A DNA stretch of 64,000 bases, taken from positions 48,847-112,846 of the forward strand of contig JAAFIA010000003.1 of assembly GCA_013298545.1 (NCBI GenBank), written 5' to 3'. The translations under genes and the position numbers were made by a program. The notes beneath the pieces are model-generated. The model was not told the origin of the DNA, ran no database searches, and was given only the letters and a program-made list of their open reading frames with translations. Of this stretch, positions 1 to 64,000 are shown one piece after another. Each line of letters begins with the position of its first letter. Position 1 is the first letter of the stretch. The stretch is from Bacteroidota bacterium (GTDB lineage: Bacteria; Bacteroidota; Bacteroidia; Palsa-965).

Positions 1-822
1 TATTTTTTACTCAATGAAATGAGCCGCAATGTGGATGGTTACCGCTTGAGCACGTATTTGTACAAAGACAAAATGAGTAATGGTGGAAAATTAACCATCG
101 GGCCTGCTTGGGATTACGATTTGGGCTGGGCCAATGCCGATTACTGTGCGGGTTCAGACACCACAGGCTGGGCTTACCAATTTAAAAATGTTTGTCCAGG
201 CGATTATTGGCAAATTCCTTTCTGGTGGGATCGGTTGATGCAAGATCCAAATTTCCGCGACAAAGTGCGTTGCCGTTGGGAAGAGTTAAAAATGACGGTT
301 TTGAGTGTATCGTATTTGCACAATTACGCCGATTCGATGGCTTTGTATTTGGACGAAGGGCAACAGCGTAATTTTAATACTTGGCTCATTTTGGGAAATT
401 ATGTTTGGCCCAACCCCTCGCCTATTCCGGCTGACTATGCGGGAGAAATAACCGAAATCAAAAACTGGATGACCGCGCGTTGGGCTTGGATGGATGCCAA
501 CATGCCGGGCATTTTAGGAACCTGCAATCCAACCGGAATGGCAAACGAAGCACCAATTGAGAACCCACTTGTTGCATTCCCAAATCCATTTCAGCAAGAC
601 CTTTCTTTCTCAATTTACCTTGAACAATCCGAAAATGTTGAGGTTGTGTTGCTCAATAGCCTTGGCCAGCCTGTTATGGCGCCACAAACGCGCCGTGCAA
701 ATGCGGGCACACAAAACATCACCATCGATACAGGAGACGGTTTAGCTGCTGGCTTGTATTTCTTACAAATTCGCGCGGGCAATCACTATTGGACACAAAC
801 CGTAACGCGTTTAGGACAATAA
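1..822 (+). CDS. CotH kinase family protein, C-terminal part, with T9SS type A sorting domain (5' truncated by window edge)
   Basis: YFLLNEMSRNVDGYRLSTYLYKDK...GPAWDYDLGW CotH-like motif; C-terminal VAFPNPF...LAAGLYFLQI...T9SS-type tail; paralogous to 8499..10589. Confidence 0.8.
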   Translation, partial: YFLLNEMSRNVDGYRLSTYLYKDKMSNGGKLTIGPAWDYDLGWANADYCAGSDTTGWAYQFKNVCPGDYWQIPFWWDRLMQDPNFRDKVRCRWEELKMTVLSVSYLHNYADSMALYLDEGQQRNFNTWLILGNYVWPNPSPIPADYAGEITEIKNWMTARWAWMDANMPGILGTCNPTGMANEAPIENPLVAFPNPFQQDLSFSIYLEQSENVEVVLLNSLGQPVMAPQTRRANAGTQNITIDTGDGLAAGLYFLQIRAGNHYWTQTVTRLGQ

Positions 823-912
823 TCCATTGGAATTACCTGTTGTTTTGTAGTTTTTTTTTGACAAAAGCGATAAATACGCCATTTTTCGACAACCTTTTTT
901 TAAAAATTTCGT

Positions 913-949
913 AAAAACCGCACCATTCTTCGTGAATGGTGCGGTTTTT
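913..949. terminator. Intrinsic (probably bidirectional) terminator
   Basis: AAAAACCGCACCATTC-TTCGT-GAATGGTGCGGTTTTT perfect hairpin with A/T tracts. Confidence 0.85.
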
Positions 950-1007
950 GTTCGCCCCCCAAACAAGAAAAATCAGAGTCCCTACGCAATATGCTCTGTT
1001 TTTAAGT

Positions 1008-3406
1008 ATGAAATCACTTCTCACAAACAAGAAGTCAATCTCCTGTGTAAGGAGCGGGCTTTTGTTTTTTTTCTTCCTTTTTGCCTTTTCAAATCTTGGA
1101 AATGCAGCTATAACAGACTCCTTGCCTGCTTCTGCACGTGTTGGTAAAGTCTGGAAATGGCGCATGCTTCACAAAGCGCGCCGGCTTGACGACCGGAGTA
1201 ACTATGAAAAATCGCGGGCTGTTTATTTGCGGTTACTTGAAGCCGATTCTACTTACTTTAAAGCAAATTATGAGTTAGCGATACAAGCACTAAGCAGTTA
1301 TAATCATCGCGACGAATCGCTCAACCTGCTAGAACGTGCTTATCGGCACATGCCCGCCGATACGGTTGTTCCGTTTTTTTGGTATTACGGAAATGCCTTG
1401 CAGTTTTCAGGGAAATACGAAGATGCGATCCGAAGCTACCAATTGTTTCAACGGTTGAAGGGAGAAACGTTTCCAGGCGAATGGCAAGGACTCTCCGATT
1501 TGCGTATTCAGCAGTGTAAAACGGCGCTTGATTTGCGCGCGAATATGCCCAAAGACATCCGTGTTGTTAATCTTGGTAATGGCATCAATACAGAATTTGC
1601 AGAATATGTTCCGGTTGTGAATGAAGGGGATAGTATTTTGCTCTACACATCGCGACGCAGTTCTACAACAGGCGGAAGGATTGATTTAGCGGATGAAAAA
1701 TATTTGAAGACATGTATATTTCGCGCGATGACAGTGCAAACTTCAAGTCATCCGAACAATTCCATCCTGGTGGTTCTTATATCGGCAACTTGCTCAATAC
1801 CCGCGATCACGAATCGGTTGTTTCGCTCGCATTTGATGAAACCGTGCTCGTTATTTACAACAGAAATGATTTATGGTTTAGTTTACGCGACAGCGCAATG
1901 AATTGGACATCTCCCGTTCGTTTCGATGACCGCATCAACTGTGGCGATTATCAACCGCACGGTTCATTTACCGAAGATGGAACCATTTTCTATTTTACAA
2001 GTGATGTGGAAGGTGGTGCGGGTGGACTTGATCTCTACTATGTTGAACGATTTGCCGATGGCTCATGGTCAGAACGACGAAGTCTTGGACCGTCGGTCAA
2101 TACGCCTTCAGATGAAGACAGCCCACAAATTGGAGCAGACGGCAAAACACTTTTCTTTTCTTCAAAAGGACACAACGCGATCGGTGGCTACGATATTTTT
2201 TACACCCAACGCGATTCTTTGGGCAACTGGACAAAGGCAATCAATCTTGGCTTTCCGTACAATTCGCCAGGTGATGATATTTTTTTTAAAGCTGATTCTT
2301 CGTTGCATAACGGCTACATGGCCTCGTTTCGTCAAGGTGGTTTTGGAGACATGGACATTTACCGCTTTCAAACGTGGGATGCTGCAGATTTTAACACCTG
2401 CAATCCATTTGTTAACCGGTCCTATCGCGTTTCTGTGAATGCAACACAATCGGTCGATGCTGGTGGCCGACAAGTTGTTTATCGTTGGGAAATGGGTGAT
2501 GGCAAAATTCTTTTTGGCGAAAAAATTGATTACGATTATAAACGGTTTGGTAATTACGATTTAACGCTAACCATTTTCGATCCACTCACGGGTGTGATTG
2601 AACAAGATGAATATCATACCGCTATTGAGTTGCCCAAACACGACCATCTCGAAATTGTTGCTGCCGATACTGTCTGTCAAGATTCGATTGTAAAACTCGA
2701 TGCTTCGTATTGTAATTTCGCTGGACAAGAAAACATCCATTATTTCTGGAAAATTGGTTCACGGCAAGGGAATGACCTGGTTACGCTCAATTATGAATTT
2801 GATAGTCTAGGCATCAATCGTGTGGTCTTGCAACTTGTAACCACCAGTTCTGATACAGCTTTACCGCAACGTTGGTGTGTTGAAAAAGAAATTGTTGTGC
2901 TCAATGCTTCCGATTATGCGGCATACTTGCAACGCCAGAAAATACGAGAACAATTTATTCCACTTTTCGGAGACACATCAAATGTAGAGATCCCGATTGA
3001 CTTGGCTGGTGGTGCTAATCCCGCAAACACCTATACCAATTCTGGCATCAAGCTTCGTCCAATTTTTTACGATTTTGACCAATCGTTTATTCGTGCAGAT
3101 GCACAACGCACACTCGATAGTAACATCGCGATCTTGCGTACGCATCCCGATATGATTATCAAAGTTGTTTCGCATACAGATGCGCGCGGAACAGACAACT
3201 ACAACATTGCACTCTCTCAACGTCGCGCAAAAGAAGCTATTTTTTATCTCGAACAAAAGGGTGTGCCGCGCAACCGCATTGCGGCGGTATTGGCAGTGGG
3301 CGAAAGCGAGCCAGCCAATCTGTGTAAAGATGATGTTGAATGCGACGAAGCACAACACCAATTTAATCGCCGAACCGATTTCTTCCTTGTTACTCCTGCA
3401 AACTGA
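1008..3406 (+). pseudogene. OmpA-family protein with TPR-like N-terminus, PD40/WD40-like repeats, PKD domain and C-terminal OmpA domain; reading frame broken by an apparent 1-nt deletion near 1703-1705
   Basis: ORF 936..1901 carries signal peptide + TPR part; ORF 1712..3406 carries PD40-PKD-OmpA (IFYDFDQSFIRADAQRTLD...SHTDARGTDNYNIALSQRRAKEA). Adding one T restores ...DEKYFEDMYISRDD... Confidence 0.75.
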
Positions 3407-3413
3407 TTGTATC

Positions 3414-4379
3414 ATGAAACACGTTTTTAAAAATCTTTATTTCGTATTGCTTTTGTTCCCGCTTGGGTCAATGGCACAGCAAGTGCCTTCTCGCGAAGAA
3501 AACATCGATTTTATTACAACGTTTGGAAAAGATGCTGCGCGTGAGTGGGGCGATGACGATCATTCTCAGGTTTATTTTTTCTTGATCCCCGCCTCAAACA
3601 AAACACCTGTTTACATCCGTGTTTTTGATCCAGAAATTGGTGGCAAAAACGATCAGATCAACAACCAATTCAATACATCTTGTACTTTCACGGTATATGG
3701 TGGACGAGGCACTTATTCTGAAAAAGATGCGCGCGGAATTGATCCCGTGGGAAAATATAAAAGCGGGATTCAATTGGCCACAAAAACATTTTCAAAAGAC
3801 ACAGCATTCGACAATAAATGGTTTACGTTTGGTCCTTTCAATCCGTCGGAAGGTGAATTTGACAAAGACTTGAATGGTTATGTACTTAAAATTGTAGTGG
3901 ACGGTATTTCGGGCGACGATGGGAATATGTATCGTTTTTTCTTGAGTTCGCTGCGTACTGAAGGCAAAGCCGTAGAAGGGGCAAATGCGTTTGCTTATGA
4001 GTTGTGTTTTCGATTGATCCAAAAATCACAAACCGTTGCACATTTATATCCTTTTGTGGATAGCCGTGTAACTTCTGTGAGGCAAAGCAATTTTGATTTC
4101 GATATGGATGGTGCTATTTCGCTGACAAGCGTTGCTAAAAAGCTACATCGCATGGATGGCTCTGGAAACGGAACATGGTCAAATACCATTGTAAAATTAG
4201 TTCAACAAGAAAAAAATTCTTCTCTCGATTTTCAGATTGTTGGCGCTGCAAAAAAAACAAATGATATGGTTGTGTATATGACCAATCAATACGACGAAGC
4301 CGTTCCATTTTTTTCTTCTCCGATTGGAGGATTGCCGCGGTACAAGTATAAAGTAGATGTCAATTATGAAGTAAAATAA
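3414..4379 (+). CDS. Secreted hypothetical protein in the OmpA/SpoIIE/SiaBC cluster
   Basis: Signal peptide MKHVFKNLYFVLLLFPLGSMAQ; stop overlaps next start (taATG). Confidence 0.65.
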   Translation: MKHVFKNLYFVLLLFPLGSMAQQVPSREENIDFITTFGKDAAREWGDDDHSQVYFFLIPASNKTPVYIRVFDPEIGGKNDQINNQFNTSCTFTVYGGRGTYSEKDARGIDPVGKYKSGIQLATKTFSKDTAFDNKWFTFGPFNPSEGEFDKDLNGYVLKIVVDGISGDDGNMYRFFLSSLRTEGKAVEGANAFAYELCFRLIQKSQTVAHLYPFVDSRVTSVRQSNFDFDMDGAISLTSVAKKLHRMDGSGNGTWSNTIVKLVQQEKNSSLDFQIVGAAKKTNDMVVYMTNQYDEAVPFFSSPIGGLPRYKYKVDVNYEVK

Positions 4380-7300
4380 TGCACGTGCGGATATTCAGTT
4401 TCATTTTTCTTTTTATTCTATGCCAACCGCTGAATGCTCAGTTGTACAATATACGCACCTACAACGTTGATAATGGATTGCCACAAGATTATGTGTATCA
4501 CCTTGTTCAAGACAACCGCAATCACTTGTTGATTTCTACGGGAGAAGGGTTTTCTGATTTCGATGGGTTTGACTTTCACAACAGCACAATTAAAAATGGT
4601 CTTGCCGAAAATTTTGTTACAACTTCGTGTATGGATCGGTCCGGAAAAATCTGGCTTGGTCATTTTCAACATGGTGTATCGGTTGGGAAAAACGGATCCT
4701 ATCGAGCCGTCAAAGGAGCGGGCATAGAAAACGCACACATTCATTCCGTGCAGGTTGATGCAGCAGGATTTATTTGGGCTGCTGCTGGCCATGATGGTCT
4801 CTATCGAATCGACTCTTTGGGAAAGGTAAAACATCCGAAATGGAACAACGAGTTACAGATCACCGCTGTTTTAATTGATCCGAATTCGAATTTAATTGTA
4901 ACGACTCTAGAAAAGATTTTTGTCCTGAATTATGATTCTGAAAGTAACGCTTTGACGCTTGTACAGGAATTGGAATTGCCCGAACACGCAAGCCCGCAAA
5001 CCTTGCTTTGGGATAAAAAACGAAATGGGTTTTGGACCATTGCCGATGCAAACAAAGTTGTTTTTGTTCAATACCATAAAAAAACATATACCATTGCCGA
5101 ATCAATTATACTCCACCGGAGCGATGCTGTTTTGAAATCGATTGCACTGGATGTGCAAGATAATTTATGGTGTGGTGGAATTGGGCTTGGCGTTTTAAAA
5201 ATTGTTTTTCAAGAAATTTCTATTCAAACCTACGGCATTCAACGCATATCAAGCCAGAATGGACTTCCGAGCAATGACGTGCAAAGTGTTTTTTGCGACT
5301 CAGAGAATAATGTTTGGGTCGGTTTTTATGGTTCTGGTTTGGTACAAGTCGCGGGCGAAAGTTTTTTATGGTACCCGAAAATTGCTTCTGAAGAAAAGAT
5401 CTATGCAACCGCGGTAAACAACCGTGGTCAAATTGGTATGGGAACAGCAACTGGCTTCTGCTTTTATGCAGATGGAAATCCGGCCACCATGCCAGAATTT
5501 TATACTGCTAAAAATGGGTTCTTGAACGAAGCCGTTACAGCCATATCGACTACTGTAGATGGCATGTTTTGGCTCGGAACAGAGCTTGGTGCTATTCGCA
5601 CATTTGATCCACTCACCCATACCTTTCAAAATATCAATGCGCAGTACAATATTCCGCAGAGACCCGTCAATCGAATCATCGAAACACCTGAAAAAAACAT
5701 TTTTATTGCTACACTCGATGGTGTTTGGTTTTTACATGATGGGAAAGCAGATTTACTGACCACGCAGCAAGGTTTATTGCACAACAATATTCAAAGTATC
5801 GCTATTGGTTCTGATGGTACATTTTGGTTTGCGGCACATGGCTCCGTGCCTTTCTCCATGAAGGGAAATGAAATCACAGCCCATCAATCTATTCCGGGTT
5901 TACAAACATTCAATTTCAATGCTTGCCTTGTTGATCGCAAAGGAAACGTATGGTATGGCTCGGAAGGCGATGGTCTTTTTAGGTTTGATGGACAGAACTG
6001 GAAACATTATACTGTATCAGATGGATTAGCCTCAAATTACTGCTATGGGTTGTTGCTAGACTATGCTGGACGTATTTGGGTTACACATAAAAATGGTGTA
6101 AGTGTATCGCGGAACGATGATTTATTTCAATCGTTTGGTACACACAATGGATTTATGTCGCCCGAAAACATGACAAATGCCTGTTGTAGTATTGATAATT
6201 CCTCACAATTAATTTTCGGCACGCAGCAAGGTATTGTTTTGTATAATGGAAGGCTCGATTATCAAAACGAGGCTATTCCGCTTCTGTCGTTTACAAGTTT
6301 ATACATCAATGATGAATTGCTCGATTGGAGTGTCTTGCCGAAACAACTTGCTTATGGTGCGTATGCTATTCGGATTGGTTTTTCGGCCATCAACCTTCGC
6401 GATCCAAATGTGGTGAGGTATCGGTATCGTTTGGCTGGCATGGAAACCAAGTGGAATGAACTGACAGGGTCTGGGGAAGTTTTCTATCCAAAATTGCTTG
6501 ATGGCGTCTATGTATTTGAAGTCTTGGCCAGCAAAGACGGGAAAGTTTGGTCGAAAGAACCCTTACAAATGCGTTTTACTGTTGCGGCTCCATTCTGGAA
6601 AAAAATATGGTTTTATACCCTTATGAGCCTTTTACTAATTGCGGGTGTTTTACTCTTTATTCGTTATCGGACACATGCGCTTTTGAAAGCAAAACTAAAT
6701 TTGGAGCGCATTGTTGATATAAAAACAGCCGAGTTGAAAGAAGAAAAACGCATTGTAGAAGAGGGCAAAGCAGTTATTGAAGAGCAAAACAAAGAAATTA
6801 CATCAAGTTTGAATTATGCGCGGGGCATTCAAAACTCGTTGCTTCCGGCTTATGAGGAGTTGCAAGAAAAGTATAAAAACTTTTTTGTCTTTTACCGACC
6901 GCGCGACATTGTGAGTGGCGATTTTTATTGGATGGCAGAACAAGATGAATTTATTTATTTCGCGGTTGCAGACTGCACTGGTCATGGCGTTCCGGGTGCA
7001 TTCATGTCTTTTATTGGTAGCACATTACTTACCAAACTCATCGTTGATCAAAAAAATAGGGATTTGTCTATTGCTATGGACGAATTAAACAAAAACTTCG
7101 CATCTGTTCTTCACCGCGATCGTGCAGGTCATTTGTACGACGGAATGGAGATTATACTTTGTGCGATAGATCGGAAGCAGATGCGTGTTTCTTTTTCCGG
7201 CGCTGGTCGTCCATTCTGGCTCGTACGCAATGGCGAGTTGCTCGAATTCAAAGGAACACCTTTCCCAATTGATGGCAACGACATCCATACTCGCATCTAT

Positions 7301-7543
7301 AAACAAGACAGCATTTCGATTCAAAAATCAGATATGATTTACTTATTCTCCGATGGCTACGTCGATCAATTTGGGGAAGTAATCAACCGCAGATATGGTA
7401 CTCGTCGGTTTCGCGACTTTGTGAAAAACAACGCACAGCAATCAGCAGAAGAGCAATTTCAGGTAATACAGACCAATTTTGATGCTTGGCGTGGTAACGA
7501 AAAGCAGATCGATGACGTATTAGTAGTCGGAGTAAAATTCTAA
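4379..7543 (+). CDS. Two-component-regulator beta-propeller + Y_Y_Y + TM + coiled coil + SpoIIE/PP2C-type phosphatase
   Basis: Repeated NGLPQDYVYHLVQD/GLPSNDVQSVF propeller motifs; FYRPRDIVSGDFYWM...VADCTGHGVPGAFMSFIGSTLL SpoIIE core; DVLVVGVKF end. Confidence 0.88.
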   Translation: MHVRIFSFIFLFILCQPLNAQLYNIRTYNVDNGLPQDYVYHLVQDNRNHLLISTGEGFSDFDGFDFHNSTIKNGLAENFVTTSCMDRSGKIWLGHFQHGVSVGKNGSYRAVKGAGIENAHIHSVQVDAAGFIWAAAGHDGLYRIDSLGKVKHPKWNNELQITAVLIDPNSNLIVTTLEKIFVLNYDSESNALTLVQELELPEHASPQTLLWDKKRNGFWTIADANKVVFVQYHKKTYTIAESIILHRSDAVLKSIALDVQDNLWCGGIGLGVLKIVFQEISIQTYGIQRISSQNGLPSNDVQSVFCDSENNVWVGFYGSGLVQVAGESFLWYPKIASEEKIYATAVNNRGQIGMGTATGFCFYADGNPATMPEFYTAKNGFLNEAVTAISTTVDGMFWLGTELGAIRTFDPLTHTFQNINAQYNIPQRPVNRIIETPEKNIFIATLDGVWFLHDGKADLLTTQQGLLHNNIQSIAIGSDGTFWFAAHGSVPFSMKGNEITAHQSIPGLQTFNFNACLVDRKGNVWYGSEGDGLFRFDGQNWKHYTVSDGLASNYCYGLLLDYAGRIWVTHKNGVSVSRNDDLFQSFGTHNGFMSPENMTNACCSIDNSSQLIFGTQQGIVLYNGRLDYQNEAIPLLSFTSLYINDELLDWSVLPKQLAYGAYAIRIGFSAINLRDPNVVRYRYRLAGMETKWNELTGSGEVFYPKLLDGVYVFEVLASKDGKVWSKEPLQMRFTVAAPFWKKIWFYTLMSLLLIAGVLLFIRYRTHALLKAKLNLERIVDIKTAELKEEKRIVEEGKAVIEEQNKEITSSLNYARGIQNSLLPAYEELQEKYKNFFVFYRPRDIVSGDFYWMAEQDEFIYFAVADCTGHGVPGAFMSFIGSTLLTKLIVDQKNRDLSIAMDELNKNFASVLHRDRAGHLYDGMEIILCAIDRKQMRVSFSGAGRPFWLVRNGELLEFKGTPFPIDGNDIHTRIYKQDSISIQKSDMIYLFSDGYVDQFGEVINRRYGTRRFRDFVKNNAQQSAEEQFQVIQTNFDAWRGNEKQIDDVLVVGVKF

Positions 7544-7553
7544 TCAAAAAAAA

Positions 7554-8066
7554 ATGAAGCAGGAAGCCAATTCGAAGCCCCCGATTATTCAGTTTAAAGG
7601 AATCATAAACCAGTCGTTTATTGCACATGTTGTTGATGTGATTGATGATTATGTACCGCTCGATCTCAATAGCCGCTCTTTACATCGAAAGTTGTTGAGT
7701 ATTTCGGTCGAGTTGCTCCAAAACATCGCCCATCACGGCATCTACGATACAACCGATCACACACACGGAAAATTTGAAATTTTCGAATCCGATGACTACT
7801 TCGAAGTCGTAGCTTCTAACCGCGGCACAACAAAAAATTGCCTTCGGGCAAAAGATGCCATTGCGTTTGGAAATTCATTAACACGCTCCGAGTTAATTGC
7901 ACATACACACACCCGTGCCTCACTCGAAACCGATGATTCGGCAGGAATCGGATTATTTACGATCTTGGCATCCTGTTCTAATCAGGTTTCCTGCACATGC
8001 ACAGAAAGTAACAACAGCATGGTTATTGAAATGAATTGTCGCCTGAATAAAACAGCAAACGAATGA
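7554..8066 (+). CDS. SiaB family protein kinase (GHKL/HATPase-like)
   Basis: SVELLQNIAHHGIYD N-box-like motif; DSAGIGLFTI; adjacent to SpoIIE phosphatase and SiaC-like protein. Confidence 0.75.
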   Translation: MKQEANSKPPIIQFKGIINQSFIAHVVDVIDDYVPLDLNSRSLHRKLLSISVELLQNIAHHGIYDTTDHTHGKFEIFESDDYFEVVASNRGTTKNCLRAKDAIAFGNSLTRSELIAHTHTRASLETDDSAGIGLFTILASCSNQVSCTCTESNNSMVIEMNCRLNKTANE

Positions 8067-8437
8067 ATCCTTTACAATTATCCCCTACAAACGAAACGCC
8101 AGCCATTCTTTTTGATGCTTCTTTGGGCCTTTTTAAAATTTCAGGACGCAGCTTTCCAATGGATGTTCAGGAATTTTATAATCCTTTATTGCGCTATTTC
8201 AAAACGTACTTGGATGTTCCTCAACCGAAAACAATACTCGATCTTTCGCTCGACTACTACAATTCTACATCCATGAAAGTAATTTTAAGTATGATTTCAT
8301 CCTTACTGAAATTACATCCCGCGCAAACAAACTTCTCAATCATTTGGCGCTATCAGGCCGATGATGATGATATGCGTGAAGTGGGCGAAGCACTCAGCCA
8401 ACAAATTGGGTTTCCTATTCAACTCATTGAGATTTGA
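8063..8437 (+). CDS. SiaC family regulatory phosphoprotein (DUF1987)
   Basis: ILFDASLGLFKISGRSFPMDVQEFYNPLLRY...LDLSLDYYNSTSMKVIL typical of DUF1987; overlaps preceding gene by 4 nt. Confidence 0.82.
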   Translation: MNPLQLSPTNETPAILFDASLGLFKISGRSFPMDVQEFYNPLLRYFKTYLDVPQPKTILDLSLDYYNSTSMKVILSMISSLLKLHPAQTNFSIIWRYQADDDDMREVGEALSQQIGFPIQLIEI

Positions 8438-8498
8438 TACTTGTGTATTTGCATATCGTTAAATTGATGTTAACTTTAGCAGCACAACACATCGAACA

Positions 8499-10589
8499 AT
8501 GAAAAAACTTTTCTTCTTATTTTTTGCGTTACCGATTTCGCTTTTCTCCCAAACCTATACAGGAACAGGAGGCGCAATCAATGATGCTACAACCAATGAT
8601 TTTATGCTCAATGTTTCTGGTTTAAACCCAGCAAACATAGACACGGCAACTTTTGGCTTGGAGCAAGTCTGCATCAACCTCACCCATACTTACGACGGCG
8701 ATTTAGATATCCGCATTATTGCTCCAGATGGAACAAATATCCCGCTCAGTACAGGAAACGGTGGCGGTGGGCAAAATTATACCAATACCTGTTTTAACAC
8801 TACTGCCGCAACAGCAATCTCGACGGGTTCGCCTCCTTATACGGGAACATTTGTACCGCAAGGGCAAATTGGACGCATCAACAACGGGCAAATTGGAAAT
8901 GGGACATGGACCTTGCGCATTATTGATATGGCAGCGCAAGACATGGGCAACCTCATTTCTTGGAACATCTCGTTTGGCAACAATCCGGCAAGCTATACGC
9001 CATTTACGTCTTCCAACATGCCCATCTTGGTTATCAATACCAATAACCAACAAATTCCTTATGGCACAAAAATCACTGCCGATATGGGCTTGATCTACAA
9101 CGGCCCCAACATTCGCAATTACCTCACCGATCCGCGCAACGATTACAACGGAAAAATCGGAATCGAAATTCGTGGCAATTATTCGGCTAGCCTTCCTCAA
9201 AAACCTTACAACATTGAATTGCGCGATGTCAACGGATTTTCAATCGACTCTTCCCTACTGGATATGCCTGCCGAAAGTGATTGGTATTTAATTGCCAACT
9301 ACAACGACAAATCATTTGCCCGAAATTTATTATCGATGGAGACTTTTCGCAAGATGGATCATTGGGCTCCACGCGCACGTTTGGTCGAAGTTGAAGTAAA
9401 TGGCGATTATCAAGGAATTTATCTCTTATGCGAATCAATCAAGCGCGATGCAAACCGCGTTGACATTGCCAAATTAGACATTACCGAAACTACATGGCCC
9501 GATATTTCTGGTGGCTACATGATGAAGATTGATTATTGGGACAATACCAATTCGTGGCTGCTCAATTACAGTCCAATTGACCATCCGAATTTAGATGTGC
9601 ACATGGTGTATGTTTATCCCAAACCCGATGTAATTGTTCCACAGCAAAAAACGTATTTACAAACATTCATCAACGATTACGAAACTGCCTTGTATAGCAC
9701 CAGTTTTGCCGACACCGCAAATGGCTATCGCAAGTATGCGAGTACGCGCTCGTTTATCGATTATTTCCTTGTCAATGAAATGGCCCGTAATGTTGATGGT
9801 TTTAAAAAGAGTCGTTATTTCTACAAAGAAAAAGACAATGCAAACGGAACCATTGGCAAAATGAAAGCAGGCCCTGTTTGGGATTTTGATTGGGCATGGA
9901 AAGATATTTGGGATTGTTCGTATTTCCAGCAAACAGATGGCTCGGGCTGGTCGCACCTGATTAACGATTGTGGCCCTGATGTCAATTCGCCGGGCTGGTA
10001 TGTGCGTTTGTTGCAGGATAGTACATTTGCCAACGAAGTACAATGCCGCTGGACGGAATTGCGCGGAACAATTTTAGACACCACCGCGATTTGGCATTTC
10101 ATTGATTCAATTGCGAATTACTCGAACGAGGCGCAACAACGTCATTACGATTATTGGGGGCACATGGGCCAAGCTTCGGGTACACCAGAAGTAAATCCGC
10201 CTGCACAATCTTACGCCGAAGAAATCGACAATTTAAAAGCATGGATTCGGCGGCGTTTGGTTTGGTTAGATGCCAATATGCCGGGCACTTTAGCGGGATG
10301 CAACATCGCTAGTGTTGACGCATCAACGCCCTCAAATTACAATTTGACAATTTATCCATCGCCGTTTACTTCACAACTTTCGATTGACTTGGATTTACCG
10401 CAAGCCGAAATGGTTGAAATTTCGTTGACGGATGCGCTTGGGCGGGTATGCGCGGGTATGCAGCAGCGTTGTGCGGGAGGAAAGCAAACCGTCATGCTCA
10501 TTCCAGAATCGGAATTGGCGGCAGGCGTTTATTTGGTGCGGGTGCGCGTTGGCGATGCGGAGGAAGTGCGGCGGGTGGTCAAGGAATAA
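8499..10589 (+). CDS. CotH kinase family protein with N-terminal proprotein-convertase P-like domain and T9SS sorting domain
   Basis: TYDGDLDIRIIAPDGT...NGTWTLRIIDMAAQDMGNL (P-domain); IEIRGNYSASLPQKPYNIELRD...NDKSFARNLLSMETFRKM (CotH); C-terminal IYPSPF...AAGVYLVRV. Confidence 0.88.
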   Translation: MKKLFFLFFALPISLFSQTYTGTGGAINDATTNDFMLNVSGLNPANIDTATFGLEQVCINLTHTYDGDLDIRIIAPDGTNIPLSTGNGGGGQNYTNTCFNTTAATAISTGSPPYTGTFVPQGQIGRINNGQIGNGTWTLRIIDMAAQDMGNLISWNISFGNNPASYTPFTSSNMPILVINTNNQQIPYGTKITADMGLIYNGPNIRNYLTDPRNDYNGKIGIEIRGNYSASLPQKPYNIELRDVNGFSIDSSLLDMPAESDWYLIANYNDKSFARNLLSMETFRKMDHWAPRARLVEVEVNGDYQGIYLLCESIKRDANRVDIAKLDITETTWPDISGGYMMKIDYWDNTNSWLLNYSPIDHPNLDVHMVYVYPKPDVIVPQQKTYLQTFINDYETALYSTSFADTANGYRKYASTRSFIDYFLVNEMARNVDGFKKSRYFYKEKDNANGTIGKMKAGPVWDFDWAWKDIWDCSYFQQTDGSGWSHLINDCGPDVNSPGWYVRLLQDSTFANEVQCRWTELRGTILDTTAIWHFIDSIANYSNEAQQRHYDYWGHMGQASGTPEVNPPAQSYAEEIDNLKAWIRRRLVWLDANMPGTLAGCNIASVDASTPSNYNLTIYPSPFTSQLSIDLDLPQAEMVEISLTDALGRVCAGMQQRCAGGKQTVMLIPESELAAGVYLVRVRVGDAEEVRRVVKE

Positions 10590-10607
10590 TTTTTAAAACT
10601 CTTTTTC

Positions 10608-10645
10608 AAAACGAGCCACATCTTCTACTTGATGTGGCTCGTTTT
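10608..10645. terminator. Intrinsic terminator
   Basis: AAAACGAGCCACATC-ttctactt-GATGTGGCTCGTTTT. Confidence 0.85.
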
Positions 10646-10694
10646 ATTTTGCCCAACTCCAATTTTTCTATATTTGATCTTCAAACCTAATCCA

Positions 10695-11942
10695 ATGAAA
10701 AAAATCTTATTTGCTCTTCCGTTTGCTTTGCTCTTCGCTTCTTGCGGTAATTCAACCGATACACCAACAAAGACCGATAGCACGGGAACAACGGAATCAT
10801 CTTCCAATCTCGATTGGAAAAAAATCGAATTGGTGAAAATGCTTGCCGGAAATTATGGCTACCGCCTGGAAGGAACAGAAACCCTGCTCTTCGACAAAAA
10901 AGAGTTCGAACATGGTCGCCCGTTTGCCGAAGGCTTTGCCATTGTTAGCAAAGGTTCTGGCGACGATGAAAAGTTTGGATTCATTGATGCAACCGGAAAA
11001 CAGGTGATGGATTATAAATTCAAAGAATTGAAAGATTTTTCCAATGGCCTTGCTTTGGCACAAGAAAATAAAGATGGGCTTTGGGGATTCATCAACACCA
11101 AAGGCGAGTGGGCCATCAAACCGATGTACAAAAATGCTTGGCCTTTTGCGAATGGGCGCGCACGCATTGCCGAAGGCGAAGTCATGAGCAAATACATGAA
11201 ACAGTTTGAAGATGCAAAATACGGATTCATCAACACCAAAGGCGATACGGTTATTGCCATCAACTACAACGACGCGTCTGATTTTGGTGAAGGTTGGGCC
11301 GCTGTTGCTAAAAATGGCAAATACGGCTTCGTTGATACAACGGGCAAAGAAGTCATTGCGTTCAAATACGACCAAGCCGATAAATTTGTTCATGGCATTG
11401 CGCCTGTTTTCAAAGGAAGCAAATGTGGTTTCATCGACAAAACAGAAAAAGTAATTGTTCCGATTCAATACAGCAGCTATAAATACGTTTATCACTACAT
11501 CGGATTTAATATTTTCGACGAAGACAACATTGAATATGATGTGGACGGAAAATTAATTATTGTCAGCAAGGGCGAAAAATGGGGCATGGTTGATCTCACC
11601 GGAAAAACTGTTGTAGATTTCTTGTACAGCGAATTAAGTCTGCCAGAAGAAGGCTACATCAACTGCAAAAAAGGCGATAATGCCGGATTGCTAGATCTTA
11701 CCGGAAAAGAAATTATTCCATGCGAATATGTGGAACTCGGCAAACTCAGCGAAGGATTAATCTCCGCTAAAAAAGGCGAAAAATGGGGCTTCTTAGATGC
11801 TGCCGGAAAAATGGTTATTGACTTCAAGTACGATCGTGCTTATGATTTCAGCAGCGGCGAAGCATCTGTTTATGAAGGCGATGTTTATATTAAAGTGGAT
11901 AAAACAGGTAAAGAAACGTACCGCGCTGATGCCACAAAATAA
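10695..11942 (+). CDS. WG-repeat-containing lipoprotein
   Basis: Lipobox LLFASC; repeated KFGFIDATGKQVMDYKF / LWGFINTKGEWAIKPMY motifs. Confidence 0.9.
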   Translation: MKKILFALPFALLFASCGNSTDTPTKTDSTGTTESSSNLDWKKIELVKMLAGNYGYRLEGTETLLFDKKEFEHGRPFAEGFAIVSKGSGDDEKFGFIDATGKQVMDYKFKELKDFSNGLALAQENKDGLWGFINTKGEWAIKPMYKNAWPFANGRARIAEGEVMSKYMKQFEDAKYGFINTKGDTVIAINYNDASDFGEGWAAVAKNGKYGFVDTTGKEVIAFKYDQADKFVHGIAPVFKGSKCGFIDKTEKVIVPIQYSSYKYVYHYIGFNIFDEDNIEYDVDGKLIIVSKGEKWGMVDLTGKTVVDFLYSELSLPEEGYINCKKGDNAGLLDLTGKEIIPCEYVELGKLSEGLISAKKGEKWGFLDAAGKMVIDFKYDRAYDFSSGEASVYEGDVYIKVDKTGKETYRADATK

Positions 11943-11958
11943 GGAGTAAAAAGAATGA

Positions 11959-11994
11959 CAAAAAGCCGTTTTCGATACTGAAAACGGCTTTTTG
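11959..11994. terminator. Intrinsic terminator
   Basis: CAAAAAGCCGTTTTC-gatact-GAAAACGGCTTTTTG. Confidence 0.85.
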
Positions 11995-12036
11995 TTTTTG
12001 TAGCGGTTACGCGCAGAATCCGTAATTTTGCCGCCT

Positions 12037-12990
12037 ATGAAAGTTACAGAACATCTCAAAGCGGCTAAGTCAACGCTTTTTTCCATCGAAATTCTTCCGC
12101 CGCTCAAAGGCAAAAGCATTCAGTCGATTTATGAAGGCATTGATCCGCTCATGGAATTTAAACCTTCGTTTGTAGATGTTACGTACCACCGCGAAGAATA
12201 TATTTATAAAAAGCGCGAAGGCGGCTACCTCGAAAAAGTATCTATCCGTAAACGCCCCGGAACAGTTGGTATTTGCGCGGCCATCATGAACCGTTACCAT
12301 GTAGATGCGGTACCACACATTATTTGTGGTGGCTTTACAAAAGAAGAAACCGAAAGTGCTTTGATTGATTTGCACTTTTTAGGAATTGACAATGTATTGC
12401 TGCTTCGCGGCGACTCCATAAAATCGGAACCTGCATTTATTCCCGAACCAAACGGCCACGCATACGCCATTGATCTGGTGCGCCAAGTAGGCGAAATGAA
12501 TCAGGCGCGTTATTTACACGAAGACATCAACGATATGGCCCCAACCAATTTTTGTGTTGGTGTTGCAGGCTATCCCGAAAAACATTTCGAAGCGCCAAAT
12601 ATGGGTTCTGATTTGAAATACCTCAAACAAAAAGTTGATGCGGGTGCTGAGTACATTGTTACACAAATGTTTTTCGACAATAGTAAATATTTTGCCTTTG
12701 TAGAAAAATGCCGCGAAGCTGGAATCAAGGTGCCAATCATTCCAGGTTTGAAAATCATGACGGGTAAAAAGCAATTGCTTGGTCTTCCTAAAATTTTTAA
12801 AATCGATGTTCCTGAAGCGCTTGCCGATGAAGTAGAAAAATGCGAAACCGATGCACAGGTGCGCGAAGTTGGCATTGAGTGGTGCATTCAACAATCGAAA
12901 GAACTGATGGCGGCAAATGTGCCTTGCTTGCATTTTTACACCATGGGCAGCAGCGAAGTTACGCGGCGTGTAGCGAGCCAAGTTTTTTAA
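12037..12990 (+). CDS. metF: Methylenetetrahydrofolate reductase
   Basis: FSIEILPPLKG...FVDVTYHR...VLLLRGD...GVAGYPEKH...KVDAGAEYIVTQMFFDN...PIIPGLKIM. Confidence 0.95.
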   Translation: MKVTEHLKAAKSTLFSIEILPPLKGKSIQSIYEGIDPLMEFKPSFVDVTYHREEYIYKKREGGYLEKVSIRKRPGTVGICAAIMNRYHVDAVPHIICGGFTKEETESALIDLHFLGIDNVLLLRGDSIKSEPAFIPEPNGHAYAIDLVRQVGEMNQARYLHEDINDMAPTNFCVGVAGYPEKHFEAPNMGSDLKYLKQKVDAGAEYIVTQMFFDNSKYFAFVEKCREAGIKVPIIPGLKIMTGKKQLLGLPKIFKIDVPEALADEVEKCETDAQVREVGIEWCIQQSKELMAANVPCLHFYTMGSSEVTRRVASQVF

Positions 12991-13001
12991 AAATACAACT
13001 T

Positions 13002-13167
13002 AGTAACTGTTTAAATTTTATCCTTTAAGTTTGTTATGCGCCTTTTTGCACCATACTTCGTTGCGTTTTTTGACCGTAGGCGCGCTGCTATGGCCTTCAA
13101 AAACGCGCCTCGTCTGGCACAAAAAGCCATCATAACAATTCTCAAAAACAAATTTTAAACAGGCTCT
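13002..13167. repeat. Dispersed long-palindrome repeat, copy A
   Basis: Near-identical interior to 47041-47218 and 57751-57915; 3' arm ...AAACAAATTTTAAACAGGCTCT; arms inverted relative to each other; left terminal 7 nt diverged (AGTAACTGTTTAAA). Confidence 0.93.
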
Positions 13168-13173
13168 TATATA

Positions 13174-13199
13174 GAAACCGGAATTTTTCCGGTTTTTTT
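13174..13199 (+). terminator. Intrinsic terminator immediately after repeat copy A
   Basis: AAACCGGAA-ttt-TTCCGGTTTTTTT. Confidence 0.75.
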
Positions 13200-13218
13200 A
13201 TATCTAAAAATTATTTAA

Positions 13219-13308
13219 TGTCTGCTATTAAAGACATTTTATAATTTTTTGTTTTTAATAACAGACGTTATAATTTATTAAAAAAGTTAATGTTTGATAT
13301 TAAAGACT
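13219..13308 (+). promoter_or_regulatory. Three hipBA operator-like sites (TGTCT-N8-AGACA family) overlapping the promoter
   Basis: TGTCT-N8-AGACA (13219-13236), TGTTT-N8-AGACG (13250-13267), TGTTT-N8-AGACT (13291-13308); TATATTTG -7-like box at 13316-13323 with TTTG 20 nt upstream. Confidence 0.75.
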
Positions 13309-13341
13309 TTTTAAATATATTTGTTTTATATTTCAAACATT

Positions 13342-13665
13342 ATGAAATCAAATAAAACAATTTTGACACCTCAAGTCAAAACGTCTTTAGCTTTGCTTGG
13401 AGAGCAAATTAAACTTGCTCGTTTACGTCGTCAGATCAGTGTTATCCAAATTGCCGAACGCGCTCATGTTAGTCGTTCCTCTGTATGGCTTGTTGAGAAA
13501 GGTTCGCCGAGTGTTGCTATGGGAATATATTGTCAAATATTATTTGTATTGGGTTTAGAAAAAGATATTCTTCTTATTGCGAAAGACGATGAACTTGGCC
13601 GAAAGCTGCAGGATGCCGAAATACTTCCCAAAAAACGTGCTCCACGACAAAAGAAAAAAACATGA
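13342..13665 (+). CDS. HipB-like HTH (XRE) antitoxin
   Basis: LGEQIKLARLRRQISVIQIAERAHVSRSSVWLVEKG HTH; 4-nt overlap with hipA-like gene. Confidence 0.85.
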   Translation: MKSNKTILTPQVKTSLALLGEQIKLARLRRQISVIQIAERAHVSRSSVWLVEKGSPSVAMGIYCQILFVLGLEKDILLIAKDDELGRKLQDAEILPKKRAPRQKKKT

Positions 13666-14909
13666 ATCAGAAAGAGATCGAGGTACATGCGCACTGCAAT
13701 GGCCTCCTGTTACAGATGGGTACACTTACGACTATTCCTGCAAAAGGGAAAGAAGTCTTTTCTTTTGAATATACGCCAATGTGGTTAGCATCAGGTTTCA
13801 AATTTATGCTCGATCCTGATTTGCAGTTGTATGCTGGTCGTTATTTTCCGCGCGATCAAAAACAAAATTTTGGTGTCTTTCTCGATTCAAGTCCAGATCG
13901 TTGGGGACGTGTGCTAATGAACCGGCGAGAAGCAATTGTAGCTAGACAAGAGAAACGTTCACCTAAAAAACTGGTGGAGTCAGATTACTTGCTTGGTGTA
14001 TTTGACAAACATCGCATGGGTGGCTTACGTTTTCGGCTTGGTAATACTGAAAATTTTTTAGACGATGATCCCGCGAAGTCTGTTCCTCCTTGGACTTCGT
14101 TGCGTGAATTGGAATATGCTAGTATGCGTTTTGAAGAAGATGATGCCAGTAGCCCAGACAGCCAACGTTGGTTGAACATGCTTTTAGCGCCCGGTTCTTC
14201 GCTGGGTGGTGCTCGACCGAAAGCAGGTGTTGCGGATACAAAAGGGCATTTATGGATTGCTAAATTCCCAAGCATCAACGATGAAAATAATACAGGAGCA
14301 TGGGAACTGGTGGCGAATGTGCTCGCATCAAAAGCTGGTATTGATGTCGCAGAAAGTATGGTAAAAAAATTCAATACGCGTCACCATACATATTTAACCA
14401 AACGCTTTGACCGTAAGAAGAATGGCGAACGCATTCATTTTGCATCAGCCATGACCTTGCTTGGTTATACAGATGGAACGGGCGATGATACGGGTGCAAG
14501 TTATCTCGAATTGGTAGAATTTTTGATGCGCCATGGCGCCGATGTGAATACGGATTTGAAAGAGCTGTGGCGGCGTATTGTCTTTTCGATTGCGATAAAA
14601 AACACAGACGATCATTTGCGCAATCATGGGTTTTTGTTGACAAATCGCGGCTGGCGGCTATCACCAGCTTACGATCTCAATGCCAATCCGCATGGAACGG
14701 GATTAAGTTTGAATATCTCCGAATCGGACAATTCGCTTGCCTGGGATTTAGCTATGGAGGTAGCGCCCTATTTTCGGCTTGATGCGAAACAGGCGAAATT
14801 AATTATGAATCGTGTGAAAAAATCGGTTAGCACTTGGCGAGAATTGGCAAAAAGTACAGGGCTTTCAAAAACGGAGCAAGACCGGCTAGCTCCTGCGTTT
14901 GAGCGATAG
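13662..14909 (+). CDS. HipA-like Ser/Thr kinase toxin
   Basis: FGVFLDSSPDRWGR; SSLGGARPKAGV; KRFDRKKNGERIHFASAMTLLG; NTDDHLRNHGFLL; LSPAYDLN. Confidence 0.92.
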   Translation: MNQKEIEVHAHCNGLLLQMGTLTTIPAKGKEVFSFEYTPMWLASGFKFMLDPDLQLYAGRYFPRDQKQNFGVFLDSSPDRWGRVLMNRREAIVARQEKRSPKKLVESDYLLGVFDKHRMGGLRFRLGNTENFLDDDPAKSVPPWTSLRELEYASMRFEEDDASSPDSQRWLNMLLAPGSSLGGARPKAGVADTKGHLWIAKFPSINDENNTGAWELVANVLASKAGIDVAESMVKKFNTRHHTYLTKRFDRKKNGERIHFASAMTLLGYTDGTGDDTGASYLELVEFLMRHGADVNTDLKELWRRIVFSIAIKNTDDHLRNHGFLLTNRGWRLSPAYDLNANPHGTGLSLNISESDNSLAWDLAMEVAPYFRLDAKQAKLIMNRVKKSVSTWRELAKSTGLSKTEQDRLAPAFER

Positions 14910-14976
14910 TAAGCGTTTGTGGATTTACCCAAAACAAAAATCGGATTCCCCATCCGAATTCCTTATTTTTACGGCA

Positions 14977-16683
14977 ATGGAAAAAAGATGGCAGTTATTA
15001 CCCGAAGGGAATCAGGCGTTGATTGATCAACTGGCCAAGGAGCTTTCCATTCACCGTGTTTTAGCCACTTTGCTTGTTCGGCGCGGCATCAAAAATTTTT
15101 CCGAGGCGCGCGATTTTTTTCGTCCAACATTAGAACAACTTCACAACCCCATGTTGATGCGCGACATGGAAAAAGCTGTTGCTCGGATTGAAAAAGCGCT
15201 GCTTTCCGGTGAAAAAATTCTTGTTTATGGCGATTATGATGTTGACGGAACAACAGCCGTTGCACTCGTTTACACCTACCTGCGCACGTTAAATGCACAA
15301 TGCGATTTTTATATTCCAGATCGCTATAAAGAAGGGTATGGCATTTCGTTTACCGGAATTGAATATGCGGCAGCGCATGGTTACTCGCTCATCATTGCGC
15401 TTGACTGCGGCATCAAAGCAGTAGAAAAAATAAAAGCTGCCAATGATTTGCAAGTGGATTTTATCATTTGCGATCACCACCGCCCTGGCGATGTGTTGCC
15501 GGATGCGGTTGCGGTGCTCGATCCAAAACGCGATGATTGTCCTTATCCATTCAAAGAACTTTCGGGTTGTGGCATTGGCTTTAAACTCGTTCAAGCGCTT
15601 GCCGAAAAACGCGGTCTTTCCCGAGCCGAACTCATGCCGTATCTCGATTTTGTAGCGGTAAGTATTGCGGCCGATTTGGTTTCTATTGCTGGCGAAAATC
15701 GGGTGCTAGCGTATTTCGGTTTGCAACGCATCAATACCGATCCGCGCCCAGGTTTTCGTGCCATGATTCGGCAACAAAATATTAAAAAGAGCATTTCCAT
15801 TACCGAACTTGTTTTTGTGATTGCGCCGCGCATCAATGCTGCGGGACGTTTGGAGCATGGTGCCAAAGCCGTTGAATTGCTCATTGCCTCTTCTGTTGAA
15901 CAAGCCGAAGCAGCGAGTCAGGCCGTGAACAAAACAAATTCAAACCGCAAGGATATTGATACGTTTACGACACAGCAAGCGGTAGAAATTTTAGAAAACT
16001 ATCCGCAACATGCACAGCGCCGCTCTACTGTTGTTTTTCACCCATCGTGGCATAAAGGTGTTGTAGGCATTGTGGCTTCGCGTTTGATTGAGCGTTGGTA
16101 TCGGCCAACGATTGTTTTGACCGAATCGAATGGTGTGGCGACGGGTTCGGCGCGGTCGGTAAAAGATTTCGACGTATATGAGGCCATCGAAGCTTGCGGC
16201 GATTTGCTCGATCAATTTGGTGGCCACACGTATGCCGCAGGATTGACCTTGAAAATAGAGCAGGTTGAAAAATTTAAAGAACGTTTTGAGGAAGTTGTTC
16301 AAAAAACGATTCTCGAAAAATCGCTTGTTCCTGAAATCGAAATTGATGCCGAGCTTTCGCTCGATGATGTTGACGGAAAATTTGTGCGTGTGTTGCGGCA
16401 GTTTGCGCCTTTTGGTCCTGACAACATGAGTCCAGTGTTTTGTGTGCGGGGTGCGGCTGATCGCGGGTGGGCGCGGGTGGTTGGCAACAACCATTTAAAA
16501 ATGGACATCATCAATCCGAAAACGCCTGATCGAATTTTTCCTGCTATCGGATTTGGGCTTGGGGCGCATTTGCCAGAAACTACGGGTGGAAAAAATTTCG
16601 ACTTGTGCTGTTCGCTCGAAGACAATGAATGGAACGGACAAACATCGCTGCAACTTTCGGTGAAAGATATGCGCGCATGCTAA
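14977..16683 (+). CDS. recJ: Single-stranded-DNA-specific exonuclease RecJ
   Basis: VYGDYDVDGTTAVAL (DHH); IICDHH; APRINAAGRL; GHTYAAGLTL. Confidence 0.95.
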   Translation: MEKRWQLLPEGNQALIDQLAKELSIHRVLATLLVRRGIKNFSEARDFFRPTLEQLHNPMLMRDMEKAVARIEKALLSGEKILVYGDYDVDGTTAVALVYTYLRTLNAQCDFYIPDRYKEGYGISFTGIEYAAAHGYSLIIALDCGIKAVEKIKAANDLQVDFIICDHHRPGDVLPDAVAVLDPKRDDCPYPFKELSGCGIGFKLVQALAEKRGLSRAELMPYLDFVAVSIAADLVSIAGENRVLAYFGLQRINTDPRPGFRAMIRQQNIKKSISITELVFVIAPRINAAGRLEHGAKAVELLIASSVEQAEAASQAVNKTNSNRKDIDTFTTQQAVEILENYPQHAQRRSTVVFHPSWHKGVVGIVASRLIERWYRPTIVLTESNGVATGSARSVKDFDVYEAIEACGDLLDQFGGHTYAAGLTLKIEQVEKFKERFEEVVQKTILEKSLVPEIEIDAELSLDDVDGKFVRVLRQFAPFGPDNMSPVFCVRGAADRGWARVVGNNHLKMDIINPKTPDRIFPAIGFGLGAHLPETTGGKNFDLCCSLEDNEWNGQTSLQLSVKDMRAC

Positions 16684-16706
16684 CACGTTTTCGCAAAACA
16701 ATCTTT

Positions 16707-17525
16707 ATGCTTTCAAAAAATCTCGAAATAGCCATTCATGCTGCGCTACAAGCTGGCGAAAAAATACGCACGATTTATCGAGAGGAGGAACATGGTGTTT
16801 CGTATAAAACAGATAATAGTCCGCTAACCCGCGCCGATAGCGCCGCGCACGATTGCATTGCCAGTTATCTTGCAGAAACAAAAATCCCCTTGTTGAGTGA
16901 AGAGGATGCACGTAATCATGGATTTGAAGAACGCAAAAACTGGTCGCGCTGTTGGATCGTTGATCCACTTGATGGTACAAAAGAATTTATCAAACGCAAT
17001 GGTGAGTTTACCGTGAACATTGCACTAGCAGCAAATGGTGTGCCCATGCTCGGTGTTATCTATGCGCCGATTCTTGATGTCTTGTATTTTGCCGAAAAAG
17101 ATGCAGGGGCATTTCTCATCCGAAACACCAAAGACGATGCTTATTCTAGCGAAATGATGCGCGCAAAGGCGATTTCACTTCCTTTGCAGCCGCTTCCCCA
17201 AATTTGTACGGTTGTTGGAAGCCGCTCACATGCTTCGTCGGAAACGGATGCGTTTGTAGAACAATTGCGAACAGGTTTCGGAACAGTTGATTTTATTGCT
17301 GCGGGCAGTTCACTCAAATTTGGGTTGATTGCCGAAGGCAAAGCGCATGTTTATCCACGCTTCGCACCTACCATGGAATGGGATACTGCGGCAGGACAAA
17401 TTATTGTGGCAGAAAGTGGCGGAAACATGATCGATTACCACGCTAAAAAACCAATGACCTACAACCGCGAAGAATTGCGAAATGATTGGTTTTTAGCTGT
17501 AGCAAAAGGCTTCAATACCCGATAA
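16707..17525 (+). CDS. cysQ: 3'(2'),5'-bisphosphate nucleotidase CysQ
   Basis: LSEED...WIVDPLDGTKEFIKRNGEFTVNIAL; EWDTAAGQIIVAESGG. Confidence 0.93.
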   Translation: MLSKNLEIAIHAALQAGEKIRTIYREEEHGVSYKTDNSPLTRADSAAHDCIASYLAETKIPLLSEEDARNHGFEERKNWSRCWIVDPLDGTKEFIKRNGEFTVNIALAANGVPMLGVIYAPILDVLYFAEKDAGAFLIRNTKDDAYSSEMMRAKAISLPLQPLPQICTVVGSRSHASSETDAFVEQLRTGFGTVDFIAAGSSLKFGLIAEGKAHVYPRFAPTMEWDTAAGQIIVAESGGNMIDYHAKKPMTYNREELRNDWFLAVAKGFNTR

Positions 17526-17538
17526 AAACAAGGGGCCT

Positions 17539-17709
17539 CTATGGGATGCGGTAGATCACGATTGTACTCTCAGGAAAATAGTTCCTCAAAAATTCGTCTG
17601 GTCGGTACCAAACACAATATACGATTGTACCGTTGATAGATTCTACCGTCATGGTAGGGCCACCTGATTTGAGGCGAACAGTATCGCCAATAGAAAAGAG
17701 AGCTGCCAT
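17539..17709 (-). CDS. Small DUF2158 (YodC-like) protein, 56 aa
   Basis: Hand translation MAALFSIGDTVRLKSGGPTMTVESINGTIVYCVWYRPDEFLRNYFPESTIVIYRIP; below the ORF-track length cutoff. Confidence 0.8.
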   Translation of the reverse strand: MAALFSIGDTVRLKSGGPTMTVESINGTIVYCVWYRPDEFLRNYFPESTIVIYRIP

Positions 17710-17777
17710 TCAATATAAATGTGGTTAATGTTAATTGAATTCTATAGGTATTGGCAAAAGCACATCAACACCTTTTA

Positions 17778-17951
17778 CTATAATGGAACACGAATTAATA
17801 CCAATGTCTCTGGTGGAAATTTATTCCTATAATACTCATCGTTTATAGACCAAATGCAGTGCACGACTTGTCCTTGAATGGACTCAACTGTCATGGAAGG
17901 GCTTCCGGATTTCAATTGAACCGTATCGCCGATAGAAAATAAAAATGCCAT
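17778..17951 (-). CDS. Small DUF2158 (YodC-like) protein, tandem paralogue, 57 aa
   Basis: MAFLFSIGDTVQLKSGSPSMTVESIQGQVVHCIWSINDEYYRNKFPPETLVLIRVPL. Confidence 0.82.
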   Translation of the reverse strand: MAFLFSIGDTVQLKSGSPSMTVESIQGQVVHCIWSINDEYYRNKFPPETLVLIRVPL

Positions 17952-18161
17952 AATTTGAGGTGTAGGTTGATACAATATTACATTGTAAAAAAGCAAAAGT
18001 CAAGTAGTTGTTCATAATTATTGGTATTTGATGGGCAAAAAAATCAATCCTCATTAATCGCCTCAAGTATTTAAACACCAACGCCCGAATGTCCTACTGC
18101 GAAATAAAACTAGGTTATCCGCATTTTTTTTGGGATTTTTACGCCTCATTTTTAGGCACTC

Positions 18162-18947
18162 ATGCACGAAAGACATTCCAACCGCGAACAGTATTTTGAA
18201 GAACAAAGTACCGTAACTAAAAAATACGTCATTCCGTTTATCGAAGATGTTCGTCCGGTTACCGCAGCACTACATGTTGCCGAAATTGGTTGTGGAGAGG
18301 CCGGAAACCTCAAGCCATTTGTAGATATGGGCTGTAAAGTTGTAGGCATCGATCTTGCTCCAAACAAAATCGAAAACGGAAAGAAATTTTACGCCAATCA
18401 TCCCAACAAAAACAACATCACATTAATTGCTGAGGACATTTACAAGATTGACCCGAATGCGTTCCCGAAATTTGATCTGATTGTGATGCGCGATGTGATA
18501 GAACATATTCCAAATCAAGATCTGTTTATGGCGCGACTAAAAGATTTTCTCGCACCTGATGGCATCATCTTTTTTGCCTATCCACCTTGGCGTATGCCTT
18601 TTGGTGGGCATCAGCAAATTTGCATCAATACGTTTATGAGTAAAATGCCTTATACGCATTTGCTCCCGCGTTGGCTGTATTTTGGCATGATGCGTTGGTT
18701 GGGCGAAAGCAAGGAAAAAATCGTGAGTCTGACAGAGGTTCGCGATACTGGCATTAGCATCAATACGTTCAATGGCTTGGTGAAAAAACACGAGTATGTT
18801 TTCAAAAAACAGGTGTATTATTTCATCAATCCAAACTACGAAATCAAGTTTAAACTCAAACCACGCGTGCTTTCGCCCTTATTCAATATTCCTTGGTTGC
18901 GCGATTTTTTCGTAACGACGTATTATAACATTATTGGATTGAAGTAG
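18162..18947 (+). CDS. Class I SAM-dependent methyltransferase
   Basis: VAEIGCGEAGNLKPFVDMGCKVVGIDLAPNKIE; FDLIVMRDVIEHI. Confidence 0.85.
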   Translation: MHERHSNREQYFEEQSTVTKKYVIPFIEDVRPVTAALHVAEIGCGEAGNLKPFVDMGCKVVGIDLAPNKIENGKKFYANHPNKNNITLIAEDIYKIDPNAFPKFDLIVMRDVIEHIPNQDLFMARLKDFLAPDGIIFFAYPPWRMPFGGHQQICINTFMSKMPYTHLLPRWLYFGMMRWLGESKEKIVSLTEVRDTGISINTFNGLVKKHEYVFKKQVYYFINPNYEIKFKLKPRVLSPLFNIPWLRDFFVTTYYNIIGLK

Positions 18948-19027
18948 ATTGGCTAACCCTAAAAAGGCGAGATGCAATAATATTAAGTTTGCGTTGAACT
19001 AAGCCATGAATAATTTAATTTTAGGAA

Positions 19028-19651
19028 ATGGTTGATTTGAATAAAATATATCTGTTTCGTATGATCCATATTGAGAATATCCCACATGTTCTTAAACATG
19101 GTATTACACATTCAACCTCCATCAATTCGAATCCTCAGTATAAACCCATCGGTGATAGCAGTATAATTAAAACTCGAAATAAATTTACATTAAAGAATGG
19201 CAGAGCGTTAGGTGACTACATTCCATTTTATTTTGGTGTAAGGACCCCAATGCTATATGTTATTCAAAAAGGCTATAAAATGGTAGCTTCAACACCTGCT
19301 GAGGATATTGTGTACTGCATAAGTTCCGTTCAAAAAATCATAGACCTTGAATTAGATTTTGTATTCACCAATGGTCATGCCGTTGATGGCTTTAGTTCTC
19401 AATACACTAATACAGATATCGGCGATATTGGTAGCATTTTAGATATGAATGCAATCCAGGCAAAGTATTGGAATGACGAAAAGGACTTAGACAAAAAACG
19501 CAGAAAAGAAGCTGAATTTTTAGTCCTGGGTGATATTGCTATCGGTGGTATTTTAGGTTATTCTACATACAATGAAAATGCAAAAAACAAAATAATAAAT
19601 TGGGGTCTTAATAAAGACAGCATTGCTATCAGACCAGATTTCTATTTTTAA
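19028..19651 (+). CDS. darT: DarT-type DNA ADP-ribosyltransferase toxin (DUF4433)
   Basis: IYLFRMIHIENIPHVLKHGITH; YIPFYFGVRTPMLYVI; RRKEAEFLVLGDI with conserved Glu; followed by DarG macrodomain. Confidence 0.92.
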   Translation: MVDLNKIYLFRMIHIENIPHVLKHGITHSTSINSNPQYKPIGDSSIIKTRNKFTLKNGRALGDYIPFYFGVRTPMLYVIQKGYKMVASTPAEDIVYCISSVQKIIDLELDFVFTNGHAVDGFSSQYTNTDIGDIGSILDMNAIQAKYWNDEKDLDKKRRKEAEFLVLGDIAIGGILGYSTYNENAKNKIINWGLNKDSIAIRPDFYF

Positions 19652-19654
19652 TAT

Positions 19655-20686
19655 ATGATACACTACCAAATAGGCAACTTGTTAGACAGCGAAGCAGAAG
19701 CTTTGGTCAACACCGTCAATACCCTCGGAGTAATGGGCAAAGGTATTGCCTTGCAGTTTAAAAACCTGTTTCCTAACAATTTCAAATTGTATTACAATGC
19801 TTGCAAAAATAAAGAAGTGCAGGTAGGTAAACTTTTTGTTACTGAAGAAACCTTGTTGACAGGTAAAAAAATCATCATAAATTTTCCTACAAAAACCAAT
19901 TGGCGTTTACCCTCCGAATATCAATACATTGAAGTTGGTTTGACCGAATTAGTGAAAGTTATCGAAGAGAAAAAAATAAAATCAATTGCTATTCCTCCAT
20001 TGGGTTCGGGCAACGGCGGGCTTGATTGGAACAAAGTCAAACAGATATTGGAAAAACATCTAACGAATGTAGATTGTGATATTTGGATATATGAACCTAG
20101 TGTTGCTATGCAAGAGATTCTAAAAAAAGAACGTGTAAAGTTGACTCCTGCAAGGGCCATGTTATTATCAGTTTTGTATGAATTAGTTCGTAATGGCGAA
20201 TTTGTATCGGAATTTTCTTCTGAAAAAATCGCTTACTTCTTGCAACGATTTGGTGCAAAAGACACATTCAAATTAGAGTTTCAGCCTAATTTTTATGGGC
20301 CTTATTCAGGTAAAGTAAAACACGTTTTATATTACTTAAACGGTAGTTATATCATGGGTTATAGTGCTAAAGACAAAAAGCCATTTGAAGAATTGGGCTT
20401 AATTCCTGATGCCGAATTAGAAGTAAATGCTTTTTTAGATAGTCCAGAAAATTCAAGCTATAAAAGTATCGTAGAAAAAACCAAATCGTTCTTAACCGGA
20501 TTTTATTCCCCTTTTGGTTTAGAGCTACTCTCTACAATCGACTTTATAATTTCTGAAAAGAAAGTCTATTCACAAGAAGATATCGCTCAGGAACTAGAAA
20601 ACTGGAGCGACAGAAAGAAAACGCTATTTAATAATCCAAAATTTATCAAAATAGCAATTGAAAATTTGCATTCATACCTGAATTAA
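19655..20686 (+). CDS. darG: DarG-type macrodomain antitoxin with C-terminal DarT-neutralising domain
   Basis: MIHYQIGNLLDSEAEALVNTVNTLGVMGKGIALQFK; IAIPPLGSGNGGLDW macrodomain motifs; separated from darT by 3 nt. Confidence 0.93.
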   Translation: MIHYQIGNLLDSEAEALVNTVNTLGVMGKGIALQFKNLFPNNFKLYYNACKNKEVQVGKLFVTEETLLTGKKIIINFPTKTNWRLPSEYQYIEVGLTELVKVIEEKKIKSIAIPPLGSGNGGLDWNKVKQILEKHLTNVDCDIWIYEPSVAMQEILKKERVKLTPARAMLLSVLYELVRNGEFVSEFSSEKIAYFLQRFGAKDTFKLEFQPNFYGPYSGKVKHVLYYLNGSYIMGYSAKDKKPFEELGLIPDAELEVNAFLDSPENSSYKSIVEKTKSFLTGFYSPFGLELLSTIDFIISEKKVYSQEDIAQELENWSDRKKTLFNNPKFIKIAIENLHSYLN

Positions 20687-20835
20687 AAGAAGAGATATAA
20701 TTCCATTTGTTTCCCGTGATTCTACCGAAAAGCCATTTCTAATCGCTTTTCGCGGCTGTTTTCTTATCATTTCTGCTGCTTTTTCTGCCATTTCCGGCAG
20801 TAAAAACGTACTTTTGTTACTCCAGAAATTTCTTT

Positions 20836-21924
20836 ATGGCTAAAACAGCACTCATTACCGGAGTAACGGGTCAAGACGGAGCTTATCTTGCAGAACTATT
20901 GCTTTCAAAAGGCTATCATGTACATGGTGTAAAACGCCGCAGTTCGATGTTCAATACACAGCGGATTGATCATTTGTACAAAGATCAACACGATGCGCAG
21001 GTGCGTTTCAAATTGCATTATGGCGACCTGACGGATTCGACTAATTTGATTCGCATCATTCAAGAAGTTCAACCGGACGAGATTTATAATTTGGCGGCAC
21101 AATCACATGTGAAAGTTTCGTTTGAAACTCCAGAATATACGGCCAACGCTGATGCGATTGGTACCTTGCGTTTGCTCGAAGCGATTCGCATTCTCAACTT
21201 GACAGAAAAGACGCGTTTTTATCAAGCTTCTACTTCAGAGTTGTATGGCTTGGTTCAAGCTGTTCCGCAAAATGAAGAAACGCCTTTTTATCCACGTAGT
21301 CCGTATGGCGTTGCTAAATTATACGCTTACTGGATTACCAAAAATTACCGCGAAGCGTATGGTATTTATGCGTGTAATGGAATTTTATTCAATCACGAAA
21401 GTCCTATTCGTGGCGAAACATTTGTAACGCGAAAAATTACACGCGCAGCAGCAAAAATAAAACTCGGTCTTCAAGATAAATTATACTTAGGCAATCTGGA
21501 TGCAGAACGCGATTGGGGCCATGCACGCGATTACGTGGAAGGCATGTGGTTGATGATGCAACAAGAAAAGCCTGACGATTATGTATTGGCCACCGGCATT
21601 AAAATTACCGTTCGTCAGTTTGTCGATTGGGCTTTTGCCGAAGTGGGAATCACACTTTCTTGGAAAGGCGAAGGCATTGATGAGAAAGGCTACGATGCGT
21701 CAACTGGAAATTCGCTTGTTGAAATTGATCCGCGTTATTTCCGCCCAACTGAAGTTGATTTGCTCGTTGGCGATGCGTCGAAAGCTGAAAAAAATCTGGG
21801 CTGGAAACCGAAATTAAGTGTTGCTGAGTTGGTCAAAGAAATGGTCCAATCGGATTTGCGTTTGTTTGAAAAAGACAAGTACTTGCTCGATGGTGGCCAT
21901 GAAGTCAATCAGTTTCACGAATAA
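20836..21924 (+). CDS. gmd: GDP-mannose 4,6-dehydratase
   Basis: [44 protein letters not shown]. Confidence 0.97.
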
Positions 21925-22015
21925 CATGTCCATTCACCTTCCGCGTTTTGATGCGCAAAAAATAAAAAGCGACAAAGCTGTTAAAACAGCAACCGATTCG
22001 AGGAACACATTTCGT

Positions 22016-22966
22016 ATGGAAAAAAAATCACGTATTTATATTGCTGGGCATCGAGGCATGGTGGGTTCTGCTATTCTGCGAAACTTAACAGCACGTGGCT
22101 TTACCGAATTTATAACACGCACCTCGAAAGAACTTGACTTACGTTCGCAACAACAGGTGCACGATTTTTTCGCGCAAGAAAAACCAGATTACGTTTTTCT
22201 TGCAGCAGCCAAAGTGGGCGGCATTCACGCCAACAATACATACCGCGCCGAATTTTTGTATGACAATTTGATGATTCAAAACAATGTGATTGATGCCGCT
22301 CATAAAAATGGCGTGCAGAAATTATTGTTCCTTGGATCAACATGTATTTATCCGAAACTTGCACCACAACCATTAAACGAATCGTATTTGCTTACTGGCG
22401 AACTAGAACCGACCAACGAGCCGTATGCAATTGCAAAAATTGCGGGCATCAAAATGTGTGATGCGTATCGTGCTCAATACGGAAGTCATTTCATTTCGTG
22501 CATGCCCACCAATCTGTATGGCCCAAACGACAATTACGATTTAAACAATTCGCATGTGCTGCCGGCTTTGCTACGCAAATTTCATGTAGCCAAAGCAACA
22601 AATGCTCCCACCGTTGAAGTTTGGGGATCGGGCACGCCCTTGCGCGAATTTCTGCATGTGGACGATATGGCCGATGCTTGCGTGCATTTGATGTTGCATT
22701 GGGATCAGGCTGGCTTCGTGAATGTTGGAACAGGCAGCGAAATCAGTATTCGTGGTTTGGCCGAATTGATTGCAAGCGTTGTGGGTTTCACAGGCGAATT
22801 GAAATTCGATGCATCTAAGCCAGACGGAACGCCACGCAAACTTACCGATGTTTCCTTGTTGCATAGTTTGAACTGGAAACACAAAATTGAGTTGGAACAA
22901 GGTATTCGCGCAGTTTACCAAGAAGTCAAATCGCTCTTTGATGAACAAATGAAGAGCTTGGCATAA
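22016..22966 (+). CDS. fcl: GDP-L-fucose synthase
   Basis: [83 protein letters not shown]. Confidence 0.96.
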
Positions 22967-23075
22967 TAGCACAATTCCAAAGTACAATTTTTAGCTTTCT
23001 AAGTTCAATTGCGAAGTTTCAACGTACCGATTCAACATTCAACCGTAGATTACGCGAACAAATAAAACAAATACT

Positions 23076-24836
23076 ATGCGTCAGCATCTTTTGAAATGTG
23101 TTTTATTTTTTTCTTTTTGCTTGACGCTTGTTGTACATGCGCAGCAGGGTGTATTGCCCTTGAATCGGTCGTGGATGATGGAGAGTGAAGCGCATTATGT
23201 ACAGGGAAAAGGATTTTTATTGTCGCCCAATTTATTGATGTACGAAGCCGATACGGTTCTTCGTGCATTATATATTCCAGCCGATTCGATTCGCAAATAC
23301 GAAAACGATCAAACGGGTGCTTTGCAAATGGCATACGGCATGACGACCTCCATGCGGCCTTGGTTGGAGAATGGCCACCCGTTACGTCAAAACGGCACGT
23401 ATTACAACGCATCGGACAGACGCAACGAAACGGTTGGTGGTTTTGGAAACTGGGTGCGTAATTACCACACCCATAAAAGTTTTTTGCAAGTAGAACGCGA
23501 ACCACAAGGCGATGAACCGCTTTTCCGTTTGTACATTGATCCGTTGTTGAATTTACAAGCAGGTAAACTTGCTGGCGATACGTCTTCGGAGCGTTTGTAT
23601 GTGAATACGCGCGGGGTGCAAGCGCGGGGCGATATTGGAACAAAAATTTCGTTTGAAACGTCGTTCTTAGAAAATCAAGCTTTTTTTCCGGCTTACCTTG
23701 ATTCGTTTGCAATAGAACAATTGGTTGTTCCGGGCGCTGGTCGTTGGAAAACATTTAAACGCACAGGATACGATTACGCTTCGGCTTCTGGACAATTGAC
23801 GTATGCACCTTCGCGTTTTTTCTCGGCGCAAATCGGGCATGGGAAATTAGTTGTTGGCGATGGTTACCGTTCGCTCTTGCTTTCTGACAATAGCATGAAT
23901 TATCCGTTTGCGCGTTTCACGACGCGTTTTGGAAATTTTCAGTACACGAATATCTATGCGTCGCTGATGAATTTAATTCCGGGTGGTACGCAAACGCCTG
24001 TTGGTACCGAGCGTTTGTTTCAGAAAAAAATTGCGGCGTTTCAACATTTGGCGTGGCGGCCTGTTCGCGCGTTGGAGATTTCGTTCTTTCAAGGAATCAT
24101 GTGGGGACATACAAACGATCGCAACCAACAACAGTTTGGATTTAATTATTTCAATCCGTTGATTTTTTCAGCACTTCCGGTTTATGGCTTGCACAACGAA
24201 CGCAATTTTTTGATTGGTTTTAATTTACGTGCCGATTTGTTCCGTTGCTTAACGCTTTATGCGCAAGGCATGATGGATGAAAAAGGAAGCGGCGGCGCGA
24301 TGCGCAATAAAACGGGCTATCAGTTGGGCGCACGCTATTTCAATATGTTTGGTGTAAAACATTTACACGCGCAAGTGGAATACAATGCGGTTCGTCCATA
24401 CGCGTACCAGGCGAGCGATTCGTTGCAGGCGTGGACGCATTACAACCAACCGCTAGCGCATCCGCTGGGTGCAAATTTTACGGAGTTGGTTGGTTTTTTA
24501 AATTACCGCTGGAAGGCTATTTTTCTGGAAGCACGTTTCAGCACGGCAACGGTGGGCCGCGATTCGTCGGGCGTAAATTGGGGAAGCAACACCTTTCTTT
24601 CTGATCAAACTGCGACGCTTGGTTTTGAGGCGGATGGGAATAAACTAGGGCAAGGTGTGAGCAACACCATTACGACATTGGATGTGCATGTAGGCTATAC
24701 GATTTCGTACGCATCGAATCTAAATATTGTACTTGGTTATACGACGCGCGAAAATTCGGCCAAATTAGCGCCGCCAATGAAGATGGTTTATTTTTCGTTG
24801 CGAACTTCGCTGAGTAATTTTTACACGGATTTTTAA
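23076..24836 (+). CDS. Wzi/RemB-like outer-membrane beta-barrel protein (capsule assembly type)
   Basis: Signal peptide; SAQIGHGKLVVGDGYRSLLLSD; paralogous to 25973..27571. Confidence 0.65.
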   Translation: MRQHLLKCVLFFSFCLTLVVHAQQGVLPLNRSWMMESEAHYVQGKGFLLSPNLLMYEADTVLRALYIPADSIRKYENDQTGALQMAYGMTTSMRPWLENGHPLRQNGTYYNASDRRNETVGGFGNWVRNYHTHKSFLQVEREPQGDEPLFRLYIDPLLNLQAGKLAGDTSSERLYVNTRGVQARGDIGTKISFETSFLENQAFFPAYLDSFAIEQLVVPGAGRWKTFKRTGYDYASASGQLTYAPSRFFSAQIGHGKLVVGDGYRSLLLSDNSMNYPFARFTTRFGNFQYTNIYASLMNLIPGGTQTPVGTERLFQKKIAAFQHLAWRPVRALEISFFQGIMWGHTNDRNQQQFGFNYFNPLIFSALPVYGLHNERNFLIGFNLRADLFRCLTLYAQGMMDEKGSGGAMRNKTGYQLGARYFNMFGVKHLHAQVEYNAVRPYAYQASDSLQAWTHYNQPLAHPLGANFTELVGFLNYRWKAIFLEARFSTATVGRDSSGVNWGSNTFLSDQTATLGFEADGNKLGQGVSNTITTLDVHVGYTISYASNLNIVLGYTTRENSAKLAPPMKMVYFSLRTSLSNFYTDF

Positions 24837-24854
24837 ACGCAAGACAACAAGCGC

Positions 24855-25976
24855 ATGACGCATCTCCTACTCGCTCTGCTGACCTCGTTTTTTGTGGTTT
24901 TGATGGCCACGCCGTCGCTTATTAAAGTGGCCTTTTTGAAACGTTTGTTTGACGAACCGAATGAAGCACGAAAGTTGCACAAGCGTGTTGTGCCAACCAT
25001 TGGCGGCATCATCATTTTTGCGGCTACGATTTTTGCTTTTTCGTTGTGGTTTCCAGCGGGGCTTGATCCTTACGAAAAACTAAAACTTGGGGTGAAAGAT
25101 TTTCAATTTGTGTTGGCCACATTGATTCTGCTTTTTTTCGTGGGTGTAAAAGATGATATCATTGGAACGGCTCCGATTAAAAAATTAGCGGCGCATGTTG
25201 TGGTTGGGATGATTTTGGTGTTGATGGCGGAGATGCGCATTCGTGGCTTGCACGGCTTGTTTGGTGTGGATTCCATTCCGCTTTGGGCCAGTATTTTTCT
25301 TTCGCTGTTTACCTATATCGTTATTGTAAATGCGTTTAATTTGATTGACGGTGTGGATGGGCTTGCTGCGGGTGTTGGCTTAATTGCATCGCTTATTTTT
25401 GGCACCTTGTTTATGCTTGGTGGCGATTTGGTGATGGGGTTGTTGGGCTATTCGTTGGGTGGTGCGTTGGCGGCGTTTCTTGTTTTCAATTTTTCGCCTG
25501 CTCGAATTTTCATGGGCGATTCAGGATCGCTTTCCATTGGGTTGATTATTTGTATTCTGGCCATTCGTTTTGTAGAATTTAAGCCTGCGTCAGAATGCCC
25601 GTTGATTCTTCAGAAATTATTTACCCCTGTTACAACAATGGCGCTTCTGGCCTATCCACTTACAGATACCTTGCGTGTATTTATTTACCGCGCCATGAAA
25701 GGTGTTTCGCCGCTTTCTGCGGATCGCAATCACTTGCACCATTTTTTGATTGACTCTGGATTTTCGCACCGCACAACGGTAATTTCTATTTACATCGCAA
25801 CATTGTTTGTCTTTGGTGTTGCGTTTGCTTGCCGAAATTTACCGACCACTGCTGGCTTTTTCATTACGGGTGGTACGGTAATTTTCCTAATGCTATTGCC
25901 GATTTTTATTCGCAGAAATTACCGCAAAAAAAATCCTATCGTTTCTTCTCCTGTTTCACCAAACGAATCTGAGTGA
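24855..25976 (+). CDS. Polyprenyl-phosphate GlcNAc-1-phosphate transferase (WecA/MraY family)
   Basis: HKRVVPTIGGIIIF; NAFNLIDGVDGLAAG; FNFSPARIFMGDSGSL; DRNHLHHFLIDSG. Confidence 0.92.
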   Translation: MTHLLLALLTSFFVVLMATPSLIKVAFLKRLFDEPNEARKLHKRVVPTIGGIIIFAATIFAFSLWFPAGLDPYEKLKLGVKDFQFVLATLILLFFVGVKDDIIGTAPIKKLAAHVVVGMILVLMAEMRIRGLHGLFGVDSIPLWASIFLSLFTYIVIVNAFNLIDGVDGLAAGVGLIASLIFGTLFMLGGDLVMGLLGYSLGGALAAFLVFNFSPARIFMGDSGSLSIGLIICILAIRFVEFKPASECPLILQKLFTPVTTMALLAYPLTDTLRVFIYRAMKGVSPLSADRNHLHHFLIDSGFSHRTTVISIYIATLFVFGVAFACRNLPTTAGFFITGGTVIFLMLLPIFIRRNYRKKNPIVSSPVSPNESE

Positions 25977-27571
25977 TGCAAAATTTTCGCCTTTGTATAT
26001 GCTTATTGCCCTTTGTGTTTTGCGGTTCTACTTCTGCACAACTGAATCAGTTGTTGCCGCCTGACCATCAGACACAGATTGAGTTCATGTTGAATAATGC
26101 GCAGGCGCATACAGCCATTCGGCCATTTCGCGACAATCAGTTGAATGGCTTGACGTATCAGAAAGATTCGGCAACCGATGTGAAATTATTTATTCCAGCA
26201 GCATCCATGTCGAATACGTATCGCATGCAATCTGACTCGGCAATGTTGCAGGCACAAAAAAGCAATTCGGTTGATTTGCGTCCGCTGCTTGATTTGAGTG
26301 GTGGTTATGATTTGATGGGAAAAAAGCCGTTGTGGTCTGCTGTTGGTGGAATTGATGTGCGGATGAATTTTAGGACAAAACTGGCGGTGGAGTTTCGTGC
26401 GTTGGGTGGCTCATCAACCCTTCCGGCATTTCTCGATTCGGTGGCTTTGCAAACGAAATTGAGTCCAATTTTTGGCGATCGTATTTATGGTGGCAACGAG
26501 GTTTGGAAATGGCAACATGCTTCGGGTTATGTTTCGTGGTCGCCACGCAAAATTTTTAATTTACAAGCAGGCCGCGATAAACATTTCTGGGGCGATGGTT
26601 ACCGCTCCATGTTTTTGTCTGATTTTGCTGCACCGTATTTATACATCAAACAAAGCACTACGATTTGGCATTTGCAGTACACAAGTATGGTGGCGAATTT
26701 CAAAGACTACACGCTTTCGTCGCAATTCAGCAGCCAGTTCCGCAACAAATATGGTTCGTTTCATTACATTGATTGGAACGCAACAAAGTGGTTAAACATT
26801 GGTGTTTTTGAAGCGGTGATGTGGCAAGGCAGCGACAATAACCGTTACCGCGGCCTTGATCCAAACTATTTAAATCCGTTGATTTTTTTCCGCCCCGTGG
26901 AATATAGTTTAGGATCGTCAGACAATGCGTTTTTAGGATTTGCCACACGCATTCGTTTGAACAAGAATAATCAGTTGTATGGACAATTGATGTTAGACGA
27001 ATTTTTCTTGAAAGAGATTCGTGCGCGTCGCGGTTGGTGGGCCAATAAACAAGGTGGCCAGTTTGGCTGGAAGAGTTTTAATTTGTTTCATGTCCCTAAT
27101 TTGAATTTACAAGCAGAACTTAATATTGCGCGTCCGTATATGTATGCGCATAGCAGCGCGCAGCAGAACTATGGCCATGCGGGTCGCGCGTTGGCGCATC
27201 CGCTCGGTGGAAATTTCATGGAAGCGGTTGGTATTTTATCGTGGCAATCGTCGAAAATATTTCTGCGTGGAAAAATTACGGCGGCACAATTGGGTTTAGA
27301 TACGGCCGGAATAAATTATGGCGGCAATATCTTTCAATCGTACATCATTCGTCCGCAAGAATACAACAACAGCATTGGCCAAGGATTAGCCACAAATCTA
27401 GTAACCGCAGAATTTTCAGTAACTACGCGTCCATTCAAACACCTGCCCTTTTTACGTGTTGAATTACAAGCGGGCGCGCGTTATTTGAAAAACGATTTAT
27501 ACAGCCGCAAAGATGCTTATGTGAGTTTGGGCATTCGCTCTTCGCTTTGGAATGTATATCGCGATTTTTAA
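25973..27571 (+). CDS. Wzi/RemB-like outer-membrane beta-barrel protein
   Basis: LQAGRDKHFWGDGYRSMFLSD; NARPYMYAHSS..HPLGGNFMEAVGIL; start overlaps stop of preceding gene (ATGA). Confidence 0.65.
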   Translation: MMQNFRLCICLLPFVFCGSTSAQLNQLLPPDHQTQIEFMLNNAQAHTAIRPFRDNQLNGLTYQKDSATDVKLFIPAASMSNTYRMQSDSAMLQAQKSNSVDLRPLLDLSGGYDLMGKKPLWSAVGGIDVRMNFRTKLAVEFRALGGSSTLPAFLDSVALQTKLSPIFGDRIYGGNEVWKWQHASGYVSWSPRKIFNLQAGRDKHFWGDGYRSMFLSDFAAPYLYIKQSTTIWHLQYTSMVANFKDYTLSSQFSSQFRNKYGSFHYIDWNATKWLNIGVFEAVMWQGSDNNRYRGLDPNYLNPLIFFRPVEYSLGSSDNAFLGFATRIRLNKNNQLYGQLMLDEFFLKEIRARRGWWANKQGGQFGWKSFNLFHVPNLNLQAELNIARPYMYAHSSAQQNYGHAGRALAHPLGGNFMEAVGILSWQSSKIFLRGKITAAQLGLDTAGINYGGNIFQSYIIRPQEYNNSIGQGLATNLVTAEFSVTTRPFKHLPFLRVELQAGARYLKNDLYSRKDAYVSLGIRSSLWNVYRDF

Positions 27572-27586
27572 TTTGCGATTTTTATT

Positions 27587-29392
27587 TCATTGCCCATTGT
27601 CTAGACTTGCTAGTGCTTCTTTTGCTTTCGTCTCGACTATCGTTAGTCCTTTGGCTTGGGCTTTCTCCTTGATATTAGAAAATACTGCCCGTGCGCGATC
27701 CAATTCCATTGCATGATTTTCACCCTTTTCTTTTTTCAAATTTTCCAAGGTGTTCTTCATGATGACCAATCCGATTTCTTCGGCCTTTTTCAAATCATCG
27801 ACCAAGCAGTATCCTTCAAATAAATAGTAACAAGAGGAATTATACGCCCAATTTTTATTTGGAAATGCAACTTCGCATTTTTCAAGAATTGCTTTGGCTT
27901 TGCTTTGATCTTTCTCGGCAAAAGCACGCACATACTGACTGGCTTGAAAGCGGTACGATTCAACTAGCCGTTGTCCAAAATAACGATCGTTAGATGTGGT
28001 ATCAATCGTACTGTATGCCTTAAATTCTTCCCAAGACGCATCGAGATTGAATTGTCCAAAAGTACCTGAAAGCGAATTGTCTGTACGTTCTTTCGCCAAC
28101 TCAAACATACTGAAATAAAAATGTGTTTGCGTTAGGTCATCGGAATTGAAAGCCAAAGCACCGCAGTATTGCGAAAAACACACCGGATGTTTTCCAATGT
28201 TCGATAGCATCAAGTCAATCATAGCAAGATCGCCAAGATAGAGAATCGAATTTTTAAGCGACAACGATTTTCTTCCCGCGAGTGTATCGTTGAAAAATTG
28301 TTGCGGAATCTGAATGTGCTTTTGGTTGATTCTTGCCAATTTATCGGCTGGTTCTAGTTGCATTCGTGCAATAAAATCTTCCCAGCTCAATTCCTCAAAT
28401 TGTCCCCCGCTGTTTTCAACTAAAACATAAGACAGGTCTTTATACACTTCTTTTTTGATGGTAAATGAAACGCCTTTTGCACGAATAGATTCTATATAGG
28501 ACGGTAAATTGAGTAAACTCTGATTCACAACATGTACATCTTTACGCACACCTTCGACTTGTTGTAAATACCATACCGGATACGTGTCGTTATCGCCAAA
28601 CGAAATGAAGACCGCATCTTTTGGGCATGCGTTGAGTGTGTTTCTAAACACACTTAGAACGAGTGGGTCGTATAATTTTTCGTTGAGGTATTTTTTTGCC
28701 AAGTCGTCTCTGCCGGCTTGATTCAAATCGTACCAAGCAGCCATTTTTGTATTGCCATATTTGGTATGAATGCCACCAACGAGTACTTCATAATTTGGAT
28801 TTTGTTTTTCTAATCGGCCATAAGCGTCAATCGACTTGTCCATGTTCTCCATGTACAATTTCAAGCGTTCATCCAACGATCCATTTTTTTGATCTGGTAA
28901 TTGATCGCCCATACGCGCGTCGAGAAAACCGTTTGCGTAATGTTCGTATGCACGTGCGAGGGCTTCGAGTGTTGTATCGTCGCTGCTTCCTTCAAAATCA
29001 GCAATTACATCTTTGGCCCAAGCCGTATAACCGAAGTATGGAACGCGATCGGCAATATCTGACTGGAATTTTTGTGCGAAATACGATCGTGTATTTCTTC
29101 CTTGTGGTACGAGTTTGATTGGGATATGCGTTTTCTTTTCTGCACCCCAACAGCATTCTTCTTTCACAACACGTGTGCTGCCATCTTTATTGCTTTCGCA
29201 TTGTTGCACATACCAACCATCTTTCTTTTTAGCCAGGTTGTAATATGTTTTTCCATCTCGAGTATCGAAATCGTAATGCTCATCGAGATAGACTGCGAGG
29301 TCATGCGCTTTAATAAAAGTGGTTCGTTTGTTTGATGTGCATGACATCAACAAACCCATCAAAACCGGAAGAAGGAGGAGGATACGTTTCAT
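27587..29392 (-). CDS. Lipoprotein resembling the soluble C-terminal part of DUF2723-family proteins
   Basis: Lipobox LLMSC; VFISFGDNDTYPVWYLQQVEGVRKDVHVVNQSLLNLPSYI; no multi-TM N-terminal region. Confidence 0.6.
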   Translation of the reverse strand: MKRILLLLPVLMGLLMSCTSNKRTTFIKAHDLAVYLDEHYDFDTRDGKTYYNLAKKKDGWYVQQCESNKDGSTRVVKEECCWGAEKKTHIPIKLVPQGRNTRSYFAQKFQSDIADRVPYFGYTAWAKDVIADFEGSSDDTTLEALARAYEHYANGFLDARMGDQLPDQKNGSLDERLKLYMENMDKSIDAYGRLEKQNPNYEVLVGGIHTKYGNTKMAAWYDLNQAGRDDLAKKYLNEKLYDPLVLSVFRNTLNACPKDAVFISFGDNDTYPVWYLQQVEGVRKDVHVVNQSLLNLPSYIESIRAKGVSFTIKKEVYKDLSYVLVENSGGQFEELSWEDFIARMQLEPADKLARINQKHIQIPQQFFNDTLAGRKSLSLKNSILYLGDLAMIDLMLSNIGKHPVCFSQYCGALAFNSDDLTQTHFYFSMFELAKERTDNSLSGTFGQFNLDASWEEFKAYSTIDTTSNDRYFGQRLVESYRFQASQYVRAFAEKDQSKAKAILEKCEVAFPNKNWAYNSSCYYLFEGYCLVDDLKKAEEIGLVIMKNTLENLKKEKGENHAMELDRARAVFSNIKEKAQAKGLTIVETKAKEALASLDNGQ

Positions 29393-29453
29393 GATGCAAT
29401 AGTACAAAATTGACTATTGCGTGGATGTTAATGTTCTTTAAAAAACGATAATG

Positions 29454-32186
29454 TTAGCGCACAACCCGCCGCACAATGGTAGAATACCCATCTGTCATCC
29501 GAATCAAATAAACACCAGCAGGCCAATCTGTAACCGTCGTGATTTCTATGCTTTGTTGATTTTTTAAGGCTGGTGTATGCGCAAGCAAACGTCCGGTTAC
29601 ATCATACACAAACACATCCACATCATTTGCGGCATGATCGAATTGAATGGTCAGATTGGTTGCCAAAAAAAGTGTTTGTGTAACGTTAAATACATTTCCA
29701 GAACAATCGCTGCTTTCGAGCAAAACGGGTGCACTGTAACTATCTTGTCCGTTGAAGTCGATTTGGCGTAAGCGGTAGTATGCATAACCAACAGCAGGAT
29801 GCAAATCAATCCAAGAATAAGCAATCGGACTATCGCTGTTTCCAGCACCTGCAATGCGCGCAATTTCGGTAAAACTCATACCATCCGTTGAGCGTTCAAC
29901 GGCAAAAAATTGGTTGTTCTGTTCAGATGCTGTTTTCCAGCGCAACACCACTTGATCTTGTTCGCAAGATGCAGAAAACGAAATCAATTCGATGGGCAAT
30001 GGATTGGCAAGCGAAACCGAAGCAAGCGTAAACGGACTGAATGCAGTAACTGGGGCTGATGTGATAATTGTTCCGGCGGCATTTGATCCGATTGTTCCGC
30101 CATTACCATGATCTTGCCATATTGCGCCATCCCAACGCGCCACGCGCAAATCAGCCATGTTGGTTACACCACAACTGTTGGCATCCCACGAAAGCGTAAC
30201 ATCTTTTGAAGTGGTTGTTCCAACGCGGTTCAAAATCCAGTATTCGCACTGACTGATGTGATTGAGTGTTGGTGCAAGTACATTGTTGAATGTGGTTTGT
30301 GGGTTGGCAAAAAAGTATTCGCACACAAACGGATCATTTAAAACACCAATGGTTACATCGTCAACCGCAAACGAAGGATCTGTTCCAGCGCCATCATCGT
30401 TGTTGACCCATAAAAAACCAACTTTGATATTTGGATTATTGTTTGCGGATGAAGGGAGTGCAATGGTTCGTGAAGCCCATGTTCCTTGACCCGAACAAAG
30501 TGTGGATTTAGGCATATCATCGAGTTGCGACCAAGTAGCGCCATCGAAATACCAGAGCGTAGCATTGTCAATTGCCGCAGCGCCATTTTCGATGTAGTTG
30601 AAACTGACCACGAGATTGGTATAACCCGTAAGATTAATACTCGGCGATTCGATGCGGCGGTTTGTTTGTGGGCAGGTGAAAATTCCGCACAAGCCTCCCG
30701 CATCGTAGGCTGCACCAAGATCGCCTAACGAATTTGGATTTGAACCAACGTGCATGGATGCGAGCGTGGCGGTTGCACTAGCGGCAACACATCCTGTTCC
30801 GCAAACACCATTGGTATGGCCGTTTTCGGCACAGGAAACGTACCACAAATTCGGATCAGCCCCTTCTGCTCCTAAAACCGTTTGTGTCCATGCACCATTC
30901 CCGCTGACATACGATGTGCCCAGACAACTTGCATTACATCCGTTATTGAAATTCTCTGTCCAAATAGTTGATGATGTAGAAGCCGAAATAGCGAGTGGTT
31001 GATAATCGGCTCCTTTGCCAACCGGAAATGTAAATGCTGCTGATCCGTTGTAGCGAATTGGGCCACTCACAAAACTGGAATTGTTTGCGCCACCAACCGT
31101 TGCCGCAGAGGCAATGGTCAAAAGATTTGCATTCGTTGTGATCAGTACACCACTTGTAAAGGTTGCTAAATTATCTACGGTTATGGCGCGGTTGAGGGTA
31201 ACCGCTCCGGCAGATTTATTTAAGACTAAGGTGTAAATAGCCATTGCTCCTGCTCCACTAACGGTTTGGTTATTTCCACCGCTAAAAACAAGTTGACGAC
31301 CATCGTTCGCGTCATACGTCATACTACCCGTTGCGGTAATATTTCCTTGCACATCTATTCCTGTTCCAAAGTTTCTAAAATTGCATCCGGCACGAATGAT
31401 GAGATTTCCTTGTACGAGTATGCCAGAGGCAAACGTATTATTCGATTGAAAATCGACCGTATTTGTTCCACTACCGCCAATATCGAGGTTGCCTTTAATG
31501 GTTGCTGTGGTTGCTGCTCCCGTGAATGAGGAGCCAACAGGTGTTATCCAAGCTGCGGCGGTTGTGTTTTCGATAAATAAATTTGGATAGACCGAACCTG
31601 TGCCCGGACTGGTTGTAGAAAGCGCAGGTTGTTGTGTTCCAATTTTGCGGATGATCCAGTTTGCCGTTGCCGGAATAGTTGCAATGCCACCTTGATAAGC
31701 GTTTTGCCAGTTGTTGGAGGATGATCCTGTTGTTTTCAGAAGTGTTCCATTAGCACCCATTTGCCACGTAGCACCCACAGCAAATGTGATACTTGCCGTT
31801 GACAAATCGCCAAATGTTCCGTTGATGAGGAGATCAACTCCGGCACCATTGGCAAACGATTGGGCAATTGCACCAGAGGTATTTAACGTTCCTCCTGCAT
31901 CAACAACAACCTGATCAATTCCGCCAGCAATTGCTGCGGTGATGGTTACAACATGTGGACTACGAATGGTAATGACATTGCTCGCCGTAACAGGTGCTGT
32001 TCCAGCTGCAACCCAAGTAGCACCGTTGTATGTTTCCCAAGTTGCAAGCGTTGACCAGTTTCCGGTAGCAATAGAACGATAATCACCAACCACTTGCGAC
32101 CAAATGGCCACAGGTGAAAAAAGTAATATAAAAAACAAGAGATAGCGTTTCATCTTTTCCTTCCACACAAATTTAACGTAAATCAT
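29454..32186 (-). CDS. Large secreted protein with T9SS type A C-terminal domain
   Basis: YRSIATGNWSTLATWETYNGATW N-terminus; LPIELISFSASCEQDQVVLRWKTASEQNNQFFAVERSTDG; C-terminal sorting tail. Confidence 0.85.
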   Translation of the reverse strand: MIYVKFVWKEKMKRYLLFFILLFSPVAIWSQVVGDYRSIATGNWSTLATWETYNGATWVAAGTAPVTASNVITIRSPHVVTITAAIAGGIDQVVVDAGGTLNTSGAIAQSFANGAGVDLLINGTFGDLSTASITFAVGATWQMGANGTLLKTTGSSSNNWQNAYQGGIATIPATANWIIRKIGTQQPALSTTSPGTGSVYPNLFIENTTAAAWITPVGSSFTGAATTATIKGNLDIGGSGTNTVDFQSNNTFASGILVQGNLIIRAGCNFRNFGTGIDVQGNITATGSMTYDANDGRQLVFSGGNNQTVSGAGAMAIYTLVLNKSAGAVTLNRAITVDNLATFTSGVLITTNANLLTIASAATVGGANNSSFVSGPIRYNGSAAFTFPVGKGADYQPLAISASTSSTIWTENFNNGCNASCLGTSYVSGNGAWTQTVLGAEGADPNLWYVSCAENGHTNGVCGTGCVAASATATLASMHVGSNPNSLGDLGAAYDAGGLCGIFTCPQTNRRIESPSINLTGYTNLVVSFNYIENGAAAIDNATLWYFDGATWSQLDDMPKSTLCSGQGTWASRTIALPSSANNNPNIKVGFLWVNNDDGAGTDPSFAVDDVTIGVLNDPFVCEYFFANPQTTFNNVLAPTLNHISQCEYWILNRVGTTTSKDVTLSWDANSCGVTNMADLRVARWDGAIWQDHGNGGTIGSNAAGTIITSAPVTAFSPFTLASVSLANPLPIELISFSASCEQDQVVLRWKTASEQNNQFFAVERSTDGMSFTEIARIAGAGNSDSPIAYSWIDLHPAVGYAYYRLRQIDFNGQDSYSAPVLLESSDCSGNVFNVTQTLFLATNLTIQFDHAANDVDVFVYDVTGRLLAHTPALKNQQSIEITTVTDWPAGVYLIRMTDGYSTIVRRVVR

Positions 32187-32234
32187 ACGTTAAAACAACC
32201 TTTTTAAATTACGAGTTCTGAGCGTAAAATCAGA

Positions 32235-32822
32235 TTAGGCGCGTGGCATCAATGCGGCAATGTATTTACCAAGAATATCGAATTCGAGATTGACCGCATC
32301 GCCATTTTTTAGGGTTTTGAAGGTTGTGTGTTCGTATGTATAAGGAATAATAGCTACCGAAAAAAATCCGGGTGCAGAATCCACAACAGTAAGGCTAACA
32401 CCATTGATACAAATAGAACCTTTTCCAACGGTTACATGGCCCGAGGTTGAATCGAAACGGAATTGATAGCGCCAACTTCCGGCATCTTCCTGCACACTTA
32501 CACATTCGCCTGTTAAATCAACATGCCCTTGAACAATATGTCCATCGAGGCGATCGCCTACGCGCAAGCAACGCTCGAGATTAACCCAATCGCCAATTTG
32601 TATTTTCCCAAGATTTGTTTTTTGCAATGTTTCCGCGATTGCGGTTACTTGGTAATCATCTGCACCAATATCAACAACGGTTAAACATACGCCATTGTGT
32701 GCAATGCTTTGATCTATTTTCAATTCATTTAAAAAAGAAGCCTGAATGCGAAAATGAACATTTCCAGATTCTGAACGAATCGCCGTAACGCGACCCATTG
32801 TTTCAACAATTCCACTAAACAT
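32235..32822 (-). CDS. ribE: Riboflavin synthase, alpha subunit
   Basis: MFSGIVETMGRV; HNGVCLTVVDI; DGHIVQGHVD; GSICINGVSLTVVDS; LEFDILGKY. Confidence 0.96.
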   Translation of the reverse strand: MFSGIVETMGRVTAIRSESGNVHFRIQASFLNELKIDQSIAHNGVCLTVVDIGADDYQVTAIAETLQKTNLGKIQIGDWVNLERCLRVGDRLDGHIVQGHVDLTGECVSVQEDAGSWRYQFRFDSTSGHVTVGKGSICINGVSLTVVDSAPGFFSVAIIPYTYEHTTFKTLKNGDAVNLEFDILGKYIAALMPRA

Positions 32823-32867
32823 AGTAGTTGATAGATCAAGTAATTTATTTAACACCGAAAAGCAGTA

Positions 32868-35567
32868 TCAATCGCTCAGGCCCGATGGCTTTCCAAAGAG
32901 ATGGACAAAGCCTTTGATGTTTCGCGGAACAATTCCTTCGAGACGAATTTCGTTTACCGTACAGACATAATAGTAAACGCCATCGGTACACAAACGTCCA
33001 GTGTTTTTATCGCGGCCATTCCAACGCACATCGGGGTCTGTGGTTTCAAAAACGAGAACGCCCCAACGATCGTAGATTTTCAAGTCGATGCTTTGGATGT
33101 ACCGGTAAGGGAATGGGATAAACAAATCATTGGTTTCGTCGCCGTTTGGCGTGAATACGTTTGGCAATTCGTAATACGGGCAATTTTCAACACAAATGAT
33201 ATTGCTATATACACTTTCGTTGTTGAATGTATCAATTGCCGTTACAGCATAACATCCGGCAACAGAGAGCAAGTTTGAAAATACAAGTTGGGTATCTGTT
33301 GAAAGATTAACCGTTTGAATCAGGGTGTACGGATCATTCGGTGTTGGCGCATACCAAATGTGATAGCTCACCACATCGTCTGTACCACAATTCATATTAT
33401 TCGGATTGGTCCAGATGAGTTGGTTTTGCGCAATGAAACAATCCGAATTGATTGCCAAGATTGGCGGGCAAGGTGGTGTTAGATCAATTGGTGTAGCACA
33501 AACGCGTTGTGAACGATTGAGTAAAAGCGGAGGGAGCGTTATATTAAAATAAGAACCATGTGCTTTTACAAAATAACAATATTCTACACCATTGATTAAA
33601 CCCGTATCGGTATAGGTATTGTTCAACGACAAGCCGATTGAATCCCAAAGCAGGGAAACGGTATTGAAACGAAAGACTGCATATTCGTAATTTACCCAAG
33701 GCACGGTATCAGCCCAAGTGAGAACAACACGATTATCGGCTGGTGAAGCATTGAGGAATGTGGACGAAGCGGGTTGCGAATTGCCGAGTACATCTGCGCC
33801 ATTCATAGCAGAAAAACTGAGGCGATACGTGTATGGTGTTCCAACGGTATTGAGCAATAAATCTTGATACGCTGTTGGCAATTGATAAAAATTCGCAACC
33901 GTAAATGAAGTTACTGTAACTGGCGATACAAAGGTGTAACCCGTAGCACGTTCGAGTGTGAGGATGTATGGGCCGGGATGGAGTAGTGTATCAAAATCAA
34001 TTCCGTTGGGTAGAGCGTTGGCCCAAGCAACGTTTACAGTATCGGCATTTCCGGTGCTTTGAATATCGACGTTGGTAATGACAGGAACATCGCGTTTGAG
34101 TTGGTTGCATGCTTCGGGCGAAGCGTAGCTTTCGGCAGCATCGAGGAAATAGGCATGAACGCGGTAGCAATACTCTACGCCCGGAATCAATCCAGCACCA
34201 TTGTCATCATCAATATACGAAGTGGTGTTGTACCCAGCGACTGAACCAATCAACTGAAATCCGGTGTAAGCAGGAACACCTGTTTCGCATTGCGCAGGAT
34301 TCCATCCGCTTGGACCAGAACGACGGTAAATTTTATATCCAACGACAAAATTGTTGGTTGGGTTGCATGGATTAATGCCCCAGTTGAGTTGCATGGTTGT
34401 TCCTTGCGGAACAGCGTTGAGAAATTGCGGCCCTGGCGATACAACCGTAATTTGCATCGACTCAATATCGAGCAGCGGAACTTGTGGATCATCGTCAATT
34501 GCTTTGAATGTTACAATGTACGGTTGACGACGCACACGCTCACAGGTGGTTTGCCAATTGAAATTCACCGTGTATGGTGCAGTCAAATATGCCGAATCAG
34601 GAGATGCGTCGGCTGCGGGTATTACATTGAATGGTGTTCCGGCTTCGGATAAATAAACACGATCGCCGTTGTTGGGATCTGTGATGGTGAAACTAAATGA
34701 AACCGTTGTTCCAGCATCGACACATAAATCTGGGAGGTCTGGAATATCTGGGTTATCGTTGTTGCATTCATCCAATACATCAATGGACATATCGCGCAAT
34801 ACAGTTCCCACCAAGACATAAGGCCCATTGAATAATTTTTTCCACTCGTCGATGTAAATGACCACATTGTATTTCCCACCATCTTGTGGCGAACACCACG
34901 ACAAATCTCCCGTAACAGGATCGATAACCATAACACCACCACCCGCTATATTGGGTAATTGGTAGCCGGCGATCGGATTTCCGGTAGTATCGAGGCATGG
35001 ACCAAGGCGGTATGACAAGCTATCTCCATCAGGATCAACAGCGCCTGGATTGTGGTAAAAACAATGATTTAAACACGCTTTATCGAGTGGAATCGTGGTG
35101 AGGTAAGGCGTAGAATTGCATCCAATATTTGGATCTACAGTAATTGTAGTTTGCAGGTAAAACGGAACGTTAACGGAATTGGGAATATTCACAATTCCGG
35201 CAACGCGATTTGGATCTTTGATACGAATGCGATAGGTACCGGGGCCAGGATAAAAATGTGGATTGGAATTGCGATAATAATTGACTTGTGTGTTGGGGTA
35301 TTGTGTTCCGAGTGGTATGCCCATTGTAGCGGGGGGCGGACAAGTACCGGAAGGACCATCCACACGATAAAGCGTTTCGGTAAAACTATCACCCCATTCA
35401 ATAAGTAAGTCGCAACGATCTGCAGGGCTAAGTGAATTGGTATATGTGGTAACCGTTGCAATGTATCCGCCGTTGACACAGGCAACCGTAATTTCTCCGG
35501 CAATGTTGTGTGTTGCAGAAGCCGCAAACGAGGTCAACAAACCTAATAAAAGAAGGAGGCGTTTCAT
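32868..35567 (-). CDS. Secreted protein with gliding-motility-type (CHU_C, T9SS type B) C-terminal domain
   Basis: C-terminal LPNVFTPNGDETNDLFIPFPYRYIQSIDLKIYDRWGVLVFETTDPDVRWNGRDKNTGRLCTDGVYYYVC. Confidence 0.92.
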   Translation of the reverse strand: MKRLLLLLGLLTSFAASATHNIAGEITVACVNGGYIATVTTYTNSLSPADRCDLLIEWGDSFTETLYRVDGPSGTCPPPATMGIPLGTQYPNTQVNYYRNSNPHFYPGPGTYRIRIKDPNRVAGIVNIPNSVNVPFYLQTTITVDPNIGCNSTPYLTTIPLDKACLNHCFYHNPGAVDPDGDSLSYRLGPCLDTTGNPIAGYQLPNIAGGGVMVIDPVTGDLSWCSPQDGGKYNVVIYIDEWKKLFNGPYVLVGTVLRDMSIDVLDECNNDNPDIPDLPDLCVDAGTTVSFSFTITDPNNGDRVYLSEAGTPFNVIPAADASPDSAYLTAPYTVNFNWQTTCERVRRQPYIVTFKAIDDDPQVPLLDIESMQITVVSPGPQFLNAVPQGTTMQLNWGINPCNPTNNFVVGYKIYRRSGPSGWNPAQCETGVPAYTGFQLIGSVAGYNTTSYIDDDNGAGLIPGVEYCYRVHAYFLDAAESYASPEACNQLKRDVPVITNVDIQSTGNADTVNVAWANALPNGIDFDTLLHPGPYILTLERATGYTFVSPVTVTSFTVANFYQLPTAYQDLLLNTVGTPYTYRLSFSAMNGADVLGNSQPASSTFLNASPADNRVVLTWADTVPWVNYEYAVFRFNTVSLLWDSIGLSLNNTYTDTGLINGVEYCYFVKAHGSYFNITLPPLLLNRSQRVCATPIDLTPPCPPILAINSDCFIAQNQLIWTNPNNMNCGTDDVVSYHIWYAPTPNDPYTLIQTVNLSTDTQLVFSNLLSVAGCYAVTAIDTFNNESVYSNIICVENCPYYELPNVFTPNGDETNDLFIPFPYRYIQSIDLKIYDRWGVLVFETTDPDVRWNGRDKNTGRLCTDGVYYYVCTVNEIRLEGIVPRNIKGFVHLFGKPSGLSD

Positions 35568-35578
35568 AGCGGAATGAA

Positions 35579-36055
35579 TTATCGGAGAATAAGTTCGGGT
35601 GTACGCACAAGCTGACTTTTATGACCGGCTTGATCGACAATAAACGCATTGAAGGCAATGGTATCGTACACGCTAATAAACGCATCGTTAATGACCACAT
35701 AAATATCACCTTCAACTCCTTTTTGTGAAGCCGTAAGGCGTGGCACACGATACGGATAAGTCAATGAATCGAGCGGATTGGCTGTATTGAATTGTGGATA
35801 TACCTTGTATTCGCCTAACGGGTTTTTATAGTAAACCGTAAGCAACATATTGGTATCGGCATCGCCTGGGGAGACGCCAATATCGCCATCGCCATCGGTA
35901 AATGTAAACACGACTTGCAGGGAATCGGAAGTCTCACTTTGAATGTATTCTTTGAAGACCAAATTGGGTTCAATTGGAAAAACAGGTTCGGGTTTGCACC
36001 CAGCAAGTAGTGCAATAAACAAACTGGCGACAAATAAGTTACGGGCGAAATTCAT
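35579..36055 (-). CDS. Hypothetical lipoprotein adjacent to CHU_C protein
   Basis: Lipobox LLAGC; FTFTDGDGDIGVSPGDAD. Confidence 0.65.
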   Translation of the reverse strand: MNFARNLFVASLFIALLAGCKPEPVFPIEPNLVFKEYIQSETSDSLQVVFTFTDGDGDIGVSPGDADTNMLLTVYYKNPLGEYKVYPQFNTANPLDSLTYPYRVPRLTASQKGVEGDIYVVINDAFISVYDTIAFNAFIVDQAGHKSQLVRTPELILR

Positions 36056-36408
36056 GTGTTTACACTAGAGATAAATCCAAAGATAGTTTTTTCTTTTGGG
36101 TTTTGGTGTTGTTTTGAACTGTTTTTCCTGTCCTAGCGTTAAAGTTTTGTAGCTGGTCGTTTTTGACACATAAACGGATGATTGTCCGCTATAACGCATT
36201 TTGAATTAAAAGTTATCGTTGCCCCGTCTTTTTAAACCCGATCCTGTTTCACATTCCGCAATTCATCGTTGGGTCGTTTGGGTTTCATTGGTTTGAACCT
36301 GATGCAACATGCTTGCTTGAGACATTGCTTGAAAACACATTTGCGCCAAACACAAAAAATGCCGAATCGAAAGCCAGCTTGGCATTTTCGTATATTGAAT
36401 AAGCAGAC

Positions 36409-37533
36409 TTAATAATTAATCACCTGCTCTTCGATGTCGGCAGGTACGGCGCGAAACTCATACTGCTGATTGCGCAATTGTGGTGTGAATCCTGCTTCGG
36501 CAATGGCTTCTTGAATGCCTTTGTATGTAAAACGATGTGGTGCTCCTGCGGCACTCACCACATTTTCTTCAATCATGATGGAGCCAAAATCATTTGCGCC
36601 AGCATGCAAGCACAATTGCGCCACTTCTTTGCCAACAGTGAGCCACGAAGCTTGAATATTTTCAATATTGGGAAGCATAATGCGACTTAATGCCAACATG
36701 CGGATGTATTCATCGCCCGAAACCGTATTCTTTACGCCTTTTACACGGCGCAGCAACGTTCCATCATCTTGAAATGGCCAAGGAATAAATGCTAAAAATC
36801 CTTTTGCATCAGCTGGCTTTTCGCTTTGTACTTGACGAATCCAAACTAGATGCTCAAATCGTTCGTAGATTGTTTCAATATGCCCAAACATCATGGTGGC
36901 CGAAGTGGTCAGGCGTTGGCGATGTGCGGCACGCATCACATCGAGCCATTCGCGGCCAGAACATTTCCCTTTCGAGATGAGGCGGCGCACACGGTCGTTG
37001 AGAATTTCAGCACCAGCGCCGGGAAGTGAATCTAGTCCCGAAGCTTTGAGCGCAGCGAGCACCTCATCATGTGTTGATCCTTCGAGTTTGGTGATGTGTG
37101 CCACTTCTGGCGGTCCAAGCGCATGCAATTTGAGATTGGGGTAAAGGCTTTTCAACTCACTAAAAAGCGACGTATAGTAGTTTAAGCCCAGATCGGGATG
37201 GTGGCCGCCTTGTAACAACAATTGTTCACCACCATACCGAAACGTTTCTTCGATTTTCTTCTTATAGGTAGGGATATCGGTGATATACGATTCTGCATGG
37301 CCCGGAATGCGGTAAAAGTTGCAAAATTTGCAATTCGCGGTACAAACATTTGTTGTATTCACATTGCGATCGATAATCCATGTTACAACATTATCTTTCT
37401 TTTTCTGCTTTCTGATCTCGTTTGCAACAAAAGCCAGATCGGCGGTTGCTGCATTTTCAAACAAGAAAACGCCTTCTTCAATTGAAAGAAATTCTAGATT
37501 TAATGCGCGTTTGAGAAGATCGCTAGTTACCAT
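36409..37533 (-). CDS. mqnC: Cyclic dehypoxanthinyl futalosine synthase (radical SAM, menaquinone)
   Basis: NVCTANCKFCNFYR; LLQGGHHPDLGLNYY; GLDSLPGAGAEILNDRVR; TTSATMMFGHIE; GFLAFIPWPFQ. Confidence 0.9.
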   Translation of the reverse strand: MVTSDLLKRALNLEFLSIEEGVFLFENAATADLAFVANEIRKQKKKDNVVTWIIDRNVNTTNVCTANCKFCNFYRIPGHAESYITDIPTYKKKIEETFRYGGEQLLLQGGHHPDLGLNYYTSLFSELKSLYPNLKLHALGPPEVAHITKLEGSTHDEVLAALKASGLDSLPGAGAEILNDRVRRLISKGKCSGREWLDVMRAAHRQRLTTSATMMFGHIETIYERFEHLVWIRQVQSEKPADAKGFLAFIPWPFQDDGTLLRRVKGVKNTVSGDEYIRMLALSRIMLPNIENIQASWLTVGKEVAQLCLHAGANDFGSIMIEENVVSAAGAPHRFTYKGIQEAIAEAGFTPQLRNQQYEFRAVPADIEEQVINY

Positions 37534-37647
37534 AAATTTGAGTTCTAGATACTAAACCATTAACAAAAAGGAATTGTTCATTGGTAAAAATTCCTTACTC
37601 GTTTTATTTTTTTCTACTTTTATCGACTTCAAAATTAGGCAAAACCC

Positions 37648-39078
37648 ATGACAGCGCTACACCTTTCTGCATCAATTCCTGCATCAAGCTCTCTCATTCT
37701 GCTGTGCAGGAAAGACAGCAGTCTGCAACCCCACCTTTCAAAATCTGAAGAATCAGCCGCGCGTAAGGCTTTTGCTCAGGATCGAAAATCGATCTCTTTT
37801 CGTCAGGAAAACCGGTTGGTCTTTATTTTACTGCATGAAAACGGTCACACACCGTCTTCGCTCGAAAACATTCGAAAAGCAGGATCAGTCATTCTTACGC
37901 AGATCAACGAAGAGCATATTTCGCACATCGCTGTTACGGACTGTAACGATCAGCCTTCGCTTTTGCTTGCGCTTGTTGAGGGCTTGGCGCTAAGCAATTA
38001 TCAGTTTTTACGACACAAGAAGAATCCTGAAAAAGAACTCAACAGTCTTCGAAAAATCACCGTTGTTTCAAAGTCGATTGATCTTTCGGAAGTAAAACAA
38101 CTCGAAATTGTAAACGAATCGGTGTGCATTGCGCGCGATTTGGTCAATGAACCATTCAGCCACCTCAATTCGGTTCAACTGGCCAAGGCGTTTCAGCAAT
38201 TGGGGCGCGAGGCTGGATTTAAAGTCGATGTTTTTAGCAAAGCAAAAATTACAGCCTTGAAAATGGGGGGCTTGCTCTCCGTTAATCGTGGCAGCAAAAT
38301 ACCGCCAACGTTTACCATCATGGAATGGAAACCTGCGAAGGCGAAAAATAAAAAACCAATTGTGCTTGTTGGCAAAGGTGTCGTTTTTGATACGGGTGGG
38401 TATAATATCAAAGTGGGTACGGGCATGGAAACCATGAAGTGCGATATGGCCGGTGCGGCTGCGGTTGGCGCAACCATGTACGCCATTGCAAAAGCGAAAT
38501 TGCCTGTTCATGTCATTGGCCTAGTGCCAGCTACCGATAATTGCATCAATAGCGAAGCCTTTGTAGCAGGCGATGTCATTACCATGTACAATGGCCTTAC
38601 CGTAGAAGTCTTGAATACCGATGCAGAAGGACGCATGATTTTGGCCGATGCGCTGGCTTGGTCGGCTCAATACAAACCCGAATTGGTGATTGATTTGGCA
38701 ACGCTTACGGGTGCTGCTGCCGTTGCCATTGGCCCATACGGAATTGTGGCTATGGGCACTGCTTCTGAAGAAACAAAGTCATCGCTCGAACAAAGCGGAT
38801 TGCGTGTGCATGAGCGTTTGGCAGAATTTCCGTTCTGGGATGAATACGATGATCTGATTAAATCTGATGTTGCCGAAATCAAAAACATTGGCGGACCAGC
38901 TGCTGGTGCCATTACTGCCGGAAAATTTCTAGCGCATTTTGTTAAAACACCTTGGATGCACTTTGATATTGCTGGACCATCTTTCCTAACGGCTAAAGAT
39001 TCGTATCGCCCGAAAGGTGGCACGGGTGTTGGAGTACGTTTGTTGTTCGATTTCCTCAATCACTATCCATCGCCTTGA
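37648..39078 (+). CDS. M17 leucyl aminopeptidase family protein
   Basis: VGKGVVFDTGGYNIKVGTGMETMKCDMAGAAAVGA; NTDAEGRMILADAL. Confidence 0.93.
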   Translation: MTALHLSASIPASSSLILLCRKDSSLQPHLSKSEESAARKAFAQDRKSISFRQENRLVFILLHENGHTPSSLENIRKAGSVILTQINEEHISHIAVTDCNDQPSLLLALVEGLALSNYQFLRHKKNPEKELNSLRKITVVSKSIDLSEVKQLEIVNESVCIARDLVNEPFSHLNSVQLAKAFQQLGREAGFKVDVFSKAKITALKMGGLLSVNRGSKIPPTFTIMEWKPAKAKNKKPIVLVGKGVVFDTGGYNIKVGTGMETMKCDMAGAAAVGATMYAIAKAKLPVHVIGLVPATDNCINSEAFVAGDVITMYNGLTVEVLNTDAEGRMILADALAWSAQYKPELVIDLATLTGAAAVAIGPYGIVAMGTASEETKSSLEQSGLRVHERLAEFPFWDEYDDLIKSDVAEIKNIGGPAAGAITAGKFLAHFVKTPWMHFDIAGPSFLTAKDSYRPKGGTGVGVRLLFDFLNHYPSP

Positions 39079-40271
39079 AAAAACACCTTGCGCAATACAA
39101 CCGTTTAATGTTCCGGAAGGTATATCCGCGAACGGTATATGCGTTTCGTTTGCCAATCGGAATTTTTCTTCTCTTCTTGATTTTTCTTTTGTCGGCATCT
39201 CCTGCCGAAAAAAAATTGCGTCTTTTAATTGCCGATCACGATGCACAAGCGGCGCAATCGCACTTACAGCACCTTACTTCTTACACCTTTGTAAATGGCG
39301 TTGTTGGCCCAAAACAAACACTCGTATCGGTGCTCACACAAAAACCCGGACAAAAAGGATCGTTCATTCGGCTTGATCTTGGTGTCAATCAGATTTACCG
39401 CAAACGGTGGGTCATTACGGGAATTGGCAATGTCATTGACCTCGAATTGAAGCGCGTTGTACTCGATCAAAAAGATCGGTATGTGCGCGCGTCGGGCGAC
39501 AGCCTTATCTTTTTCACAAACGATATTTTTCGTGGGAAATATTATTCGGTTTTCGATTTGAAAACCACGACTTACCAACAAATCTATGACCCTGCCTATC
39601 GCGCACTACCGGGCAAAGATGTGGAAACAGATTGTACGCTTAAGAATTACAAAATTTACCATTATCCCGTTGCTGCGCCCAAAATTGAGTTGGTGAAAGA
39701 TGCTGGCTATGGCGAAGATGTTTCGCTGATTGCTGGTGCAAAACCGCAATGCCCAATTTATTGGATTGATGACGATCGTTTTATTTATCCCAATTATTCC
39801 GCAGCACGCGATTTTGTTACGTTGATGCTGGTTCGTGTGAGTACCAAACAAAGCGAAAAACTTGGTGTCATTGATCAACTTCCGGCTAACAAAAGTTTAT
39901 CGCGCTTTTACACCGATGCAGAAGGTGGACTAGTTTATGTGTGTTCGCGCGGACACGTACGTGTGGATGCGCAACGAAAAAAAGTAGAAATGTTGAATGA
40001 GCTTCCCGTTGGGAATGGATTTACAATTGCCTTAAACAGCACGAATCCGAAAGGACGCGAAATAAAACACGAGGGCAAACCAATTGGAACGTATTTTTGT
40101 GATCCAGAACAAGCACGAACGGCCCCAGGATGCATTGCGTTTCCGTTTGAAATGGTTTTTGAAAATGATCATTTTATTCAAGGTGCGGCTGTTTGGACAA
40201 GCGATTCTGGAAAATGGAAAACACTTTCCGACAGCGATATTGCATCGGTTGTTGGTTGGATAGAAGACTAA
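39075..40271 (+). CDS. Hypothetical membrane-anchored protein
   Basis: Long ORF, N-terminal TM segment, 4-nt overlap with upstream gene. Confidence 0.6.
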   Translation: MKKHLAQYNRLMFRKVYPRTVYAFRLPIGIFLLFLIFLLSASPAEKKLRLLIADHDAQAAQSHLQHLTSYTFVNGVVGPKQTLVSVLTQKPGQKGSFIRLDLGVNQIYRKRWVITGIGNVIDLELKRVVLDQKDRYVRASGDSLIFFTNDIFRGKYYSVFDLKTTTYQQIYDPAYRALPGKDVETDCTLKNYKIYHYPVAAPKIELVKDAGYGEDVSLIAGAKPQCPIYWIDDDRFIYPNYSAARDFVTLMLVRVSTKQSEKLGVIDQLPANKSLSRFYTDAEGGLVYVCSRGHVRVDAQRKKVEMLNELPVGNGFTIALNSTNPKGREIKHEGKPIGTYFCDPEQARTAPGCIAFPFEMVFENDHFIQGAAVWTSDSGKWKTLSDSDIASVVGWIED

Positions 40272-40275
40272 ACTT

Positions 40276-41340
40276 ATGAGCGATCAAAAAATACGTGTAG
40301 GCATTTCGCAAGGCGATATCAATGGTATTGGGCTGGAAGTAATTCTCAAAACTTTTGCAGAACCCATGATGCTTGAAGTTTGTACTCCGGTTTTATTCGG
40401 GTCGTCAAAAACGCTGGCCATACATCGCAAAGCATGTGGCCTTGATGATTTTCAAGCGCATCTCTTACGCGAAAATGAACCCTTAAACGTCAAACGCTTC
40501 AATCTTTTTTCTTGCTACGACGATGATCCGCAAGTAGAATTTGGCAAAGCCAATGCAGCTGCAGGAAAATACGCCTTGCGTTCGCTCGAATCGGCTTGCG
40601 ATGCTTTAAAAAACAACCTCGTCGATGTGCTCGTTACTGCTCCAATCGACAAACACACGATTCAGTCCGACACGTTTGTGTTCCCTGGGCATACAGAGTT
40701 TTTGCAGGCACGTTTTGGGCAAAGCGAATCGCTCATGTTATTGGTGCACGATAAGTTGCGTGTTGGTTTAGTAACTGGACATATTCCAATCAGCCAAGTT
40801 GCACAAGCCATTACCGCCGAAAAAATTCAAGCAAAAGTCCGGCTCATACACAAATCGCTCGTTGAGGATTTTGGCATTCGTCGCCCACGCATTGCAGTAC
40901 TAAGCCTCAATCCACATGCCGGCGATAACGGAACCATTGGCAACGAAGATCAAACCATCATTGCTCCCGCCCTGCAAATATTTCAAGAAGGACAGATTTT
41001 GGCTTTTGGCCCCTACCCTGCCGATGGATTTTTTGGCTCGGGTGCATGGCAAAATTTCGATGGTGTTATTGCCATGTATCACGATCAAGGACTTGCTCCA
41101 TTTAAAACCGTTGCCTTTCATGGCGGCGTGAATTTTACCGCCGGACTTCCAATTATTCGCACTTCGCCCGATCATGGAACGGCGTATGATATTGCCGGAA
41201 AAAACAAAGCCGACGAAAGTTCATTCCGCGAAGCTGTGTATATGGCCATTGATACTTTCCGCCGCCGCAAGGGTTGGTTTGAAGCTACTGCTAATCCCTT
41301 GAAATTTTCACCCAATAAAAATCGGGAACGCTTTTCCTAG
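40276..41340 (+). CDS. pdxA: 4-hydroxythreonine-4-phosphate dehydrogenase
   Basis: GISQGDINGIGLEVILKTF; VTAPIDKHTIQ; FPGHTEFL; LNPHAGDNGTIGNED; MYHDQGLAPFK. Confidence 0.95.
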   Translation: MSDQKIRVGISQGDINGIGLEVILKTFAEPMMLEVCTPVLFGSSKTLAIHRKACGLDDFQAHLLRENEPLNVKRFNLFSCYDDDPQVEFGKANAAAGKYALRSLESACDALKNNLVDVLVTAPIDKHTIQSDTFVFPGHTEFLQARFGQSESLMLLVHDKLRVGLVTGHIPISQVAQAITAEKIQAKVRLIHKSLVEDFGIRRPRIAVLSLNPHAGDNGTIGNEDQTIIAPALQIFQEGQILAFGPYPADGFFGSGAWQNFDGVIAMYHDQGLAPFKTVAFHGGVNFTAGLPIIRTSPDHGTAYDIAGKNKADESSFREAVYMAIDTFRRRKGWFEATANPLKFSPNKNRERFS

Positions 41341-41370
41341 GTTTAACAAATAAACAAACCCTACTTGTTT

Positions 41371-42102
41371 ATGAAAAAAATAGCACTCCTCTTTTCTTTG
41401 CTCCTTGCTAATCTGCTCGTTGCACAGGATAAAGAAGTTGGAATTGGTCTCTCATTAAACTACGGCCCTGGAAATCCGAAAGAATTTAATCGAGCGATGG
41501 ACTCGCTCAATGCAGGTGCACCGTGGCTTTCAAAAAAATTTGGCCAAATCAATACCTACCATGGTTGGGGCTTACACGCGTTTGTCCGCACCGAATCCAT
41601 CTTCGAGTACGGCCTCACATTTGATCGGATGTATGGTGATATTATGCACGCACAAGGCAGCGACTCGGCCATGACCAATAATGTTAATTACAATTGGTGG
41701 ATTCGTCATCGCTTGTCAAATTTTTCGGTGCGCGGTGGCATTGCGCCCTTCCATTGGTTGTCGTTTGGTATCAACTACGGAATCGCTTATTCAACTACGC
41801 AAAGTAAAAAGCTCACAACAAGTCAGGAAGTCAAATTTTTTGACTGGATGTTTGCGCGTTTGCATCAGAATAAAAGAGATAACCGCATGTTGTTGGGTTC
41901 ATATATCAATTTCCATTTGCATAAAGAAGGTGGTGATTTTGGTCTTGATATTCAGCCTTATTACAATTTAGTGATTGGGAAAGCTGAATTTTTAGATTTT
42001 CTTGACAAAGAAACACTTGCTCCCAATAAATCGCTTCCTACAAAAACCAGCTACAGTAATTTTGGCGTTCGTGTAGTTTTCTTTGGAAATTTGGATGATT
42101 AA
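41371..42102 (+). CDS. Secreted hypothetical protein
   Basis: Signal peptide MKKIALLFSLLLANLLVAQ. Confidence 0.55.
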   Translation: MKKIALLFSLLLANLLVAQDKEVGIGLSLNYGPGNPKEFNRAMDSLNAGAPWLSKKFGQINTYHGWGLHAFVRTESIFEYGLTFDRMYGDIMHAQGSDSAMTNNVNYNWWIRHRLSNFSVRGGIAPFHWLSFGINYGIAYSTTQSKKLTTSQEVKFFDWMFARLHQNKRDNRMLLGSYINFHLHKEGGDFGLDIQPYYNLVIGKAEFLDFLDKETLAPNKSLPTKTSYSNFGVRVVFFGNLDD

Positions 42103-42276
42103 ACTATTCTTGTTCAATCCCGATGGGGAACTGAAACAAGTCTTTTTCCTGATAAAAACGCATTTTCATCCCCCTTTTTCGCTTTTTTGTCGGAAAAGCG
42201 CATTTTCCGTGCAAATTTTTTGTTGATATCCTGTTAATTTGTGTACTTTTGCCACCCTTCCGAAAAGGAGGCTGTT

Positions 42277-42825
42277 ATGAAACTGAGCCACGAACACATC
42301 ATTCCGTTTTCCGGTCTCAAAGACGGCAGTCACGAATACGACCTCGCATTGACCGATACGTTCTTTGAAGCGATCGACTATTCAGAAGTTCGGAAAGGAC
42401 AGGTAGCGGTTCATTTAACCCTGCAAAAACGCCCAGAAATGCTCGTACTCGAGATTGAACTCGATGGTACTGTAGAACTGGAATGCGACCGTTGCAGCGA
42501 AATGTACCAACAAGCCATCAGCGCCGAACGCAAACTCGTTGTCAACCTCAACGAAGATCAGTTTAGCGATGAAGACGACCTGATGACACTTCCGGCCTCA
42601 ACACATGAGCTTGATTTGCGTCATTACCTGTATGAGTATGTGATGTTGGCCTTGCCTTCCCGCAGAGTCCACCCCGAAGATCCGGGTGAACCAAACGGTT
42701 GCGATCCAGTCATCATTCAAAAACTCGAAGAACTCGCTGCCCAACCCGAAACACCTGATGTTCAAGACGACCTTTCAGACGACCCGCGTTGGCAAGCACT
42801 AAAAAATATTAAATTCGATCAGTAA
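42277..42825 (+). CDS. DUF177 (YceD) family protein
   Basis: VELECDRCSEMYQQAI; located directly upstream of rpmF-plsX-fabH. Confidence 0.87.
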   Translation: MKLSHEHIIPFSGLKDGSHEYDLALTDTFFEAIDYSEVRKGQVAVHLTLQKRPEMLVLEIELDGTVELECDRCSEMYQQAISAERKLVVNLNEDQFSDEDDLMTLPASTHELDLRHYLYEYVMLALPSRRVHPEDPGEPNGCDPVIIQKLEELAAQPETPDVQDDLSDDPRWQALKNIKFDQ

Positions 42826-42854
42826 AATACAACACAATTCAATAACACAGTACC

Positions 42855-43040
42855 ATGCCTAATCCAAAGAAACGTCACTCGAAAAGCCGCCGCGACAAGC
42901 GCCGCACACACTACAAGGCCGAAACTCCTAACGTAGTTACTTGCTCTGTTACAGGCGAAGCTCACCTCTGGCACCGTGCTTACTGGCACGAAGGAGCGCT
43001 CTACTACAAGGGCCGTGTGATTATCGAACCAAAAAACTAA
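42855..43040 (+). CDS. rpmF: 50S ribosomal protein L32
   Basis: [44 protein letters not shown]. Confidence 0.96.
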
Positions 43041-43055
43041 GCCCCGTATCTTCGG

Positions 43056-43991
43056 ATGAAGATCGGAATCGACATCCTCGGCGGTGATTATGCACCTGAA
43101 GCTACGCTTTCGGGAGCTATTCTCGCACACGGTGTGCTGCCCGCATCCATCAGTTTAGTGCTGATCGGTGACGAGCAGCAAATTCGTGCTGCCTGTCAGC
43201 AACATAACTTCGATCCTGCACAATTCGAAATTGTTCACGCGACCGAAGTTATCGGCATGGGCGAACACCCCGTCAAAGCCTTTTCCCAAAAACCAAACTC
43301 AACCATTTCTACGGGTTTCCGCCTGCTGAAAGAAGGAAAAATTGATGCTTTCGCCAGCTGTGGAAACACAGGTGCGATGCTCGTTGGGTCCATGTACACC
43401 GTGAAATCAATTCCCGGTGTTATTCGTCCTTGTATTACTACGGTTCTTCCCAAAGAAGAAGGCGGATTCAACCTCATGCTCGATGTGGGTAGCAATGCCG
43501 ATTGTAAGCCCGATGTCTTGTATCAGTTTGGCATTTTAGGAAAGTTATATGCCGAGCATGTATTCAAAATTGAAAATCCGAAAGTTGGTCTGTTAAATAT
43601 TGGCGAAGAAGCCGAAAAAGGCAATCTTGTTACACAGGCCACACATACGTTGATGAAAGATTCGCGCGATTTTAATTTTGTGGGCAATGTCGAAGGACGA
43701 GATATTTTCTCAGATAAAGCCGATGTCATTGTTTGCGAAGGCTTTACAGGCAATGTGGTTTTGAAAGCAGCCGAAGCATTCTATACCGTATTCAAGCGCC
43801 GCCAAATCAAAGATGCGTATTTGGATCGATTTAATTACGAGATTTACGGCGGAACGCCTATTTTAGGCATCAATTCTACCGTAATGATTGGCCACGGAAT
43901 TTCGAGTCCAGAAGCCATTAAAAATATGATTCTCCTTACACGCGACGTGGTGAATGCCCGCCTGCCTGAAAAAATTAAACAAGCATTCTAA
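43056..43991 (+). CDS. plsX: Phosphate acyltransferase PlsX
   Basis: IGIDILGGDYAPEA; FASCGNTGAMLVGS; LLNIGEEAEKGN; VCEGFTGNVVLK. Confidence 0.95.
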   Translation: MKIGIDILGGDYAPEATLSGAILAHGVLPASISLVLIGDEQQIRAACQQHNFDPAQFEIVHATEVIGMGEHPVKAFSQKPNSTISTGFRLLKEGKIDAFASCGNTGAMLVGSMYTVKSIPGVIRPCITTVLPKEEGGFNLMLDVGSNADCKPDVLYQFGILGKLYAEHVFKIENPKVGLLNIGEEAEKGNLVTQATHTLMKDSRDFNFVGNVEGRDIFSDKADVIVCEGFTGNVVLKAAEAFYTVFKRRQIKDAYLDRFNYEIYGGTPILGINSTVMIGHGISSPEAIKNMILLTRDVVNARLPEKIKQAF

Positions 43992-43994
43992 GCT

Positions 43995-44993
43995 ATGACA
44001 AAAATCCGAGCAGCAATTACAGGTGTGGGCGGTTGGTTGCCCGAAACCGTTCTGAGTAATGCAGACCTCGAAAAGATGGTGGATACCACCGACGAGTGGA
44101 TTTTGTCGCGAACCGGAATTAAAGAACGTAGAATTTTAAAAGGTGTCGATCAAGGTGTTTCTGTGCTTGGCGAAAATGCTTGCAAAGATTTACTCACAAA
44201 AAAAGGAATCGACCCGCTCGAAATCGATCTCGTTATTTTTGCAACCGTTACACCCGACCATCAATTTCCATCCAGCGCCAATTTGGTTTGCGATCGCTTA
44301 GGCATGAAAAATGCTTGGGGCTTTGATCTCTCTGCGGCTTGCTCTGGATTTTTATTTGCACTCTCTACGGGTACTCAATTTATTGAGACCGGTCTTTATA
44401 AAAAAGTAATTATCATTGGTGCCGATAAAATGTCGGCCATCATTGATTATTCCGATCGTACAACCTGCGTCATTTTTGGCGATGGCGGTGGTGCGGTTTT
44501 ATTAGAACCCACAACCGAAGACATTGGTGTTATGGATTTTCTGCTGCACACCGATGGCTCAGGCGTAAATTACCTCAACCTTCCTGCTGGTGGATCGAAA
44601 CGTCCGCCTTCTCATGCAACAGTTGATGCTAAACAGCATTTTGTTCATCAAGAAGGACAGGCCGTTTACAAACATGCTGTGGTAAACATGGCTGAAGTCT
44701 CGGCCCGCATCATGGAAAAAAATAACCTTTCTTCCGATGATGTTACTTGGCTCGTTCCACATCAAGCCAACAAACGTATTGTCGATGCAACTGCAAGCCG
44801 CATGGGATTGCCCGAAGAAAAAGTCATGATGAACATTGAACGTTATGGCAATACAACCGCAGGAACACTTCCTTTGTTGTTGTGGGATTACGAAAAGCAA
44901 TTGAAAAAAGGTGACACCCTAATTTTTTCTGCCTTTGGTGGTGGATTTACTTGGGGAGCCATCTATGTTAAATGGGCCTACAATGGTCAATAA
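43995..44993 (+). CDS. fabH: Beta-ketoacyl-ACP synthase III
   Basis: ISGVGGWLPE-like start; DLSAACSGFLFAL; WLVPHQANKRIVDA; ERYGNTTAGTLPL. Confidence 0.96.
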   Translation: MTKIRAAITGVGGWLPETVLSNADLEKMVDTTDEWILSRTGIKERRILKGVDQGVSVLGENACKDLLTKKGIDPLEIDLVIFATVTPDHQFPSSANLVCDRLGMKNAWGFDLSAACSGFLFALSTGTQFIETGLYKKVIIIGADKMSAIIDYSDRTTCVIFGDGGGAVLLEPTTEDIGVMDFLLHTDGSGVNYLNLPAGGSKRPPSHATVDAKQHFVHQEGQAVYKHAVVNMAEVSARIMEKNNLSSDDVTWLVPHQANKRIVDATASRMGLPEEKVMMNIERYGNTTAGTLPLLLWDYEKQLKKGDTLIFSAFGGGFTWGAIYVKWAYNGQ

Positions 44994-45048
44994 GTAAATT
45001 TTAATTCGTCCGGCATAATCCGGTTTATTTTAACAAAACGCACAAGCG

Positions 45049-45537
45049 ATGAAACTGAACGAAATCCAAGACCTGATCAAATTCGTAGCCAAATCTGGCG
45101 TAAGCGAAGTAGAACTGGAAACGAAGGATGTAAAAATTGTCATCAAGACTCAAAGCAGCAAATCACGCACCGATACTCCGGTGATGATGCAAGCAGCACC
45201 GGTTATGCAAGCACCTGTTGCACAACAAATCGTTGCAACTCCTGCCGCTGAAACAAAAGCTCCTGAAACGGCAAAACCTGCTGCTGAATCAGCAAACCTG
45301 ATCACCGTAAAATCGCCGATGATTGGAACGTTTTATCGCTCATCAGGACCAGACAAGCCTTTGTTTGTGAATGTTGGCGACGAAATCAAACCCGGCAAAG
45401 TCGTTTGCATCATTGAAGCCATGAAACTCTTCAACGAAATCGAATCTGACATTGCAGGCCGTATCGTAAAAATACTTGTTGACGATGCGTCTCCGGTAGA
45501 ATACGATCAACCACTTTTCTTGGTCGAGCCAGCTTAA
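45049..45537 (+). CDS. accB: Acetyl-CoA carboxylase biotin carboxyl carrier protein
   Basis: VKSPMIGTFYRSSGPDKPLFVNVGDEIKPGKVVCIIEAMKLFNEIE. Confidence 0.96.
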   Translation: MKLNEIQDLIKFVAKSGVSEVELETKDVKIVIKTQSSKSRTDTPVMMQAAPVMQAPVAQQIVATPAAETKAPETAKPAAESANLITVKSPMIGTFYRSSGPDKPLFVNVGDEIKPGKVVCIIEAMKLFNEIESDIAGRIVKILVDDASPVEYDQPLFLVEPA

Positions 45538-45650
45538 TACCATTCATCCATACATACAGGGTCTGTTTTTCAGGCCCTGTTTTGTTGCACGGTCCATGAA
45601 CATATTCGCCAAAAGGCGTGTTTTTACATTGACACAACACCTATTTCGTT

Positions 45651-47006
45651 ATGGCTAAAGATAAAATGTTTAAAAAAATCCTCGTCGCAAATCGCGGTGA
45701 AATCGCGCTGCGTATCATCCGCACCTGCCGCGAAATGGGCATTCTTACCGTCGCCGTGTATTCTACTGCCGACCGAGAATCGCTTCACGTAAAATTTGCT
45801 GACGAAGCCGTTTGCATTGGCCCACCGCCGAGCAAAGACTCTTACCTCAATATTCCAAACATCATTGCAGCCGCAGAGATTACCAATGCCGATGCAATTC
45901 ATCCGGGATATGGTTTTCTCTCCGAGAATTCAAAATTTTCGCGCATCTGTGCCGAACATAAAATCAAGTTTATCGGTGCAACACCCGAACAGATTGATTC
46001 GATGGGCGACAAATCAAATGCGAAAGACACCATGAAACGCGCTGGCGTTCCCTGCATTCCAGGAAGCGAAGGTCTGCTCGAAAGTGCTGAACAAGCCAAA
46101 GCCCTTGCTCCTGAAGTGGGCTACCCCGTTATCATCAAAGCCACCGCAGGTGGCGGTGGTCGCGGTATGCGCATTGTCTGGAAAGAAGAAGAACTAGATG
46201 CCCTGTACGAATCGGCCACGAAAGAGGCTGAAGCCGCTTTTGGTAACGGCGCGCTTTACATGGAAAAATACATCGAAGAGCCACGCCACATCGAAATTCA
46301 GATTGCGGGCGATCAATACGGAAAAGTTTGTCACCTCAGCGAACGCGATTGCTCCATTCAACGTCGCCATCAAAAATTGATGGAAGAGACACCATCACCA
46401 TTCATGACCGACGAACTTCGCGAACGCATGGGCGAAGCTGCCTGCAAAGCTGCTGCTGCTGTTGCCTACGAAGGCGTTGGAACTGTTGAGTTTTTGGTCG
46501 ATAAGCACCGCAATTTCTACTTCATGGAAATGAATACGCGTATTCAAGTCGAGCATCCAATTACCGAAGAAGTTATTGATTACGATTTGATTCGCGAACA
46601 AATTCTCATCGCTGCTGGTGTTCCCATTACAGGTAAAAATTACTACCCACAATTGCATGCTATTGAGTGCCGCATCAATGCCGAAGATCCATTCAACGGC
46701 TTCCGCCCTTCACCCGGAAAAATCACAGTTCTGCACACACCCGGCGGTCATGGCATTCGTGTCGATTCGCATATTTACGCCGGTTATACCATTCCGCCGT
46801 ACTACGACTCCATGGTGGCCAAACTCATCACCACCGCACAAACACGCGAAGAAGCCATCGCCAAAATGCGGCGCGCCCTCAGCGAATTTGTAATCGAAGG
46901 TGTAAAAACAACCATTCCATTTCACTTGCGCCTGATGAACGAAGAAAATTTCATCAAAGGAAATTACACGACAAAATATATGGAGTCGTTTGATTTGAGC
47001 GAGTAA
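45651..47006 (+). CDS. accC: Acetyl-CoA carboxylase biotin carboxylase subunit
   Basis: [61 protein letters not shown]. Confidence 0.97.
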
Positions 47007-47040
47007 GTTGACCTAACTAAATTAATTGTTGTATCAACTA

Positions 47041-47218
47041 AGAGCCTGTTTAAATTTTATCCTTTGTTCCGAAGCTTCGGAATTGTTATGCGCCTTTTTG
47101 CACCATACTTCGTTGCGTTTTTAAACCGTAGGCGCGCTGCTATGGCCTTCAAAACGCGCCTCGTCTGGCACAAAAAGCCATCATAACAATTCTCAAAAAC
47201 AAATTTTAAACAGGCTCT
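47041..47218. repeat. Dispersed long-palindrome repeat, copy B (with 13-nt longer left arm containing the 16-bp perfect palindrome TTCCGAAGCTTCGGAA)
   Basis: AGAGCCTGTTTAAATTTT...AAATTTTAAACAGGCTCT terminal inverted arms; interior shared with copies A and C. Confidence 0.95.
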
Positions 47219-47251
47219 AAAAACCGAACATGAAAAAGTTCGGTTTTTTTT
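47219..47251 (+). terminator. Intrinsic terminator immediately after repeat copy B
   Basis: AAAACCGAAC-atgaaaaa-GTTCGGTTTTTTTT. Confidence 0.8.
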
Positions 47252-47318
47252 ATTGCCCTATGCTTGCTACAATTGGCTTCATGAGCACCATATAACCTAA
47301 ACGCAAAATCTCCACAAA

Positions 47319-47356
47319 AAAATTGCCCTGCATTTTTTCAAACGCAGGGCAATTTT
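47319..47356. terminator. Intrinsic terminator (nrdA side)
   Basis: AAAATTGCCCTGC-attttttcaaac-GCAGGGCAATTTT. Confidence 0.8.
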
Positions 47357-47418
47357 CAAAATAAATTTTCAAAACCAATAATTAGCGTTTCTGTCCCGCC
47401 AATACGGACAATCGATCA

Positions 47419-49815
47419 TTAGCTGCCGCAAGCTTCGCAAGCGTCTGGATTGTCCAGTGAGCAAGCGATTTCAGACATACGAACTTCTGCGCTTACATCT
47501 GTTGCATCAACGATTGTCTCTTCTGCTGTAACTTGTGAATTGGTTTGAAGCGTGGTTGTATCGACCGTAAACTTGATCGCATCTGCTGCTGCTTTGGTGC
47601 GCAAATAATACATGCCTGTTTTCAATCCTTTTTCCCAAGCGTAAAAATGCATGGAAGTCAATTTCGCAAAATTTGGACTTTGAATAAATACATTCAGCGA
47701 TTGCGACTGACAAATAAATGCGCCACGATCTGCTGCCATATCAATCAAGGCACGTTGTGGAATTTCCCAAACGGTGCGGTACAAATCCTTGATGTTTTGC
47801 GGAATCTCGTCGATATTTTGAACACTGCCATTGGCAGCAATGATTTTATTTTTCAGGTTGTCGTTCCACATACCCAACTTCACCAAGTCTTTCAACAAGT
47901 GTTTATTCACGACAACAAATTCGCCAGACAAGACACGGCGAGTATAAATGTTTGAGGTGTATGGCTCAAAACATTCGTTGTTGCCGAGAATCTGTGAAGT
48001 AGATGCGGTTGGCATTGGCGCTAGCAAAAGGGAATTGCGAACACCATGCTTTTTCACTTCTTCGCGCAAGATATCCCATTCCCAACGGCTGCTTGGTGTT
48101 ACATTCCACATATCAAATTGGAAAATTCCTTTTGATACAGGTGAACCAGCGTAGCTTTCGTAAGGACCATGCTCCTTCGACAAATCTTTCGAAGCAGTCA
48201 TCGAAGCGTAATAAATCGTTTCGTGAATGTCTTTATTCAATTGACGTGCTTCGTCAGAATCGAAAGGCAAACGCAAGAGAATAAACGCATCGGCCAAACC
48301 TTGAACGCCAAGGCCAATTGGGCGGTGGCGCATGTTTGAACGACGGGCTTCAACAACAGGATAATAATTGCCGTCGATAATTTTGTTCAAGTTTTTAGTA
48401 ACGGTATATGTTACATCAAACAAACGTTGGTGATCAAATTGACCGTCGATGACAAAGCGCGGCAATGCGAGTGAAGCCAAATTACAAACAGCAACTTCGT
48501 CGGGAGCAGTGTATTCGATAATCTCGGTACACAAATTAGACGATTTGATTGTCCCTAAATTTTGTTGATTGCTCTTGCGGTTTGCCGCGTCTTTATAGAG
48601 CATGTATGGATTACCCGTTTCGATTTGCGATTCGAGAATTGCAAACCACAAATCTTGTGCTTTGATTTGTTTGCGGTAACGTCCTTCGGCTTCGTATTTC
48701 AAGTATAAGGTTTCAAACTCTTCGCCCCAACATTCATGCAAATCAGGCGATTCGTTTGGACACATCAACGACCAGTTACCATTGTCTTTCACACGTTGCA
48801 TAAACAAATCGGGAATCCAGAGAGCCATAAACAAATCGCGTGCGCGCATCTCTTCTTTTCCGTTGTTTTTACGCAATTCGAGGAATTCAAAAATATCGGA
48901 ATGCCAAGGTTCGAGATAAATTGCAAACGAGCCTTTGCGTTTTCCACCGCCTTGGTCAACGTAACGGGCAGTATCATTAAACACACGCAACATCGGGATG
49001 ATTCCGTTTGATGTTCCGTTTGTTCCGCGAATGTAAGAACCTGTTGCACGAACATTGTGAATGCTCAAGCCAATACCGCCAGCACTTTGCGAAATTTTGG
49101 CGCAGTTTTTCAAGGTATCGTAAATACCATCAATGCTATCGTCTTTTACTTGCAACAAGAAGCACGAAGACATTTGCGGCTTCGGTGTTCCAGCGTTGAA
49201 CAAAGTTGGTGTAGCGTGTGTAAACCAACGCTCACTCATCAAGTTATAGGTTTCGATGGCTGATTCCACGTCTTCCTTGTGAATACCCACAGACACGCGC
49301 ATGAGCATGTGTTGCGGACGTTCAGCAACTTTACCATCAATTTTGAGCAAGTACGAACGTTCGAGTGTTTTGAACCCGAAATAATCGTAGCCAAAATCGC
49401 GGTCATAAATGATCGACGAATCGAGCAATTGTGCATTGTTGCGAATCACTTCATATACATCATCGGCAATCAATGCCGCACGTTTTTGTGTTTTCGGATC
49501 GATGTAGGTATAGAGGCGTTCCATGGTTTTGGAAAACGACTTCTCTGTATTCTTATGCAGGTTGGAAACAGCAATACGCGAAGCCAACAACGCAAAATCA
49601 GGATGTTTGGTTGTGAGCGATGCCGCTGTTTCTGCAGCAAGGTTATCGAGTTCGCTTGTGGTTACGCCGGGATAAATACCCTGAATGACCTTCATCGCAA
49701 CTTCAACAGGGCTAACATGCACCGAATCGAGTGCATAGCACAGTTTCTGGATACGGGCCGTAACCTTGTCGAATTTTACGGATTCTTTACTGCCATCGCG
49801 TTTAATTACGTACAT
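47419..49815 (-). CDS. nrdA: Ribonucleoside-diphosphate reductase, alpha subunit
   Basis: [25 protein letters not shown]-cone; [52 protein letters not shown]-terminal CEACGS. Confidence 0.96.
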
Positions 49816-49869
49816 AAGCGGGTGTGTTTTTGAGTGGGAGATATAGTGGAGGGTGGAGTGTCTAATGGA

Positions 49870-50847
49870 TTAAAAATCTTCGTCGAGACTAAATACATTG
49901 TCGTTGCGGTCTGAGGTAACACCAGCCTTCTGGTATTCACCAACACGCTTCTCGAAGAAATTGGTTTTGCCTTGCAACGAAATCATTTCCATGAAATCGA
50001 ATGGATTGGTTGCGTTGTAAATTTTACTGCATCCCAAAGCGAGCAACAGACGGTCGGCAACAAACTCAATGTACTGACACATCAAATCGGCATTCATACC
50101 AATGAGTTTTACAGGCAATGCACTTGTAACAAATTCCTTTTCAATCTCAACGGCATTGGTGATGATTTCTTTCACCTGCGATTCTGGAAGTTTGTTTTTC
50201 AGGTGATGGGTATAAAGCAAGCATGCAAAATCGCAATGCAAGCCTTCATCACGCGAAATCAATTCGTTTGAAAAGGTGAGGCCAGGCATCAAGCCACGTT
50301 TCTTCAACCAGAAAATCGAGCAGAACGAACCGGAGAAGAAAATTCCTTCAACAGCAGCAAAAGCGATCAAACGCTCGGCGAAATTTCCGTTGTTGATCCA
50401 ACGAATGGCCCATTCTGCTTTTTTCGAAACAGCCGGAACGGTTTCGAGCGCATGAAAGAGGTGATCTTTTTCGGTCGGATCTTTAATATAAGTATCAATC
50501 AATAACGAATAGGTTTCGCTATGGATGTTTTCAATCATGATTTGGTAGCCATAAAAACAACGCGCCTCAGGATACTGTACTTCGTTGGTGAAATTGATAG
50601 CAAGGTTTTCGTTTACGATACCATCGCTCGCTGCAAAAAATGCGAGTACATGTTTAATAAAATGTTTCTCGTCATTATTAAGCTTCGAACTCCAGTCAAC
50701 CAAATCGGGAGAAAGATCAATCTCCTCTGCTGTCCAAAAGCTAGCTTCCGCCTTTTTGTACATTTCCCAAATATCGTGGTGCTTGATTGGAAACAGCACG
50801 AATCGGTCTTTATTTTCGAGCAGGATGGGTTCAGTTATTTCAGTCAT
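49870..50847 (-). CDS. nrdB: Ribonucleoside-diphosphate reductase, beta subunit
   Basis: [68 protein letters not shown]. Confidence 0.96.
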
Positions 50848-50908
50848 TGGTATTCCTCCGGTTTTGGGTCAATTTTGGTAATTCGATGTTTATCAGACAC
50901 TTCTGGCG

Positions 50909-50932
50909 AAAAAAGCAGGCGCGTAGCCTGCT
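50909..50932 (-). terminator. Terminator-like hairpin in the nrdB 5' leader
   Basis: Minus strand AGCAGGC-TACGC-GCCTGCT followed by T tract; lies ~60 nt upstream of the nrdB start. Confidence 0.65.
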
Positions 50933-51356
50933 AGTCTCAGATAATTTGCTGGTGATGAGGGACTTGAGCAATTCGGTGATGCCCCTGATCGACGAAGACA
51001 AATTTTTAAAAAACGCCGATGAGAACCAAGTCTATTCCATTAACATTTGCGTGAAGTTGTCAACACACCACGACCACCGAACCTGTTAATAAAGCCTGAA
51101 AAAAACACCCTTTCTGAATCTTTGCAAGGCTTGCAGCCCAACGTGAATAATTCTGAAAAAAAAACCGCCTCCCTAATTGCAAAATCCAATTTTATGACAG
51201 GTGTTTTTTGCGTTACCAAAACGTTAAACCAAGTTCTTGCGAAAAAAAATTCGCTGTAATGCAATCTTTTTTTGCTCACATCAAAGTATTCGGTATTTTC
51301 GCAGTCCCGTTTCCAAAGCAAATACCTTTGGGCTACCGAAAACGGGGAACTAAAAT

Positions 51357-51440
51357 GCCCAGATGGCGGAATCGGTAGACGCGCTGGTCTCAAACACCAG
51401 TGGATTCACTTCCATGCCGGTTCGACTCCGGCTCTGGGTA
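51357..51440 (+). tRNA. tRNA-Leu (CAA anticodon)
   Basis: GCCCAGA...TCTGGGT acceptor stem, discriminator A; CTGGT-CTCAAAC-ACCAG anticodon arm; long variable arm (TGGATTCACTTCCA); GGTTCGACTCC T-loop. Confidence 0.95.
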
Positions 51441-51510
51441 CTTGAACGGAATGAGGAACAAAGCGAGAGCGAAGTTTTTCATTCCGTTTTTTCTTAGACC
51501 TTTTTTAAAA

Positions 51511-51627
51511 ATGATTTACGTTTGCGCCATTCGAAACATACATAGGAACTATTGTTATGTTGGGCAATCTGAAAATGTCGTTATTCGGTTTCATCAACAC
51601 AATACTGGAAAAAGAGAAAACTACTAA
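51511..51627 (+). pseudogene. Truncated GIY-YIG nuclease-like gene (N-terminal 38 codons only)
   Basis: MIYVCAIRNIHRNYCYVGQSENVVIRFHQHNTGKRENY* matches GIY-YIG N-terminal core then stops at the AbiE junction. Confidence 0.72.
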
Positions 51628-51635
51628 GTAACTGT

Positions 51636-52463
51636 TTAATCGTTCAGTCCTTTTATTACTTCAGCAACTAATTTAAATCGCTCAACCAACGTATCGCCTT
51701 TTTCTCTCACTTGATACATTGAATCAATTTCCAATTCTGAAAAACCCTTTAAACGGCTTACTAAAATTTGGTTTAATTTAATTGATAATTCCGGACTGCC
51801 CGATGCGATGTTTTTAATTTGTCTGCCAAGCAAACGTGCCGAAGCAAGTGCTAATTCAAAATCGTCGTTTATTAAATCTTCGTGTTCAACGCATTCAAAC
51901 AATTGGTCTCCAGCTATTTCTCCGTAATTCTCCAACAAAAAATAAAAATCTTCCAAATCCTTTGCCCTTCTATCAGGCTTTTCGTAGAACGCGATTAATT
52001 TGAGTACACATAAGCCGGGCAACGTAACAACTTTGAATGCCCCTTCCACAATTTCAGCATACGCCACCACCTCTTTTGTTCCATATACAGAAAGTTCGGT
52101 AGGCGGATTTTCCAACAACACTTCTCCATCGTTTTCTATGCCACCAAAAGGAATTAAATCAATTGTTCCGTTAAAGTAAAAACGATAAGGCTCTTCCTCA
52201 TCTCTTGTGAATCCATAGGTTTCGACTAAATCTTTTACAAGGGCTTTGTATTGCTCGTGTTCATTAATGTAAATACAAAAATCAACATCTTCAGTAGTTC
52301 GTTTCTCGCCAAGTGCAATATGGTCTGTCCATAAATCTCTTGCTCGTGCGCCAATTAAATAATAGTCAATGCCATACTTTTTAAAAGCCAGATCCAACAC
52401 TTCAAAGGTCTGTTTAAGACCTTCGTTTTTTAATCGTTCAAAATTTTTCTTTAAAAAGCTCAT
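51636..52463 (-). CDS. AbiEii/AbiGii-family nucleotidyltransferase toxin
   Basis: YYLIGARARDLWTDHIALGEKRTTEDVDFCIYI nucleotidyltransferase motif; overlaps AbiEi gene. Confidence 0.82.
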   Translation of the reverse strand: MSFLKKNFERLKNEGLKQTFEVLDLAFKKYGIDYYLIGARARDLWTDHIALGEKRTTEDVDFCIYINEHEQYKALVKDLVETYGFTRDEEEPYRFYFNGTIDLIPFGGIENDGEVLLENPPTELSVYGTKEVVAYAEIVEGAFKVVTLPGLCVLKLIAFYEKPDRRAKDLEDFYFLLENYGEIAGDQLFECVEHEDLINDDFELALASARLLGRQIKNIASGSPELSIKLNQILVSRLKGFSELEIDSMYQVREKGDTLVERFKLVAEVIKGLND

Positions 52464-53448
52464 TGTATATTTTTTGTGCTGTTTCAATACAGCGATGGTC
52501 GCCTGTATTCATTAAATCCGTGTAAATCAATAAAGGCGGAACGGTATTACCGTTAACTTCATCATGCTTCCAAAACTTTTTATACACCTTAACATTCCCT
52601 TTCGGGTCGGGAATTAATCTGTAATGCTTTATCAATTCGTTTCTTGTTTCGAGCGTATATAGCGTAAGTACGGCAGGTTTTAAATAATCGGTAAATAAAT
52701 TTCCAGCAGGTTCGCCACCCCACCACGTTTTACCTTGTTTTATTGGCAACCGTTTCCAATTTGCAAAATCTTCGTCTTTTAAAAATCGGAATGTTCCTAT
52801 CTCTAATTCGGGCTTTAATTTTTCTGCATACTTTATCATCCAAGTATTCAGCAAATCTTTTTTATTGGTTAGTTTATATTCGTCTTTATTCATTTTTAAA
52901 ATAAAGTCTTTTTCTTTTAACCCATTTAAAATGTAATTAACATTGCCTAAAGCTATTGCTGCTCGGTTTGCAATTTCACGATATGGAACATTAATCAATG
53001 TTTCATCACGCAAGAAATCGAACACAACTTTTAATCCTGTTTTTGTAAAAGCACGATTAATTTTTTCTTTCTCTTCGGGGAGCGTTTTATTTGTATCAAT
53101 CCACAACAAAATTTTTTCAAATTTCAACCAAATATTTCCGTTGCTTTCTAAATATGCAATGTTGTGATTCCGTAATTCCTCCTTTATTTTAGGGAAAATG
53201 TGGTCGGCAATAATAATAAGTGGAGCTTGGTCTTTAGCCAATTTATAGATTAAGGGCAAATGGATAGTGCGTAAGTTGTTTTTTACCTCTGCATTCAGCT
53301 TTATGATATTGTCGTGATAGATAAGTGCTATTTGCCCATCCAATCCATTATCCGCTCTCTTTTGGTCAATAGGCTTCCACTTGCCCTTTATTTGGGCTGT
53401 TCTTTGTAGGTTTTCCAAAGCCGTTGTAACAATGTTGTCTTCTTTCAT
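52438..53448 (-). CDS. Type IV TA AbiEi-family antitoxin-like winged-HTH protein
   Basis: FDFLRDETLINVPYREIANRAAIALGNVNYILNGLKEKDFI wHTH; TWWGGEPAGNLFTDYLKPAVLTLYT; start chosen downstream of promoter/IR. Confidence 0.8.
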   Translation of the reverse strand: MKEDNIVTTALENLQRTAQIKGKWKPIDQKRADNGLDGQIALIYHDNIIKLNAEVKNNLRTIHLPLIYKLAKDQAPLIIIADHIFPKIKEELRNHNIAYLESNGNIWLKFEKILLWIDTNKTLPEEKEKINRAFTKTGLKVVFDFLRDETLINVPYREIANRAAIALGNVNYILNGLKEKDFILKMNKDEYKLTNKKDLLNTWMIKYAEKLKPELEIGTFRFLKDEDFANWKRLPIKQGKTWWGGEPAGNLFTDYLKPAVLTLYTLETRNELIKHYRLIPDPKGNVKVYKKFWKHDEVNGNTVPPLLIYTDLMNTGDHRCIETAQKIYNELFKEKF

Positions 53449-53465
53449 TTGCACTATATTTGGCT

Positions 53466-53557
53466 GTACACGAAATCGTGAACGTGCAAATATAGTGAAC
53501 ATTGATTAAAGCTCCAAAACGAGTGCACTATATTTGCACGTTCACGATTTCGTGTAC
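53466..53557. repeat. Perfect 32-bp inverted repeat (28-nt spacer) in the abiE promoter region
   Basis: GTACACGAAATCGTGAACGTGCAAATATAGTG (53466-53497) and its exact reverse complement (53526-53557); each arm contains an outward-facing TATATTTG. Confidence 0.95.
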
Positions 53558-53713
53558 GAGTTATTACTCAACGTTAATTTTTGAGTAGCGAGGAAAATCG
53601 GTCGTATTTTGAATTAAACAACCGATTTCCAATTACGAGAATTGATCAAATTCCTAAGCGAGTGAAAATCATCTAATATATTCGATAAATCCAACCCGTA
53701 GGGGACTGAACCG

Positions 53714-53740
53714 GACTATCAAGAGATAGTCCACTTTTTT
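53714..53740 (+). terminator. Intrinsic terminator
   Basis: GGACTATC-AAGA-GATAGTCC-ACTTTTTT. Confidence 0.75.
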
Positions 53741-53793
53741 GTTTCTGTACTCTCTATTAAATTCCTGACATTCGCATACAGAAATTCCTTCAC

Positions 53794-55473
53794 ATGAAAA
53801 AAACAACACTTGCGGCTTTCCTCTTCCTCGTTCTTGTTTTATCGTGTCAATACCCGCCTTTTTTGAAATATTACTTGACTTCGAACAAGACACATATACC
53901 ACGATTTACAAAATGGGATAAAGTAATTGGATCAAACTCCAATCCGTTACGCGCGTATGATGTGAAATCGTATGACTGGACCATTCACGTCGATCCAGAG
54001 CAGGAACAGATTCATGCAGTGATGAAAATTCAGTTTCAAATGGAGTCCACACAAGATAGCATCTTCCTTGATTTCGAACGTCATTTGAAACTCGACGCCA
54101 TTCAAAGTTCTGTTCCTTTAAAAAGAACGAAACGAAAAAAAGATGCTGTCTTCGTCGTTTTTAAACAAGCGGTACCAAAAGGAACAACTGTTCTGTTGGA
54201 AATAACCTATCACGGCACGCCAACAAAAATATTGAGTTATACCGCTATCAATTGGGGAAGAGATAAAAACAATGTTCCTTGGATTTCTACCGCAACCGAA
54301 GGCATTGGTCCACACCACATGATGCCCTGCAAAAACCTCTTGGCCGACGAACCCGATAGTTGCTTTATTCGCGTAGGGGTTCCGTATGGCCTTGTTGGGG
54401 TTGCAAACGGAAAACTAGATAGCATCACCAAAACACCTACCGAAAAAATATATCATTGGGCGGTTCGAAATCCGATCAATATTTACAACCTCTCTTTTAA
54501 CGTGGGCGATTATGTCAAACTTGAAAAAAATTATGCCGATATCAACCAAGTCAATCAAAAAATTGAAATCTATGCATTGACGTATAACAAGATTCTGGCA
54601 GATACATTTTACAAGCAAGCGCCCATCATCATGCAAAAGCTCGAAAATTTATATGGCCCTTATCCGTGGTGGAAAGATGGTTGCAAAATTATTGAAACAA
54701 ATTTGCCTCATGGCGTTTGCATGGAACACCAATCGGCTATTGCGATGACGAATGCTTATCAGACACGATACAAAAACATCAACTTTACCCTTGTGCATGA
54801 ACTTGCACACGAATGGTGGGGCAATAGTGTTACAGCATACGACTATGCAGACCTGTGGTTGCATGAAGGTTTTGCAGAATACACCGAAGCGTTGTTTGCA
54901 GAAAGACATCTTGGAAAAGAAGACTACACTCTTTTTATTGGACATTTTTCGAAATCTATTGCCAATCAAAGACCGCTTGTCAAACCTTACGGTGTTCGTT
55001 ACAACAACTTGGTTCATGATGACGATCAAGACATCTACAACAAAGGTGTTATGTTTCTTCACACCTTGCGCATGCAATTAAACGACGACACTTTATTTTT
55101 CAAAACGCTTAAAAATGTGCAACATCATTTTTCAAAACGTAGTATGACTACGGAGCAATTTATGGTGTTTTTTAACGCAGAAACGAAACGCGATTTCACC
55201 CCATTCTTTGATGTCTATCTCAAGCAGCCAAAACCACCATTGCTAGAATTCCGTATCGATAGATCAAGAAACGATTCGATCGTGCTCGAATACCGTTGGG
55301 CCGAAAATTTACCAACGAATTTTAATATGCGTGTTACCGTAACAAATGGCGAAACAACACAAACAATTTTACCAAGTATGAAGATGCAGTATTTGACACT
55401 CCCCAAAAATCAATCATTTAGTTTTGACATCACTAAATTTGGCTACGTGTTGTTTCGAAAAAGAGATGATTAG
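53794..55473 (+). CDS. M1 family metallopeptidase (lipoprotein)
   Basis: VHELAHEWWGNSVTAYDYADLWLHEGFAEY HExxH...E motif; lipobox VLSC. Confidence 0.93.
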   Translation: MKKTTLAAFLFLVLVLSCQYPPFLKYYLTSNKTHIPRFTKWDKVIGSNSNPLRAYDVKSYDWTIHVDPEQEQIHAVMKIQFQMESTQDSIFLDFERHLKLDAIQSSVPLKRTKRKKDAVFVVFKQAVPKGTTVLLEITYHGTPTKILSYTAINWGRDKNNVPWISTATEGIGPHHMMPCKNLLADEPDSCFIRVGVPYGLVGVANGKLDSITKTPTEKIYHWAVRNPINIYNLSFNVGDYVKLEKNYADINQVNQKIEIYALTYNKILADTFYKQAPIIMQKLENLYGPYPWWKDGCKIIETNLPHGVCMEHQSAIAMTNAYQTRYKNINFTLVHELAHEWWGNSVTAYDYADLWLHEGFAEYTEALFAERHLGKEDYTLFIGHFSKSIANQRPLVKPYGVRYNNLVHDDDQDIYNKGVMFLHTLRMQLNDDTLFFKTLKNVQHHFSKRSMTTEQFMVFFNAETKRDFTPFFDVYLKQPKPPLLEFRIDRSRNDSIVLEYRWAENLPTNFNMRVTVTNGETTQTILPSMKMQYLTLPKNQSFSFDITKFGYVLFRKRDD

Positions 55474-55539
55474 TATTTTTCAACCAATGTGGCTTTCCAT
55501 CATACGGTAACGCTTATACCAATTTAAACATCCAATCAC

Positions 55540-56118
55540 ATGAATCCTGCTGTAGATTTTTATTTTAACAAAACTAAAAAGTGGCACAACGAATTGGAAC
55601 TGCTACGAGCAATTGTACTTGATTGCGACCTAAACGAAGAATTGAAATGGGGTGTCCCGTGCTATACGTTTCAGAAAAACAATATCGTTTTGATTCATGT
55701 CTTCAAAGAGTATTGTGCGTTTTTGTTTTTTAAAGGCGTTTTACTGAAAGACCCTTCCGGCATTCTCATTCAACAAACAAAAAATGTGCAAGTCGCTCGT
55801 CAAATTCGGTTTACTAATAGTACCGAAATTGTAAAGTTGAAACATACCTTGAAAAACTATATTCAAGAAGCCATTGCCATAGAAAAATCTGGGCTAAAAC
55901 CAGAATTAAAAAAAACAACGGAATTCATCATTCCAGAAGAATTTCAAAGCAAGCTGGCTAAAATGCCTCGCCTGAAAACTGCTTTCGACGCTTTAACACC
56001 CGGACGGCAACGGGCCTATTTACTTTATTTTTCGCAAGCCAAACAAGCACAAACGCGTATTGCTAGAATCGAGCAATGTGTACCGAAAATTCTCACCGGC
56101 AAAGGATTGAAGGATTAG
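55540..56118 (+). CDS. DUF1801/YdeI-like protein
   Basis: ELLRAIVLDCDLNEELKWGVPCYTFQKNNIVLI; LTPGRQRAYLLYFSQAKQAQTRIARIE. Confidence 0.83.
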   Translation: MNPAVDFYFNKTKKWHNELELLRAIVLDCDLNEELKWGVPCYTFQKNNIVLIHVFKEYCAFLFFKGVLLKDPSGILIQQTKNVQVARQIRFTNSTEIVKLKHTLKNYIQEAIAIEKSGLKPELKKTTEFIIPEEFQSKLAKMPRLKTAFDALTPGRQRAYLLYFSQAKQAQTRIARIEQCVPKILTGKGLKD

Positions 56119-56171
56119 CCGAGCTAGACATTTTCTATATTTAGCATCCATAAGAAATCCACACCAAACGC

Positions 56172-56729
56172 ATGAAAAAAGAACTCTCCACAAAGCAACG
56201 TTCCGAATTGCTCAACACTTTAAAAACGCGTTTTGAGAAAAACAAGGATCGACACGAAGGTATAAACTGGGATGCTGTACAGAAAAAACTAGAAGCTCAA
56301 CCAGAAAAAATGTGGTCGTTACAGGAAATGGAAAACTCTGGTGGCGAACCAGATGTTGTGGATTACGATAAAAAAACAAACACATACCTTTTCTTTGATT
56401 GTTCGGCAGAAAGTCCGGCTGGGCGCAGAAGCACGTGTTACGACCACGAAGCGTTGGAAGCCCGAAAAGAAAACAAGCCCAAAAACAGTGCAATGAATAT
56501 GGCAACGGCAATGGGCATTGCGATTTTAACCGAAGAGCAGTATCGGAAATTACAAACCCTTGGAAGCTTCGATTTGAAAACATCGAGTTGGGTGAAAACG
56601 CCTGATGCAATTCGGAAATTAAAAGGGGCACTTTTCTGTGATCGGAGATACGATACGGTATTTGTGTATCACAATGGAGCAGAATCGTATTATGCGGCGC
56701 GCGGGTTTCGGGGCTGCTTGAGTGTTTAG
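56172..56729 (+). CDS. DUF4256 family protein
   Basis: LEAQPEKMWSLQEMENSGGEPDVV...FFDCSAESPAGRRSTCYD. Confidence 0.82.
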   Translation: MKKELSTKQRSELLNTLKTRFEKNKDRHEGINWDAVQKKLEAQPEKMWSLQEMENSGGEPDVVDYDKKTNTYLFFDCSAESPAGRRSTCYDHEALEARKENKPKNSAMNMATAMGIAILTEEQYRKLQTLGSFDLKTSSWVKTPDAIRKLKGALFCDRRYDTVFVYHNGAESYYAARGFRGCLSV

Positions 56730-56744
56730 CTTCAATATTTTTTC

Positions 56745-57695
56745 ATGAATCGCATCGAGCGTATAGCCGCTATTCTCATTCAATTGCAATCGAAAAAAAT
56801 TGTGAAGGGGCAAGACATTGCCAATCGGTTTGCCATTAGTCTGCGTACGGTTTATCGCGACATGAAAGTCTTGGAAGAATCGGGCGTTCCGATCATCAGT
56901 GAAGCGGGCATTGGCTATTCGTTGATGGATGGCTACCGATTGCCGCCGATTACTTTTACAAAAGAGGAAGCGATTGCTTTTTTGACGGCTGAAAAAATGA
57001 TTGAAAAATTGACGGATGCTTCTACCTATCGCGTTTATCAGTCGGCCTTGTTTAAAATTAAAGCAGTACTGTCGAAAGAAGATAAAGAGCAGGTTGAAAA
57101 GATGAACAGTTCGATTGAAATTGTCAAAAATCCGTATTTAACACAAGCCGAAGACACAAGCGATCACATCCAAATTATTTTGGATTGTATTGCACGAAAA
57201 CACCGACTGGAAATTGAATATTTTGCCCAGCACAACCAGCAAAAATCGACACGAAGCATTGAGCCGATTGGTATTTTTCTGATGTACAACAAATGGCACT
57301 TGATTGCTTTTTGTCTCTTGCGAAAAGATTACCGCAACTTTCGGATCGATCGCATTGTAACGAGTAAGCATACGGGTCTCGCATTCAGCAAAACCCATCC
57401 GCCATTAAAAACCTATTTAAAAGTCATTACCAAAGAAGAGCATACGCTTCATACCGTTGTCATTCGTGTCGATAATAAGTACCTAAAATATTTAGGCGAT
57501 CAGAAATTTTACAATGGTTTTGTTTCGGAGAAAAAAATAAAAGAGCAGACCGAAATGACATTTTTGACAACCTCGATCGAAGGTTTTGCGCGTTGGTATA
57601 TGATGTATGGCGATTTTATCGAGCTTGTTTCTCCGATCAGTCTAAAAATTCGGGTGAAGGAAATCATGACAGCCATTCGAAAAAAAATAAATTGA
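56745..57695 (+). CDS. WYL/YafY-type transcriptional regulator
   Basis: MNRIERIAAILIQLQSKKIVKGQDIANRFAISLRTVYRDMKVLEESGVPI HTH_11; WYL domain. Confidence 0.92.
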   Translation: MNRIERIAAILIQLQSKKIVKGQDIANRFAISLRTVYRDMKVLEESGVPIISEAGIGYSLMDGYRLPPITFTKEEAIAFLTAEKMIEKLTDASTYRVYQSALFKIKAVLSKEDKEQVEKMNSSIEIVKNPYLTQAEDTSDHIQIILDCIARKHRLEIEYFAQHNQQKSTRSIEPIGIFLMYNKWHLIAFCLLRKDYRNFRIDRIVTSKHTGLAFSKTHPPLKTYLKVITKEEHTLHTVVIRVDNKYLKYLGDQKFYNGFVSEKKIKEQTEMTFLTTSIEGFARWYMMYGDFIELVSPISLKIRVKEIMTAIRKKIN

Positions 57696-57750
57696 TTTTT
57701 CCTGCTGACATACTGTTGACATAAGGCGGTTCTACTTTTGATCCGAACTT

Positions 57751-57915
57751 AGAGCCTATTTAAATTTTATCCTTTGAGTTTGTTATGCGCCTTTTTGCAC
57801 CATACTTCGTTGCGTTTTTTGACCGTAGGCGCGCTGCTATGGCCTTCAAAACGCGCCTCGTCTGGCACAAAAAGCCATCATAACAATTCTCAAAAACAAA
57901 TTTTAAAAAGGCTCT
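57751..57915. repeat. Dispersed long-palindrome repeat, copy C
   Basis: AGAGCCTATTTAAATTTTATCC...AAACAAATTTTAAAAAGGCTCT; interior near-identical to copies A and B. Confidence 0.95.
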
Positions 57916-57931
57916 TAAAAAAACAGATACC

Positions 57932-58432
57932 ATGATCACATTTATGCAAGCGTTCTTAAACGAACTCGAACACGAAAGCATTGCAACCCGAAAAATGCTG
58001 GCCTTAGTTCCGTCCGATAAAGCCGACTGGAAGCCACACGAAAAAAGTATGAAGCTAAAAGATTTGGCTACACACATTGCCGATCTGCCTTCATGGATTA
58101 CCTTATCTATTGCGCAAGATGGTTTAGACTTTGCAACATCGCCCTACAATCCAAAAAATTGTACTACCGGCGAAGAGCTAGTAAACTACTTCAATGAAAA
58201 TGTGGAAGAAGCGAAGAAGCATTTAACCACAAATTCAGATGCTATTCTAGAAAAAATCTGGACCTTGAGTAGTGGTGAGCATACGCTCATGCAGATTACA
58301 AAACTTGAGTCAATACGCCATAGCTACTGCCAATTGGTGCACCACCGCGCACAGTTGGGTGTTTATTTACGTTTATTGAACATCCCCATTCCAGGCGTTT
58401 ATGGCCCAAGTGCGGATGAGCCGGGCATGTAA
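57932..58432 (+). CDS. DinB family protein
   Basis: TFMQAFLNELEHESIATRKMLALVPSDKADWKPHEKSMKLKDLATHIADLP; HHRAQLGVYLRLL. Confidence 0.88.
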   Translation: MITFMQAFLNELEHESIATRKMLALVPSDKADWKPHEKSMKLKDLATHIADLPSWITLSIAQDGLDFATSPYNPKNCTTGEELVNYFNENVEEAKKHLTTNSDAILEKIWTLSSGEHTLMQITKLESIRHSYCQLVHHRAQLGVYLRLLNIPIPGVYGPSADEPGM

Positions 58433-58552
58433 ATATTGCTTAGAAGACAATCATACCTTATACAAACGACTCAGGGTGTAGGCGATCTACGCGTTGAGTC
58501 GTTACTTTGTTTGGAATTGATCGAGACGCTTGGAGCAAATTCATTCAATAGC

Positions 58553-59509
58553 TCACTTCTTGCTTTGTAGAATTGCATATCGCGCATCGAGAATGGCTTT
58601 GTAGCTTTCTTTGCTTTTTTTTGAGAGGAAGGATTGTTCTATCCATTCCATCGCAACAGCTTTTTTCATTTCAAACCGTTTAAACACATTTTCGATTTGT
58701 TTTGTGTTTAACCCTAAACCATACCCAAGTTTTTCGAAATTTTCGCGGCGTAATTTTTTCTTTTTTCCATCAATTGTCAATGCTAATTCTTCTTTATCTC
58801 TAGGATTTGCGATGACAACATTCAATAAATCGTATGCGGGAGCAAGCACCCATTTATTGGCTGTGTGTATCATTGAAAAATTCTTGAGGTGCATGTCGTT
58901 GTTGCCTGTAAGAAAACTAAATACACTCCATTCAAAAAAATACAGTTGGTCGAGTAACGTATCATCGGAGTAAACACCAATAGCTTTTCCAACACGTTCC
59001 ATAGAGCATTTATATTTATCAACAGCTTCAATGATTTGAAACATATCGAGCATGTGAATTTTCGCGCCCGTGTCGGTTCTATCAATGCGTTTGGTGATGT
59101 AGGAAAGTTCTCCAGACGATAAGCGAATTAGACTTGATTTGACCGTACGCAATCCAAATGCTTCTGCAATTCGCATGGTCAAATGCTCGTTTTGCGGAAT
59201 TTCAGGATAATGTTCAGAAGGTGGTTTAAAAATATAATTGCCTCCCAATTCACCCACAATTGTTAGTCGTCCATTTTTATTTTTCTTGAGCGAATCATTG
59301 ACCAAAGACAGCGATAATTTTGGTTGTACACCCGGAACAGCAATACTTCGTTTCACAACACGTTCGGCTAGTTTGAACATTTGTTCATACGAATACGTAA
59401 ACGATGGTGCTTGCTTTTGTCCAAAAAATGCTTCACAACACAGCACATGAAAATCGCCCGATGCTGTACTATCGAGTTTTTTATAACAATATAAACATCG
59501 TTTATTCAT
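58553..59509 (-). CDS. HipT-like kinase (HipA C-terminal domain) of a tricistronic HipBST-type system
   Basis: CLYCYKKLDSTASGDFHVLCCEAFFG; SIAVPGVQPKLSLSL; TGNNDMHLKNFSMI; LAPAYDLLN. Confidence 0.85.
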   Translation of the reverse strand: MNKRCLYCYKKLDSTASGDFHVLCCEAFFGQKQAPSFTYSYEQMFKLAERVVKRSIAVPGVQPKLSLSLVNDSLKKNKNGRLTIVGELGGNYIFKPPSEHYPEIPQNEHLTMRIAEAFGLRTVKSSLIRLSSGELSYITKRIDRTDTGAKIHMLDMFQIIEAVDKYKCSMERVGKAIGVYSDDTLLDQLYFFEWSVFSFLTGNNDMHLKNFSMIHTANKWVLAPAYDLLNVVIANPRDKEELALTIDGKKKKLRRENFEKLGYGLGLNTKQIENVFKRFEMKKAVAMEWIEQSFLSKKSKESYKAILDARYAILQSKK

Positions 59510-59834
59510 CGCTTTCTGCAAGAGGTTTAACGCTTACTGCTCCAATACAATCTTGGCAACAAGCCAACAACAAACCCATACGATCATTTTGACTTATTTT
59601 CCAATTTTTTGATGCAATATCCAACAACCATCCTTCTGGAATCAATCCCTCAAAAAAAGGAAATAAGCGATTGCTTCCATAGGGAAGTCCGGAAACAGGC
59701 ATAGCGAATGTGATGAATTGATTCGGATATTGATGCACATACACGTTGTCGTACTGAAAGATATACTGTCCTTCATTTGTTTCTGTAAGCATGCCCGCGA
59801 ATACATCGTTGTAATATACCTCAGCTCTTCTCAT
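59502..59834 (-). CDS. HipS-like protein (HipA N-terminal subdomain 1)
   Basis: AEVYYNDVFAGMLTETNEGQYIFQY...FFEGLIPEGWLLDIASKNWKI...RMGLLLACCQDCIGAVSV; overlaps both neighbours. Confidence 0.85.
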   Translation of the reverse strand: MRRAEVYYNDVFAGMLTETNEGQYIFQYDNVYVHQYPNQFITFAMPVSGLPYGSNRLFPFFEGLIPEGWLLDIASKNWKISQNDRMGLLLACCQDCIGAVSVKPLAESDE

Positions 59835-60057
59835 CCATCATTTTATTTTTGTCTGATAAGGTTTTACTACTTACCGGAATGAGTACATGACCAAACATTT
59901 TCAATACACGATTAACTTTTTCTAGATTCAAATTTTCCTTCCCTTGTTCAATTTTCCTAATTACAGTAAGGGCAACACCTGCACGTTCCGCAAATTCTTC
60001 TTGTGTTAGATTAGCGAATTTTCTTTTCTCTTTTACAAAACGGGCCAGCTCTTCCAT
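59821..60057 (-). CDS. HipB-like XRE antitoxin of the tricistronic system
   Basis: MEELARFVKEKRKFANLTQEEFAERAGVALTVIRKIEQGKENLNLEKVNRVLKMFG. Confidence 0.85.
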   Translation of the reverse strand: MEELARFVKEKRKFANLTQEEFAERAGVALTVIRKIEQGKENLNLEKVNRVLKMFGHVLIPVSSKTLSDKNKMMDEKS

Positions 60058-60153
60058 TATATGCTTTTGCATTGATTTTGTCAAAAATACATTTTTTATA
60101 TGTAAAAACATATAAAACAACATCAAAAAGTATTTTATATGCAAAAGCATATA
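60058..60153 (-). promoter_or_regulatory. Three 18-bp operator palindromes (TATATG-N6-CATATA) spaced exactly 39 bp
   Basis: 60058-60075 TATATGcttttgCATTGA; 60097-60114 TATATGtaaaaaCATATA; 60136-60153 TATATGcaaaagCATATA; minus-strand TATTTTTG at 60089-60082 between sites 1 and 2. Confidence 0.85.
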
Positions 60154-60253
60154 GTCCTCAAAAATAACGCATCATTTTACAATCGAACTCGGAAAGACGA
60201 TAGGCACGCTAAAAATTAATGCAACGTCTATAAAACTGTATCTTTGCGCCGTC

Positions 60254-60610
60254 ATGCAAATTCAAGTGATGAAATCGAAGATCCACCGTGTCCGGGTGAC
60301 ACAGGCTGATCTCAATTATATTGGCAGTATTACCATTGACGAAGATTTGATGGATGCCGCCAACCTGATCGAAAACGAAAAGGTACAAGTCGTCAACATC
60401 AACAATGGCGAGCGTTTGGAAACGTACGTCATCAAAGGCCCACGCCAATCGGGTGTCATTTGCCTCAATGGTCCTGCGGCGCGTAAAGTAGCTGTTGGCG
60501 ATGTGGTGCTTGTCATTGCGTATGGCTTGCTCGATTTTGAAGCAGCCAAAGCGCACCGTCCAACCGTTGTTTTCCCAGACGAAACGACCAATCGCCTCAA
60601 GAACGCCTAA
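60254..60610 (+). CDS. panD: Aspartate 1-decarboxylase
   Basis: [74 protein letters not shown]. Confidence 0.96.
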
Positions 60611-60613
60611 CCC

Positions 60614-61627
60614 TTGAACCCGAAACTCAAACAAGCGGCCAAATTCCTATTCTTCTTCGGATTGGGCGTTGGTTTGCTGTGGTGGCAATACGCAGGGTTT
60701 ACGCCCGAACAAAAAACAGATTTTATCAATGGGTTTCGTCATGCCAATTATTTTTGGGTGGCGGTAGCCGTGTTTGTCGGCGCGCTGGCTCACTTAAGCC
60801 GTGCTATTCGTTGGCAGCAATTGCTCACACCACTGGGTTATACGACACCACTTGGCAATCGTTTTTTTGCAGTAATGATTGCGTATTTAGCCAACTACGC
60901 TCTCCCACGCTTAGGCGAAGTTTCGCGGTGTGGTTTGATGAAACGTTCGGACAATGTTCCGTTTGAACAATCATTCGGAACCGTAGTGGCCGAACGTTTG
61001 ATCGATACACTTTGTCTCGCTCTGGTTTTTGTATTGACGTTGCTGTTTCAGTTCGACGAGCTGGGCGCACTTTCGGATAAATGGATTTTAGGTCCGGCAT
61101 CGGCAAAATTTCAGCGCCTTTTGGCCAATCAAACCATGTTGATTATCGTTATTAGTATAATCGTCATTAGCGTTGTTGGTTTTTTTATGCTCCGCAAACG
61201 CATTGCAAAATTGATTTCCGGGAAAATTGGTGGCGTGTTGCAAGGTTTCTGGAAAGGCATCAAAACAGTTCGCGAAGTACCGCAACCATTTTGGTTTGTT
61301 TTTCACTCGTTATTTATTTGGTTTTGCTACCTCATCAGTTTGTACTGTTGTTTCTTTTGTTTTCCTGAGACCTCGATACTTGGTCTGAATCAAGCGCTTG
61401 TTTTGTTGTTGTTTGGCACGTTTGGCGTAGTTTTCACACCGGGCGGAATTGGTGCCTATCAACTCATCATAACTGCTATTCTAACCGAACTTGTTGCCAC
61501 AGCCGCACCTGCCGCCGCTTCCTTTGCATGGATCAGTTGGGGCGCACAAGTGCTAACGGTTGTTATTTTTACTGGAATCGCGTACCTCTTGCTTCCAATC
61601 CTCAATCGCCGCCATGTCAACACCTGA
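60614..61627 (+). CDS. Lysylphosphatidylglycerol synthase TM-region / UPF0104-type membrane protein
   Basis: Multi-TM; ALAHLSRAIRWQQLL; YLANYALPRLGEVSRCGLM; FGVVFTPGGIGAYQ; TTG start. Confidence 0.83.
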   Translation: MNPKLKQAAKFLFFFGLGVGLLWWQYAGFTPEQKTDFINGFRHANYFWVAVAVFVGALAHLSRAIRWQQLLTPLGYTTPLGNRFFAVMIAYLANYALPRLGEVSRCGLMKRSDNVPFEQSFGTVVAERLIDTLCLALVFVLTLLFQFDELGALSDKWILGPASAKFQRLLANQTMLIIVISIIVISVVGFFMLRKRIAKLISGKIGGVLQGFWKGIKTVREVPQPFWFVFHSLFIWFCYLISLYCCFFCFPETSILGLNQALVLLLFGTFGVVFTPGGIGAYQLIITAILTELVATAAPAAASFAWISWGAQVLTVVIFTGIAYLLLPILNRRHVNT

Positions 61628-62111
61628 ACTGATCCGTAAAAAAATCCATACGCGCGAAACACTTCGCCCGTTGTTGGAGCAACTGCATTATTTCCAGAAA
61701 CGCATTGTGTTTACAAACGGATGCTTCGATTTATTGCATTTGGGCCACGTCGATTATTTAGCGAAGGCTGCCGACTTTGGCGATTTCTTTATTCTCGGAT
61801 TAAACGCAGATGCTTCGGTCAAAAAACTGAACAAAGGCGATTCCCGTCCACTTCAAAACGAACAAGCCCGCGCACAAATCCTCGCTTCCTTACACTTCAT
61901 CGATGCGGTTATCATTTTTGAAGAAGAAACACCACGCGAATTGATTCAATTCATTCAACCCGATGTTTTGGTCAAAGGTGCTGATTACAAAGTGGAAGAC
62001 ATCGCAGGCCACGACATTGTGCTCGCGCGCGGTGGCGAAGTGAAATTGATTGAATTGGTTGCTGGATATTCTACTTCGGCTTTGGAGCGCAAAATTAAAG
62101 AGGGAAAGTAA
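61614..62111 (+). CDS. rfaE2: D-glycero-beta-D-manno-heptose 1-phosphate adenylyltransferase
   Basis: IVFTNGCFDLLHLGHVDYLAKAADFGDFFILGLNADASVKKLNKGDSRPLQNE; DVLVKGADYKVEDI. Confidence 0.93.
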   Translation: MSTPELIRKKIHTRETLRPLLEQLHYFQKRIVFTNGCFDLLHLGHVDYLAKAADFGDFFILGLNADASVKKLNKGDSRPLQNEQARAQILASLHFIDAVIIFEEETPRELIQFIQPDVLVKGADYKVEDIAGHDIVLARGGEVKLIELVAGYSTSALERKIKEGK

Positions 62112-62161
62112 TTTTCTTGTAGCCTAACATTTAATGCTTAACTTTCCGTATCTGAAAATCA

Positions 62162-62983
62162 ATGCTTATGCGGTACATGATTGCTTCTGCTTTCTGTTTG
62201 TTTCTACTTTCTGGCTGCATTAAAAAAGGCCCAGATCTCGATGTAAGTCAGATTCCATTTGATGCTGCGAAGAAAGTAGCCGCCGATAAAATCATTTCCT
62301 GCTTTGAAAACGATAATCCTGATATTCAATACGGATATATTGAAGACCTCAACGATGGACGTGGCTATACCGCTGGTCGTGCAGGATTTACGACTGGAAC
62401 GGGTGATTTACTTCTTGTTGTACAACTTTATACAAACGCGTTACCGAACAATGTGTTAGCGCAGTATTTACCAACGCTACAAACACTCGCCGCCTCACAA
62501 AGTAGCAGCATTAATGGCCTCGAAGGATTGCCAAACGATTGGCAACTGAGTGCAAACGATTCGCTTTTTAGAGCTGTTCAAGATCAAGTAAGCGATTCAT
62601 TATATTATCAACCGACGTTGGTTTATGCACAAGAACTTGGTTTAAAATACCCGCTTTCGCTTTTATGTTTGTACGATGCATGCATTCAGCATGGCGATGG
62701 TGATGATCCAGATGGGCTTTCGGCCATGATTGATCAAGCAACAAAAAAATGTGGTGGTACTCCTGCCGAAGGAAAAGAAGAATACAAATGGCTTTATCAT
62801 TTCAATCGGGTTCGCGAAAAAACATTAAAACATCCCGATAATGAAGAAACACAAGAAGAATGGAGCGAATCGGTTGGACGTGTAGATGCCTTGGAGCGTC
62901 TGCGAAAAGATAAAAACTTCTTACTTGATGGCCCAAGCATAGAGGTTAATCCCTATGGAACAAATCATACCATTTATTTATAA
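62162..62983 (+). CDS. Hypothetical lipoprotein
   Basis: Lipobox LLSGC; intact ORF. Confidence 0.6.
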   Translation: MLMRYMIASAFCLFLLSGCIKKGPDLDVSQIPFDAAKKVAADKIISCFENDNPDIQYGYIEDLNDGRGYTAGRAGFTTGTGDLLLVVQLYTNALPNNVLAQYLPTLQTLAASQSSSINGLEGLPNDWQLSANDSLFRAVQDQVSDSLYYQPTLVYAQELGLKYPLSLLCLYDACIQHGDGDDPDGLSAMIDQATKKCGGTPAEGKEEYKWLYHFNRVREKTLKHPDNEETQEEWSESVGRVDALERLRKDKNFLLDGPSIEVNPYGTNHTIYL

Positions 62984-62991
62984 TTAATTTT

Positions 62992-63654
62992 CTATTGTTC
63001 TTCAACCGTTACCAACAAAGGCGATTCGAAAATTGCTCCAGGCGAAATCACTTTCTCTTTCATCGGAATTTTTTTGCCGTAACGCTCCTTGAGTTTCTTT
63101 TTGACAATGGGATGGCTCAGATCAAACGAGCCGAGTTCCTGTGTTGTGCCAACTTCTAGTCCGGTACTTTCTTGGTAACATTTCCAAACAAGCTCAGAGC
63201 AGTAAATGTGATCTTCACTCCATCCAAACCAGAGATCGTAATTTTTTCCCATGCGCGCATTTGCGGCATCGCGCATCTTCTGAACCGTTTCTGCAGTCAT
63301 CACCGAATCGGCATTTTTCAAGCGACGCACCACATACGCGTTTCCATCGCCATGCTTAACCCATTCTGTAAATGGCGTTTTGCAAACGGGCTGAACGGCT
63401 TCGTAAACCATCCATTTCCCCTGATCGAAAAACAAGAGGCCGCAATGCGAATACTTCGAGTGTGTAGCGAGTTGTACCGCTTGACTTTGCCCACTCATCG
63501 ACGATTGAAAAATAATATCGCCGTCGTGTAAACCTTTATCAACAATGCTCTTTTTTTGCTGCGGCAAGGGTTCGCGCGATTGGCTTTCGCGACAAGCAAA
63601 AATTAAGGAGATGATACAAAGTGAGAAGAGGATGTTTTTCGTTGGGAGAAGCAT
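62992..63654 (-). CDS. YiiX/YebB-like NlpC/P60 family cysteine hydrolase
   Basis: LHDGDIIFQSSMSGQSQAVQLATHSKYSHCGLLFF; DHIYCSELVWKCYQ. Confidence 0.83.
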   Translation of the reverse strand: MLLPTKNILFSLCIISLIFACRESQSREPLPQQKKSIVDKGLHDGDIIFQSSMSGQSQAVQLATHSKYSHCGLLFFDQGKWMVYEAVQPVCKTPFTEWVKHGDGNAYVVRRLKNADSVMTAETVQKMRDAANARMGKNYDLWFGWSEDHIYCSELVWKCYQESTGLEVGTTQELGSFDLSHPIVKKKLKERYGKKIPMKEKVISPGAIFESPLLVTVEEQ

Positions 63655-63749
63655 TTGGTCAAAATTAACGCATCCTTGTTGGATAAATTGGTGGTGATGT
63701 TTTAATAAATGTTAAAAGGAGTTTCTACCTTTCCTCAAAAAAACAAACC

Positions 63750-64000
63750 ATGACATTTGACTTCGAGATTGGCCTAAACGAAAAACACCATGTTCAATTA
63801 CGTTACGAAGCATTCAGCAATAGCTTTTCGGCCCTTGTTGATGGCATTGAGCGTTACAGTTCGCAATCGTTAATTGCGGTAGGATTTACATTCACTTACG
63901 AATTTCAAGTAGGTTTTCAGGAAGTCAATCGGGTATTGGTGATGCGTACGCGCAAGGTCTTTTTCCCTTTATTCCGCAAACAGCACTATGTTGTGTATAT
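63750..64000 (+). CDS. Hypothetical protein, 3' truncated by window edge
   Basis: Open frame from ATG to window end: MTFDFEIGLNEKHHVQLRYEAFSNSFSALVDGIERYSSQSLIAVGFTFTYEF. Confidence 0.55.
   Translation, partial: MTFDFEIGLNEKHHVQLRYEAFSNSFSALVDGIERYSSQSLIAVGFTFTYEFQVGFQEVNRVLVMRTRKVFFPLFRKQHYVVY

Follow-up and report, generated by a model that had tools for sequence, protein, structure and literature searches.

The repeat described here is best read as a member of an old and, as far as searched, undescribed MITE superfamily, mobilized in trans by several IS5-type transposases and carrying a core that appears to be under selection. We put the probability of the whole account, in which a nonautonomous MITE of about 163 bp would be moved in trans by IS5 transposases, its palindrome maintained by arm-to-arm correction and its internal loop kept by selection, at roughly 0.8. 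The window, that is, the whole stretch of 64,000 nucleotides that was analyzed, contains three copies, all on the plus strand and each enclosed by a perfect 3-bp target-site duplication.

The copy at 57752 to 57914 is 163 bp long, as delimited by a blast self-match and an nhmmer model spanning positions 1 to 163; it has the terminal repeats GAGCCTATTTAAATTTT and GAGCCTTTTTAAAATTT and lies between TTA duplications at 57749 to 57751 and 57915 to 57917. The second copy (47042 to 47217; 176 bp) carries a 13-bp accessory palindrome insert (GTTCCGAAGCTTCGGAA) and is flanked by TAA at 47039 to 47041 and 47218 to 47220. The third (13003 to 13166; 164 bp), with TTA at 13000 to 13002 and 13167 to 13169, has hybrid ends, GTAACT on the left and GAGCCT on the right, and despite its perfect duplication it reads as a chimera of two subclasses. 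The preliminary description had reported the three copies, their intergenic position, a long imperfect hairpin and the lack of a transposase in the window. All of these points hold, and the exact units and perfect duplications, which it did not report, can now be added. The contig that contains the window has neither a DDE_Tnp_1 nor a Y1_Tnp gene, and both strands of the element fold far better than shuffled sequences. For the 57752 copy, the plus strand reaches −53.4 kcal/mol (z, −6.7) and the minus strand −66.6 kcal/mol (z, −8.2), with no shuffle equaling either. The outer 13 nucleotides of the two arms are identical in 58 of 82 copies and differ by one mismatch in another 15.

The count of three, correct for the window, is an undercount for the genome, a 4.53-Mb draft of 154 contigs. 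A 25-base core pattern gave 64 matches there versus none for the reversed-pattern control, the terminal repeat gave 127 versus 5 for its control, and the genome holds at least 60 copies. Full copies measure 163 bp, with variants of 176 and 189 bp carrying one or two 13-bp palindromic inserts; a few are shortened, either by internal deletions (98 and 129 bp) or to their ends only (50 to 59 bp). The ends-only elements, with TNA at their edges, include L058 (148 to 199), L102 (601 to 651), L098 (560 to 618) and L099 (606 to 664). Lone single ends of 16 to 25 bp, preceded by TNA and with the rest of the element absent, were seen at L085, L088, L090 to L093, L096, L097, L100 and L103. The palindromic inserts (GTTCCGAAGCTTCGGAA, TCCCGAAGGGATTCCTTCGGAA and CCTGCCTCCGCC...GGCAGG) occur at several points within MITE copies (window positions 47066 to 47083, L118 and L142), a pattern that would fit insertion of short palindromes into hairpins. 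At up to four loci (L023, 1 to 337; L087, 604 to 857; L083; L104), a second repeat, starting CGCATGCGCGTTAAGTTAAA, meets the accessory hairpin of the MITE (CCCGAAATTTCG) at one and the same position, as would be expected of an insertion sequence with that hairpin as its target.

Evidence that the element has transposed comes first from its edges. In 78 intact copies with both ends, drawn from the host genome and others (G000, G004, G006, G007, G014, G016, G035 and G051), an exact 3-bp direct repeat adjoins the element in 66, compared with a mean of 28.9 and a maximum of 42 when right flanks were shuffled. The duplication is specifically 3 bp, a 4-bp match being found in only 1 of the 78. Among 67 full-length copies with matching flanks, the duplicated sequence was TAA in 36, TTA in 26, TCA in 2, ATA in 2 and TTT in 1. 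The outermost six bases differ between copies yet change jointly at both ends (GAGCCT, 28; GTAACT, 10; GAAGCT, 10; GAGGCT, 9; GAAACT, 4; GAGGTT, 3; GAAGTT, 2; GAATCT, 1). At the one site tested, an orthologous element-free locus was found for the 57752 copy in the congener G003, which has the same two flanking genes and a spacer compatible with simple insertion: G003 reads TTTTGATCC-AACTTTAAAACTAAGCTCATG where the window reads TTTTGATCCGAACTTA[element]TTAAAAAAACAGATACCATG. With genes called by a simple open reading frame rule, none of 91 copies (48 in the host genome and 43 in others) falls inside a long open frame. The 3-bp duplications, the empty orthologous site and the intergenic copies identify the element as a MITE rather than a REPIN: it is short, noncoding and dispersed, with terminal inverted repeats and a duplication of fixed length. 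The earlier suggestion of a nonautonomous mobile element is thereby borne out, further supported by copy number and by IS5-family elements with the same ends.

A TNA-type 3-bp target duplication is typical of the IS1031 group of the IS5 family. This duplication, together with ends of the form GARNCTGTTTAAA, points to the IS5 family; the IS5 ends of Porphyromonas gingivalis have a similar form (PMC4596501). A search for insertion sequences sharing the ends of the MITE, as the preliminary description had proposed, found them in several genomes. In G041, an IS5_3-type element (225 bits) ends in TTAA|GAAACTGTTTTGAATTTAA; at contig edges in G004 and G016, an IS5_3 C terminus is followed by GAGACTGTTTAAAATTTAT or GAAACTGTTTAAAATTTAT, respectively, and then by TNA outside. 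In the complete genome G317, the IS5 copy L240 ends in GAACTCATCTTGACTTTTT, matching the MITE end of that genome at 19 of 19 bases, and GAAGCCATCTCAAAA is common to the MITEs of family f9 and the IS5 elements of G051 and G016 (15 of 15), with a close form in G018. The host genome itself has a broken IS5_3 gene with ATAACTGTTTAAA at its surviving end, a match to the GTAACT subclass of its own MITEs. End matches between MITEs and resident IS5-family insertion sequences run to 13 to 19 bp, and positions 3 to 5 often differ. Beyond the ends, no similarity was found when eight MITEs were compared with nine IS5-family sequences, several of them partial, and derivation of the core from inside an insertion sequence was rejected on that comparison.

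Given that resident IS5-family insertion sequences carry the same ends and have nothing else in common with the MITE, it seems very likely that IS5-family transposases with matching ends (NCBIfam transpos_IS5_3 type) move it in trans. A strong IS5_3 match was absent from most MITE-bearing genomes tested, which are drafts, where multicopy insertion sequences collapse. The 154-contig draft of the host yielded no intact IS5 transposase, only the broken IS5_3 remnant and an IS1182 gene, and its DDE_Tnp_1 matches sit on other contigs than the window's (C122 and C90). With only a broken IS5 gene having a matching end, the family in this genome may no longer be moving, or an active insertion sequence may be unassembled.

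The element is not confined to the three loci first noticed. A covariance model built from 38 copies detected it in 43 of 395 class genomes (22 of 197 genera and 19 families), with nearly every match being full length; a phylum-wide sample contributed additional f54-family genomes and two that lie beyond the class. Independently of the model, the flanks of 31 loci that it had selected, mostly distant and newly retrieved ones, were examined, and 17 had exact 3-bp duplications where the model ends. A named genome collection gave no matches to a pattern exact for the host genome's version, a result with no bearing on distribution. Core-like hairpins with other ends were also seen: L211 (205 to 363) has very different ends (CTAGTGTCGCAACCCGTAAGTT) and lies near a copy of the GAAGCC type, both in one GC-rich genome, and L246 and L253 of G600, from another class, end in GGGCGTGTTGACAATC and GGTCGTGTAGACAATC. 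At locus L009, the element adjoins a gliding-motility-type C-terminal domain, which hints that the carriers are Bacteroidota.

Across the class, the palindrome is conserved as a structure. In an alignment of 46 copies with 39 consensus pairs, 36 pairs have changed at both positions. Pairing cells make up 92.9%, compared to 73.3% in shuffles; for covariation, the score is 0.512, versus 0.157 in shuffled alignments and at most 0.134 when slid. Such covariation is commonly taken as a sign of selection on RNA. There is, however, another possible source of it, the copying of one arm from the other, as happens in quasipalindrome correction, a known process. In copy L114 of G004, the left arm is identical to the right over 36 of 36 positions, compared with 28 or 29 of 36 in its siblings, and in copy L110 the inner right stem has been rewritten to the left-arm form. 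These two natural copies, the only ones in which we saw it, show that an arm of the palindrome can be replaced by a duplicate of its partner, and covariation alone is therefore no proof of an RNA. We propose that such correction keeps the palindrome intact and would let both ends change together, and that joint change could in turn let the MITE track different IS5 transposases.

One part of the hairpin behaves differently. An internal loop in which CGTT faces GCCT, noncomplementary apart from one G-C and one U-G pair, shows the highest conservation anywhere in the element (1.50 to 1.85 bits for CGTT, columns 60 to 63, and 1.23 to 2.00 bits for GCCT), compared with a mean of 1.15 bits at the ends and 0.8 to 0.85 bits in the inner stem and apical part. 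The motif is kept in elements with at least three different IS5-type end sequences. Its survival of arm correction and its persistence across elements with different IS5 ends suggest that the loop is under selection, and it is probably where a host factor or the transposition complex binds.

Might the element instead be primarily an RNA? In that case it would be a mobile structured RNA carried in neighboring mRNAs and selected as a terminator, an RNase III site or a stability hairpin, with mobility secondary. The extreme fold stability on both strands, the class-wide covariation and the conserved internal-loop motif speak for this reading. There are also two faint hints of minus-strand use: plus-strand A-C mismatches, which are G-U on the minus strand, outnumber G-U cells (54 versus 32), and in other genomes, with related copies counted separately, the (−,−) arrangement outnumbers (+,+) by 17 to 5. 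However, those same wobble cells occur on both strands, orientation to flanking genes in the host genome is even (17 ++ versus 15 −−), and copies there do not favor gene ends (8 divergent and 5 convergent sites). Arm-to-arm copying explains the covariation without selection on RNA, and no Rfam family scores above its gathering threshold; in the window only a tRNA does, and the best Rfam match to the element, MIR5998 (34.7 bits against a gathering score of 180), was rejected as a low-scoring fold-back. The preliminary suggestion of a structured RNA has a strongly conserved, covarying structure in its favor, but given the copying observed and the unbiased orientation in the host genome, we consider an RNA function as the primary role improbable.

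A further alternative takes the family apart, into several unrelated MITEs that arose by separate internal deletions of different IS5 elements, the shared core being convergence or overreach of the model. Different end types do exist, MITEs normally arise lineage by lineage, and distant core matches are modest (50 to 100 bits), with rough E values. Against this, the core is found in no insertion sequence tested; the length (159 to 164 bp), the order of helices and the internal-loop motif are all kept; and those 17 of 31 distant loci with exact duplications had been picked solely by the model. Independent origins are, in our judgment, quite improbable.

The preliminary description had also raised a REPIN-like family, which would be mobilized by a RAYT (Y1/HUH) transposase recognizing the hairpin. 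REPs, like the present element, are repeated extragenic palindromes; they differ in being 20 to 40 bp long, tagged GTAG or CGTC, tied to Y1 enzymes and without DDE-type terminal repeats (PMC3733652, PMC6006769). A connection is suggested by the Bacteroidetes RAYT subclass 2.6, whose members lie next to atypical secondary structures that recur at other places in the genome (PMC6006769), and by the presence of Y1 genes in 16 of the 17 genomes searched, two of them in the host genome, on C77 and C21 rather than on the window's contig. These two RAYT-type genes (L281, 1459 to 2031, and L295, 1411 to 1959) have the motifs YIHNNP and YIHQNP, like subclass 2.6 (PMC6006769). They are flanked by REP-like palindromes of their own, CCGCAGGATTTGCAAATCCTGCGG and CCTCCTCGTTTGCAACGAGGA, which differ from the MITE, and across the 17 genomes the covariance model detected no MITE at any of 30 Y1 loci (best hit, 17.8 bits; E, 0.1), on which a RAYT/REPIN origin was rejected. 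With exact 3-bp duplications, which are not a Y1 product, and IS5 ends as well, mobilization by a RAYT is hardly credible.

By kind, then, the element is a MITE, and what sets it apart is its age, its breadth and an inverted pattern of conservation in which the core is kept and the ends are replaced. The Correia core (GCGTTG...CGCCTTG) has what we take to be a possible resemblance to that of the MITE. The Correia/NEMIS elements of Neisseria, of about 107 or 155 bp and reported to bind IHF and RNase III (PMC2229807, PMC2649163), are similar in size range, terminal repeats, target duplication, highly base-paired transcripts and high copy number; they differ in host and in their 24-bp repeats with TA at the termini. 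MITECca01 of Cardinium (PMC9769881) is likewise a high-copy, mostly intergenic Bacteroidetes MITE that has little more than its ends in common with its parent (a few bases besides), but that parent is of the IS982 family, the element is about 240 bp, and it is reported to be unique to one strain. MITE239, MITE464/PgRS and BrickBuilt of P. gingivalis are IS5 derived (MITE464 has terminal repeats GAGACTGTTGCA) and, like the present element, are noncoding, from the same phylum, and equipped with IS5-type terminal repeats that match resident IS5 elements (PMC4596501). Their similarity to one another or to insertion sequences is reported to be limited to the terminal repeats, and BrickBuilt has tandem repeats and variable target duplications (PMC4596501). 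By that description they differ from the conserved 163-bp single hairpin, constant 3-bp duplication and cross-family core seen here. Phages gave no match to the host genome's element, and PLSDB plasmids gave none to it or to the versions of G098 and G217. Literature searches on the end strings and on MITEs of Bacteroidota gave no relevant description among the matches listed, the end strings retrieving unrelated primers. As judged against Rfam, phages, plasmids and the papers searched, the earlier statement that the element is undescribed stands.

Going further, one can envision a single ancient hairpin core, present across the class and slightly beyond it, that has repeatedly switched transposase partners through swaps of IS5-type ends aided by arm-to-arm copying, with the loop dedicated to recognition by a protein of the host or of the transpososome. 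We regard this extension as tentative, possible rather than probable. The usual view of a bacterial MITE is of a remnant left by a single insertion sequence in one lineage, with a passenger for its interior. Here, it is the interior that is conserved and the ends that are replaceable, across 19 families of one class. Arm-to-arm copying offers a simple route by which both ends of such an element could change together, and it also cautions against taking covariation alone, in a long palindrome, as evidence for an RNA. A conserved core allows us to ask what a MITE core is for and how MITEs persist once the parent insertion sequence is gone.
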